From Hysterangium stoloniferum (lineage: Eukaryota > Basidiomycota > Agaricomycetes > Hysterangiales > Hysterangiaceae), in NCBI GenBank assembly GCA_015178975.1, contig WHVD01000003.1:992001-1056000 (forward strand): DNA of 64,000 nt. The letters run 5' to 3'. The notes under the pieces are model-generated. The model was not told the origin of the DNA. It did no database searches and was given only the letters and a program-made list of their open reading frames with translations. The position numbers were made by a program, and so were the translations under genes. Every line of letters begins with the position of its first letter. Position 1 is the stretch's first letter. Shown in pieces: positions 1 through 64,000 of this stretch.

Positions 1-950
1 CAAATTGAATTAAGGACAAAATAGTGAAGCTTCAAGTGCAGCCCGAAAGTTTTGCTGAATTGCGAATGGCAGCCCTTCGACTCGATTCTTACTATTGGAT
101 GTGAGAAAATGAATGACAATGTGAAACAGAATCAAGTTCGACTCCACGAAGATTTGAAAGAAGACAGCCGACGATGCCTTCGACTTATCCTTCGACATTG
201 TCACGAATCAATTATTCTTCAATAAAGTCGAATAATATTCTACTAATCGAACTCGAAAGCCTCGTTCGACGAAGTATACATTCACCCTGTCGATGAAGTA
301 AGAGGCTATTACCAGTTGTGAGAACTCACGGAAGTATTTGTCAAAGAAGTTACGACAAGTAGAATTACTAGTATCACTAATTTACAGATATTTCGACTGA
401 CTTCCCTCGCTCCTTCTGTAGCCCTTTTATGCTTTTCGTCGTATCGTTATGACTATGTTATGAACTAATAATGAAATCATACATGATGTCAAAATGAGAC
501 ATGTCGAAAGAGATTCGATGGTGTCGAATAATGTTCAGTTTTGTCGAGTTAAATTTGATAAGTCGAAGAGTTGTCGAAAGTTACCTTTGAATGTTTGTGA
601 CAATATTGTGACATGTGACGGTTGTGACAGACATCACGAATACCTTCGACTTCAAAACCAACAACTTTGACTTCAAGAACATTTAGGCCTTTGACTCAAG
701 TGAAACTGTCTTCAACAATTTTAGGATCCGATGGACAATTACTTCCTGCCAAATGAGAAAGACGATTTAAAGAAGGACTATGTAGATTATGTGGAGAAAA
801 AGGCCATTCAGCGAGGGATTGCCTGAAAAGAAAAACTTGTCAAATTGCAAAAGGACCAATCATTGAAGTTCAAGATTCGACAACTCAATACAATCAGTTG
901 AATCAAACATCAAATGTTAAATTGGAAAATTGAAAAGGGATACTCTTCAG
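1..950 (+). pseudogene. gag of family A chromovirus, partial and interrupted
   Basis: The left part (1-198) reads as a capsid tail with the peptide FAELRMAALRLDSYYW. The right part (635-950) ends in a retroviral zinc knuckle at about 785-830 (C-x2-C-x4-H-x4-C, read as CRLCGEKGHSARDC). The two halves are separated by a solo LTR at 199-629. A TGA stop follows the tyrosine-rich peptide in the first half where an Arg codon is likely. Gag would form the intracellular particle that packages the element RNA. Reading frames are broken, so no product is expected. Confidence 0.75.
199..629 (-). mobile_element. solo LTR, family A, inserted in gag
   Basis: The sequence is 431 bp, starts TGTCACGAATCAATTATTC and ends GGTTGTGACA. 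It is flanked by the 5-bp TSD GACAT (194-198 and 630-634). It is the reverse complement of the 3' LTR at 6237-6666, so it is the same family inserted in the opposite direction into an older copy of itself and later reduced to a solo LTR. Close relatives lie at 8882-9310 and 28123-28814. Confidence 0.93.
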
Positions 951-959
951 GCATGTGAA

Positions 960-3900
960 GAGTATTGAAGAAAACTCGATCATGTTGAAAAAGATTCCTG
1001 TGTAATATTACGAGCGGTAACAATTTCTGATTCTTTAACTATCGAACTTAAATCAAAGAAAATTCCGAAAATAAAAGCATTAATTGATTCAGGATCTAGT
1101 CACATTTTTATGGACAAAACATTTGCATGACAAAATAATCTACCTTTCAATCAGTTAAAAAATTCATTATCATTGAAATTAATCAATGGATCAATTCCGA
1201 CATCAGGACAAATTACATATACGACTACGTTACAAGTTTATTTTCCATCTGGGCAAACTCAAGAATTACAATTCTTTTTAACCAATCTCAACTCATCTTG
1301 ACAAGTGGTATTAGGACTCAACTGGCTGAAGCAATACAATCTTGCGATTGACTGGTGATCTGGCCGTATATTGTTTGAACCTACTTCGACACCTTCAACA
1401 AATCCAAATCCAATTTAACTGTCAATCAAAATGTTATCAGAAGAGAAGCATGCTTTGACCTTGGCGAGTCAATCATCTACATCTGAGAAAATCCATGAAG
1501 AATCAAAATCTGAGACTATTAATCCAAATATCAATATAGTCAATCAGAAGACATTCTTACAAGCTGCGAAAGCAAAAGATTCTCAAACCTTTGTAGTCTT
1601 TATTCGTGACAAATCTTTCAAGACTTGTAAGGCCTCTGGTGCAAAAACTACAACTTTGACTTCATTCGACATACCAAACATTCCGACTGAATATTCTGAT
1701 TTCTCAGACCTCTTCGACAAAAAAGAAGCTGAAGCTTTACCTCAACATTGAAGTTATAATCATGCTATCCCATTGTTACGACCCATTTCCGGATGTTTCA
1801 ATATCTGACTCCTGACCTCCGACCTCCAACTTCCAACTTCCGACCTCTGACTATAGAACATCATAGTTACCGTATCTTCCACATTCTTCCCTTGTTCCAC
1901 ATTTGGTAATTTGACCATTGACAAGTATTCACTCATTTGTCTATTATATTCCCGTTTCGGAATATTGTCTCCCTGATATGTCTTATTGTATTCTCCTTTC
2001 AGAATACTCCTATTTCCGTCTTATTATGGTCTTAGTTTGTAGTACAATAACGAGAAGACTTATATTAGTTTCCATGAATTTGTACTTTACTTTAGGTCTG
2101 ATATCGACTTAGTTTCTTATTCCCTCTTTCGTCTTTCTGTACGCTTGATATTCGGAACTCTTCGTAACTCTGAATATCTGTATCTTCCATTGTAAGTCTC
2201 ACCTCTGAAATTAAGGACTTTGAGCATTTGCGTAGAGGTGCAGCACATAAGCTGAAGCCAACGTCCTGACCCTATCCAATAGTTCCCGACTTTCCAGTGA
2301 GTTTCCGATAGTTCCGGAATAAGTTCCCAACACGGCACTTAACACCCATTATAAGAAGGAACTACTCCACTGATGGGTCCAATCTATTCGTTATCGGAGA
2401 CAGAACTTCAAGTGTTATGAGAATATCTCCAAGAAAACCTTTCGAAAAAATTTATTTGATCATTGCAATCTCCCACCGGCACACTGATTTTATTTGTGAA
2501 GAGAAAGACGGAAGTCTACAACCTTGTATCGATTATCGAGGACTTAATAAAATTATGTGGAAAAATTGATATCCACTTCCTTTAATTCCTGATCTTTTCG
2601 ATCGACTTCAAACAGCGAAATATTTTATGAAAATCAATCTCCGAGGCACCTATAATCTAGTTAGGATTGCTCCAGGTGACGAATGGAAAACAGCCTTTTG
2701 GACTTGATATGGATCTTTTGAATATTTGGTTATGCCTTTTGGATTATGCAACACTCCAGCAACCTTTCAACAATTAATGAATGAAATATTTTCAGATTTA
2801 CTTGATATGTTTTTGGGTAATTATTTATCTCAATGACATATTAATATTTTCTGACAATCTTGAAGAATATTTACGACATGTTTGAGAAGTTCTTCGACGG
2901 CTTCAACAAAATCGATTATTTGCAAAACCCGAAAAATGCAAATTTCACAAAACCAGTGTCGAGTTTCTAGGATATGTTATTTCTCCTCAAGGTGTATATA
3001 TGGACGAAGAAAAAATCAAAGTTATTCAAGACTGGCCCGAACCACAAAAAGTCTGCGACATTCAATCATTTTTAGGATTTGCGAATTTCTATCGAAGATT
3101 TATTCCAAGTTATTCTGAAATCGTTTTACCGTTGACTTGACTTACTCGAAAAAAGGTTCAATGGCATTTCGACAAAAAATGTTGACATGCATTTAACTAT
3201 TTGAAAAAAGAATTTACTACAGCTCCGATTTTAATTCATTGGAATCCAGACTATAAACCTATACTCGAAACTGACGCTTCTGATCATGCTATAGCTTCAA
3301 TATTTTCTATGCAGACTCCCAATAATGAAATTCATCCAGTTGCTTATCATTCAAGAACTCTTTCGACCTCCGAAATCAATTACGACACTTACGATAAAGA
3401 ATTATTGGCAATATTCGAATCTTTCAAAATTTGGCGATATTATTTTGAAGGAACAAAAGAACCAATTGAAGTTTTAATGGATCACAAGAATCTTGAATAT
3501 TTTGCGACAACTCAAATTTTGTCTCGATGACAAGCTTGATGGGCAGAATATTTATCGACCTTTAATTTGATTATTCGATTTCGACCAGGAAAACTAAATT
3601 TGAAAACAGATGTTCTTTCCAGAAGAAATGATGTTTATCCGAATGAACCTGACTACTCGAAAAAGAATCCGACTAATCTTCGACCGGTATTTACGAATGA
3701 GCAAATTCAAGCTTCCTTACATGCAACATATTATCTTCCAATAGTGAGAAAAGCTACTCTCATTATGGATATGGATCAACTATTGAAAGATATATTCAAA
3801 GCTCAAAAAGAAGATCAATTTACTCTTGACAAAATTCGACAGATTTCCAATGGTACTGAAGAAGATTGGCAAAAGAACGAACAAGACTTTTTATGTTTCC

Positions 3901-5226
3901 AAAACAGAATTTACGTTCCCGATTATCAAACTCTCTGACTTCGAATTCTTCAATCACGACACGATCATATTACTGCAGGCCATTTCGGTCAAACGAAAAT
4001 GTATCGAACAATATATTGAGATTTCTTTTGGCCACGACTCTGACAAGATATTCAAAGTTTTATTTGATCATGTGTAACATGTACAAAATCGAAAACTCCA
4101 CGACATCGACCTGTTGGATTACTTAAGCAACTTCCGATTCCTCTTCGACCATGGCATTCAATCTCGATGGACTTTATCGAACAATTACCGACTTCAAATG
4201 GTTATGACTCAATACTCGTAATCGTCAATTGACTTTCGAAGCAAGCAATATTCATTCCAATGTATACTACGATCAACGCTCCTGAACTCACTCGACTTTT
4301 CGTATTACATGTCTTTTCAAAACATGGAGTCCCCAGTCATGTAACTTCTGATTGAGGATCCGAATTCATATCGCATTTCTTTCGATCTCTCGGAACAGCA
4401 CTCGACATGAAATTACATTTCACTTCCGGATATCATCCTGAAGGCAATGGACAAACCGAATGAGTCAATCAAACCCTCGAACAATATTTACGAATGTATT
4501 CCAATTATCAACAAGACAATTGGGCTGAATTACTTCCTTTAGCCGAATTCGCTTGCAACAATGCACCTTCCAAAACAACTGGTGAAACGCCATTTTTTGC
4601 TAATAAAGGTTATCATCCATTGTTAGAAATTCACCCTGAAAAAGATCTAGCTTCCACTCTAGCTCACGATTATACGACAGATCTCGAAGCTCTACATAAA
4701 CATCTCAAATCAAATATCCAGAAAGTGCAAATACGTTATCAAAAATATTTCGACATACATTGAAAAGAGTCTTTCGACTTTCCGATCCATTCTCAAGTCT
4801 TCGTACGATCTGACTTTATTTGAATGACTCGACCATCGAAAAAATTATCAGAAAAATTATTAGGCCCATTCGAAATCATTGCTTGACCAGGATCTCATCC
4901 ATATACATTAAAACTCCCCAATCATCTCAAAGGAATTCATCCCGTCTTTCACGTCTCAATGTTAGAACCGTTTTATCCCAATACTTTCCCAAATCGAAAA
5001 CAACCTCCTCCTCCTCCAATTTATGTTGAAGAAGAACCCGAATATGAAATTTGAGAAATTTTGGATTCAAAATTCGATAAAAGATATAAAGATTCATTAT
5101 AATATTTAGTTGCTTGGTTAGGTTACGAAGGAACAGACGGAGAAACTTCATGGTTAGGATCTCAAGATCTCAAACATGCTTTCGACCTTATCGAAGAATT
5201 TCATCAAAAATATCCAAATCTTCCAT
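960..5226 (+). pseudogene. pol polyprotein of family A (PR-RT-RNase H-IN-chromodomain)
   Basis: Protease shows the active-site triad as LIDSGSSH at about 1082-1105. RT begins near 1740, is cut by a solo LTR and resumes at 2350. It shows FVKRKT, WKTAF and MPFGLCN; the catalytic box reads YLND instead of YLDD and lies behind a frameshift (about 2815-2850). RNase H has ETDASDHA (about 3265) and YDKELLAI. Integrase has the end of the zinc-binding domain near 4070, SMDFIEQLP (first Asp), TSD-x-GSEF (second Asp) and HPEGNGQTE. The C-terminal chromodomain contains YLVAWLGYEG and is followed by TAA at 5226. About twenty in-frame TGA codons lie where Arg is expected, for example within SR-QA-WAEY and GQTE-VNQTLEQ. 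It would copy and integrate the element if intact. Confidence 0.92.
1774..2344 (-). mobile_element. solo LTR, family D-related, inserted in pol
   Basis: The sequence is 571 bp, starts TGTTACGACC and ends GGCACTTAACA. It is flanked by the TSD CCCAT (1769-1773 and 2345-2349). Removing it joins the two halves of the RT N-terminus. The reverse-complement copy is the solo LTR at 28048-29298. It carries the shared CAGC...GCTG motif at 2238-2259, about 85 bp from its own 5' end. Confidence 0.92.
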
Positions 5227-5329
5227 AACATTAAAAATTTCATACAACTATCTTTCGACACTTATTTCAACATCTATTCGACAAAATCGAAAAACATATT
5301 AAAATGTAAAAACATCAAAATTTAAGTAT

Positions 5330-6156
5330 CTACAAATCTTCAATCCCTTCCTCTCTCAATTCTGCCACCTTATCCAACCATGCCCCCCTAAATCTTCCAC
5401 TATTAACGCTAATGTCAGTCTCCTCACTAAAATCACCACTTTCGACCAATTTCTTCGACAAAACTGAAAAATCCTTTCTGAATGCTTTCACCTCACCAAT
5501 CAAATTTTCCATCATTTCCTCCAACTTCGACATCCTTTCGCCAATCAATTTTATCTCTTTCTCTAAGTCCTTATCCAATCGATGTTCCAACCTTCTCGAC
5601 CGTCTTGAAAAATTTGACAATCTTGACATGACGTTGTGATGACTATTTTTCCTTTGCCCAAGTTAGCACTACCATCTTCGCTTTCATTTCCCGATTCTTC
5701 AATCACATTTCGACTCTTTTTTCCATTTCGACGCGGTTTTCCAGCTGGCCTATTTACGGTCCAATAACAGGCCCGATGCAACCGATTGCACCGATTGCAA
5801 TTCGACGACGCATTAGTTTTCTTGCACACAAAATTTGTGTTAAAACACATTGTGCAACTGGAAAAAACAAATTAGCAAAATTCAACAAAAATTCGACAAA
5901 ACCGAAAAATTACAAATTTTCTGATTTTGCTTCAAATTCCCATTGCATCCCAATTCCCTTACAAGTTGCCTTATTGAATGGTTCTTTGCAGTCTTCTATC
6001 CACTTTTTGGGAATTTCTTCTAAAAAATAACTAATTAACTAATTTTAAAGAAATCCCAGAAATCGACTTACCAACCGCATTAACAACCACATCTCTATCC
6101 TCGAAACCCAAAAACTCGGATCCTGATTCGAGTTGATTGACTTCTATATCAGACAT
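5330..6156 (-). CDS. antisense spliced gene in chromovirus, putative Zn2Cys6-type protein
   Basis: I read three exons on the strand opposite gag-pol: 6156-6072, 6019-5914 and 5857-5330. Introns are 6071-6020 (52 bp, GTAAGT...TTTTAG) and 5913-5858 (56 bp, GTAATT...TTCCAG), and both junctions keep phase. The predicted protein is about 239 aa. It has an acidic N-terminus (MSDIEVNQLESGSEF), then a cysteine cluster at about residues 65-94 with spacing C-x2-C-x6-C-x8-C-x2-C-x6-C. That is the spacing of fungal Zn(II)2Cys6 DNA-binding clusters. A basic stretch (GKPRRNGKKSR) and a probable coiled coil (EKEIKLIGERMSKLEEMM region) follow. A 1-nt deletion in an A-run near 5645-5652 is needed to join the coiled coil. 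The start lies about 80 bp inside the 3' LTR, so that LTR could supply an antisense promoter. Function is inferred from cysteine spacing only; few basic residues lie inside the cluster, so another zinc-binding role is possible. Confidence 0.6.
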
Positions 6157-6223
6157 TGATTGAGGAACACGAAAATAGACAATGAAAAAACTTTTCAAAC
6201 TCCGACCTCGTGGGCTCGGTCAC

Positions 6224-6233
6224 AAAGGGAGGA
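6224..6233 (+). other. polypurine tract of family A
   Basis: AAAGGGAGGA sits three bases before the TG of the following LTR. Such a tract primes plus-strand DNA synthesis in LTR retrotransposons. Its position fixes 6237-6666 as the 3' LTR and gives the element plus orientation. Confidence 0.75.
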
Positions 6234-6236
6234 TAC

Positions 6237-6666
6237 TGTCACAACTGTCACATGTCACATACTGTCACAAACATTCAAAGGTAACTTTCGACAACTCTTT
6301 GACCTATCGAATTCAACTCGACAAAACTGAACATTATTCAACACCATCAAATCTCTTTCAACATGTCTCATTTCGACGTCATATATGATTTCATAATTAG
6401 TTCATAACATAGTCATAACGATACGATGAAAAGCATAAAAGGGCTACGAAAGGAGCGAGGGAAGTCAGTTGAAATATCTGTATATTAGTGATATTAGTAA
6501 TCTATCTTGTCGTAACTTCTTCGACAAATACTTCCGTGAGTTCTCACGACTGGTAATAGCCTCTTACTTCATCGACAGGGTGAATATATACTTCATCAAA
6601 CAAGGCTTTCGAGTTCAATTAATAGAATATTATTCGACTTTATCAAAGAATAATTGATTCGTGACA
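6237..6666 (+). mobile_element. 3' LTR of family A chromovirus
   Basis: The sequence is 430 bp, from TGTCACAACTGTCACATG to AATTGATTCGTGACA, directly after the polypurine tract. The solo copies at 199-629, 8882-9310 (both reversed) and 28123-28814 (same direction) share the whole length. No TSD can be matched because the 5' side is outside the window. Confidence 0.88.
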
Positions 6667-7617
6667 AGTATGATAAAAGCTAAAGACAATACTTAGCTCA
6701 ATTGACCAGAGTGTTATGACTTGAAAACCCCACCAGACTCTGGGACCTACCCTATAGGCACCAGCACCCTATACACACCAGTTGTCAGTTTACCAGAAAA
6801 CCTGCCAGACTCTGGATGTCAGACCTGTCTATGCTTGACCTCCGTTACTTCATGTATCAGTCACCGGAATACCCGCCGGGACCCACACACATCATACCTG
6901 TCTATCACTGACCCTGTCCCATGTACCAGTCACCAGACTCTGCTGGCAAACCTGTCTGTGCTCTAACTGAACCCCATTCCCATTATGGTCTAATGACCTG
7001 TCATGTTTCAGACTCTGCTCTGCTCCGTTCCATTCCTAATACCAGATTTGGTGTTTACTTATCTTGTTTTATGATTACTTGTTTGGATCTCATTATTACT
7101 GGATTTAGTATAGCACACATTCCAAAGTCTATATAACCTAGCTAATGTTGTACATACAATCTGGTCAGAAAATCAACTAAGTTCTCAGCTAAGTTGTCAG
7201 ACAAACTCCTCTTAGTTACTTTAGATTCCCACTCCATCTCCACACAATGCTCAACCTCATCAGAGCCCATGGGCTTTCCAACAGGTCCTTTCCCTATCGA
7301 CCTCCGACTTATCAACCTCCAACAAATCACCTCCAACAAATCACCTCCACCCAGACTCCCCGGGTTTCCCATCCACCTGTCTGAAATTGGATGACACAAT
7401 CTCATGAGGATGCAGCCTATAAGCTGAAGCCAAGTCCTACTGGCCTTCCTGTGGGTTTCTCTGGAAACCCTCCAATAAGCTCTGTGCACACTTGTTAAGA
7501 ACTGAAAACTGACTAATGTCGGTAGGCCAACGGGGACCAATCAGAAGGACTTGGCTTCAGCTTATGCGCTGCACCCTCACAAGTTACCGTCAGGTGTCCT
7601 TAAATTTTGGGCGGGCA

Positions 7618-8276
7618 TGTGAAGGATAGTCGCATAGGAGGCATGACTAAAGACTCTAAGCCTTACCCTTTAGCTGCTTTATATTTCCTTTATTTCCTTT
7701 ATGTTTTATACTTTTATTTCCTTCTCTATCACTCATAAATATGGGCCGTATTCCCTTTTTATTAGTTCGAGAGTCCATGTATGCTTGTGGGCGCTCTAGC
7801 CCACAAGAAGTACGTGCATGTCACAGTAGTAGTCACATGAGAGAATGTTAGATGCTTTTCAACCCCGACAACCATCACCTGCAAGATGCAAGTACTGGTT
7901 CGGGGTATCATCTAACAAGACACACACACTCTCTCTCTCATCTCCAATTATCCATAACAACTCTTCACACTGAAATAGTCGAAGTGCATTATTATTAATC
8001 AGCTCAACTTCAAGTTATCACTTCACACAGTAAGAACATCCAGCATTGCTCACTTCTCTAGATTATTCTTCCCTTCTCGCGATAAACTCCTTCCCTTATC
8101 TACTCGGCCATTGGGCCAACTACCTACACAGTCAGATCGCATCGTAAGGTCGATCCGCCCTTGTAATCACCTACTGATCACACCTTGAAGATCAATTGTA
8201 ATCTACAATTTTACTATCTAAAACTACTAGTCGATAACAATCACATATTGAGTGGTAAACTACTTGACCCTTTACA
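7618..8276 (+). mobile_element. solo LTR, family C, nested in family D LTR
   Basis: The sequence is 659 bp, starts TGTGAAGGATAG and ends GACCCTTTACA. A 4-bp TSD, GGCA, is visible (7614-7617, 8277-8280). It matches the 5' LTR at 57124-57805 along its length. It contains the perfect hairpin CTTGTGGGC...GCCCACAAG (7793-7816) and a second long stem-loop at 7861-7905. Confidence 0.88.
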
Positions 8277-8350
8277 GGCAGAAACTAGTTCTGTCAAGTA
8301 AACCTCTTGGTAAACTACCAATCGGAAACTGAAGGATAAGTCAAAGGTTG

Positions 8351-8545
8351 GGTCAGAGAGTTGGAGACTGAGAGTCAGAGACTGAGAGTCCGAGACTGGG
8401 AGTCCGAGACTGAGAGTCGGAGGCTGAGAGTCCGAGACTGAGAGTCAGAGTCAGAGACTGAGAGTTGGAGACTGAGAGTTGGAGACTGAGAGTTGGAGAC
8501 TGAGAGTCGGAGACTGAGAGTTGGAGACTGAGAGTCGGAGATTAG
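8351..8545 (+). repeat. 15-bp minisatellite inside family D LTR
   Basis: About thirteen imperfect units of the type GAGACTGAGAGTCSG follow each other. The array is open in translation but is pure tandem repeat within an LTR, so I do not call a gene. Confidence 0.85.
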
Positions 8546-8881
8546 AGGTTGAAGTCGCAAATGTAGGTTGAATCGTAAATCGGATGGAGTCAGAATGTGG
8601 TGGTCATGAATAGATAATGGAGTCGGAAACTAGAGGGGTATCTAAGTCGATCTAAGTCGATATTCTGATTGTCTAGTAGTTACATTACAGTGGGTCTTAT
8701 ATACAAGTTATTGGCGTCTAGAAACTACTAACTAAGGGAAGAGCAGAAACACTATTTGACAAATAGACTTGACTAGAAACCAGAAGGTTACAATAAGATC
8801 GGAAGCCGAGATTTAGCTGAGAGCAGGATTACAAGAAGAGGGAATAGTTCACAGGCTACAAGTATATACAGGCATATGTGA

Positions 8882-9310
8882 TGTCACGAATCAATTATTC
8901 TTCTATAAAGTCAAATAATATTCTACTAATCGAACTCGAAAGCCTCGTTCGACGAAGTATATATTCGCCCTGTCGATGAAGTAAGAGGCTATTACTAGTC
9001 GCGAGAACTCACGGAAGTATTTGTCGAAGAAGTTACGACAAAGTAGATTACTAATATCACTAATATACAGATATTTTGACTGACTTCCCTCGCTCTTTTC
9101 GTTGCCCTTTTATGCTTTTCATCGTATCGTTATGACTATGTTATGAACTAATTATGAAATCATATATGACATTGAAATGAGACATGTCGAAAGAGATTCG
9201 ATGGTGTCGATTAATGTTTGGTTTGTCGAGTTGAATTCGATAGGTCGAAGAGTTGTCGAAAGTTACCTTTGAATGTTTGTGACAATATGTGACATGTGAT
9301 GGTTGTGACA
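8882..9310 (-). mobile_element. solo LTR, family A, nested in family D LTR
   Basis: The sequence is 429 bp, TGTCACGAATC to GGTTGTGACA, with the TSD TGTGA on both sides (8877-8881, 9311-9315). It is highly similar to 199-629 and in the same orientation. Confidence 0.93.
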
Positions 9311-9565
9311 TGTGAAACATAGAGTAAAATGGATCATCATAATGAAAAGGGACGTATCAAAGCATAACCAGATGGTACGAGTATATTTTGACAGGGGTGT
9401 AAATAGGGTTTGATTGCCATGAAGGTATACGTCAGTGTCGGTGTTCCAAAGGTTGCCAAAATGATGACTTGATCAATAACTTGGAACATCGATAGATGGT
9501 AGTATTCTCAGGGACCGTCGGATTGCGACACGGTTATGACACAGTCGTAACAACACTCCTTAACA

Positions 9566-10024
9566 CCACAAATGGGATTCCTAACAATCATCAAAAGTAC
9601 CCTTGGAACTAATTCTGGGCTTTTTATGATCAGTATTTAATGAGAACCGGAAAAAATTTATCATTTTATTCTATATACACTTGACTATATTCTCTTGGTA
9701 GCCATTCTTTTTCTATCCCTCAATGGGACTTGAATCACGGCGGATCCATAGACCCGGAGGTCAGTGGAAGGCTATCCTTTGGCGACAAGCATTACACCCA
9801 GAAGGAAAGCTTCAGGTATACAGACGTCAAGTAAATATTTAATCAACGGTTATGTTGCATTTCTAGGACGTTGGCATTTAGATTAAAAGGCATCCTAGGC
9901 TCAGGCTCTTAAGCAGCTTTATTATTCAGCTTGAGTTGACTCATTGCATGTTACTTGCATAGTGGGGTATAACACATTAATTACTGACTACTATTACTGT
10001 ATATTTAATGAAGCTCCCTGGGAT
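9566..10024 (+). other. gene-island edge, possible tiny spliced ORF
   Basis: Unique-looking sequence after the LTR nest. ATG at 9723 opens a 31-codon frame (MGLESRRIHRPGGQWKAI...) ending at a good donor (GTATAC, 9816). A 51-bp intron with acceptor TTCTAG leads to a stop at 9879-9881, giving 35 aa. The frame and phase fit but there is no recognisable family, so this may be chance. Nothing else stands out. It is also the 3' flank of the minus-strand His/Asp-rich gene. Confidence 0.25.
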
Positions 10025-13000
10025 TTATAAGATTTGGAGAAGTCCAGGACGAGGGCCCGCGACGGCGGTGGGAATAGTATTGATAATGGCGGTAAGTCGG
10101 AGAACATCAGCTGGACCTGTATTAGGTGTGGGTATTGGGGCCGCAAAAGCGGGTGGGGCGGCATTCCCTGGGTTAATCTGTGGTGTAGGAATTGTGGCCG
10201 CGCCGCCGGGGGCACCGCCATTGTTGATGGGGTTTCCGATGCGACCTCCTCTCCTGCCCCAACTCCAATCACCACCGCCACCACCGCCACCACCGCTACC
10301 ACCGCCACTACTACTGCCTCCGCCCCAACTCCAGGTGCTGTCAACGCCTCCGCCTTGATTCCAATTGTTGGGATCGCTTCCAACGCCTCCGCCTTGATTC
10401 CAATTGTTGGTATCGCTTCCAACACCTCCGCCCTGATTCCAATTGTTGGTATCGCTTCCAGCGCCTCCGCCCTGATTCCAATTGTTAGGATCGCTTACAA
10501 CGCCTCCGCCCCGATTCCAATTGTTGGTATCGCTTCCAACGCCTCCGCCCTGATTCCAATTGTTGGTATCGCTTCCAACGCCCCCGCCCTGATTCCAATT
10601 GGTATCGCTTCCAACGCCTCCGCCCTGATTCCAATTGTTGGTACCGCTTCCAACCCCATTCCAAGTGTTGCTGCTCTGGCGTATGTTACTACTGTCCTGG
10701 GCTCCACCCGGATCGCTGTTGGTACCGCTCTGAGGTCCACTCCTACTGTTGTTGATATCGCTCTGGGATCCACTCCAACCATTGCCGCCATCGTAGTTGT
10801 CGTCACCGTGGTCATGGCCATGCAAGCTTTTGTAGTAGTAGTCGTCATGCCCGTAGCCCTCTTTATCATCCGAGTCGTAATCGCCGGTGCCGTGACTGTA
10901 GTAGTTGTCGTCGTCGTACTTATGATTATCATGCTTGTGATTATCCTCATTGTGCTTGTCGCCGTCATACTCGTCGCCGTCATGGTCGTCGCCGTCATGC
11001 TTGTCGCCGTCATGCTTGTCGCCGTAGTGCTTGTCGCCGTCATGCTTGTCGTAGTGCTTGTCGTCGTAGTGCTTGTCGTCGTCATGCTTGTCATCGTCAT
11101 GCATGTCGCCGTGCTTGTCGTCGCCGTGCATGTCGCCGTCATGCTTGTCGTCGTAGTGCTTGTCGTCGCCGTGCTTGTCGCCGTCATGCTTGTCGTCGTA
11201 GTGCTTGTCGTCGTAGTGCTTGTCGTCGTAGTGCTTGTCGTCGTCATGCTTGTCATCGTAGTGCTTGTCGTCGTCATGCATGTCGCCGTGCTTGTCGTCG
11301 CCGTGCTTGTCGCCGTCATGCTTGTCGTCGTAGTGCTTGTCGTCGCCGTGCTTGTCGCCGTCATGCTTGTCGCCATCATGCTTGTCGTCATCATGCTTGT
11401 CGTCGTAGTGCTTGTCATCGTAGTGCTTGTCATCGCCGTGCTTGTCGTCGTCATGCATGTCGCCGTGCTTGTCGTCGCCATGCTTGTCGTCGCCATGCTT
11501 GTCGTCGTCATGCTTGTCGTCGCCATACTTGTCGTCGTCATGCTTGTCGTCGTCGTGCTTGTCGTCGTCGTGCTTGTCGTCATGCTCGTCTTCGAAGTGC
11601 CCGTGCTTGTCGTCGCCATGCTTGTCGTCGTCATGTTTGTCGAAATGCTTGTCGTCGTCATGCTTGTCGAAATGATTGTCGCCGTCATGCCTGTCGTCGA
11701 AATGCTTATCACCGTCATGCTTGTCGTCGAAGTGCTTGTCGTCGAAATGCTTGCCATCATCATGCTTGTCGAAATGCTTATCACCGTCATGCTTGCCGTC
11801 GTCATGCTCGTCGTCGTCATGCTTGCCATCGTCATGCTTTTCGAAATGCTTGTTATGCTTATCACCGTCATGCTTGTCGTAGAAGTGCTTGTCGTCGAAA
11901 TGCTTGCCATCATCATGCTTGTCGAAATGCTTATCACCGTCATGCTTGTCGTCGTCATGCTTGTCGAAATGCTTGTCATGCTTATCACCGTCATGCTTGT
12001 CGTCGAAATGCTTGTCGTCGAAATGCTTGCCATCATCATGCTTGTCGAAATGCTTGTCATGCTTGTCGTCGAAATGCTTATCACCGTCATGCTTGCCGTC
12101 GAAATGCTTGCCATCGTCATGCTTGTCGTCGTCGTCATGCTTGTCGTCGTCGTCATGCTTGTCGTCGTCGTCATGCTTGTCGTCGTCGTCATGCTTGTCG
12201 TCGTCGTCATGCTCGTCGTCGTCGTGCTCGTCGTCGTCGTGCTTGTCGTCGTCGTCGTCATGCTTGTCCTTGGAGTGCTTGTCGTCGTCGTCGTGCTCGT
12301 CGTCGTCATGCTTATCATTGCCGCCGCCGCCGTCGTCATGCTTGCCGTCGTGCTTGTGATCGTCATTGAAATGATCGTCGTCGTCGTGCTTGCTGTTACC
12401 ATGTTTGTCGACGTGCCTGTTCTCGCGCTTGTAATTGTAGTCGTCGTCGTCGTGCTTGTAATCGTCGTCATAATCATAGTACTTGTAATCTTTGTCGTCG
12501 TCGCCGTGCTCGTATTCATAACCGTCGTACTTCTCCCGGCTATGATTGGAAAGATCACTCGTGCGGTCGCCGCCTTTCAATGCTTGGGCACCGGCGTTAC
12601 CATCACCGTTAGAGTTGCCACCGACGAATACTGCACTATTGCTGCCCGGACCACTACTACTGACAATTGTTTTGCCGCCGTTTGCAGTATTATTGCCGAC
12701 GAGTGCAGCACTCCCGCCCGAACCGGTACCAACGACGGTTGTATTGTTGGTGCCACTGCCGATCGCAGTATTGTTGCCGACGAGTGTAGCACTAGCGACG
12801 ATTGCCTTGTCAGTGATGTTGCTATTCGTAGTATTGTTGCTGACAAGTGTAGTACTGGCGCCGCCCAAACCATTACTTGTGACAATTGCCTTGTCAGTGA
12901 AATTGCCGCTCGTAGTATTGTTGCCGACAAGTGTAGCACTAACGACGATTGCCTTGTCGGTGATGTTGCTGTTCGTAGCATTGTTGCCGACGAGTGTAGC

Positions 13001-14033
13001 ACTAGCGCCACCCAAACCAGTAACGATTGCCTTGTCAGTAATATTACCGTTCGTAGTATTGTTGCTGACGAGTGTAACATTGGCGATGACCGCCCTGTCA
13101 GTGGTATTGCTATTCGTAGTATTGTTGCCGACGGTAGCACTAGCGACGATTGCCTTGTCGGTGATGTTGCTATTCGTAGTATTGTTGCTGACAAGTGTAG
13201 CACTGGCGCCGCCCAAACCATTACCAGTGACGATTGCCTTGTCAGTGACATTGCCGCTCGTAGTATTGTTGCCAACAAGTGTAGCATTAGCAATGACGGC
13301 TCTGTCGGTATTATTGCCAGGGAGTGTAGCACTAGCGACGATTGCCTTATCAGTGATATTGCCGTTCGTGGTATTGTTACCGACGAGTATAGCACTAGCG
13401 CTGCCCGAACTATTACCAGCAAAGATTGTGTTGCTGGTGAAACTGCCGTTCGTGGTATTGTTGCCAACGAGTACAGCACTAGCGCCGCCAGAACTGCTAC
13501 CAGCAAGGATTGTTTTGTTGGCGTTACTATCGGCAGTAGTAGTGTTGTCAATGAAACTGCCGTTCGTAGTATTGTTGCCAACGAGTACAGCACTAGCGCC
13601 GCCAGAACTGCTACCAGCAAGGATTGTTTTGTTAATGTTAATGTCGGTAGTAGTGGTGTTGTCGGTCGATATAGCACGCAAGTGATGCACTTTGTTATGA
13701 TGATGGGACGGTTTGCAATCCGCTCGCGACCCGTTCACCTTAGAGGTGTATAGTCAGAATATATCATATGGTACGCATAAAAGAAGGACATACGTCTTTG
13801 CTGGAAGCATGACCTGGAAGACAACCTGCCCTTTTTCGTTCGTCCTGAAAAAAAAAAACGTCGATGAAGATAAAAGAGAACGGTCGATAAGGATAAATGG
13901 TAAGACGTAGCAACAAGAATGGATGTGATAAAGGATCTGCGAGGAAAAGAGGTAGACGTACAGCTTGCATGGGAGCACCGAATACCACGGCCATCAGCGC
14001 CATGACATGGAGAGATACGACTAACGAGCGCAT
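10025..14033 (-). CDS. secreted His/Asp-rich low-complexity repeat protein
   Basis: I propose three exons: 14033-13962 (24 codons, signal peptide MRSLVVSLHVMALMAVVFGA), 13844-13794 (17 codons) and 13738-10025. Introns are 117 bp (GTACGT, pyrimidine-rich CAG acceptor) and 55 bp (GTATGT...AAG), all in phase 0, giving about 1278 aa. The mature N-terminus has two Cys. An Asn/Thr/Ala-rich repeat block follows (VGNNTTNGN, TDKAIV units, roughly residues 55-430). Next come several hundred residues of DDDKH/GDKH/FDDKH repeats, then repeats of the type GGGVGSDTNNWNQ, a Gly-rich run and a Pro/Ala tail. The NNTT sites are potential N-glycosylation sites. Dense His and Asp suggest a divalent-metal-binding or hydrated extracellular protein, but that is inference only. 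I know no family. The repeats make array length likely to vary between strains. Confidence 0.72.
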
Positions 14034-14189
14034 GGTAAAAATGTATTCAAAAGAGTGTGTAAAGTTCCTTGTGTAAGGTGGAGAATGGGAGAAAACTAAG
14101 GTCAATGGCCAGACGTGGTGTGGGACGAACTCCTTTTATATGTTTTCTCCCAGCCATTAACGCGAAGAGAACGGAGACACGGGGGGAAA

Positions 14190-14400
14190 TGGAAGTGAGG
14201 GACATACAACGGGGATGGAAATGAGGCAGATACGGGGGAGGATGAGAGTGAGGGAGATTCGGGGGAGGATGAAAGTGAGGGAGATACAAAGGAGGCGGAA
14301 AGTGCGGGAGATACAAAGGAGGCGGAAAGTGAGGGAGATACAAAGGAGGCGGAAAGCGGGGGAGATACTAAGGAGACGGAAGTTGAGGGAGGTAAAGAGG
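14190..14400 (+). repeat. 27-bp minisatellite upstream of the His/Asp-rich gene
   Basis: Seven to eight purine-rich units (GGGAGATACAAAGGAGGCGG as core) in tandem, the last ones diverged. They lie 160-370 bp upstream of the minus-strand start at 14033, in the likely promoter. Translations in several frames look protein-like only because the period is a multiple of three. Confidence 0.8.
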
Positions 14401-14730
14401 ACTGTACTCTCTGCTGACAAAGACTTTGGACCAGAAGACCAACGATTGTCATACCCATGTGTTCCTGACTTGCCTATAATAGGACTTGGTGAGCCTAGAA
14501 AGGAACTCACCTATTTGAGCTAAAATGCATATTATAGTTTCTTATGGAACCTTCCTAAACTGTCGATAGGAGAATGCCGCTAAATCCTTCAAGACGCAAG
14601 TAAAGCCTACATCAGAACGCGGCGAACTAGACAGAATTCTTCAAAGAATTTCGTTTAGAGATTTTAAATTAGGGTATATCCGAAATTCATGTTGGAGACA
14701 TGTGTAGAAATTAGAAGCTTCCCGGCATAT

Positions 14731-15501
14731 TTAACTTGGACAGAATTCCATTCGGAAGAAAGTATAGACATCAGAAATCCTCTGAGAAGCGCTCTTGAAG
14801 CCGATCAAGATTCCATATAAAATAAATGTAGAGATCGAAAGCCCTTTCAGAAGCGCATTCAAAGCTAGCAGGAATCTCGTCGAGAAGAAAATGTGGGGAT
14901 TGTAGACTCTCAGAAGCATATCTTGAGCCAAGGCAAGATTCGAAGTCCGTTTAGAATAAAATATAGATAGGGAGAAGAATAATGTAAGCCAAGAGATAGC
15001 TGTCAGGATTAATGTAATCATTGGTGCCTCGAACAATTTACCGTCTGAGAAGGTGATCCCCTCCGGGAAGTCGGACACAGTTATTGTGTCCGGGAAGGTG
15101 GACTGCGCCGGGGACAGAGCGGGGTACTGGAAACTTTGAATTAAATTAATATCATGATTGGATACATGGGCAATTACAAGCCTGATCGGAGCAAAGAAGG
15201 AATGCCAAGGGGTGGTAGAGTATATCCCAATGATGTCCATGGTAAGTATGAAGGCAGTTCGGAGATATGGAGTACGGTGCCAATATTGAATAAGACAAAT
15301 TGCAGACGTCGTGAACAAAAATCCAGAAGGCTTTCTAGACTTGTCAATCCGAAATAAGAGCAAATGAGAGCACAGACGAATTGAGAAACTTAAGCTTGTG
15401 ATCTGCGTGCTTTGAGAAGGTTCAATAATACGACCGACTTGGCAATATATAGATCCAAATTCTAGCGGCCTCGACATTTGACTCAAAGCACTCGAGCTCA
15501 A
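14731..15501 (-). CDS. hypothetical multi-pass membrane protein
   Basis: An uninterrupted 256-codon frame. Hydrophobic stretches lie at about residues 84-103, 159-181 and 208-233 (FLLALNALLKGLSISTFILY), and Ser/Thr/Ile content is high. No motif or family is recognised. It could have an unnoticed N-terminal intron, since the first 25 residues look less hydrophobic and weakly coding. The neighbours on both sides are real genes, which supports it being one too. Function unknown. Confidence 0.5.
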   Translation of the reverse strand: MSSSALSQMSRPLEFGSIYCQVGRIIEPSQSTQITSLSFSIRLCSHLLLFRIDKSRKPSGFLFTTSAICLIQYWHRTPYLRTAFILTMDIIGIYSTTPWHSFFAPIRLVIAHVSNHDINLIQSFQYPALSPAQSTFPDTITVSDFPEGITFSDGKLFEAPMITLILTAISWLTLFFSLSIFYSKRTSNLALAQDMLLRVYNPHIFFSTRFLLALNALLKGLSISTFILYGILIGFKSASQRISDVYTFFRMEFCPS

Positions 15502-16037
15502 ATTCTACAGGAGCGAAAGCCGGGAGCAATCCCAAGCCACATCGGCTTGTTTCCAATTGGTCTTTGTGTAAATATTGTTCGAGAATAGTCTTCTAAGTAT
15601 CGGGAAAACTAATTCATTCCAGCTGAGATCGAGGCGCAGATGCATAAGCTAAAGGAAATACTAGCACTGGCTCTTCGTTGAACATGTTAGCTGTGATGCA
15701 GAACCCAGAAAAGGTTATCGAAGCTCTATATGTCAACCGTTATTGCTTGCAGGGATAAGTGAGAGCTAAGAGCCTGTTTTGTCGTTGCCGATATGGAGCA
15801 TTTACACCATAGAATACGGAGAGATCATCGAGATAGGTTAACTAGTATATCATGTTAGAGGTAGTCGTGTGGAGCTCGTGTAAGTGCGACATGGTCACGG
15901 TGACAGTTATCAAGTCCTCAGTTGGCCGTAACCCTCCTATCCCATCACGATCATCAACTACAATATACAGTATCCGAAAACGTTGTACTCCCGTCTTGCT
16001 CTCTGTTCTACACTAGATAGAGATTTTTAACTCCTTA
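15502..16037. other. intergenic, nothing recognised
   Basis: About 540 bp between a minus-strand and a plus-strand gene. I see no repeat, LTR end or RNA gene. It presumably contains the divergent promoters of both neighbours. Confidence 0.5.
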
Positions 16038-18701
16038 ATGGCACACAACAGTGTCGTGCCTCACACTTTTCTCGGTCACGGTGGAGTCCGACGCATTAAT
16101 TCACCTTTAGCGCAGCCAGTAATGTCTTCCGTTTCCACATCTCCTCGACCCTCAACCGCTCTTTCTCGCCCTCATTGGCCCTGGACACCCCATACTCACA
16201 GCGCTTCTTCATCCTCTCTGCCTTCTGTTTCAGCCAGTCCAGGAGGTCCACAGCACAGCGCGAGCTGGGAGGCTGGCTCGTCCACGTCAAATACAGCAAG
16301 AAATTCTATTGCGTCTGTGAGTCAGATGCAAAGTGAAGACCCTATCCGTCAGTGGAATTTTATTGTAAGGCATACAATACGCGTAGACTTGACTTCCTTT
16401 CACGCGTCGGTCATAGGCTTTTGAATGGACAGTCCGTAGCGTGCACGCCTTGCGCGATTGGGTTGAGCAGACTCCTCTCATCAATGACGCTGAAGGCGTT
16501 GAGGAGCCACATGAAATCCTGAGAGAGTCCCCCATTATAGCAGATGGTAAATTTAAGCTTGAGATAGGTAGGGTAACTGCACCGTCAGAACAGTAGACTT
16601 ACTCCAATACGAACACTCACGCGCGTTCTTTTACCCAAGTGCGCACCACTACCAACGAAACGACAGCCGACCTTGATCCCGCCAATCCAACGCCTGTCTT
16701 GACTCCCCCCCCTCCAGGACAGGACTCGGGACGAACACAGCAACCAAACAAATCGATTAATATTCCCACTCTTTCACTATGCATAACATCAATGGTCGAC
16801 ATTACTCAAGAATACTACGCAACAATGATGGCGGCGGTGAAAGTCCAGGATGACCGCGGCGGTGAGCGTGGCGCACGAGCCGACTGGGTTTGGGAGGTCT
16901 GGGAGTATGACTGGAGTTTCCGACAAGACAGTGAATTTTGGGGTGAGTAAGACCTACCCAGCTTACTATGTTATGTTTGTTTTGTTGATACGCAAGAATG
17001 TCTCTCAAGAATGCACGATGCCTACCCTCTCTAGACTTTTGCAGAACCAACGCATAGCCGAGACAGACTCTTTTGTTATTTGTGTTCAAATTCATAATCC
17101 GACGGGTCCACAATATCCCCAGCATCCTTTGGCATACTATGTTCCGAAAGACCTTCTCGATGGTGTTGAAGCTTCTCTAGATAATCCTCGTGAGTATGAA
17201 GTAGCGCAAAATAACTACCTTTATTCTTATATAACACTTCTTCCCAGACACGGGTGACTTTGTATTCTTTATTATTAATGCAATATGTCCTAAAGTCACA
17301 CAGGCGACGTAAAATTCATCTGCCTTGAAACGGGACCTCCATCCGCCTCTACCCCGCCATCTCCTTTGGTACCCACTAGTCCTAATAGCCGTCGCTCCTC
17401 TTCAGAAACTTCCGGATTCAGTTTCACCACGCAGCCAAAAGCGCGTAAGCGATATATATATGCGCATTCTGACATACTCATCCGTCGATCTTACTATTTC
17501 CATACGATGCTCACATCATCGTTCGCGGAAAATTCTAATACGGCATCGGGAGAGAGGAAGGTTTACGAAGTTGTTGTAGAAGAAGCTGATTTTGTGACGA
17601 TTTATTGGTACGTGATTTGGAATATTGGTATTACTGTGCCTCATTTTTGGCTTGCAGGTTGTTGAAATATTGCTACGCCAATTGGGTCTTGTTCAAAGAC
17701 CATGACGACCCGCGAGCGTCAGTAAACCGCACCGGCGAAGGATGGAGCGCGAAATGGTTGAGTAAATGGAGCGGCGGTGAATGGGATTGGAAGTCACTTA
17801 ACAAGCCCGCTGATGATACAAGCATGAGCATCGGTAGCAGGGACGATGACACAAATGAGAGGAGTGTACTATCTGGGGGAAGCTCTAATGTAGAACAGCA
17901 TACTCAGCATGCGATTGCTGAAGGGAAGAGACCTATGAGGTCACCGTCTGGGAGAGGACCAACTACGACCTCGTCGCTACTCCCATCCGGGGTTGGCCCT
18001 GTTCCGTCATCCAGCACCCGTGCAGCTTCCCGTCTGACTACCACAACGCCTAATACCAACCGCATTACAAACCCCTCCTCGAAGTCCTCGCCTCGTCCAA
18101 CTTGCCACTCCTCCGCCTCATCCAGCCGCGCTCCCACGTCGTATGCATACCCTCTCTCCCCTCGTCAAACTCGTCAGCCACACATCCCCGATCCTCATCC
18201 GCACCCCACGCCTCAGCCACTGCCTGCCTCAGCACTGTCGATCTGGTCGATTGCTCACCGATATTCCATGCCTGGGTTGACAGCTTTAGCTCTAAAGCAT
18301 ATGATGAATACGTGAGTGCCCGTGAGGCTTCTGTTTTGAACATACCATGACGATCCTCGTCGCTGATCATTGTAGGATACAACCATCGAGTGCGTTTCCG
18401 TTGTTATTGGCATCCTCAAGATGGGACGATTTGCATGCACTAGTCGAGGTACGCCGCTTTTGGCCGGGCTGAGGGGTCGATTGACTGGAATTCACACGTA
18501 TTTGACAGGATTACGTCGTTGATCAGTGGGATATGGTGTGTGAATCGGAGGAATTCGAGAGATGCTGTCAGGAAATGGCTACGGGAGAGTAAGTCAGATC
18601 ACAGCTGCATGTTTATCTCCTAACTTATTTTCATTTGTAGTTGGGGTCCTGAGGGTGGGAGGACGTTTGCAGCGCTTTTCCGACGTTTAAAGTCAAGGTA
18701 A
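16038..18701 (+). CDS. BTB/POZ domain protein, nine exons
   Basis: Exons: 16038-16364, 16417-16567, 16640-16942, about 17067-17189, 17304-17607, 17658-18311, 18376-18448, 18509-18588 and 18641-18701. All junctions are GT-AG, phases agree, and the sum is 692 codons. A Ser-rich N-terminus is followed by a MATH-like stretch (EWTVRSVHALRDW, then DGKFKLEI). The C-terminal half contains the BTB/POZ fold: VKFICLETG, YIYAHSDILIRRSYYFHTML, then VVEEADFVTIYWLLKYCYAN. A Ser/Pro-rich insert of about 150 residues interrupts the domain before LSIWSIAHRYSMPGLTALAL. BTB proteins of this kind usually act as dimers or cullin-3 adaptors; the substrate is unknown. The acceptor of exon 4 could also be at 17058, adding three residues. 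It is convergent with ARPC5, 94 bp apart. Confidence 0.85.
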
Positions 18702-18795
18702 TGGATTGTGAAAGTCTGCTGAATAGGAACCTAATATATATTTTTCGTGTTTTACTGTTCTGATTATTTGTAAATAACGATGCATTAACTTGGAT

Positions 18796-19435
18796 TTACA
18801 CGATTCTCCTGTCTGTCATAACTCTTATAATGCAACCTGTTCCTGCAACCTCGGTTATCTGAAATATCAAAGAGATAAGGAAATTTTCAATGATGCTAGG
18901 TTGAATTACGCACTTTCTCGTGCCATGTTAGGAGCACACTCCCTGAAATATCACCCCATCCTGGCATGGCCATGCCCTTGTAAATATATTTCATGAGGGT
19001 ATCTTGCGCATCGGATGATAAACCCTTTACAATCGGTGGAATGTCCGTTGCTTTTGTCGAATTAAGGATGAGAAGTAGTGTTTGGAGTGTGATGGTCTAA
19101 TAGTTGCAATTTAAGGAAGACTATTGACTTGGCGAACTGTGGGTGTCACTAACCTTTGCTTCTTCTACATTAGGTCCATAAGGCGCATCCTCCAGCACCA
19201 CTGATAATGCTCCTGTAATATCGTTTCTACACCAACGCTTGATTTCAAGTCAATTCAACTTGAACGTTATATTGCCGTACCTAGACAACGCAGACCTTAC
19301 AGCACTCTGCTTTTGTTTCGCATCACTCAGAACCGTTGCAGGATCCCGCGGATCTGGTTCATAAAGCTCAGACTCTGACAATACATCCTCGTCGTAAGCA
19401 TCGATGTCAATCTTCCGGAAGGCGGTATCAGTCAT
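18796..19435 (-). CDS. ARPC5: Arp2/3 complex subunit 5 (p16-Arc)
   Basis: Four exons, 19435-19281, 19226-19154, 19096-18914 and 18858-18796, joined by GT-AG introns of 54, 57 and 55 bp, give 157 aa. The start gives MTDTAFRKIDIDAYDED, the typical fungal ARPC5 N-terminus. ALSVVLEDAPYGPNVEEAK, TLLLILNSTKATDI, YKGMAMPGWGDISGSVLLTW and the C-terminus EVAGTGCIIRVMTDRRIV follow, so the protein is full length. ARPC5 is part of the seven-subunit complex that nucleates branched actin at endocytic patches. A longer frame upstream (MSAEEETPADIS...) exists but would start 24 codons earlier than the family norm. It is divergent from TAH18 across 92 bp. Confidence 0.95.
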
Positions 19436-19527
19436 TGTAGTAAAGTGTTGAGTGCTTATGTCAGCGGGCGTCTCTTCCTCCGCACTCACTCCAACGACTT
19501 GTTTTGCTTTTGCCTGGGAGAGGAGGC
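19436..19527. promoter_or_regulatory. 92-bp bidirectional promoter, ARPC5 and TAH18
   Basis: Only 92 bp separate the start codons of two divergently transcribed housekeeping genes, so both core promoters must sit here or overlap the first exons. No clear TATA box is seen. An alternative upstream start of ARPC5 would reach into this interval. Confidence 0.6.
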
Positions 19528-21742
19528 ATGGTTTCTACTGATGATTCTGAATCGGGGAGACGAATTCTTATTTTGTATGCGACGGAAACAGGAAATGCGT
19601 ATGATGTATCACAGCAGATTTCGCGAGAAGCTAAGAGGCGACATTTCAAGGTCACTCTCGCAAGCATGGACGAATATCCTATTGTCAGTCATAGCAATGA
19701 GTATGAGAAATTGCGAGGAGTGAACTCAATCATGGCAGTAGGTCGATTTTGTGACAGAGAGTCTTGTCATTTTCGTGGTTTCAACGACAGGCTCGGGCGT
19801 GGAACCACGTTCAATGACTCCGTTTTGGAAAATGCTGTTACGATCTGATCTTCCCTCCGATCTGCTCGAATACATGGAATACGCGGTGTTTGGATTGGGA
19901 GATACTGCGTATGAGAAATTTTGTTGGGCAGCTAAGAAATTAGTTCGACGGCTGGAAAGTTTGGGAGCTAAAGAAATTTGTCCTCGAGGGGAAGGGGACG
20001 AGCAACATTCTTTTGGGTGAGTGTACATATTGGACTTTTATTCGCTAAAAAAATTCAATTATATTTCTCCGAAGGCTGGAGGGTGGCCTCGACCCCTGGA
20101 TAGAAACCCTCTTTGCGACACTATTAACTTTATACCCTTTACCTCCAGAAGAAAACGTTCTTCCACCCGGCCAACTTCGCACATCTAGAGTATCTATATC
20201 ACCCTTAGAGGGTCCGAAACATTTACCAGACTTACGGCTAGTTAAGAGTCCCGAAAAGCGCCAGTGGGCAACCCTGAACATCAATAAAAGGATAACTTCG
20301 CCTGATTGGTATCAAGATGTTCGACACTTGGAGTTTGATCTTGATTCAGAAGTCGAGTGAGTCTTTATCTACGGTTTAATATTCAATTGATCACGTTTAT
20401 CGATAGATATCAGCCAGGAGATATTGCGGTCATATATCCCGAAGCACCAGCAGAGGATGTCGATGAAATCCTGATCCGCATGGGTTGGGCGAATGAGGGG
20501 GATGAATCGCTGCATATTGTGGCTAAACCTGGCGGCATGCCCATTTTATTAACTTGGTTCTGGACTATTAATGCTTACTGTATCCTTTCTTCAGAACAAC
20601 CGCTTCCGCCTCATGTTCCTCCAATTTTAACTCTCAGAGATATATTCACAAAATACGTTGATATCAATGCTGTACCACGCCGATCATTTTTCGATCTTTT
20701 ACGACATTTTGCCGATGATGATCTTGAAAAGGGAAAGTTGGACGAATTTTGCACTCTTGAGGGACAGGTTAGCAAAATCTCTTTCCGGGTTGCTAAGACT
20801 AAATAATGCTCCTTCCTTTCTATCACCAGGAAGACTTATATGACTACTGTCAACGAGTTCGACGAACAATCCGAGAAGTCATAGCCGAATTCCGTTCTGT
20901 GAAAGTCCCGAGAGAATATATATTCGACCTATTTCCACCATTAAGACCGCGACAATTTTCAATTGCAAGCTCGTCGAAGGTTCACCCTTCTCAAATTCAA
21001 CTTTGTGTTGCCATCGTGCAATATAAGACAAAGTTAAAAGCCTTACGACGAGGTGTTTGCACTACATACCTCTCGTCTCTCCCGAAAGGTACTTTGCCCC
21101 CCTTTTTTATAGATTACAACCACTCATTACATCAGGCTCCCGAATTCTAATAGAATTTCAAAAAGGTCTGATTCAGCCCCCGCCAGACATTACAACGCCT
21201 ATCATATGTGTGGGTCCCGGAACAGGTATAGCACCGATGCGCGCAATGATCGAACAGCGGATATATCACGGTGCCGAAGGTAGACATTTTCGTATCTGAA
21301 CTGAATAATTCTTAGTTTATGCATCAGACAACACTCTTTACTTCGGCTGTCGATCTGCGGTAAAGGATCAGCACTATCGGACAGAGTGGGAGGATCGCAT
21401 GCGTGTAGGCACGCTTCGCTATCGATTGTCATGTTCTCGAGATGGAGAAGAAGGTAAGGCTAAAATATACGTCCAGGATCTTCTTGAACAGGATGTGGAG
21501 TCTGTCTGGGAAATATTAAATAATCGGAAGGGGTATCTCTATATTTCTGGGTAAGCACCTGATAAATATAACAGAAGATGCTGCTTACCCTGTTTAGGTC
21601 ATCAAATAAGATGCCGATTGCTGTGAAGAAAGCCGTCGAGCAATCAGCTATTAGTGTAGGGGGATTGTCTGAAGTCCAAGCACAAGCATTTATTAGTAGA
21701 TTGGAACGTGAGGCCCGGCTGTTTGAGGAATGTTGGAGCTGA
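19528..21742 (+). CDS. TAH18: NADPH-dependent diflavin reductase (Tah18/NDOR1)
   Basis: Exons: 19528-19683, 19742-20016, 20075-20356, 20407-20767 (probably containing a further intron, see findings), 20830-21088, 21136-21279, 21316-21550 and 21598-21742. Introns are 36-62 bp. The protein has about 598-618 aa, the normal size. The FMN domain has LYATETGNAYD and VVSTTGSGVEPRSMTPFW. The linker and FAD domain have RPRQFSIASS. The NADPH domain has CVGPGTGIAPMRAM and LYFGCRSAVKDQHY. Tah18 passes electrons from NADPH through FAD and FMN to Dre2 for cytosolic iron-sulphur cluster assembly. The first donor, GTCAGT, is unusual but gives the expected DEYPI-VDFVTESLVIF join. The start at 19528 (MVSTDDSESGRRILILY) leaves the usual short leader. 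Confidence 0.93.
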
Positions 21743-22064
21743 GAGGTGGAGCTGTATTTTTGTCATCTAGATAAATATCATCTAATTGCACTTTGCAACT
21801 TGAAACAAGCTGAAGTACAGCAGAGATATCCATGATATGATTCAGGGCTGATGACTTATAAGCCTACTGTGTCAAGTGTGTCAGAGTGACATTGATGTTT
21901 TACACTTTAACCTGTTTTACTCTGTTATCCTGTTAGTTGCACATCTGACTTGTTTCATTTCTTTATAATTGCTGACATTTATCTCCAATCTCCTTTATGT
22001 CTTGGGGGACATTTTTTTATCTAGACTGTATAAAAGGGAAAAAGTTGAACACTTTGTTTTAGCC
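21743..22064. other. 3' flank of TAH18, nothing recognised
   Basis: AT-rich unique-looking sequence that should hold the TAH18 3' UTR. No ORF or repeat is convincing. It ends at the TG of a truncated family B LTR. Confidence 0.5.
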
Positions 22065-22287
22065 TGTTATGACTGGAAAACCCGCCAGACTCCAGGAACT
22101 ACCCTATATGCACCTGCACCCTTCACACACCAGTTTTCAGTTTACTGGAATACCTGCCAGAACCCGGACATCAGACCTGTCCATTCCTGACCTTCATTAT
22201 CTCATGTACCAGTCACCGGGATATGTACCTGCCCGGACCCTGTGCACGTCATCCCTGTCTATCCCTGACCACCCCCTCTGAGATAGG
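22065..22287 (-). mobile_element. truncated family B LTR
   Basis: It begins TGTTATGACTGGAAAACCCG, as in the reversed family B LTRs at 6712 and (more diverged) 61486. It stops after 223 bp where the copia LTR starts. The rest of the LTR is not found on the far side of the copia element within this window. Confidence 0.7.
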
Positions 22288-22919
22288 TGTCAATGCAGGG
22301 CATCTGTCCCTGTACTAGCACCCAATTTCTAAATATACTTCTATGAACCAAAAAGCCAGTTCATAATGCAATGACATTATATGGGCTAGGCCCACCATAT
22401 GATGTCATGTATGAACTCTCATGCTGAAGTAAAGAAGTAGAGAAGTGACCTTCTACTGATATTATAGAGGAAATGCTTTGTTCTCCCTGTACAACCTCTA
22501 TATAGTGCTTATAATCAGGTACATTAGTGACAAAATGATCATGTAACCAGGCAGAGGAAATTAATAATGAATGCTAGGATTTGCAACAGCTCATCATTAT
22601 ATGGGATGGTGGACATAATATCTCCTTATATAAGTTTGAACCACCGCTATATACATGTGTGTTTGTGTTAGGCACTGCTAAAGATGTTTAAGTACTAAAT
22701 ACATAGATAAGTTTTGCTTTGTGATGAGACAATAGACATATCACTTACTCTCAGCGGTTAAACATTTGCTGAGAGATTCACTAGCTATACTACATGTATA
22801 TATGTAATAGTACATTCGAGAGGAGATTGAACAATATGATGCATTGCATCTTTTTGAGACATTCTGTCTCACCTTCTTCATACAAGTGCTTACTTCTTTA
22901 ATACTCATTATACCTAATA
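22288..22919 (-). mobile_element. 3' LTR of minus-strand Ty1/copia element
   Basis: On the minus strand, pol ends in a purine-rich tract (CTCGAGGAGGAG). It is followed by TATTAGGTATAATGAG, where the LTR start probably was TGTTAGG, and the LTR runs to CCTGCATTGACA. Length is about 630 bp. The 5' LTR is not present in the window. Left and right borders are set by TG/CA logic and are approximate at the right. Confidence 0.55.
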
Positions 22920-24054
22920 CTCCTCCTCGAGTTTTGAAGAAGTAAGTTCTAAATGTCCTGTGTGATGGTAATGAATTGGTGAAGAAAGAGATTTCATTAA
23001 AATATCTGCAATCATTTGTTTGGTTGATTGATATATGAGTTGGATAGTGCCATTTTCAATCAAATGACGAATGAAATGATATTTTACTTCAATATGTTTC
23101 ATCCTTCACAAAGCACATTGGTTTTGAGCAAATGCGATTGTACCTTGATTGTCTTCGAAAATTGCCATCAGTTCTTCATATATTATATTGAGTTCTTCGA
23201 GGAAATGACACGTCCACATAATTTTGTAAGCTGCTTCCAAAAGCACAATATATTCTACTTCTGTGGATGAAAGGGTGACTGTTGATTGCTTCCTCGAAGA
23301 CCAAGATACCGCTCCCAAACCTAAAAAGATAGCATATCCTCCTGTTGAATGTCTATCCTCTTGATCTCCTGTGAAATCAGCATCTGAATATCCATGCAGA
23401 CAAAGAGCTTGTCCTCCCAATCGAAGCTCAAAATCACGAGTCATGTATAAATATTGCAGGATACGTTTAGCTAAGTTCCAATGCATTCTCGTGGGATTTG
23501 ATGAATATTGAGATAATTTGTTAACAGAATACATGATATCTGGACATGATACTGTAGCTGCAAACATCAAACTTCCAATAAGTTCGTGATAAGGCAATTC
23601 CGCAATTTCATTTCATTCTTCTGTAGTATCTGGGCGAATAATAGAGGTGAAATTGATTCCAGATTGGTTTGGAATTTTGTACATTGAACTTCTTTGCTAT
23701 ATTTTCAATATATTCCTTCTGTGATATGAATGCTGATTTCGATTCAGCATCTCGACGGATATAGAAGCTGTTTTCCATCACCTACAGCAGTTGTGTCATC
23801 CACCCAAAATGCAACTACAGCCCAGCTTCCATCATCCCATATTTTGAAGAATGTAGCGCTGTCAAAATCAGAACAGAACCAGGTGAGTTCTTTAACCATA
23901 AAATCATATAGCATTTTTCTCCACTCATTGCCTCCCTGTTTTGTTCCATATAGAGCCTTCAATAACGGTAATGCTAAATGTATTAGATTATGATAACATA
24001 CCATAAGTATGATATCATAACTTGTCTTGTGATTGTATACTTCAGACCGGTTCA

Positions 24055-24254
24055 TGTCATGTGATAGTTATATTTAGTCTAAGGTTCCGTAGTCCAGCAT
24101 ACCTTGGTAACAAGGTTTATGCACAGACCACTGCACAGACCATGTATACTAGTATATAGTTTGTTCCAGATGAGAGTAGAACCTCATCTGGAAGCCTAGT
24201 TATATCACCGGTTTAGTTCTACACCGCTCTACTCTAAGTAGCTACGCTCCAACA
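24055..24254 (-). mobile_element. possible small LTR-like insertion in copia RT
   Basis: The RT frame breaks between ENFVEICK and LLKALYGTKQ, which should be adjacent, with about 300 bp between. Inside that gap a 200-bp segment has LTR-like ends on the minus strand (TGTTGGAGCG ... CACATGACA). Flanks (GGTTCA, GTCAAG) do not form a clean TSD, and about 80 bp plus 30 bp remain unexplained. It may be a different kind of insertion. Confidence 0.3.
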
Positions 24255-25357
24255 GTCAAGAGTCCTCATACTGTGATTCCCCAGGCTTGCAGATTTCAAC
24301 AAAATTCTCCTTTCTGGGTTCTTCAAACCCCTCCAGTTGTTGAACCCAAACCTTTTCTTTCATCGTCCCATGTAAGTACGCCAATTTGATATTGAGTTGA
24401 TGTATAGCTGAATTTGTTATTGCTCCCAGCGCCAGTAAAATTCGGAACATTTCCCACTTCATGACTGGTGCGTACATTTCATTAAAATGTAATCCAGGAA
24501 TTTGACTAAATCCTTTTACAATGATTTGTACTTTCCTTTTTATTAGTTTGCCATTCTTGTACGATCCACAACACACCGTTCCAGTTTTTAAAACACATGT
24601 TCCTGGTGGCAGTTCTTCAGGTGTGCTGAATATGTTATTTTCTACCATATTCTTCCACTCCACCTGTCTAGCTTCTTCCCAAGCTAATCCTTCATCCCCT
24701 GGCATATTCAATGCCTTCTCTATCATCAGATTGCCCAAAGTCGAGAAAACAACTGGTACGTTAGAATCTTCTAATTCTTTTTCTTCGACTGACAATGAAC
24801 TTTGAATTCCTTCTCGTACTTTACCAGATCTTGTTATTCCACGAGGATAGTCAGGTACATTTGACACTAATTGAGACTCTTCCCTCATCATAGTCTCCTC
24901 TTTTTCTTCGATAGGTTGAGGACAAGGTGGGATATGGATCGTGAGTTTAGGTTGAGGCTCACTCCTGGGTTGGATAGGAGGTACACTATTTATATCCCTG
25001 AATTGACCTTTGTCTCCATAAGGCACTGGTAATGGCAAATTCATTGCATCTTCATGGAATATCGCATCTCATACTTTTTTGATCCCTCTCGTTCTAGGAA
25101 ACCACACTAAATATCCAGATGAATATGGTTTATACCCAACCATATAACCCATCTTTGAATGTGAGTCCCACTTCTGACATCTTTGCTTAGGAACTGCCAT
25201 GCTAACTGGACTTCCAAATATCTGCAAATGTGCTATATCCGGCTTTTCTCCAGTTATTCGTTCAAGAGGTGTATGTCCATTGTTTGCACGTGATGGACTC
25301 CAATTCCTCAAATAGGCCATCATTTTGACTGCGATCGACCACAAGAATTTGGGGAGT

Positions 25358-26620
25358 TGTGATGTATCTAGTATATATTCACGAATTTTCCCTTAATTTT
25401 CCCGAATTTATTTCAATTTATTTTATTCTATTTTATTTTATTTATTAATTCAAGAATTAGGCTATTTCCTTTTAACTTCGAATACTCAAAGCTTCGAATG
25501 ACATCATATTATGTAATCGAAGCCTAGAGCGGTCGAAATATAAGTATAATAAAGCCGGGTTATCTGATTTCGAGAGACCGGGTTTTTATTATATTATATT
25601 AGTACATATATGCGCATTATTATCGCGCGATCACGTGACATCACGTGACGACGACATCACGACGTGTTTACAAATCGTCGCGAGTAGTTTTCGCAGCCGC
25701 CCGGCCGCGTTTATTTCCATTTCGGCGCCACGGCTTATTTTGCTTCCACCCTCGGCCATCTCGGGTTTATTCTTTGACTCGACCGGTTCGGATCTTCGGT
25801 TCGGATCTTCGAGTCGGGTGATAGCTATGACATCATAGCGGAATTATAGAAACTTTTAGAAGCTTCTAATAATTTCCTAATTAGTTATTTAGCTATTATT
25901 AAGCAATAATCTCTACATGTATAAAAGGAGGCCTAAATCACTGAATAAAAAAACAACTACTTTATTACTATCAACAGCACCAGCTCAAAGCTTATCTAAT
26001 CATCCTAAGGACAAAAATAGCCTTAGTCTGATATCTAACTGCAAGCACCTACACTTGCAGCATCTTGAACTCTTTCTCTTGAACTTAGCTAATTCATCTA
26101 AGTTCCCTCAGCTTCCCGGAAAACCTTTAGGCTTACTAATCACTTAAGTAAATCTAAATTCTCATTACTGAAATCCCTGCCCGTTTAGGTTATTCAAGAG
26201 CCCATTTTAACAGCACAGTTAATCGATCTTTAAACAAACGCTTGGATATTCGACTCTCGGACAATCTCTCTATTTATAAATTATTTAACAGCTTGTTAAA
26301 TCTTAATAAATAGTAAACTAAAAGGCTACAAGAAAGCAAAGGCTTACGACAAGTTTCCGCCAACTTATTGTGCATACATTCAGCTCCCGAACCTTTATTC
26401 TCAAAGAGAACTTAACTTTCGTAGAGCACGTCACTACAAGTTCATCTGAATTTGTCAAGAGACCAAACAAATATTGACTTTAGTTGTTTAAGCTTAATAG
26501 CGCAGCTAATTAATCTATCAGTATTTAAATTACTGGACCTTTATTTGTTTATTTCTTGAATCCCTTGCCGTGTCAACGCTTGTTAATTATTTGAGAGAGT
26601 AAATAGCCGGATACCTTACA
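25358..26620 (+). mobile_element. solo LTR, family E, in copia integrase
   Basis: The sequence is 1263 bp, starts TGTGATGTATCTAG and ends CCGGATACCTTACA, with the TSD GGAGT (25353-25357, 26621-26625). Its termini, a TATAAAAGGAGGCC box (about 25918) and a perfect hairpin CTGCAAG...CTTGCAG (26039-26060) are shared with family F, while the first 500 bp differ. It splits the copia integrase frame. Confidence 0.92.
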
Positions 26621-28122
26621 GGAGTTTTGATGCATATAGTAAGTTTTGTGCACCTTCCACTGTTTTTGTCACATATAACATTGTTCTTGCCCCTTCCGTA
26701 ATGGTGTGTATACCTCTTTCTGCAACACCATTTTGCTGTGGCATATATGGCACTGAGGTAAATAAAGCTATACCTTTCGATAACAGATAGCTTCTAAATT
26801 CCAAATTTATTAGCTTGGTTCCATTATCCATCATAACTCCCTGGACCCTCGTATTGAATAACGTCTCCAGTTGAGTTATATATTCCTTTATTTTGTGCAC
26901 TGCTTCAAGCTTACTTGCTAATGTTTCAGCACGGGAGAAGTCATCAACAACAATAATGAAATAATGCTTTTTGTTGAAACTTATCATTTCCATAGGTCCG
27001 GCAAGATCCATATAAAGTAATTCTCCCAACTTCGTTGCTCTGGTACATCCAGTTTTGAATGGGTTTCTGTGTTGTTTACCCTCAATACATGCAATGCAGT
27101 CAGCTTCGAAACCTTCAATTTCTTCAATTTCCATCCCAGTTGCAAAATGTCACACAAGATTCCTAATAGCATTTGTACTCAAATGCCCCAAATGCTGATG
27201 CCATCACATAATATCACATGTTGAACTCACAGAAAATATCATAGGTACATCTTCCAACCTATTTTGTAATTCATCGTCTGATAAATTTGTATATTCACAT
27301 ATTGCCAGTGACACAGGAATTGTATCCAGCTAGAAAGAGTATACATTACCCCTCTCATTCGCCTCAATGAGTGTGTGGCCTGACAAATCGACAATTGTAG
27401 AACCAGTTTTGCTCAACATAACGCAATATCCATCCTTGAAAAACTGTGTGGGATTAAGGAGTTGTACCTTAACTTCTGGAGTCCATTCGATGTTGGGAAT
27501 TTCACCTATAAACTCGGGTCCATGTTTCATAACCTTGAAATGCAATGTTCCAATACCTCTGGCATGAATATAAGTGCCATTCACTGTTTGGATTTTCTTC
27601 GGATTTTTATATACCATAAAATCATGTAAGTCACACATACTCGGCACATAATGTCCTGATGCTGCAGAATCCAGGAATTATTTATGTGGCACACTCTCCT
27701 TGCTCAGGAAGAATGTGGATTTGATGGCAGTAAACATTCCCCTACTTGCAACTGAGGGAGATGGCATATTTCCAGATGAGTAGTTACTTCTATTTTGATT
27801 CTTCCAATTTTCAGATCGCTGAGCATATCTCTGCTTTCTCTTAGAACACTCGCTTGCCCAATGCGACAAATCCCCGCATTCAAAACAACCAGATTGTGGA
27901 TTACTTCTCCTGATCTGTGTTCCTCGCAGAATTGTGGCACCACCATGACCCCTATTTTGATACACTCCTCTTTGTGTACTGATACTCCTCTGAGGACAAA
28001 ATGCGGAACCTTCAATACCCCTCTGGGCACGAAATGTTGAACCTTTGTGTTAAGTGCTATGTCAGGAACTTATTCCGGAACTATCGGAAAGTCACCAGGA
28101 AGTTGGGAACTATCGGATAGGG

Positions 28123-28814
28123 TGTCACAACCGTCACATGTCACATATTGTCACAAACATTCAAAGGTAACTTTCGACCTATCGAATTCAACTCGACAAA
28201 ACCGAACATTAATCAACACCATCGAATCTCTTTCGACATGTCTCATTTCAATGTCATATATGATTTCATAATTAGTTCATAACATAGTCATAACTGTTGA
28301 GGAACAAAGACACCGCATATATGGATATATGGATCAGGGTCGACTGTTACCAGGATCAAGCGAACAATGGTAACAAAGGTACAAAAATAGCACACCCCTT
28401 GTTGTGCCACTATTCCCCTTTGTTCCCATGTCTCACCTCTGTGCCACTCACCTACCCATTGTTCGTCTTTCATATATATATCGTGCAGATACCATAGTTT
28501 TACCTCAGTCCATTGTACTATCATATGAGACTGAGATATATTCTAGGGATTTATTTTCAACAATAACGATACGACGAAAAGCATAAAAGGGCTACGAAAG
28601 GAGTGAGGGAAGTCAGTCAAAATATCTGTATATTAGTGATATTAGTAATCTACTTTGTCATAACTTCTTCGACAAATACTTCCGTGAGTTCTCGCGACTG
28701 GTAATAGCCTCTTACTTCATCGACAGGGTGAATATATACTTCGTCGAACGAGGCTTTTGAGTTCGGTTGATAGAATATTATTCAACTTTATCGAAGAATA
28801 ATCGATTCGTGACA
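28123..28814 (+). mobile_element. solo LTR, family A, middle layer
   Basis: It runs TGTCACAACCGTCACATG to TCGATTCGTGACA, with the TSD TAGGG (28118-28122, 28815-28819). It is interrupted by a 268-bp LTR at 28295. Without that it is about 419 bp, in line with the other family A LTRs. Confidence 0.93.
28295..28562. mobile_element. 268-bp solo LTR, innermost layer
   Basis: It begins TGTTGAGGAACAAAG and ends ATTTATTTTCAACA (inverted TGTTGA/TCAACA ends), with the TSD ATAAC (28290-28294, 28563-28567). The short length and TGTTGA start are usual for copia-type LTRs. It is the youngest layer of this nest. Strand cannot be decided. Confidence 0.9.
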
Positions 28815-29298
28815 TAGGGTCAGGACATTGGCTTCAGCTTATGTGCTGCACCTCTATGCAAATGCTCAAAGTCCTTAATTTCAGAGGTGAGACTTACAAT
28901 GGAAGATATGGATATTCAGAGTTCCAAATATCGAGTGTACAGAAAGACAGAAGAGGGAATAAGAAACTAAGTCAATATCAGATCTAAAGTAAAGTACAAA
29001 TTCGCAGAAACTAATATAAGTCTTCTTGTTATTGTACTACAAACTAAGACCATAATAAGATGGAAATAGAAGTATTCTGAAATGGAAATACAATAAGACA
29101 TATTAGGGAGACAATATTCTGAAATGGGAATATAATAGACAAACGAGTGAATACTTGTCAACAGACAAATTACCAAATGCGGGACAAGGGAAGAATGTGG
29201 AAGGTACAGTAACTATGATGTTCTGTAGTCAAAGGTCGGAAGTCGGAAGTTGGAGGTTGGAAGTCAGATATTGAAACATCCAGGAACGGGTCATAACA

Positions 29299-29900
29299 AA
29301 GTTGCATGTATACAGCTGTTCAGTAATGTCATTTCCCAATAAAGGCAGTTATTACATATTGAAGTGCTGTGCAAGATTGAAAAAAGGTGGTACCTGTGCT
29401 ATGGGTATCTGTGGGGTCAATCTTCCCACCACTTCAAAGCCACCACTCTACATTGGATATCTTATCACCAGCTGAATATCAAGTGCAACAAGGTACAGTG
29501 GTGTCAGCATTGTCTGTACTTATTAGTTTCATTCTTCACAATGCCCATATTCCTGACATGGCCATATCTATCTCAGCCACACTCTACATCCCTTCATGAT
29601 TGCAACACAATGCCATATATAGTCACTCCCACTTCGGACCCACATGATGTATGTATTTATACTAGGAAGGTAAGACATTCCATATTCACTATACTCTACC
29701 TGTCATTGCTAACTCCCATTACACTATGATTAGACTACAACATAGCCCCATCTATTTCATATTCCAACAACTAGGATAATCCCACCACAAGAATCATTCC
29801 TACTTCTTTTGACAGTGCTTCACCTTGAACTTATGCTTCAGCAAGCTCAGGTTAGGTTGGAACCATCTTTCATTGCTTCCTAACACTGTCCCCTGACGAT
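29299..29900. other. AT-rich spacer, no gene recognised
   Basis: Between the triple nest and the helicase pseudogene. Short plus-strand frames are open but show no family signal. It may contain the lost 5' part of the copia element or the tail of the helicase gene. Confidence 0.4.
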
Positions 29901-32900
29901 GAGCAGGTATTGTTTCTACAGCAGTTTTCTCAATCATCCAGAACCAGAAAATAATTATATACACCATTTGAACTTTCACCACCTGTTTTATATTGACTTC
30001 CACTACCATAACCTTTGGTCAACATTAGTATCTCTGGCACATTCCAAAGCCTTAACAAAATTACCTTCAGCAGTCACAGTGCCCTCTGTCTGGCAATCCT
30101 TCTTCTGCTTTTCCAAGTTTCCAGAAGACCAGCTGAAAGGATTTGATTTAAATTTTGGTTGGGACAATCCCACCCCACCCAGTGACTAGACAGACCAATT
30201 TCAACATGATTGTGAGTGATGACTTGATCTTATTATTGCCAGCTTAGTTTTAGTTTTAGAATACTGATCCTTGTGAATTCCACTTGAAAATCCACTCCTC
30301 GTAAGAGGAGGGCTGTTTTTATTATAAACCAACTCTTCCAAGTCTTGCTCAGTGAATTGCTCCATTGTAAAGTCCTCTAATGTGGAAACTTGAAGTACAT
30401 CAACAAGGGTTACTCCTAATGGAACCATGTGATCTTTACTCACTTGCCTCTGATTGGTGTGCATAAGTTCCAAGTTCACTCTGGTTCAACAGGAATTTAT
30501 CCCTTGCCAAAGCTAAAAGGTGTAATTGTAAACTTGAAATGAATCCGGTTAAAATGTCACTTACAAGAACGTTCAATTGACGGCCTATGCTGCAGTCTCA
30601 AAACTCGAAGTAGGTGAGCAATGGTAGTACCACCCGATGTAAAATATCCTCACTCCTCTTCCATCCAAGACTTTCTTTTTCACCTGTGTTTAAAATTTCT
30701 GGTGAAGTCTCCTCATATCCGTATCGAAATGCTCTGGAGAATTTCCATTTGAGTCCATCATCGGGCCATCAGTATCCAAGACTCCTTCATTTCCTTTCAT
30801 AGACAGATCACCACCTTCTACCTGAACTCTGTTACCTTCCACCTTATTTGTATCTTCAAAATCTGTGTCTATGGTGTCTCGTAGCTTAGACTTAACCTTT
30901 GTCATTGATTTTGATTTCCATTTTGGCTTGCTCTTTGACTCTTCCTGTTCTCTACAAGCATCCCAAGTTTTCTTTGTGCAATTCTTCCTTTTTTTGAAGG
31001 GAGCAGATGTCACATTACTGTTTTCAGGGTTTATTAGTTCTGTCAAAGCATACCACTTTTTGCCGCATGGTTTCATCAGTGGGAATGATGTTTCGAATCC
31101 TTGGGCTGTCAGGTTTATGGAATTCATTGACAGTTACATCTCGTAGATCAAAGTCATCCCTTCCATCAATAGAAAGACTCTTCATCCTATACAGTTCCAA
31201 CACCTGCTGAACCACATCATTTATTAGCAGAATATAAATTGAGTCAAATTTTCTTTTCTAACATTACGGAGCAGGTGGGTTACCATTGGCGACTCTGAAT
31301 AGATAAGTATCCTCCTATTCATTATCTGAGATGGCACCTCCAGTCCTGGGAAAATGGGAATGCCCTCATTGAATTTGACATCAGGAATATTATTGTCAGA
31401 GAGATAGTGCTTGTATATTTTGGCACAGACATCCATATTTGTTGATTTCACTGGCTCCCAATCTCCTAAAGTCTGGAACTCAGGTAATTGCACTTCTGTA
31501 TCTTCCTGCACATAAGAAACTGCACTTTGGTATTCATAGTAAAACTTCTAAGGGTAACACATCAGCCAGCACAGACGACAGTTAAATGTAACTCGATGAC
31601 TTACCTTTGTTTGCAATTTTCCCATTTCATTTGCACTCAGAACACTTGTAATGTTTTCTTTAGCCTGAATAATACAGCAAGCACAGTCAGCATACCATAC
31701 TCTAGCCATCTCTGCACAATCCTTGAGAATTTCATTCTCACACTCTGTCAGTGTTAGGATTCCAATTATATCTTTGTGAGGAGGTATATCAAGCAGTTTC
31801 TTGCCTTCCCAATCCTTGCTATCTGGGACATGGTGTAGAATATGGCCCACAAACATCCTGTGCATCTTTCTAACTGCCTTAATCTGTGCCTTCCTCACAG
31901 ATTCGCCATTATCATCATACTTCTTGGCTTGGCAAATGGTGGCATTGTCGTCTTTTTCCTAGTTGTGGAATTCTTCCGTCATAAAACTTTTTAGCCCAAT
32001 CAGTTGACCCAGAGCAGATATATCCTGAAGAAAAACAGTTAGACTAGATTATATGAGTTGTATAATTGTACTTACCCTTGGTGAAGTCTGCAAAGGAGTG
32101 CCCATTAATGTGATCTTCACCACAGCCTGCTTGAAGAGGGCCAAAGCAGAATAATACTTAACACCGATGCTTCACATCTCGTGAGCCTCATCCAGGCTCA
32201 CTGTCAGCCAATCCTGACTTAAAAGTGTCCTGTCATATGTAGTCATACTGCTCTTCTGATTCAGAAGTTCCCAAGAGCACTTCCCCTGCTCAGGTCTAGA
32301 CTTGTAAAGTCGCTGATACTTGTTCTGAAGACTGGAATGACTTGTGACCACAATGTTATTTTGTGGTTCATGTACTGACTTTGAAATCGGCCCATTAACA
32401 CTCTAGAAATCTGGGTTACCCTTCCTGGGACATTCATATACTAGAATATCAACACTTCTGGGAAGGAACATTGATTTAAGTTCCTTTATCCACTGACCTC
32501 TCAGTGTTCCAGGGATGTCAATCAAATGGGGCAATGATGGAATTGTATCATGCCCATTAAGATATTTACAATCAGCTGTCATTATAATTATAAGCATTGG
32601 GGAACATCCTTGATTAAGAGAGCACTCACCCAATACTGGGTGCAGTTGGCCTTGCTGCTGCATTGATATTGACTGATTCAAGAAACTGATGATTGTGATG
32701 GTGAGTGAAGTCTTTCCAAGGCCCACTTCATCACAGATTAATATCCTGCAGCAGTGGTTGGGATCAGGGGTGTGAGTAAAAATCTTTCTAGTGATGGAAT
32801 GAACACTGGCTGTTTGATGCCAGTGCAGCCTATTTTCCACAAGGTAGTTTGGATTTGGCTTTGTGACAAAAAGCTCCAGCTGATCCCAAGTGTTCTTCCC

Positions 32901-34880
32901 CATGATATGGTGAGTAGTGATGAATTAATGAGGAAGGTTATTCCTAGTGAAGCTGATATTCACTGCAAGAGTGTTGGGATCGAGATTATACTCCTTCTCC
33001 ATTCCCATATCTCCACTTTCTATATCGTTGAATGAAAACCTAATTGGCTGTTCATAATTGAGTAAAGGATTCTCGTCATCTTTGGATGTACTGAAATATT
33101 GTTCGTAAAGGTGGGATAATTCTTCTAAGTCTTTTTCGGTGGCCATGTTGATGAATAGGGGTGGTGTGAAAATGGTATACATACATTTTTGTGGCCCAGT
33201 CCTTTTGGTCTTGGTTCCCCGCACACTTGATGTGAATATTCTCTAATAAGTGCTCAATCTCACCTAACATCTCTGCGACCTTTTCCTGATTGCTCTTAGT
33301 ATCATAAGTATCCACAATCTCTTTCCATTTGCAACAGCACACATGGTCTGAATTATTTTTGCCTTTGTAATGTCATCCTCATCAATATCTATAGAAAGGT
33401 TGGTTAGAGATAAATAAAGAGCGAAATGAAGATGATGTATGACCTTTGAATGTCTTAATTGCCTCATTTTCTAACTTTCTCATATCATGCTGGTCTCTCT
33501 TGGCTTTGACTTGCATTCTTAGCCAAGATCATTGAGCAAAGGTTTGTATATGTAGATCTGCAGATTTACTATGCAGATGATCATTGAAATTGAAGGCATC
33601 CAGTCCAAAAAGTTCCAGTGCAATTATCTCCACTGCTGCTGGGATATACATATCTGTGTTAGGTTATTGATCCATCCCTTTGGCAACAAAGATAGTGAGA
33701 GGATGAATGCCACATGTTGTGAAGAGTGGTAGAAGTTCTAACCATTCATATATGAAGAATATTGACTGTTTAGGTACAACATGAAGATGTATTGACTGTT
33801 TAGTTCAATACGGTTGAGTGAAATAGCTATCTAAAGTAGAATAGAGAGCTAAAACGAATAAGGAGAATCGACTGTGAAGTATGATTCTGAGTGACTGCTC
33901 AAGTGTAGAAGAGAATAACGAGAGAGTCAAATAACAGAGTAGTGTGGATGTAGTCCGTACAGATTGAGATAAAGGTGGAGTTTTGACTAGTATAGTTTGA
34001 AACTCTGATTGTGTAGATAATCAAAGCCCGTGTGTGACGGTCGAGATGATACCCCAATCACAACTTACAGGACACTAACTGGTGTCTGGGTAAGTCGTGG
34101 TTGCAGGGTAAAAGTGTCTGAGTTCTAACTACGGGTGCTAGAATACATAAGTCTGGCGTGTATGCGCCCACAAGAGTTGATGTACTGCATACATAGGTCG
34201 TCGAACTAATTATAAGTGTATAATAAAATAGAGAGAAAGTAGAAATAATAATGGACTGGCGTGTATGCGCCCACAAGAGTTGATGTACTGCATACATAGG
34301 TCGTCGAACTAATTATAAGTGTATAATAAAATAGAGAGAAAGTAGAAATAATAATGGAAATATAGTATGAGCTCATCCAGACTATATTTCTTGAGTATAT
34401 TTCACCATACCTCTCACACATGTGGTGAATGCCCTGATGATTTTGTCATGAAGCTGCCATGTTACCCATTTTGTCTTGATATAATCGTTCCAAAATTTTC
34501 AACCAATAACTATCGCCTTCTTTTTATCATCACTAGAAGAGAACTTGGCCTTGTTTTTGTTCATGTCAAGGTGTTTGTATTGATGGAAGTAGGATTGGAG
34601 GCTGCCAGACTGCTGTTGGTTTATCCCTTTGGGAAGAAGTTGATCATCATTTGAGAAGAGTCCATGTTGGACGTTTGAAATTTCTTTCCATCGGGGAAAG
34701 TTCCAGGGAGCACCAGGGAAACTAGGATTATAGTAGAGGTCAATGAAGGCTGTAGCAGCAGTTATACTAGGCATGAGAGAGAGATATGGAAGAGAGGTTT
34801 GGAGAAGATCAGGCAGCAAATCAGGCAATGGCAAACTCAGAAAAATATGGCAGGAATGTGTGACATAGAAGGGAAAAAGA
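29900..34880 (-). pseudogene. SNF2-type helicase/ATPase gene, decayed
   Basis: Read on the minus strand. The N-terminal region begins near 34837 (MPSITAATAFIDLYYNPSF). The ATPase core has CDEVGLGKTSLT (Walker A, about 32700-32735), LDEAH (32181-32195, DEAH box) and MGTPLQTSPR (about 32079-32115). The helicase C lobe starts with RRILIYSES (about 31310). A charged tail with KKRKNCTKKTW follows near 31000. SNF2 ATPases move on DNA or chromatin. Several probable GT-AG introns are present, but stops and frameshifts occur between motifs and a solo LTR (33718-34418) cuts the gene near its N-terminal third. Related genes are often multicopy in mushroom genomes. End points are approximate. Confidence 0.75.
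33718..34418 (-). mobile_element. solo LTR, family G, with internal 103-bp duplication
   Basis: The sequence is 701 bp with TSD CATGT (33713-33717, 34419-34423). It is the reverse complement of the 5' LTR at 51737-52335. The extra length is due to a perfect tandem duplication (34153-34255 and 34256-34358). It contains the conserved stem-loop at 34050-34109. Removing it rejoins the helicase pseudogene frame (TT-CGIHPLTIFVAKG). Confidence 0.92.
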
Positions 34881-36188
34881 GGGGGATAGAGAGTAATGAG
34901 GGATAAACATACATAAAACAGTAATTGCTGACATCCACAGCTTGGATGTGCATGCATCTATGGAAAATTCAACAGTAAGGGTTTAAACTGGGAAAATTAA
35001 ATTGGAAAGGGTTCAAATGTAAGAGAGGAAATGACCACAGCAGAGTATACAGATTGTGTAATGATATGGGACCCCAGTAATTTGGAGAATGGGGTGTGGA
35101 GGGTTGTATTGTGAGAAAAAAATTCTGAGATGATGACTGACACATAGTGTGACCAAGCAATGTGTGACCAAACAATGGTGACAAAAACAGAGTTATAGTT
35201 TCTGATCCGATCGCATCAGGTGTGAATCACACAAGGTTGCAGGCTCCACTGTAAAACCCCAGCAGCTTTTAATTGTCAATGACAGTGAAAGACCTCTGGA
35301 TGTATGCATATATTCAGTGATTTCTTCCAGTATAGTTCTACTAAAGGTACTGTAAGTGGTAGCTTATATCGGTATGTTCTAATATATTTATTTTCTATAT
35401 TAACATTCTTTGTTCTAAAGCCCATATGGAAATAACTATGGTAAAGTCTTGATTCGGTGAGATTTATCATTATGTATTATTGACAGCATTACCATCTGAT
35501 AAGCCATAGATGTGAATATGGACAAAAATGCTACAATGACATATTCTTTTGAATGTTCAAGAATATAATTTGATTTATTCAGAAGCACTATTCCCACAGT
35601 ATTGGCAGTTCCAAACTATGGGTGATCCTAATGGCATGGATACCAGCATTCATATCCTGCCTTTTCAGCCTAACTTCTAAGTCAATTTCTACCTGTGCTT
35701 ACCTCTGCCAAAATATAATGCTCCATTGGTAATGCAATTTATGTAAAATGCCAGAAGGGCATTCATTTCCCTGTACATATTCTTTTGCCTGTACCTGGTG
35801 CCTTATGCTTCATTCACTTGCCTTGTGTTAATCCTTCAAACTGGTCGGCACAGTAATCCAATAATATGAAAAAAAGAATATGTCAACAATTTCTTGGGTA
35901 CACTTAGAATCTAGCATCTAGGATTGGTTTGTTGGTCGGGCTATTGGGTTGTTAGTTTTGTTCCTTCATTGCTCTTTTTGTTGGAGTTGGTGAGAGGAAT
36001 CTTATAACCGACTATTGAATTTCCGAGTACTGTATCCCACATTCCAATACTTCCCCAATCTGTTACTTGACATTGCACTATCTCTCTTTTGAGCTTGCTT
36101 TTAAAAAACCACAATAAGAATGAATCGTGATCTTTACCTTTCACTTCCCACATGAGCCTACACCCTTGAGGAATTTATCCTCCATGCA
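34881..36188. other. no gene recognised
   Basis: A 1.3-kb stretch between the start of the minus-strand helicase pseudogene and the plus-strand unknown gene. Frames are short on both strands. It may carry 5' exons of the unknown gene, but none can be supported. Confidence 0.4.
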
Positions 36189-39100
36189 ATGGACTATGAA
36201 AATAAGGGAGATGTTGATTTTATCAAGTTCATTCTAACTGGAGAAGACACTATGAGTGGGTGGCTTGCAGTGGTGGATCTCATATGCAACTCCCTAACTC
36301 TGGATCACAGCATCATTGCAAATTGTGACTACAACTCTCTGATTGGAATTACCCAAAACATTATCATTCAGTCGTCCATAATTGTCTATCCAGTCAGTAA
36401 TCCCATGGAGTCACTGTTGACAAGCATTCACCTTAAGTATCTGATACAGGATGGCAATGTAAGTGGTATTTGATTTGTTAACCACCCTAACTAACTATTC
36501 TCCACAGATGACAAGATCTATCAATTATCAGAAAATCCCTAATCTCCATTTCAGTTCATGGGGAACATGACACATGATCCATATCTTCTTCTCCCATCTT
36601 GCAACTCCTGGCCATCAAAGTCCAAAGATGACAAAGGAAGAGAAGGTCATCTTTTATGAAAAAGGTCTTCACCTTGCTATACAACATTCTCTTCCTCAAC
36701 ATGCTTCTGACTGGCCTAGCACTTATGACACTGAAATGTTTCATGCATGCAAGCATTCTGGATATTTGACCTACCAAACGAAAATGCTCCCCCAATACAT
36801 AATCAGCATGATCGGTGACACGATTCATAAACAACTCGAGTTGAATGAAATCAAATGGGGACATGATGTCTTCTTTATCCACACTGTGTGGGGCATCAAG
36901 CATAGCATGCAACATTCTCTAGATTCTGTATCTGCAGAAATGGCTCTAGAAGAGTCCTTGATAGAAGCCAAGCTCCCACCTTATATATTGGATGAAGGTA
37001 CACACCATGGAAAAACAATAATGATGAAAGAAGTCATGGGCATGACACAACCTCCAAGATTCATTGAAGGACTATTGGGTACCTACAACATGACTGGTGA
37101 AATGTGTGAGGTATCAGCATTATCTCATAATGTTCTCTTAATTTTCTTTGAATTACTTAATATTTTCTCGAATTTTTATTGTATTTTTACTATGTTTATT
37201 GTGAAAAATAGGCCTTATTCCTTTTAACTTTGCATAAATAATAGCATATATGGACTCATATTATGCTATTATTACTTAATTAAATTATTATAATTTTTAA
37301 CTAATTCTTTATATTTTATTTACTTAGTTATTACTGCCCGGCACATTGCCTTGCTTGTATGTGTGCATTTGGGTGTCACATGACACATTACCTAATCCGG
37401 CTCATACAGTCACACTAGTCGTGTGACTTATTAGATAAGCCTCTGGTGTCAGGGTGTCACACAGGTCACGGATGTGACTACCCGAGTCATTAATTGATTC
37501 AGCCGACTCATCGTTTGCTTCTGTCCTGGGACCGTGGCCTTGAACCTTCATGTTCAAGCAAGAGGTTAGAACCCTTGTCTCAGAGAGGGGAATCATGTGA
37601 TAAATAAAGGGTAAATAATAAGTAGAATATGAGGTCATTATGATCTTACTAGTGACCTCATAAACTAAATAATTAGCTAATCATTTAGTTATCAAAATGT
37701 ATAAAAGGAGGGCCAAGTTTCCAATAAAATCATCTATCACACACATATTTTACAGTACAGCACAGAAGCTTACCTCATCATCCTAATAGCCTTAGTCTGA
37801 TACACTCACTGCAAGCACCTACACTTGCAGCATCTTGAATCTTTGTCAGCAACTCTTGAACTTAGCTAATCGTCTAAGTTCCCCCAGCCTCACAGCTACC
37901 CTTTAGGCTTATTAATTAGATAATAAACCTAAAAAGTATCTAAGTATCCTTACTGAAATTCCCTGCCATTACTAGATTATTCAAGGCCCAGCCCTAAGTT
38001 TATTGAATTAATCAAGTACAAGCACTCAGATAATCCAATACAAATTATTTTCTCTATTAATAAATTATTTAACACCTTGTTAAATAACTATTAATAGTTT
38101 CAAATAAGCATACAAGAATCCAAAGCTTTATATCAAGTCTCTGCTAAGTTACTGCACATATACTCAGCTTCTAGCCCCTATTCTCAAGGAATAGTTCTTT
38201 TATTTGCTAAAAGAGTCATACACAGTTCTTTTGAACCTTTCAATAATCAAAATAAGCATTGATTTGAGTTGTTTAAGCTTAATAGTGCAGCTCATTAATC
38301 TATCAGTATTTAAATTACTAGACCTTTGCTTGTTTTATTGTTGAAGCTCTGTGACACTATAGCATATATTGAGCTGTCTAAGAGAATCCCCTGAATACAT
38401 TATAATTGGGGACATGTTACTGTAAACAGTCGCTTTTATGACTTCCTCGATCCCAAGATAATCAACCGCCTCTGGCTCACGCATCTAGAAGGCATAAAGG
38501 AGGTTTGTGTAGCAGCTAATGGTCGTATGTTATAGGAGATATCAAAAGCTGCAACATCTCCTTGAAACATTTATTAGAAATTCGTATGATTGCCCCCACA
38601 TTTGGGCCTATATCATCCCTCGTCCATAATCCACTTCATATTTCTGGAGTTAAAGAGGATATTTTACAGAAATACAAAGCCTTTCAACAAAGGGGATTAA
38701 AATTAGTAGCCTGGATTGAGGAGGCGAAGAACCATTCTCAAGACTTCGAAAATGTCGAGAGTTGGAATTGGCCCAAGGATCCACAACCACCATTACCTTA
38801 TGTCTTACACCCTTACTGGGAGTTGAATCGACAAGAGTGTCCTGAAACATGGACTTTTGAAGATATTTGGGGAATGCATAAACCGGTCATAACCCAACAA
38901 CCTCTTGGTATGTTCTCTTATCTTTGACTTATACGCACATTTTTCCTTATATATGCGCAATAGAACATCTTGATATAATGAACAAAGCTCTCAAAAGGTT
39001 GTATAAAGATGCAAAAGAAGATATATCATTGTGTTTGAAGTTCCAAACAATCTTTCTTATTATTATTTAAAGTTGGGAACTTCAAAACTGAAGATATGAG

Positions 39101-39264
39101 ATCCAAATCGACTTCTCAATTTTTGATCGACTACAAAAAGAAGAATCAAACTGACTCTAGTTCAGGATCAGAAAATCTCCCCATCCTTATTGATATCTCA
39201 GACAATTCTGAGAACTATGAGATGCAAGAAGATTCTAATGACAGTATTTTTGAAAACGACATCT
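36189..39264 (+). pseudogene. unrecognised multi-exon gene split by a family F LTR
   Basis: Coding pieces: 36189-36455 (YENKGDVDFIKFILTGED...), a GT-AG intron (36456-36508, GTAAGT...CCACAG), 36509-37104 (long frame with FFSHLATPGHQ and MIGDTIHKQLEL), then after the LTR 38405-38530 and 38559-38908 (HLLEIRMIAPTFGPISSLVH, WNWPKDPQPPLPYVLHPYWE). A likely intron and a last exon (MRSKSTSQFLIDYKKK...) end with a stop at 39264. Removing the LTR reads continuously across (MTGE-IGDM). A stop and a frame change occur near 38530. The final exon is acidic and Ser-rich. I know no domain in it. The two long coding blocks suggest it was a real protein of more than 500 aa, possibly from a mobile or multicopy gene family. 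Confidence 0.45.
37105..38404 (+). mobile_element. solo LTR, family F (copy 1)
   Basis: About 1300 bp, starts TGTGAGGTATCAGC and ends CTGAATACATTATA; the usual final CA has become TA. It matches 54521-55842 throughout. It has one unit of the GTCAC...GTGAC array (about 37460), a TATAAAAGGAGG box (about 37700) and the hairpin at 37809-37830. No matching TSD is seen. Confidence 0.85.
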
Positions 39265-39287
39265 GAATCAAAAAAGAGAGGGGATTT

Positions 39288-40980
39288 TGTTATGTATTTC
39301 TAAGCCTTTTCCATTTTTTAAACAATTTCCTCTAACAAATTGCAAAAAAGAATATTTAAATATAATTATATCACGACGATAAAATTGTACAATATTTCCT
39401 TGATTTATCTTGAATTTATGCAATTTATTTTGTATTTTTATCTTATAAATGGAGCAAGTTATCGAATTTCTACCTTTTATTCTTTTTTGATTAATATGCC
39501 AGTGACTTAGCACTTATTCACAATGCGTGAGAGATCACATGATATTCACATGACATTTTAAACTCTGACAATGACAAAATGCAATGTGAAATAATCACAC
39601 ATTATCAAGGTGAAATATATATTATATATTATTATAATAAAATATTATTATATTTATAATTAACTAAAAATAAAAATTATAATTATATAATTATATAAAA
39701 ATCGGCCACCTGGTGTTTATTACATGGCGCACAGGAAAATTGTCACAATGAGTGACAGCCATCACAACAGGTGACAGTTGTCACAGAGGCGTGTGACAGT
39801 CACAAGATGTGAAGGGTGTCATACACACACAGGTGCGAGAGCATTATGTCATCATATATGTATGCTACTACAGCAAAAACCGGAAACTCCCTGGTATATT
39901 CCAGTGGCTTCCAATGGAACAGTAGTTAGAACCTTCCACAATGCTCTAGAAAATTCTAGAAAATTCTAAATGACATCATTCAATCTTCTAGAATCTTCTA
40001 AATGTCTCAGACTAAAATGTATATAAGGAGCTCAGCTCCAGCCTTGAATATCATATCATCTTTACTATATTTTATCAGCCATATCAGTGTGCCACTGCAG
40101 CAAGCAGTTTATTCCACCCCTAGTTGGGCTGTTGGACAAATAAATACAAATACTTAGTCACCTCTAGTTGAGCTGCTGACCTAAGTTAACTCAGGATCCC
40201 TTTGTCACCTTTTGTTGAGCTTCTGATAATAGTCCTACCCCCTGGTCACTCTTCTGACCAATCAGGATTCCCTGCCACCTCTTGTTGAGCTTCTGGTATT
40301 AATCCTTTATACTATAGTCAACTCTTAATTGAGTACTGATTATTAGTTTTCCTTACATTGTTATTTGTAGTCTAAGACTTCAGTCACCTCTAGTTGAGTA
40401 ATTTGACTGTTTATTACATTGCAAATAATCCCTTTTCCATTGTTCATTCATTGTGAATCAGTAAAGCATATTCACATAAATAAATACTGAGAATATCCTT
40501 GCAAGATCCTTAAGACTACATTAAGATCCTGATAAGTTAGTATCACAGTAGACCCTGTAGGTTAGTGCAAATAAAGCATATATTAGCCAAATAGTGTTTT
40601 ATTCTATATCTAATCTTTTGACCTGTTTATAAATATTTTTACTGTTTGATAAATAGTATAATATATATATAAACTAGCTAGAATCAAAGTTGAATCTAGA
40701 TTCTGAATCAGTGAATTGTTATTCATATTTTAAGCATATATTTTCACAGAAAAAGAACAAGCTTGCACAAGCAGCTCTCAAAACCTTCTTTGCGAAGTAG
40801 GGTGCATATATTCAAGTAAACTCTTGACTTCAGGGGTTCTAAGTCTATTCAGGCTGCCACTGATTAATATCAAATACTTAAATTATTTTACCTTGCAGTG
40901 AATTAAGTATTTGCACATTTTGATAGAGCATTGGACTCCTTTTTCAGAAAATAGTATTAAAGTAAGGCTAATACATCACA
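39288..40980 (+). mobile_element. 5' LTR of gypsy element H, left border tentative
   Basis: The right border is firm: GGCTAATACATCACA is followed by a primer-binding-type sequence. The left border is placed at TGTTATGTATTTC because a related start (TGTTAGGTATTTAG) opens the similar repeat at 51175. That gives 1693 bp, longer than the related families E and F. It contains a TATA-like GTATATAAGGAGC (about 40018) and clusters of short repeats (CACCTCTTGTTGAGCTTCTG type) near 40080-40400. Confidence 0.55.
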
Positions 40981-40983
40981 AAT

Positions 40984-40998
40984 TGGTGGACGCTCTGG
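40984..40998 (+). other. primer-binding site of element H
   Basis: TGGTGGACGCTCTGG begins three bases after the LTR end. A TGG start pairs with the CCA end of a tRNA, as expected for minus-strand priming. I cannot assign the tRNA without a tRNA set of the species. Confidence 0.6.
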
Positions 40999-41281
40999 GA
41001 AATACTGTGTTTAATTAACAGTTTAGCTCCTTAAGTAGTTTACCCATTGTCAAGGACATTGTTATCTGTTTCATAATACCAACTGTTGGGACTGATTCTC
41101 TAGCTGAGACAGTCTTTAGTTCTCCAGGAAATAACCAGGTAGTCACTCCTGTGATTCTGGGATTAGGCTATTGCAGCTGACAACTGAGTGTTAAATAAAT
41201 TAGCTTTTAGTTTACATAGTTTACAATAGTTACATTTTAAAACAAACAAAAAATTTACTTACCTTCAACTCCTATTCACCA

Positions 41282-44200
41282 ATGTTATCTACACCAACTC
41301 TTAAAGCAGAAATGGCTCAAGAACTATCTCCATTAACAGATCTCAGTTCTGAAAGAGATGATAAATTCTCAAATGTCACCATACCTGCTTCACCTATTCA
41401 ACACTTCAGCTTTGAACCTGTGAAGAAAGTTGCTGACAGAGAGGATATAGATAAAAACAAAACTTACTTATATCCTGGACTGTTAGATTGAGAAGAACCT
41501 ATGATGGAAATGCAAGAATGATGTGTCGCCAAGAAGTTATGTTAGCATTAGCTATGAGCCAAATTCCAAATGAAAAAAGATTGGAGACAGGATATTTGCC
41601 TCATTGGGCTGAAAAGTTTTTCCAGCCACTATTAAATGCTCTAGAAGACTTGCTAGTTGGAACACCAACTACTAGTGAATCTAGTGACTTAATTGGTTAT
41701 TACCTAGATCCAATCAAGTTTGAAAATTTCACTCACATGTTAGAAAGGCATTGACTAGAGCAATACCTGTTCTAAATAAATGTGAAGTCTCAGTTCCTTC
41801 TATGCCTACTTGGGGAACCAATAACAACCCACTGGTAGCTTGGAATGCTAATGATTTTGAGATGTTAGCTATTTTGTATAGAGAAGAAGTGGAAAATATG
41901 TTAGCATATTTCTATGATCATAAGGCATTGATGCCATTAGATAAGAAAGAAAAAGAAAAAGAATTGAAGTCACCTTCAAGAGGCCCAAGCACTACAATTG
42001 AGTTTGAGGGGATTAAAACTTCAACACCTGCTCATCCTAGTGAAATTAGGACAAGCCAACCAAAAGAAGAAACAATAAAGCCACCTCATGAGGAGCACAG
42101 CTTTGAGTCTGTAAGAAGAAGACAGTCAGAAGTGATGTTTGAGCCAAGAATTACTTCTAAAAAATCACCTTATCAAGAACATCCAATACATCTGACTGAG
42201 TCACACTGATTATCTGATATCTTTGAAGATAATAAGCAGTACTTAAGTAAAAAATCAAGAGCCTATAACTTACCAAAGCCAAGTTCAATTCCCAAATACA
42301 CTAAAGCTAGTTTTCCACCTGATGAGCCATCATCTGACAGTGATTATGGTCCACCACATTCACCTAGTCCTCACCCAAAGCATGGGCCAGCCTTGAGACA
42401 TCATCAGAGGGGATTACCTAGTGAGAAGAGTCAGAAAATCATATCAAGAAGTCCTCCCCCACCTAGAGATCCAGGAAGTAGTGATAGCTCTTCTGATTAT
42501 AAGGCTAATATGGCTAAATATAATAGGAGACTGTCAGAATTATCTAGGGCTAAAAAAGAAGATAAAGGAGCTCACTTTGATCTTAAGTTGAAGCCTGATG
42601 TTGTACCCAAATGGGATGGTGATCCTGACACTCTTGCCAAATGGGTTTTGAAGATAAACAACTTACATATCAGAGCGTAGTACAAGCATATATAACTAGC
42701 TAGGAGAAGTTGTACCCACTAGATTTGAGAAGAATGCAGACTTATGGTTCTGGTCTTTACCAAGTAGTTATAGAAGAGAAGCAATGCAGAATTGGGGTAC
42801 ACTTTGAGATGTAATATGCACATACTATATGAACCGAGCATGGCTTGATAGACAAAAGAGCCGAGCGAACAGAGCACACTACAGAGAAGCTGGATATAAT
42901 ACAGAATCACCAAGCAATTACTATATCAGAAAATCTGAATTACTTAGCCTAGTGTATAGCATGAGTTATTCAGAAGTTATGATGGAAGTCATGAATGGAG
43001 CACCTAAATTCTGGACAACTATCTTAGATGTACACCATTGCAAGGACTTAGTAGAATTTGCAGCAGCAATAAAATATCATGAAGAAGCATTGGAGCATAC
43101 TCCATTCCCAAGTCATGATAATTACTAGATAGAAGAGTAAGGCAGCTTGAACAAATGATGCATGATGCACCAAGGACTGCTAGATCTAATCTACCAGGTC
43201 CTGATCAAGGTTCAAGCAGGAGGAATTTCTTCCGGTCTGCCAGAACTAACCTTATTGGTGCTTCAACTACTATAGGCAAGCCTCAATTCCCTAGGGATGA
43301 TAGAACAATTTCCAAAGGTTCTACTCCTGAAAGCAAAGGAGCTAGGCCATGCAGACATTGTGGCAGTCCTAAGCATTGGGATGATGAGTGCAAGTATTCT
43401 AGAAAGGGTTCTAGAAATGTTAAAGCAAATTTGATTGTCTAGGATGAAGAGTACATTAAAGCCATGGAAGAATATGAAGAAGCCTATCTAAATGCTAGTT
43501 CAGAAGATGAAAATTCCCCCCCAAAATGATTCTAGTAAAGACTTAATAAATTTAGAATCATCAGATAGTTCAAAGAAGGAAGAAAAGCCAGATTTTCATA
43601 AGGCCCTTCAGGTGAATGCTGTAATGGATTTGGAGTGTGGCTCAGATACTTTGAAAATGAAGCCATAGTCTTCTCTGAGGGGATCCCTAGATTCTAGTGA
43701 ATCACTGAGCAAGTTAGAAGCCAGACATAACTTTGAAAAACAAGACATACTCAGAAATTTAGAAATGGCATGTTCAAGACCAAATCTTATGTTTCTCAAC
43801 TTATTTCTGAGACTAAAAACAACATTTTATCATTAAAAAGGTTAATGTCATGCCCACCCGGATATGCCTTTCTTGGTGTGCAGGCTATGGCTACTAAGGC
43901 ATGGCTTAATAATTATGGACAAAATCAAATCAGAATCATAATAGACTCTGGAGCAGATATTCTTTGATATCTCAAACAGCATTAAATAAAATAAATAATC
44001 CACCTAAAATAAATACTGGACAAAAGGTCAATTTAATTCAAGTAACAGGGTTTTCTACCATATCAGGATTTGTATCCATACCAATATATTTTGATATGAA
44101 TGAAGGACCTGTAGAATTAAAGGTTGAAGCTTATGTAGTTAAAGGAATGACTACTCCATTTATTTTGGGAAATGATTTTGCTGATCAGTATGCTTTGTCT

Positions 44201-44748
44201 ATTATAAGAAATAAGGAGGGAGCCAAGTTGATATTTGGTTCCTGTGATAGGAAATTAGAAGTTGAAAATTCAATCAGGTCAAGGATTTCAAGACCAATGT
44301 TAAAGTATGAAAGAACATATTATATATGTCAAAAGTCCAAAGTTAAGGGAAATGTCCCTGTAGGACCTTTACAGTCCATTCCAATCTCAACCTGGACATT
44401 TAAAATAATAACTATGGACTTCACTCCAAAATTGCCAGAAAGCCAGGGTTATAAAAACATATTAGTAACTGTTGATAGCTTAACTAAATATGCAATTATC
44501 ATACCCAGTAGAATTACTGACATTAAGGAGTACATTGGCAATTTATTGTTCAAACATATGATAACACACTATAACTTCCTAAGACTATACATATCAAAAT
44601 GGTATAGGAAATGGACCGGAATATTTTGGAGATCAATCTGTGCTCGGTTAGGAATAAAGAAAGCACTTACAATGGCCTATTACCCACAAATAGATAGCCG
44701 AATAGAGATAATCAATTGAATTCTTACAAGGGCACTTAAAGCTTATAT
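41282..44748 (+). pseudogene. gypsy element H: gag and PR-IN fusion lacking RT
   Basis: Gag pieces begin at 41282 (MLSTPTLKAEMAQ). A capsid-like region is seen at 42590-43128 (VPKWDGDPDTLAKWVLKINN, RQKSRANRAHYREAGYNTES) and a zinc knuckle at about 43348-43390 ([14 protein letters not shown]). Protease follows with IIIDSGADI (about 43940). One open frame, 43964-44719, runs from the protease C-terminal half (ILGNDFADQYALS) straight into integrase (YYICQKSKVKGN, TMDFTPKLP, NILVTVDSLTKYAIIIPS, YYPQIDSRIE). RT and RNase H, normally between these, are absent. Several stops and frameshifts lie in gag. Confidence 0.85.
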
Positions 44749-44897
44749 AGGGTCAAAAAGAAACTATTGGATTATTATTCTAAATAGTTTTTCATTTGTA
44801 TTCTATACTAGCTTTAAGTGCCCTTGTAAGAATTCAATTGATTATCTCTATTCGGCTGTCTGTTTGTGAGTAATAGGCCATTGTAAGTGCTTTCTTT
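44653..44897. repeat. 90-bp inverted duplication of integrase sequence
   Basis: The segment 44653-44743 is repeated as its reverse complement at 44808-44897 with about 65 bp between. Only a few differences are seen, and some are C-to-T or G-to-A. The second arm is directly followed by TAAGGCTAATACATCACA (44897-44914), identical to the last 18 bases of the LTR at 40963-40980. Confidence 0.85.
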
Positions 44898-44914
44898 AAG
44901 GCTAATACATCACA

Positions 44915-46198
44915 GCCACCACTTGAGTCCATTTAGACCATTCCTCTTTCGAAGAAGCGCAGTATGCTCTGAGCATTTGCTCAATGATAGCATTGGCATT
45001 CTCCGTTTGACTGTCAGTTTGAGGATGATGGGACAAGGATACTGTGAGGGTGCTTCTGTATACCTTGCTTGCAGATCTCTCTCCAGAACCTACAGGTCCA
45101 TCTCTTGTCTTGATCACAGATTATCCTTGAGGGTAGGCCAAAAGGAGCAGCTACTTTATTCACAAAGATTCATGTGAATCCTTCTGCAGATAGATCTGAG
45201 GTCATGGGCTCACAAATTAAAAAACGTGTGAGTTTATCCACAGCGACAAAGATGGCTGAGTAAGCACCCCCTGCAGAAGGTGGCAATCCGGTAATCAGGT
45301 CCATTGACAACCTCAAATGGCCTTAAGGGTACATCTGTGGGTCGAAGAGCTCCTTGTCAAGTGGAATGATCAACCTTAGTTTTCTGGCATATGTCACAGC
45401 TGTGAGCATACACCATGCAGTCCTGCAACATCCTTGGCCAGAAAAACCAGTCCTTCATCAGCTGAAAAAGTCTATGATCACCTGCATGAGCTCCTTTGAA
45501 GGGGTTGTCATGTATCAATTTGAGTATGGTTGATGTCATGCTGCTAGATATGCAGATTTTACTTTTCCAGTCCAAATCTTGAAAGAACAATAGCTTATTC
45601 TTGCTGATGAAATAGTGCGAAGGGGTAGCTACCATATTTGGGGAAATGGGATTGGCAGCGTAATGATTTCTGAAAGTGGGATCTTTCTGATATCCATGTG
45701 AAGTTCCTTAGCATAATTCTCATCGATTTCAATATGCAATTGGGGGTTCGAGAGAGTAAAGTTTGCCTCATTGATTTCATCATTTCTGGGGAGGTTGTGC
45801 AAATCCCATTTCATTTGGGGGACCTCTTCCATCATTCCAATTGGTTCAACTAACTCATGATGAGTGAGAAAGATGGCCTTTTCCACTGGTTTGTTCTCCC
45901 ATAATGTCTCGTTGTCATTCTGGTTGTAAGAATCCACTATAATTGGTAAGAGGTCATCTCTTGTGGGACTAGCGCAGTCAAATACTCGAGAGAGTCTAGA
46001 CAGTGAGTTAACATTGCTGTGTATCCATCCTGCTCGATGTAGGATTTCCAGACTGGGGTATGCAGCATATACTGTCCCCCATGTGGCCAGTCAACAATTG
46101 GTATTCTCGTAAGATTTGGCCCATTGTAATGCCACATGGTCAGTGATCAGAAGGATATGTTCTCCCTCAATAAAGGGCTGGAAATGGACTAGTCCTTT
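44915..46198 (-). pseudogene. gypsy element I: RNase H end and integrase
   Basis: Read on the minus strand from 46198. RNase H tail has EGEHILLITDHVALQWAK and HRAGWIHSNVNSLSRL. A linker follows, then the integrase zinc domain (HDNPFKGAHAGDH, then CDICQKTK) at about 45370-45510. The core lies at 44902-45360 with SHHPQTDSQTEN near 45015. It belongs to a different gypsy lineage from family A (no CGA-rich codons) and is cut at both ends: by repeat J at 46199 and by the element H remnant at 44914. Some frames are broken. Confidence 0.8.
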
Positions 46199-46873
46199 GG
46201 AAGGTGTTTATTATTACTATAATATCAAATATTTATTAATAAAAGCCTTATTTTTACAAAACTCCAGCTTTAAATAGTGACATATCCTCTGAGAGTATTA
46301 TTTCGTTAACCACCAATCATAAGAAACAATTCTTCATATTACATCCTAAATAATTCAGAGTCAATTAATAGAACCTATTGTATATGGTTTTCCGGGTTAT
46401 GTAAATACTTGCTAATACTTTTGTTGTTAATTTGTTTTTTAAAAACTAAACTGTAGTTATTTCCTAGTAAAATATGTGAGATGTCATTGGAAATTTTTCA
46501 TCCTATGGCCTTCTTTATTAAGTGAAACCACCTATATATTCTAGGTATGTTGAATCAAGTAGAAATCTGTTTAGATTGACAGATCCATTCCAAAGTAATA
46601 CATATGTATTTAGAGGTGCCAATGATATACATATGCATGGAATGGACTATCTAAAAGTATCTATTTTTTAAAAGCATTAGTGTTTCAAATTACTAATTTT
46701 TTTTATTGTCTACTCATGTCCAGAAAGATTCTTTAGTTTGTAATGTACAAGAGAGTTTAAAACTTTTTGAAAGTTTTAAAAACCAAATTATATTTGAATC
46801 ACATCCCAGATGTTTAAATGACTTTTAGAGTATATTAGAATTTGATATACTTAATAATTTTCAGATATCCTCC
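46199..46873. repeat. repeat J, copy 1
   Basis: The sequence is 675 bp, AT-rich and non-coding, and more than 85 percent alike by eye to 49715-50387 in direct orientation. Its ends are imperfect inverted repeats (GGAAGG-TGTTTATTA at the left, AGATATCCTCC at the right). The two copies flank gypsy K, so they could be its LTRs. However, their ends fit a TIR element as well and no TSD is certain. Confidence 0.75.
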
Positions 46874-49714
46874 AATCACTTTAGAGAGATTGATGAATCA
46901 CATGCTCAGAGAAGGCAATAAGAAGGATCCAGAACCTCCACAGTCAAAGGTCAATGCTCTGGAACCCTTTATGGGTTCTAACCCAAACAAACTTTCCACT
47001 TTCCTCATGCAATGTCACTTCAATTTCCATGATTGATCCACTGCATTCTTCAAATACGCACTTTCATACTTGTCAGGATCCACATTGAAATGGTTCAAAC
47101 TGGCTTTTAGCAGACAAACACTGTCCCATATGCACCTCAAGGCTCAAAACACAGATGCACGCTATTGGGAATGTCACATGGAAGTTGCCCACGAGACCTC
47201 TGTGGACAAGGTTAACAAGTCCACGGCCAATAAAACCAACAACAACACTTCGTCCACCAGCAACCAAAACTCCATGCAATCTGATAAGAAGAATGATAAA
47301 AGTCTTCTAACAACAACAACAACAACAACAACAACAAAGGTCAACAGTCTGGCAAGCGAACCGGAAAACCCGACCTCACAGGCAAGCTTGGACCTGATGG
47401 CAAATTGACCCCACAAGAAAGAAAATGTGGTATGGACAATAACCTCTGTCTCTTGTATGGAAAACCCGGTGATTGAGTTCCAGAATGTCTGCTGGCAAAA
47501 GCAAACTCTGCAAAAGGTCAAACAGCCAAGACTTCCTCCACAGAAACCCCATCGAAGGACAAACCAGCTTCCGACTCAAAAAAAGAGTAAGCAACCCTGT
47601 GGACTCCACATGGGTTGGGGGTTGCATTGCCTCTCCATGCATTCAAGAGTTTACCTGTCTCAATGCATCTGCTCTTTTGCATTCTGATTTGTTTTTTATT
47701 AAACTTATGTCTAATATGATTCTGAAATTCATTTTTTCAGACTCATAGATTCTGGCTCAACTCACTGTTTTTTAGATACAAAATTCACACAAATTAATCT
47801 ATTGTCAACTTATCTGATAAATCCGGTCGGCCTCTGACTTTTTGATGGCACAAGCAATTTGGTTGTCACCCCAACTTGTGATTTATCCATCTGTTTCCCG
47901 TGTGGAACATCCCAGTTGGTCACTTTCTATGTGACCCAGTTAGACTCAAGTTGCTTGGTTGTCCTAGGACATATGTAACTGGCTTACCCACTACAATCTG
48001 TTGATTGAGTGGGTAGCTAACAGCATAACTTTCCAGACACCCACGGCTTCTGAGAAAACTGTACCCGACACAGCCTCCATGGCACCCATGGCCTTCCTGG
48101 CACCTGTAGTCTCAAGGACTCCTGTGGTCCCTATGGCATCCATGGCTTCCCTGGAACCCATGGCACCTCCATATATTTCTCTTATTAATGCTGCAGCATT
48201 TACTAGGGCTACAAAAATGGATGGGTCCCAGGCATTCACTATCAATTTGAAAATTGATGAAGCAACCAGTCATTTCTCAACTCCAGTATCTGCATCTGAG
48301 CAAACCGCTGATCTAGAAGGCATCCCAGAGAAATATCATGACTTTGTGGATGTTTTTAGTAGGTGAAAAAGCTGACCGGCTTCTGCCCCACAGAGAGTAT
48401 GACTTAAAAATTGACCTCAAAGAAGGCACCTAGCCACCCCTTGGACATATTTACCCACTTTCCTCCACGGAACTTTCTGCAATCCGTGATTTCCTGGATG
48501 AACATTTGTCCATAGGTTTTATCAGACCCTCCAAGTCTCCTTTTGGAGCACCTGTTCTGTTTGTCAAGAAAAAGGATGGATCCCTTAGACTATGTATTGA
48601 TTTCAGAGGACTCAATGCTGTCACAAAAAAGGATAAGTATCCACTTCCACTTATATCTGACCTCCTCAATGCTCCATGGAATGCCCAGATTTACACCAAA
48701 ATAGACCTTAAACATGCCTACCATTTGGTCTGGATCTCTGTGGGAGATGAATGGAAAATCACTTTTAGAACCTGTTATGGGGCCTTTGAGTGGTTGGTGA
48801 TTGTTAGGATACACACACAGGCCGGGTTTCTGGAGAAACCCGCGGGATATCCGGTAGGACTTGGCTTCAGCTTATAGGCTGCGCCCTTGCTAGATCGTGT
48901 TGTCCAATTTCAAACGGACAGACGGGGATCCCGGGGAGTCCGGGCGGGGTTCATGGGTTGTAGGTCGTAAGTCGGAGGTCGTGGGTCGTGAGTCGAGTTG
49001 GTTGAGAGAGATAGATGCGCCGGAGCCCGTGGGCTCCGACTAGTGCGAGCGATGTGAATCGAGTAAGGTTTTAGAGCGGAAAATATTATTAGATTACTGG
49101 GGGGAATCTAAGCTAATTTTCTGACTGGATTGTATGTACAACATCTGCCAGTTTATATAGACCATGGAGTGAATGACATACCAAATCCAGTAATGGCGAA
49201 ACGAAACTAACAAAACATGAAACGGGAATAGTAAACACCAAATTGGTGTTAGGAACGGAACGGAGCGGAGCGGAGTCCGAATCGTGACAAAGCATAACCC
49301 ATAACGGGAAACGGAGCGGGAGTGGAGTCCTAAATCGTGACAGGTCATTTGACTAAAACGGGAACGGGGCTCGATTAGAGCGGTAACGGGATTCTAAGCG
49401 GGGACCGGTGACTGATGCGTGGGACGAAGACGGACATAGACAGAGACGGAGTCCGGGGGAAGTCCGGTGACTGATATGTGTCGTAATGAGGTCGAACGTA
49501 ATGAGTCTTGACATAACGGAGTCCGGGCGGGAAATCCTATAAACAGACGATTGGTGCTTGTAGCGCGTGGGGGCGTATGGGTTAGTGCCCGGAGTCTGGC
49601 GGGATTGTCCGGTCGTAACAGTGATGCCCTTTGGACTCACCAATGCTCTGTCTGTTTTTCAGTGTTTGATCAACGACATTTTCTCTGAATGCTCGATGTA
49701 TGTGTCATTGTTTA
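46874..49714 (+). pseudogene. gypsy element K: gag-PR-RT, truncated in RT
   Basis: Gag at about 46880-47600 with VNALEPFMGSNPNKLSTFL, ALSYLSG-like TLKWFKLAF and a degraded zinc knuckle (NNLCLLYGKPGD). Protease has LIDSGSTHCFLDTKF at about 47745-47790. RT spans 48340-48801, continuing at 49626: [42 protein letters not shown], then MPFGLTNALSVFQ and DIFSECSMYV. It stops just before the catalytic LDD, where repeat J starts. RNase H and integrase are missing. A solo LTR (48802-49620) divides the RT. TGA codons stand at two likely Arg positions (GL-LFDG, FHD-STAF). Confidence 0.88.
48802..49620 (+). mobile_element. solo LTR, family B, in gypsy K RT
   Basis: The sequence is 819 bp, starts TGTTAGGATACACAC and ends CCGGTCGTAACA, with the TSD GTGAT (48797-48801, 49621-49625). 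Excision rejoins RT (GAFEWLV-VMPFGLTN). It is GC-rich against AT-rich surroundings and carries the shared motif at 48859-48886. It serves as reference copy for the truncated family B LTRs in the window. Confidence 0.95.
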
Positions 49715-50387
49715 GGAGGTTGTCTATAATCATTATAATATCAAATGTTTACTAATAAAAGCAAAATTGCTACAAAACTCCATCTTTAAATAGCAGTATC
49801 TATTCTGAGACTATTATATTGTTAGCCACCAATCATAAGAAACAATTCTCCATATTACATCCTAAACAATTCAGAATCAATTAATAGAACCTGTTGTATA
49901 TAGTTTTCCAATTTATGTAAATACTTGCTAATACTTTTGTTGTTAATTTGTTTTTTAAAAACTAAACTGTAGTTATTTCCTAGTAAAATATGAGATGTCA
50001 TTGGAAATTTTTCATCCTATGGCCTTCTTTATTAAGTGAAATTACCTATATATTCTAGATATGTTGAATCAAGTAGAAATCTGTTCAGATTGACAGATCT
50101 ATTCCGAAGTAATACATATGTATTTAGAGGTGCCAATGATATATATATGCATGGAATGGACTATCTAAAGGTATCTATTTTTTAAAAGTATTAGTGTTTC
50201 AAATTACTAATTTTTTTTATTGTCTACTTGTGTCTGGAAAGATTCTTTAGTTTGTAATGTATAACAGAGTTTAAAGCTTTCAAAAAGTTTTAAAAACCAA
50301 ATTATGTTTGAATCACATCCTAGATGTTTAAATGACCTTTAGAATATATTAGAATTTGGTATACTTAATAGTTTTCAGATATCCTCC
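49715..50387. repeat. repeat J, copy 2
   Basis: The sequence is 673 bp, starts GGAGGTTGTCTATAATC and ends TTCAGATATCCTCC, in direct orientation to 46199-46873. It lies immediately after the truncated RT of gypsy K. Confidence 0.75.
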
Positions 50388-51174
50388 CTAATCTAACAAT
50401 AGAATTAACTATTGAATTTACTTACTATAAGAGTAACTGGAAAATCAACAGTTACAAGAGATACTTGTAAAATCAACAAGTACTTGAACCCAGAAAGTTG
50501 ATGGATTCTATTTTGAGTAGTGGAAAGTCAACACTACTGGATTTGGACGTCATGTGTCACACGGGCTGCATATTGGTTGATAAGGATAAATATAATGTTA
50601 CATTTTAGCTAGTTAACTACCTCTTTTTATACATTTTTTGAGCTATACTAATAAGGAAATACCTTCTGGACCAAACTAGACATTTCCGGAAGGTTATAAA
50701 ATGTCATAGAATATTCTACAACCTTCCATCCAGAATAGGAAGGAAGCAGCTGCACATGGGTGCTTGTGGTCCACAAGCCATTGGGCTGGAGCCATATTAG
50801 GTGATGAAATGCAAAAATAGTGTGCACTGTAGGAAAATACTAAAAAATAAGAGCTGACTTGATAAAATAATACTTTTAAGCTATCTAGGGTGATTGGAAA
50901 ATTAAGGAAAAATATGGGAAAATAAGATATGATAGCATACTTTACATATACCAACACAACCTCCCAACTAGTACAATCTCTACCATCAGCCTTCCAATTA
51001 GCTTGTTTCCTATCATTGGCCCCCCAACTTAGAGCCTTTTCCCCTCATTGACTTAGATCTTAACAGTATGTATATATATTATTTCTAATATCACTTTGGA
51101 TTGTTAACAGACAGTGTTTCTGATGAGATCTCATACAACCCTCAGTAAACAGCATGCTAAACTTTTTCAGATAC
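50388..51174. other. AT-rich, no gene recognised
   Basis: No coding signal on either strand. Short stretches such as CCAACTAGTACAATCTC and similar direct repeats near 50950-51040 suggest degraded LTR material, but no ends can be set. Confidence 0.4.
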
Positions 51175-51594
51175 TGTTAGGTATTTAGTGATTTTTCCTT
51201 TGATTTCCCCTCAAAAAACAAAGAGAATTGAAAAATTGAATTAAAATGTATTTATATCACTTACAAAACTTTGTATACATATTCTTCAGAAATAAATTAA
51301 AACTTTACAGTTTATTTCATATTTGTGGAGTCAAATCTAAGCTAGATATGAATTTAAGTCTTTTTTGTTTTAATAAAATAAAATTTGTCAGCTAGCATTA
51401 AATGCAAGAGATCATGTGATATTCACATGACATTTCAAACTCCAACAAGGACAAAATGCAATGTGATATAATCATGCATAGTCAAGGCAATATATATTTA
51501 TATATTATTGTAATAAAATAGTATTATATTTATAATTAGCTAAAATAAATATAATAACTATATAATAGTATCAAACCAGGAGACAGGTGGCTAC
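51175..51594 (+). mobile_element. fragment of an H-type LTR
   Basis: It starts TGTTAGGTATTTAGTG and shares a long block with 39480-39720 (GAT-CATGTGATATTCACATGACAT region, then AT-only runs). It stops where a family B LTR starts at 51595. Confidence 0.6.
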
Positions 51595-51736
51595 TGTTAA
51601 GGGTGCGTACACCGAGGGTTTCTGGGGAAACCTGTGGGAAATCCAGTACGACTTGGCTTCAGCTTATAGGCTGCACCCTTATGAGATCATGTTGTCCAAT
51701 TTCAAACGGGTGGACAGGAATCCTAGAGAGTCCAGG
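51595..51736 (+). mobile_element. 5' fragment of a family B LTR
   Basis: It begins TGTTAAGGGTGCGTACACC and includes GGGTTTCTGGGGAAACC and the shared motif at 51651-51680, aligned with the first 140 bp of 48802-49620. It is cut by the LTR of element G at 51737; the remainder is not seen. Confidence 0.8.
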
Positions 51737-52335
51737 TGTGAGAGGTACGGTGAAATATACTCAGGAAATATAGTCTGGATGAGCTCATACTATATTTCCT
51801 TTATTATTTCTACTCTCTCTCTATTCTATTATACACTTATAATTAGTTCGACAACCTATGTATGCGGTACATCGACTCTTGTGGGCACATACATGCCAAA
51901 CTTATGTATTCTAGTGCCCATAGTTTAAACTCAGACACTTTTTACCCCACAACCACGACTTACCCAGACACCCAATTAGTGTCCCGTAAGTTGTGATTGG
52001 GGTATCATCTCAACCATCACAGACAGGCTTCAACTATCTACACAATCAGAGTTTCGAACTGTATCAGTCGAAACTCCACCTATATCTCAATCAACACGGA
52101 CCACATCCACGCAACTCCATTATTTGACTCTTGTTACTCTTTTCTACACTCGAGCAGTCTTTCAGAATTGCACCTAACAGTCAATTCCCTTTATTCGTTT
52201 TAGCTCTCTACTCTACTCTAGATAGCTACTTCACTCAAACGTATTGAACTAAGTAGTCAATACGACTACATGTCGTACCTAAATGGTCAATATTCTTCAT
52301 ATATAGAACGGTTAGAACTTCCACCACTCTTCACA
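51737..52335 (+). mobile_element. 5' LTR of gag-only element G
   Basis: The sequence is 599 bp, starts TGTGAGAGGTACGGTG and ends CACTCTTCACA. It is the same family as the solo LTR 33718-34418. It includes a short hairpin GGCA...TGCC (51884-51897) and a long stem-loop (51944-52003). It is directly followed by a primer-binding site. Confidence 0.88.
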
Positions 52336-52336
52336 G

Positions 52337-52354
52337 TGGTGATCCGAGCTGGAC
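52337..52354 (+). other. primer-binding site of element G
   Basis: TGGTGATCCGAGCTGGAC starts one base after the LTR. Elements C (57807) and I (59500) have nearly the same sequence, TGGTGATCCGGGCCGGAC. This shows common priming, presumably by the same tRNA, although the LTRs differ. Confidence 0.75.
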
Positions 52355-52411
52355 CGTACTTTCCCTATGAAGAAAAATCTATTAAAAAAGTAACTAATTC
52401 CTTTATGAACA

Positions 52412-53487
52412 ATGACTACGGGCAAGGAACAGGCCACAAAACCTTCAGTGGGATCAAGCAGTTCATTCCCGCAACAAAGGCCCGCTAGTCTCGAACTGCC
52501 TGGAAACGTTACGATGAGAAAGCCCTCGCTGACCTTCCCAAAACAAACTTCAGCTGGAGGTTCTCCCAGAACCGAAGTTGAACCAGCAACAGCCAGCCAA
52601 TCAGGACCATCTGCACTCCAGGAACTACTGACAGCACCAGAAAGAGACCTTTCGCCTGCCTGAGACGTGACTCTGAACTTTCCACCATGTCAGGTAATGC
52701 TTCAATGTGCTTACCACGGACTATTGGTTTACGACGAACCTATGGATGACAAATGGGATATGTACTATGCCTCCCAGATTTTGGAGGAGGAGGTTATGGT
52801 GATAACACAGGATTATCGAACTAGATATCCCACTATGCCTCCATCAATTGTGACTTGGTTAGGGAGATACCATGGCATCCTGGCAGCTCAAACCCTTTTC
52901 ACACAATCAAGGACTCTGGGAGAGGTCACTCAATCGATCCCTGAGTGGTCGGAGGAGCTCATGATCCCAATGGAGAAGGGAAGAATGGCAATAAAAAGGG
53001 AATTGTTTATCCAGCTTGTGGACTTGTTGAAGGTACATGACGATACGTTGCAGATCTTATACATATTGATCAGATGTCTTCACCCTGTCCCCAAGGTCAA
53101 CTATTGATACATTTACATTTGGATTTTAGAACGTTCCCTCTACAAAAGATCGCCCAAGATATCCTTTGTGTATTTTAGTCTCCGGTCTAGGCTTTTACAT
53201 GTCCAACAGAAATGTGACAAGATGATGATGGAATTATTGAACAAATTTGACGTGACAACGCAAATACCCCCTCTCCAGTCTCAACAACAGACTCATTCAT
53301 ACGAGATCTCAAGGGTTCCCCCAACACTTGTTTTCTACGTTCGGTCAATTGCCCACTGATCCTAGAAGGTTTTCCAATGGATATGAGAATCGAAGTGACG
53401 GAACGTCTACAGGAAAAGAATATTCCCATCAAGCTTTCCCTTTATCAGCCACAACCACGTCGCCTTCTTAGCATGGCTGAATTGAAA
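52412..53487 (+). pseudogene. gag-like protein of element G
   Basis: It starts MTTGKEQATKPSVG, aligned with the start of the element C protein. The core (52667-53107) has NFPPCQVMLQ, PMDDKWDMYYASQ, TWLGRYHGILAAQ, EWSEELMIPMEKGRM and HDDTLQILYIL. Further down are SLRSRLLHVQQKCDKMMMEL, then FIRDLKGSPNTCFLRSVNC in the frame used by the other elements. In-frame TGA codons occur before DVTLNFPP and after PKVNY, where element C has Arg at the second site. No zinc knuckle, protease or polymerase is seen. It probably is a capsid-type protein of a non-autonomous LTR element. Interrupted at 53488 by a 116-bp insertion. Confidence 0.7.
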
Positions 53488-53603
53488 TGTTACCAGAGTA
53501 CAGATGGACTTGACTTCAGCTTAGCTGCACCCTCATGCACTCACTCAGGTGTCCATATTTTGGATAGGTGTAAGACAAAAAAGGTGTGGATATTGTTGTT
53601 ACA
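53488..53603 (+). mobile_element. 116-bp mini-LTR insertion
   Basis: It begins TGTTACCAGAGTACAG and ends TTGTTGTTACA, with the 4-bp direct repeat GAAA (53484-53487, 53604-53607). It consists of LTR-like ends around the shared motif GACTTCAGCTTAGCTGCACCC (split here as GACTTCAGC-TTAGCTGCACCC, 53512-53532). It looks like a miniature derivative of the family B/D LTRs. Confidence 0.65.
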
Positions 53604-54400
53604 GAAACATGGTACGTGAACGCTCTTACACTTGTACCTTTGTTAATGAATGCCAGTCAGGAGGAGGAGAGACCTCTTTCCCAGTGAGGACAACGTCATT
53701 TCCCTATGCAGGAGGTCAAAGTGGAAGAATTCGCTGATTTGTGTATGAATGCTTGGGAAATGTACAGTGCCAGTGATTACCAAGTGGCATGGGTCATTGA
53801 TGTACGCTTCTAGTCATTTATTTGTATCTGACAACAGACTCATTCTGCGACTAACAGATTCTCTGGTAGGCCACCCGCTTCATGTTCAACTTCAACATAT
53901 CTGCCACCACCTCACACTCACACTCCATTTCTGTGGCGATACGGAACTATCCAGATGTACTCTAAAGCTATATGTTCAAGTGGTAAGCAAATCCCGCAAG
54001 ACAGAAACATGTGATGAATCAAACAAACTCTGAGTAGAAACACTGGTGCAAGACGCTTGGATGTTCGAGATATCCAACTTCTCCACATGTCTGATCAAAT
54101 CTGGGACAGAGAGCATGCAAGAGTCATCATCTTGATGGAGGGAGGAGCATAGAGGTCATTATGAGTGTGATGAGATACTTTCTTTTGGAGTGGTAGTATA
54201 GGAACATACAGGACAATAATGTAGTATACATAATGTGTCATAATAATAATTCTCTTCTGTAACTTTTATTGGACAAAAACTTCTCAGTCGTGGTTCTATC
54301 AGAAGGTGGGATGTGTAGGTGGTGCTAGGGAAGGATTGCAGCTGGCGGCTCGGAGGGACCTGCTCGTGACCTGCAGGGAAGGACTGACAGGTGACGCCTT
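53604..54400. other. 3' remainder of element G, no clear gene
   Basis: The frames (for example FVNECQSGGGETSF) are short and may be decayed gag tail. No RT, integrase or 3' LTR of element G is seen before the minisatellite. Confidence 0.4.
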
Positions 54401-54403
54401 GGA

Positions 54404-55975
54404 GTGGAGGGACCTGGGGTGGGGGGCTCATTTGGATCTGGAGCAGGGGACCTGGAGCGGGGGACCTGGAGCGGGGGACCTGGAGCGGGGGACCTGGAGT
54501 GGGGGGTGAAGCAGGACCTGTGTGATGTATCAGCATCATATAATAATATCCTCTTAATTTTCTGTGGATTATTTAATATTCTTTCGAATTTATTGTATTT
54601 TTATTATATTTTTATTGTGAAATATAGGCTCTATTCCTTTTAACTTCGCATAATAATAGCATATATGAACTCATATTATGCTATTATATCTTAGTTAATT
54701 TATTATAATTTTTAACTAATTATTTATATTTTATTTACTTAGTTATTACCTTTTGGCACCTTGTGCAGCCTAGTTTGCGCATTTTTGGAGTCATGTGACT
54801 TATTACATAAGCCTCCAGTGTCGGGATGTCACAAAGGTCACGAATGTGACCACCCGAGTCACACAAGTCACGATTGTGACTACCCGAGTCACACAAGTCA
54901 CGAACGTGACTACCCGAGTCATTATTAGGTTCCGCCGACTCATCGTTTGCTTCCGTCCCGGGACCGCGGCCTTGAACCTTCATGTTCAAGCAAGAGGTTA
55001 GAACCCTTGTCTCAGAGAAGGGAATCACATGTTAAACAAAGGGTAAATAATGAGTAGAATATGAGGTCATTATGATCTCACTAATGACCTCATAAACTAA
55101 ATAGTTAGCTAATCATTGAGTTGTCAAAATGTATATAAGGAGGGCCAAGTTTCCAATAAAACAATCTTATCACACACATATTTGCAGCACAGCACCAGCT
55201 TATCTAATCATCCTAAGGACAATAATAGCCTTAGTCTGATACACTCACTGCAAGCACCTACACTTGCAGCATCTTGAATCTTTGTCAGCAACTCTTGGAC
55301 TTAGCTAATCATCTAAGTTCCCCAGCCTCACAGCTACCCTTTAGGCTTATTAATTAGATAATAAACCTAATAAGTATCTAAGTATCCTTACTGAAATCCC
55401 TGCCAATACTAGATTACTCAAGGCCCAGCCCTAAGTTTATTGAATTAATCAAGTACAAGCACTCAGATAATCCAATACAATTTATTTTCTCTATTAATAA
55501 ATTATTTAACACCTTGTTAAATAACTATTAATAGTTACAAATAAGCATACAAGAATCCGAAGCTCTTATATCAAGTCTCTGCCAAGTTACTGCGCATATA
55601 TTCAGCTTCCAGCCCCTATTCTCAAGGAATAGTTCTTGTATTTGCTAAAAGAGTCATACACAGTTCTATTGAACCTTTCAATAATCAAAATAAGCATTGA
55701 TTTGAGTTGTTTAAGCTTCATAGCGCAGCTCATTAATCTATCAGTATTTAAATTACTGGACCTTTGCTTGTTTTATTGTTGAAGCTCTGTGACACTATAG
55801 CATATATTGAGCTATCCAAGAGAATCCCCTGAATACATTACAACCTGGAGTGGGGGGTGGAGCAGGACCTGGAGCAGGGGGTGGAGCAGGACCTGGAGTG
55901 GGGGGGTCAGCAGGACCTGGAGCGGGGGGTTCAGCAGGACCTGGAGTGGGGGTCAGTGGGTTCTGAAGGTGGGTC
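54404..55975 (+). repeat. 15-bp minisatellite (CTGGAGCGGGGGACC type) split by an LTR
   Basis: Units of 15 bp, GGACCTGGAGYRGGGG, run at 54430-54520 and resume at 55843-55960. The family F LTR (54521-55842) inserted into the array. The array can be read as Gly/Pro-rich peptide in several frames, which reflects the repeat and not a gene. Confidence 0.85.
54521..55842 (+). mobile_element. solo LTR, family F (copy 2)
   Basis: The sequence is 1322 bp, starts TGTGATGTATCAGC and ends CCTGAATACATTACA, with the TSD ACCTG (54516-54520, 55843-55847). Its U3 has three 30-bp units with GTCACGAWYGTGAC palindromes (54836-54930). It has a TATATAAGGAGG box (about 55132) and the hairpin CTGCAAG...CTTGCAG at 55248-55269. 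Confidence 0.95.
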
Positions 55976-56119
55976 CATCCCAGGTGCCTCACCTCTTTGC
56001 CACTTCTGCTCCAAAGCAAAAGCCCATATACCTCTTATTGCATATAGCGAGAAGGCGAATAGTACGAGTGAGATTGTTATATTTGGGATCAAGCTGATGT
56101 TAAGCATAAAGTCTTTTTG

Positions 56120-56524
56120 TTAGAAAAAAACTGCCTGTGAGAAGCTAATGGTACAGTATAGCAATAAATACATACGAGGCAAAAAGGCCATATTGATGAG
56201 CAAAGGGAAGGCTAAGGTCCCTGGGAGGATATCCAGCCCTTCTCTGTATCCCAAAAAATGTGCCATAGCAAAAGCGCCAGGAAAAATCGCAATGGTAGTG
56301 CCGAGAAGAGTCCAGCCCACCACCTTGGGGTGTGATTTATTCAAGATATAGAGACAAGTGTAGAAGCCGAAAGACAGCACAATCATAACACGGAAGCAGA
56401 TATATCTTGCATCACGGGTTGATTGGGATAGCCCTCCTGTTGTCCCCACCAAAAGAAGAACATCAATGGCAGAGGTAGCTTGGGGTCGGACATGACGAGT
56501 GAGTGTAAAAGTGATTATATGCAT
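56120..56524 (-). CDS. hypothetical membrane protein, possibly a gene fragment
   Basis: A 134-codon frame with three to four hydrophobic segments (YICFRVMIVLSFGFYTCLYIL, split; then TTIAIFPGAFAMAHFLG and LAFPLLINMAFLPRMYLLLY). No family is recognised and there is no similarity by eye to the membrane protein at 14731-15501. It is surrounded by repeats, so it may be a fragment. Function unknown. Confidence 0.35.
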   Translation of the reverse strand: MHIITFTLTRHVRPQATSAIDVLLLVGTTGGLSQSTRDARYICFRVMIVLSFGFYTCLYILNKSHPKVVGWTLLGTTIAIFPGAFAMAHFLGYREGLDILPGTLAFPLLINMAFLPRMYLLLYCTISFSQAVFF

Positions 56525-57123
56525 TGAATAATGTATCGTGTCACGTGCAATGAATGTGACTAATGCCTAGCTTGCCACCTGTGATTACTTATCGCAATGC
56601 ATGTCTTATACAAATTTCTCGCAGTATTTTGATTACTAACAATGCTATAGACTCGAATGGTCTCCAAAGATATGTATGTTTTGGTTGAAAAGGCAAGAGA
56701 GTGAGTGTCCAATATCAGTACTAGGCATACTTACAGGGTGATATAGCGACCCCCTCATTGATTAATGAGGCCCATTTTAACTACCAATACATCTTTACTT
56801 GACTGTACAGTCGAAGGGGAAGGTAAAATAACCTATTTAGCCTTTTGTGATTTAACAGTACATATGCCACAGTAGCTGCTCTACCCTTAGCTGTCCATAT
56901 CCTGAGGAACCGTCTCAATTGCTATCTTCCATGCAGAGCAAATCCCAACCTCCAGAAGAGGTGACTTGCCTAGCACGCTGGCTCACACATCGAGCAACCT
57001 CCCAAACCCCCTCCACTGTACCCGCACCCACACTCGTATCCACACCAGAGGTAGAGGCAGCCTCCACAGCAATGGAAGTAGATGTAAGAGTAGTTGTCAA
57101 ACCGGAAACAAGCAAATCACAAG
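56525..57123. other. no gene recognised
   Basis: Short overlapping frames near 56915-57128 on both strands have no family signal. The stretch ends at the TG of the element C LTR. Confidence 0.4.
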
Positions 57124-57805
57124 TGTGAAGGATAAGTCATATAGGAGGTGCGGTTAAAGGCTCTAAGCCTTACTCCTTAACTGCTTTATAATCTCATTAT
57201 TCTCTTTATGTTCTATATTTTTATTCTATTTCTATATCTCATAAATACGGCTCAAACCCCCTTTATTTAGTTCGAGAGTCCATGTATGCTTGTGGGCGCT
57301 CTTGCCCACAAGAAGTATGCACATGTCACAGGTAGTAGTCACACGGATAAAACTTAGACACCTTTCAACCCCAACAACCATCACCTGCACACGCAAGTAC
57401 TGGTTCAGGGCCTAGTCTGAAACTAGTCTTCGCTCTATCTCTCTTACTATATCTACAGTAACTACACTTCGCACTGAAACAGTCGAAGTCAGTTACTACC
57501 ACTCGACTTGACTTCTACCTCTTGGTTCACGCAGTAAGAATATCCATTGTAGTTCATGTTCTTAGAATATTCTCTCTCCCTCACAATATATACTTTCTCT
57601 CCGCTACTTGGCCATTAGTTCAGCTAGCTACGCAATCGGACTGTACCGCAAGGTCGATCCGCTCTTGTAATTATTTACCGATTGCACCTTAAGGGTCAAT
57701 CGTAATCTATACTTGATCACTTCAAACTACTAGTTGGTTGTATATCGTACTATTGTTAGTCGATAACGATCGCACATTGAGTAGTAAACTACCCGACCCT
57801 TTACA
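57124..57805 (+). mobile_element. 5' LTR of gag-only element C
   Basis: The sequence is 682 bp, starts TGTGAAGGATAAGTC and ends CCCGACCCTTTACA, homologous over its length to the solo LTR 7618-8276. Hairpin CTTGTGGGC...GCCCACAAG at 57289-57312, second stem-loop at 57367-57410. It is followed by the primer-binding site TGGTGATCCGGGCCGGAC (57807-57824). Confidence 0.9.
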
Positions 57806-57870
57806 GTGGTGATCCGGGCCGGACCCTCATTCACTGCGATCCACACGAACATTCAGCTAGTAGTAGTATT

Positions 57871-58980
57871 ATGACCTTAACCAGTGGCAGAACCTCCCGA
57901 ATTCCTACGCCTTCAGGTGCCCCTCGGACGAGAAAGGAATACCCCGACCTAGGACTACCCAGTAATGTCACGACGCGGAAATCATCTCTAATGACTCAAG
58001 AGACCGATACTGTCTTGGAGCCCTCACAAGGTGAGCACAGGCTTCCCGTGAGTGATTTTACTGAAACGAGCAAGAATAACTCCTATTTTAAGTCATCGGA
58101 AACTCTCAGACTCCTTACCGCTCAATCAAACAGAAACGACACCAGTCTGAAATTTCCACCGCCTCAAGTGATGCTACAGAATCCCTTCAGAGGTCAGATA
58201 TATTTCGCTGAACCGGTAAATGACAAATGGGATAAATACTACTCGGGACAAATTGAAGAAAAGAAAGTTGACGCAGTAGCCTCGGATTACTCAGACAGAT
58301 ACCCCAACATGCCGAAGGAGGTGTCCGTCTGGTTAGGCAGATTGAATAGCATCATGATCACTGATTCTTTCTTTTCCCAAACCAGTACTATAGATCAGCT
58401 AGCAGAGCAACTCCCCGAGTGGTCTGAGGAGCTCGTTACTATTAATGTCGCCGGAAGAGGACATGTAAGGCTAGCGTTATTCGAACGGATTCTTGACCTA
58501 GTGGCCATGCACGACGACACATTACAGATCTTATACGTGATCCTAGACCAGGGCAGATCGGTACCTAAGGTGGATTACCGGTATCTTTATACGCGTACAC
58601 TGGAAAGATCCCTATACGAAGCTTCTCCGAACCTCCCATTCGCCTATCACAGCCTGCGACACAGGCTCATTCGCTGCCGTGAGAAACGAGACAAGTTGCT
58701 TATGGAAGTTCTTCACTCCTATGATGATAGTACCCAGGTTCCTGCTTCCCCGGCTCACACGTCCGAAACTTTCATTTGAGATCTCCAAGGATCTCCCAGC
58801 ACTAGCTTTCTGCGCTCTCTCAATTGTAAGTCTATCCTCGAGAGTTTTCCCCAAGACACGAGGGAGGAGATCTTGGGAAGACTCCACAAGAAATCTATTG
58901 CACCCGTTCTTCTGGCCAGCGGAATCAAGACCCTCGGCATCTCACTCCAGGACGACCTCGGACTAGGAACTTCAAACAGA
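57871..58980 (+). pseudogene. gag-like protein of element C
   Basis: It starts MTLTSGRTSRIPTPSG. It is the best preserved of the three related proteins: 302 codons open to a TGA at 58777. Core: KFPPPQVMLQNP, PVNDKWDKYYSGQ, VWLGRLNSIMITDSFF, EWSEELVTINVAG, MHDDTLQILYVILD, LERSLYEASPNLPFAYHSLR and REKRDKLLMEVLHS. The frame continues after the TGA (DLQGSPSTSFLRSLNC, then ILGRLHKKSIAP). Element G has CGA (Arg) at the stop position, so the TGA is a secondary mutation. No nucleic-acid-binding Cys motif, protease or RT before the next LTR at 59025. No database family is recalled; a capsid role is inferred from the position after the primer-binding site. Confidence 0.72.
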
Positions 58981-59024
58981 CCACGAAGGAACGAAGAGCC
59001 AGATACTCCCCACCGTAGAGTTGC

Positions 59025-59498
59025 TGTGAGGAGTATGCTTTTACCACAGTTTCATTGTGGTAAAACACTCCTTTTATTTCATTTATATTTTACATATTCT
59101 ATTCATATTTTTCTATCTTTCATATTCTTCGAATATTGCATATTTCATTAGTTCGAAGCATTGTGTATACTTGTGGGTGCACTCAGCACCAATTAGAACT
59201 CAGACACACTTTAACCCAAGAACCACCACTCGTAAGGCACAAACTAGGTCTACTACGAGCGGTGATCAGGGTAACGTGTCAGCTACCACATAGGTAGCAT
59301 TATCTGAACTACTGAATACTTCTGGCCTCGAACTGTAATAGTCGAGGCCTCCACTCGAACCATTGCACTCATTGACTCCTTCGTCATCTTGTGCTCTTTC
59401 TCTCACTTTCTCTTATATTGCACCGAATAGGTCAATATCCTCCTCTTCCACTCATTTCTTCGTATATAGAACGGTCAGAACTTCTGCCACTCTTCACA
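59025..59498 (+). mobile_element. 5' LTR of gag-only element I
   Basis: The sequence is 474 bp, starts TGTGAGGAGTATGC and ends GCCACTCTTCACA, with the primer-binding site TGGTGATCCGGGCCGGAC from 59500. It has hairpins GGTGC...GCACC (59176-59190) and 59213-59272. It inserted in or next to the 3' part of element C, whose own 3' LTR is not seen. Confidence 0.85.
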
Positions 59499-59580
59499 GT
59501 GGTGATCCGGGCCGGACTGTACTTTCCCTACGAAGAAAATATTATATTCAAATACGAAATTCTAACTATACAGCTGCGAG

Positions 59581-60947
59581 GTGTCAACATTCGCAACTTC
59601 GCAAAAGGCTGTCTGGAACTCCTCGCACGCTGAGCGTTGCAAATCTGGTCAAATGGAAGGTAACTCGAACTTCGAGCAGTCGAGTCCCTTGGAAAGGCAA
59701 AATGCTCGCATCTTCATAAAGGATACCCTGGTCTTCCCGCCGAGACAAGTTATGCTCGAGCATCATGGCCAACTACTTTATTTGGAGCCTGTCAATGTGA
59801 AGTGGAGCTCCTACTACACTTCTAGAGTTTCGAGAGATAAGGTTGTCACTGCCACGAAGGATTACAGGACTAGATACCCATCCATGCCTGCAACAGTAGC
59901 AGTTTGGCTAGGTCGGTATCATGGCATCATATCAGCACACGATTTATTCACTTGGCCTGGAACTCTCGACGAGGTAACAAAGTTGATCCCGAAGTGGTCA
60001 AACGAAGTGATGTTCTTCCGAGAAAAGGGAATAGCGAGTATCAAGATGGAACTGTTCACTCTCCTCACTGATTTACTTTGTGTGCATGATGATCTGCTAC
60101 AGATTATGCATGTATTGCTCGGAGGGGACCACATCGTGCCAAGGGTTGATACAGATTTCTTATACATTCAAACATTGAAGGAATCCATATACGGTAAACC
60201 CTCGAATGTGTGCTTCGCCTACTTTACTCTCAGGTCGAGATTGATGCACAACCTGGAGAGATGTAACAAGATGATGGTGGAATTGCTCAATGGGTTTGAT
60301 GAGCCAACACGAAGACCCTCTGGTCCCTTTCACGAAGAATGTCCTGGAATCTATGCCAGATCAACTGCCAAAAACGGACAGTCGTCTTTCTCGAATGCGT
60401 CTGCAGAAAAGATCACAGCCAAAGTCATCTCCAGTTCCCCATCATCCTCAGGTCGAGATTCGCAGTGTCTTGACGAATCTCGCCATCCATCACTTATCCA
60501 TCCTATTCCATTTACTCTTCCGAGTGGACCCTCCAACAAGTCATCTAATAGCTTGAATGATTGGGACTGCGGTAAAGGGTTGGAAACTGGGGGGCAGAAA
60601 TCAGACGATGGTTCTGACAATAGAAAAGGCTCGGAACAGGACTCACTAATGGTAAAGCTATCCCATCTCACAGAGCTCAACAAAAGTCTTCCCATGGAGA
60701 CACCACTGGGAAGTCGTCGACATAAGCCCCTAATTCCAGCATGGGGGGCACTGACAAGGTTTCTGCGAATGGAAGGCAATCATGGACACACCGCGAAGGA
60801 TACCCCTCGACAGACCAAGCCAAGGACGGATACATTTCCGTTCGACCCGGGACGCTCCCTCAAAGATTACATCATATGGGGGACAATCATTATGTTGAGA
60901 GATTGTTCTGGAACAACAGTATCGCAACAGGGGGGCAGTAGAGGGGG
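59581..60947 (+). CDS. gag-like protein of element I, interrupted by LTR at 60948
   Basis: A long open frame of over 450 codons. By alignment with C and G the true start may be ATG 59653 (MEGNSNFEQSSPLERQ). Core: VFPPRQVMLEHHGQ, PVNVKWSSYYTSR, VWLGRYHGIISAHDLF, KWSNEVMFFREKGIA, VHDDLLQIMHVLLGG and TLRSRLMHNLERCNKMMVEL. The C-terminal half is Ser/Pro/Asn-rich. The frame runs into the family F LTR; without the LTR and one TSD it continues at 63366 (GGSRGG-IGEGTYGIVTY) for some 35 codons. It is the least damaged of the three, with no in-frame stop in 1.37 kb. Confidence 0.65.
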
Positions 60948-63365
60948 TGTAATGTATTCAGGGGATTCTCTTAGATAGCTCAATATATGCTATAGTGTCA
61001 CAGAGCTTCAACAATAAAACAAGCAAAGGTCCAGTAATTTAAATACTGATAGATTAATGAGCTGCGCTATGAAGCTTAAACAACTCAAATCAATGCTTAT
61101 TTTGATTATTGAAAGGTTCAATAGAACTGTGTATGACTCTTTTAGCAAATACAAGAACTATTCCTTGAGAATAGGGGCTGGAAGCTGAATATATGCGCAG
61201 TAACTTGGCAGAGACTTGATATAAGAGCTTCGGATTCTTGTATGCTTATTTGTAACTATTAATAGTTATTTAACAAGGTGTTAAATAATTTATTAATAGA
61301 GAAAATAAATTGTATTGGATTATCTGAGTGCTTGTACTTGATTAATTCAATAAACTTAGGGCTGGGCCTTGAGTAATCTAGTATTGGCAGGGATTTCAGT
61401 AAGGATACTTATATACTTATTAGGTTTATTATCTAATTAATAAGCCTAAAGGGTAGCTGTGAGGCTGGGGAACTTAGATGATTAGTGTCAGGAACCGGAA
61501 AACCCGCCGGCCTCCGGGCCCCCGGACCCCATCCTACATGCTCCCGACCCTCTATATTGTATAGTAACAACCGGAGTTCCCACGGGACCCTGTACATCAA
61601 CTCGTTTATGCCTGACTCTCTGTACGCACCCCACCTGTCTGCACCACCTAACCCTCTGTGTCTCATACACCAGTCCTCGGACTCCACCGGACTCCGGACT
61701 CCACTCTATGTACACCCGACACTCTGTGTCTTATGTACCAGTCACCGGACTCCGACCGGACTCCTGGAACCCCTCTAACAGAGCATAGAACCCCGCTCCT
61801 GTTATCTGTCTCTGCGTCTCACACACCAGTCATTGGAAAACCCACCGGACTCCACTGGACCTCCTGCACATCAAGCCTGTCTATACCCGACATTATCTTG
61901 TGCACCAAGTCACCGGACTCCGACCGGACTTCCGGAACCCCTCTAACTGAGCCCTGCTCCAGTTATGGTTAAATGATCTGTCATGATTCGTTCTCCGCTC
62001 CCGTTCCGTTCCGTCCCTAATTCCCAGTTTAGTATTTACCTGTTTTGTTTTATGTTTAATAGTTCTGCCTCTCATTAATACCGGATTTGGTATTATTACA
62101 TTTCACAGTCTATATAAGTCTGCTATGTTCATGTACTTAGAATCCAGTTTCAATCTCGAACTAGTTTTCCCCCGAACAAGTTTGATCCTTGAACAGTCTC
62201 TAGTCCTCTTGTCTGTCTGCACACTCGATTCCCGGAACTCCCACGGGAACTCCGGAATCTATATCTTTCTGTATGCATTCTGTCAGCTCGAAATATGGAC
62301 ACCCGAATGAGTGTACGAGGGCGCAGCCTATAAGCTGAAGCCAAGTCCATCTCAGTCGTTCACCATATCTTTCTGGTAATTATTCTGATATCACCGTTCC
62401 TTGTACTAATAATCCCCGGAACTTTCCCGGGACCTATTGCCCGGGGACTCCGTGGGACTATTTCCCGGAAGCAAGTGTGTGTTCGGAATAGTTACCGGAA
62501 ACCTCCGCGGGACTATCCGTGGAGCCTTGTTTGGGAACTTAACAATTAGCTAAGTCCAAGAGTTGCTGACAAAGATTCAAGATGCTGCAAGTGTAGGTGC
62601 TTGCAGTGAGTGTATCAGACTAAGGCTATTATTGTCCTTAGGATGATTAAATAAGCTGGTGCTGTGCTGCAAATGTGTGTGAGATAGATTGGTTTTATTG
62701 GAAACTTGGCCCTCCTTATATACATTTTGCTAACTCAATGATTAGCTAACTATTTAGTTTATGAGGTCATTAGTGAGATCATAATGACCTCACATTCTAC
62801 TCATTATTTACCCTTTGTTTAACATGTGATTCCCTTCTCTGAGACAAGGGTTCTAACCTCTTGCTTGAACATGAAGGTTCAAGGCCGCGGTCCCGGGACG
62901 GAAGCAAACGATGAGTCGGCGGAACCTAATAATGACTCGGGTAGTCACGTTCGTGACTTGTGTGACTCGGGTAGTCACAATCGTGACTTGTGTGACTCGA
63001 GTAGTCACATTCGTGACTTGTGTGACTCGGGTCGTCACATTCGTGACTCGTGTGACATCCCGACACTGGAGGCTTATCTAATAAGTCACATGACACCCAA
63101 AATGCGCAAACTAGGCTGTAGCAAGGTGCCGAAAGGTAATAACTAAGTAAATAAAATATAAATAATTAGTTAAAAATTATAATAAATTAACTAAGATATA
63201 ATAGCATAATATGAGTTCATATATGCTATTATTTATGCGAAGTTAAAAGGAATAAGGCCTATTTTTCACAATAAACATAATAAAAATACAATAGAAATTC
63301 GAGAAAATATTAAATAATTCAAAGAAAATTAAGAGAATATTATGAGATAATATTGATACATCACA
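60948..63365 (-). mobile_element. solo LTR, family F (copy 3), hosts another LTR
   Basis: It reads TGTAATGTATTCAGGGG at the left and GATACATCACA at the right, the reverse complement of family F, with the TSD GGGGG (60943-60947, 63366-63370). Net length without the nested LTR is about 1354 bp. The U3 array has four GTCAC...GTGAC units (62940-63060). The hairpin is at 62585-62606. Confidence 0.93.
61486..62544 (-). mobile_element. solo LTR, family B-related, nested in family F
   Basis: The sequence is 1059 bp, starts TGTCAGGAACCGG and ends GGGAACTTAACA, with the TSD ATTAG (61481-61485, 62545-62549). It is GC-rich and full of CCGGACTCC-type short repeats like family B, but longer and diverged. 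It carries the shared motif at 62319-62345. Confidence 0.93.
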
Positions 63366-64000
63366 GGGGGTATAGGAGAAGGCACATACGGGATCGTCAC
63401 CTATTGCCAGCAAGAGCATGCAAACGACTTTGTCACCACTCTCGCTGATAGAACAGTCGAGAGTGGGGTGCAGTGCGTGAGCACATAGGTGCAAGTGTGC
63501 GGGAGTATGGGTGTGGTGCATGGATGCAGGTGTGGCAGCATGCAAACGACTGCGTCACCAGTCTCGCCAATGAAATGGTCGAGAGCTGGATGCAGTGCGC
63601 GAGCATGCTGCGAGAGTGCGCAAGTGTGGTGCATGGGTATGGTTTGAAGACGCGGGTGTGCACAGGTCCGGTGCGTGGGCGTGGTTTGAAGGCGCAATTG
63701 CACGGGTGCACAGGTGCGGCGCATGGGCGTAGTTTGAAGATGCCGGTGCACTGCGCGACACGTGAATGTGCGCATGTGCGACACGTGAATGTGCTCACGC
63801 GCGACGCGTGAAGGTGTGCGCGCGTGGATGTAGTGCATGCGTGCGGGAGGTGGTGCGTGCGCATGACGCGTGGAGGCGGTGCGTGTGCACGATGCATGGA
63901 GGTGGTGCATGCGCGTGCGTGCAGGATGTGGTGCATGCGCGTGGCGCGTGGATGTAGTGCACGCGTGCGGGATGTGGTGCATTCGCACGGCATGTGGACG
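63366..64000 (+). repeat. element I continuation and GTGCG-rich tandem repeats
   Basis: The first 100 bp continue the element I frame (CQQEHANDFVTTLADRTVES). A diverged copy of the same peptide follows 130 bp later (HANDCVTSLANEMVES). From about 63600 to the end the DNA consists of imperfect 25-30 bp units rich in GTGCGC/GTGCATG, with alternating purine-pyrimidine runs. Long His/Ala/Thr-rich frames on the minus strand are by-products of the repeat. The array continues beyond the window. Confidence 0.65.

Follow-up and report, generated by a model that had tools for sequence, protein, structure and literature searches.

An intron-containing antisense gene with zinc-cluster cysteine spacing in Ty3/Gypsy chromoviruses of Hysterangium stoloniferum

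The brtn gene of Boty-like Gypsy elements in Botrytis cinerea was reportedly described by Zhao et al. in 2011. In the available text of two other sources, it appears as an additional antisense gene of the Boty element of Botrytis (PMC7264820; PMC8365987). In plants, antisense accessory genes of Grande, RIRE2, Retand and PvRetro13 lie in the slot considered here, between pol and the 3' LTR; GENE23 of Grande is nuclear and has its own promoter, and the TRP28 domain of Retand is predicted to bind DNA (main texts of PMC7264820 and PMC11963269). The same main texts leave open what antisense accessory genes do in LTR retrotransposons.

The window analysed here comprises 64,000 nucleotides of the Hysterangium stoloniferum genome (contig WHVD01000003.1, positions 992,001 to 1,056,000 of the forward strand). 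It holds a copy of a Ty3/Gypsy element, family A, with a degraded 3' part of pol (3201-5234, plus strand; RNase H, integrase and chromodomain, 90% by tblastn to the ORF of another family A copy, L079), a polypurine tract (6224-6236, plus strand, read by eye) and a 3' LTR (6237-6666, plus strand, TGTCA..TGACA) rich in the tetramer TCGA (8 occurrences versus 1.3 expected). The 5' end of the element and part of an LTR lie upstream of the window. The L079 pol ORF matches Pfam PF00078, PF17917, PF00665 and PF00385 (E 5.3e-6), and has the RT/RNase H, integrase and C-terminal chromodomain of a chromovirus. Reverse-oriented LTR copies of family A occur at about 199-630, where one interrupts the 5' part of the element, and at 8882-9310, downstream of the 3' LTR. 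From position 10298 on, the window has tandem arrays with a 39-bp period and, further along, a 15-bp period.

Between the end of the chromodomain (pol stop near 5228) and the polypurine tract and 3' LTR, the minus strand at 5330-6156 carries a gene of three exons with two GT-AG introns and six cysteines. In what follows, conservation refers to 55 aligned copies of family A. Exon 1 (6072-6156) starts with an ATG at 6156-6154 and is 85 nt long in 51 of the 55 copies. Intron 1 (6020-6071; 52 nt, GTAAGT..TAG, phase 1) keeps its donor GT in 53 copies and its acceptor AG in 52. Exon 2 (5914-6019) is 106 nt long in 48 copies. Intron 2 (5858-5913; 56 nt, GTAATT..CAG, phase 2) has the acceptor AG in all 55, with a donor GT in 38 and AT in 15. 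The six cysteines, spaced C-x2-C-x6-C-x8-C-x2-C-x6-C, lie at 5767-5856 in exon 3 (5330-5857), and each is kept in 53 to 55 copies. The exon coordinates, the lengths and ends of the introns, and the cysteine spacing (5856-5767 in reading direction) had all been proposed in a first-pass annotation of this DNA, and all are confirmed.

Family A thus has a conserved antisense ORF between pol and the 3' LTR, i.e., an antisense accessory ORF (aORF-3R). It shares with the plant genes its slot, its strand and its conservation within lineages; Retand differs in belonging to a non-chromovirus lineage and in having TRP28 (PF04195) instead of a cysteine cluster, and the main texts on the plant elements contain neither the word "intron" nor "zinc", with no family-specific DNA word in the available text (PMC7264820; PMC11963269). 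As an extra antisense gene in a fungal Gypsy element, brtn is likewise comparable to the family A gene. Boty differs, however, in being an ascomycete element, and "zinc" is absent from the available text of PMC8365987.

The copy in the window is a frameshifted relic, since its exon 3 is 528 nt long, as opposed to 538 nt in 42 of the 55 copies. A basic stretch does follow the six-cysteine cluster, as first annotated, but the spliced frame ends after 161 codons, and the coiled-coil part (5330-5629, minus strand) is open only in a frame other than that of the cysteine cluster; in this copy, the two do not form the one continuous product that had been proposed.

To examine other copies, the genome (111 Mb, 554 contigs) was searched. 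At least 40 close copies of the antisense stretch were found, and at least 155 matches to exon 3 (best 150 of 182 candidates scored), with identity down to ca. 35%. Altogether, 71 copies were fetched; the 55 that could be aligned over the whole gene were kept, and 16 were left out because of deletions, insertions or poor alignment. An open frame of 242 codons together with GT-AG at both introns was counted manually in 8 of 40 copies examined, and exon 3 is fully open in 17 of the 71 fetched. The ratio dN/dS in the antisense frame was 0.157 for 91 pairs of 14 chosen diverged copies, with a median of 0.167 over all 1485 pairs of the 55 copies. In the same DNA, the two shifted antisense frames gave 1.14 and 0.96, and the sense-strand frames gave 1.08, 0.24 and 1.21; the low value (like 0.34 in family B, below) is as expected for the mirror frame, where the third positions of both strands are paired. 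The first-pass annotation had asked whether the frame is intact in other copies with a Ka/Ks below 1; a conserved frame, whose absence from other copies had been named as counting against the gene, was looked for in the 55 copies and found. The six cysteines, in order, are kept in 55, 55, 54, 54, 53 and 54 of them. Codon statistics of pol were kept out of this argument, because masking of 30-nt windows below 75% identity, applied on account of non-homologous stretches (18 of 20 copies used), favours conserved DNA.

Non-CpG variants shared by at least two of the 55 copies occur at 0.22, 0.16 and 0.76 per site at codon positions 1, 2 and 3, while the corresponding figures for singletons are 0.28, 0.24 and 0.34 (Fisher p 2e-7, in a test that pools non-independent sites). 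Constraint is strong on shared variants and weak on singletons, which indicates a protein under constraint during the multiplication of the copies and under hardly any once they had inserted. Codon periodicity and the kept cysteines rule out a chance ORF. A gene on the sense strand of this DNA, 163 codons long in L079, was also considered and rejected: among the 55 copies, only L036, which is the locus of L079, has this frame with at most one, terminal, stop, and the variation tracks the third codon position of the antisense frame. We conclude that the family A antisense gene is real, with strong support for the gene, its introns and the selection on it; it is a three-exon gene of ca. 242 codons, whose protein was selected during replication of the family and which then decays in individual copies.

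CpG decay is clearly at work in these copies. The last exon base before the intron 2 donor is C, which with GT forms a CpG, and it is this donor that reads AT in 15 of the 55 copies; in decayed copies TGA predominates among the stops, frequently at positions where other copies have arginine. Some copies are recent, as judged from their near-identical LTRs: the two LTRs of L077 (ends TGTCA..TGACA, flanked by a CCATT duplication read by eye) differ at 9 of 429 aligned positions, and those of L079 are 99% identical over the 233-nt stretch compared. Comparison of L077 with L079 in 200-nt windows gives 91.5-96.5% identity for pol and 83-90% for the antisense stretch.

What kind of protein family A encodes was approached through profiles and structure prediction. 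Zn2Cys6 domains follow the pattern C-x2-C-x6-C-x(5-12)-C-x2-C-x(6-8)-C and usually have basic residues between cysteines 2 and 3. The family A domain agrees with the spacing and lacks these usual basic residues. In family A, the label "fungal zinc cluster" of the first-pass annotation is borne out by the spacing, not by the PF00172 profile: none of 17 intact exon-3 proteins matched PF00172 at E up to 10, and comparison by eye placed none of the 83 PF00172 matches in the genome on the family A matches listed. Judged by sequence, the family A protein would not be a member of PF00172 and shares with Zn2Cys6 domains the spacing alone. None of the matches listed from Pfam, NCBIfam and PDB identified the cysteine domain; weak profile matches of family A proteins were to coiled coils, and the nearest matches of the cysteine domain were to PHD-type fingers (E 0.08-0.44, in two copies). 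The AlphaFold model of an intact copy has a long helix at residues 73-142 (pLDDT 76-87 in the best blocks) and a cysteine region (blocks 1-30) with pLDDT of 37-48; a fold search with this model, cysteine region at low pLDDT included, returned a single, unrelated match. No relatives of the 242-aa protein or of the A1 profile were found in a large protein set, no match to the protein in viral contigs, and no loci for pol in viral or genome contig sets; all of these sets are probably poor in spliced fungal genes, so that these negatives carry little weight.

The genome also contains loci where several PF00172 clusters are crowded together, namely L084 (C115:74483-75050), C56, C37, C308, C309, C209, C85 and C550, with many open frames of ca. 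200 codons. Loci of the L084 type form an expanded family of multi-zinc-cluster genes, for which no link to the antisense gene was seen.

Antisense genes of the same layout accompany other chromoviruses of this genome. A piece of Trametes pol gave 3809 first-look candidates, of which the best 150 were scored; these are 70-73% identical to it and have many long open frames. Named pol relatives come from Trametes, Coprinellus, Leucocoprinus and Pisolithus, and several of the candidates in the genome lie no more than a few kb from where a contig begins (e.g., C103, C16, C1). Three loci were read downstream of pol, B1 (L085), B2 (L086) and C (L087), and all three have an antisense gene with a cysteine cluster in the same slot. 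An antisense match lies 108-325 bp downstream of pol, on the other strand, in 19 of the first 20 pol matches. The first-pass remark that no gene with this domain was known from a fungal chromovirus therefore understated the case, as the arrangement recurs within one genome. Exon 3 of family B has at least 151 matches (best 150 of 632 candidates scored) and that of family C at least 150 (best 150 of 1285 scored). The longest predicted splice models, to which alternatives exist, have three exons and 298 (B1), 287 (B2) and 294 (C) codons, with introns of 47-53 nt, both in phase 0, and second exons of 81, 84 and 57 nt, respectively. In family B the antisense frame gave a dN/dS of 0.228 (115 pairs of 16 copies chosen mostly for open frames; fetched copy L098, in which the cysteine pattern was not found, was left out), with 1.17 and 1.41 in the shifted frames and 1.12, 0.34 and 1.50 on the sense strand.

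The B and C proteins are homologous (BLASTP 3e-8), and their cysteines, spaced C-x2-C-x6-C-x9/10-C-x2-C-x6-C, likewise follow the Zn2Cys6 pattern; a long helix is predicted after the Zn2Cys6-like domain. PF00172 matches three of eight B and C members, with a best E of 0.8 and with 10.1 bits in L087, which is below the curated cut-off of 21 bits, and one of the 83 genomic PF00172 matches (C203:26125-26172; E 1.02, 16.9 bits, also under the cut-off) falls inside a family B match. Against PDB, five of seven matches of a B/C profile were to Zn2Cys6 regulators, and all 16 Foldseek matches of a family B model were to Zn2Cys6 DNA-binding domains, each match being weak in both searches. On these profile and model matches, the label "zinc cluster" appears better supported for B and C than for family A. 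Profile alignment of family A with family B was not significant (probability 0.9%), intron phases differ (1 and 2 in A versus 0 and 0 in B and C), and homology between the A and B antisense genes is unproven. The B/C profile had no match in the viral and genome contig sets, probably poor in spliced fungal genes; all evidence on B and C comes from one genome.

Within family B, the antisense gene is part of a mosaic. The pol genes of B1 and B2 are 98% identical overall (96-100% in 150-nt windows, 89% in the last). Identity is 82% at the pol end and then falls to 51-74% over the antisense gene and as far as the first part of the LTR, with 51-72% in the antisense windows themselves; beyond the LTR start the windows give 93, 89 and 86%, the final one 71%. 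We conclude that the antisense cassette of family B was either exchanged or diverged at a far higher rate than pol. The mosaic boundary, seen when L103/L085 are compared with L105/L086, is sharp.

Each family is enriched in a short DNA word. In family A (L079:3309-9767, 6.46 kb), TCGA occurs 121 times versus 22.6 expected (5.4-fold), and TTCGAC is enriched ca. 14-fold. Pairs of TCGA exactly 9 bp apart number 10 versus ca. 2.3 expected, and within pol the word occurs in all three codon phases (19, 11 and 7). In the window, the stretch concerned is 3165-6671. The top tetramer of pol is TCGA in A (37 versus 6.5 expected) and CCGA in both B1 (62 versus 20.1) and B2 (61 versus 19.9), whose almost identical pol means that the two do not count as independent; in C it is CGGA (70 versus 19.9). 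None of 500 synonymous codon shuffles reached the count of the own word in any family, whereas in a copia control the mild excess of TCGA (50 versus 28.7) was reached by 91 of 500. Since the words were picked as the best tetramer of each family, the split between pol and the 3' region serves as a guard: in the 3' region, the own word was found 30 times versus 4.6 expected in A (LTR included), 24 versus 10.1 in B1, 29 versus 9.4 in B2 and 34 versus 13.7 in C, ranking first, fourth, second and first, respectively, among tetramers. In LTR stretches, counted from the LTR start, it was found 8 versus 1.3 and 13 versus 1.5 times in A, 10 versus 2.5 in B1, 8 versus 2.5 in B2 and 14 versus 3.9 in C. 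Summed over 38 A copies, the counts are 420 versus 92 for TCGA, 271 versus 111 for CCGA and 166 versus 117 for CGGA; over 15 further B copies, they are 301 versus 145 for CCGA, 78 versus 68 for TCGA and 103 versus 154 for CGGA.

The words are not strictly family-specific. Family A also has a 2.5-fold excess of CCGA, and CGGA is enriched in B pol (its count is reached in 9 and 10 of 500 shuffles) as well as in the B1 LTR (9 versus 2.7). Word positions are mostly non-homologous between A and B1 (4 common of 35 and 38) and partly homologous between B1 and C (24 common of 61 and 70). Classical Zn2Cys6 regulators read CGG triplets; CGG is contained in TCGG of B and CGGA of C, and is absent from TCGA of A. 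What links word and protein is correlative and comes from three families in a single genome.

The tetramers might be enriched independently of the antisense protein, as relics of an earlier host or through codon usage or CpG-context mutation. This is a serious possibility, falling only a little short of an even call, and both the CpG decay evident in TGA stops at arginine positions and in C|GT donors turned to AT, and the G+C content of family A (0.38 versus 0.49), speak for it. However, all families share one host and one decay process and yet differ in the favoured word, and the enrichment goes beyond synonymous shuffles and holds in LTRs.

Dense family-specific words together with an exchanged reading module are the trace that a self-recognition or anti-silencing system would be expected to leave. 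We put at even the proposition that the gene encodes a DNA-binding protein that recognises the DNA of its own family and serves transcription or anti-silencing. The gene is accessory to a Ty3/Gypsy chromovirus family and occupies the antisense strand between pol and its 3' LTR; considering the life cycle, this placement would let the introns survive, because the sense genomic RNA, the template of reverse transcription, does not contain them as introns. The antisense mRNA may start in the 3' LTR or within the some 80 bp that precede the ATG. Its protein would enter the nucleus, dimerise through the coiled coil and contact its family's double-stranded DNA at a short CG-centred word amplified along the whole element, TCGA in A, CCGA in B and CGGA in C. 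Binding could then promote transcription of the family's own copies or counter their silencing, functionally like VANC of VANDAL. The sign of the effect may be activation, protection or repression. Regulation of the LTR or targeting of DNA, suggested in the first-pass annotation, is a putative role to which motif evidence now also points. A wider proposal is that a lineage of Agaricomycete chromoviruses carries an exchangeable antisense zinc-cluster cassette that reads a family-specific CG-centred word spread along the element. A family would thereby mark its own copies alone and activate them or shield them from silencing, a self-recognition comparable to VANC/VANDAL; this proposal is tentative, and we consider it possible rather than probable.

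Alternatively, the protein may act in replication or integration, either by binding DNA or RNA of the element inside the particle or by tethering the integration complex to chromatin. Its gene adjoins the chromodomain and integrase end of pol, the protein is small and basic with a coiled coil, and the words extend over the whole element, coding parts included; on the other hand, a gene that is antisense and has introns, and hence its own mRNA, stands outside Gag-Pol, and the history of the cassette, through divergence or exchange, is independent of that of pol; such a role is unlikely. Decidedly unlikely is a repressor or interference factor, for copy-number control or against competing families, kept because it limits damage or excludes rivals. 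The cassettes do differ sharply between families within one genome, and a regulatory role, RNA silencing included, is discussed for plant antisense ORFs by comparison with retroviruses in the available text of PMC7264820. Purifying selection in spreading lineages, though, is easier to reconcile with an advantage for the copy that carries the gene than with self-limitation. That only the antisense RNA matters, e.g., in RNA interference, with the frame incidental, is extremely improbable and largely refuted by dN/dS values of 0.16 and 0.23 in the antisense frames and by the kept cysteines and splice sites, even if antisense non-coding transcripts of retroelements are known (PMC7264820, available text).

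Returning to a protein that recognises its own family, we found in the open-access literature searched no antisense zinc-cluster gene in a fungal retrotransposon, no selection on one and no family-specific words. Antisense accessory genes in this slot are already known; what that literature did not yield is a zinc-cluster type combined with family-specific words. Families A, B and C offer a class of antisense genes with a recognisable DNA-binding type, codon-level selection, many variants in one genome and a predicted word per family, which makes the question of function directly testable in vitro. If the proposal is true, family-specific recognition of their own DNA would be seen to evolve in retrotransposons and not just in DNA transposons, and the joint occurrence of introns and antisense coding would be explained.

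Among known systems, the retroviral antisense factor of the HTLV type is a bZIP-type protein. HTLV antisense genes produce an antisense regulatory protein from the 3' LTR, as is proposed here, and differ in this protein type and in coming from an unrelated virus group; such genes are mentioned in the available text of PMC7264820. GAL4, HAP1, PUT3, PPR1, LEU3 and Pho7 resemble the proteins described here in having two C-x2-C-x6-C halves followed by a coiled coil, and the model of family B has weak fold matches among Zn2Cys6 domains; they differ in that here the PF00172 cut-off is unreached, family A is without the basic segment between cysteines 2 and 3, and the genes are retrotransposon-encoded. 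VANDAL is a DNA transposon. In the available text of PMC5735166, VANC words are 8-9 bp long and lie mainly in non-coding tandem repeats of a plant element, whereas the words found here are 4 bp long, dispersed and present also in coding DNA, and are candidate targets recognised by their enrichment. The likeness to the working proposed for the chromovirus gene would lie in the principle, an element-encoded protein that recognises short family-specific words accumulated in its own family (PMC5735166).
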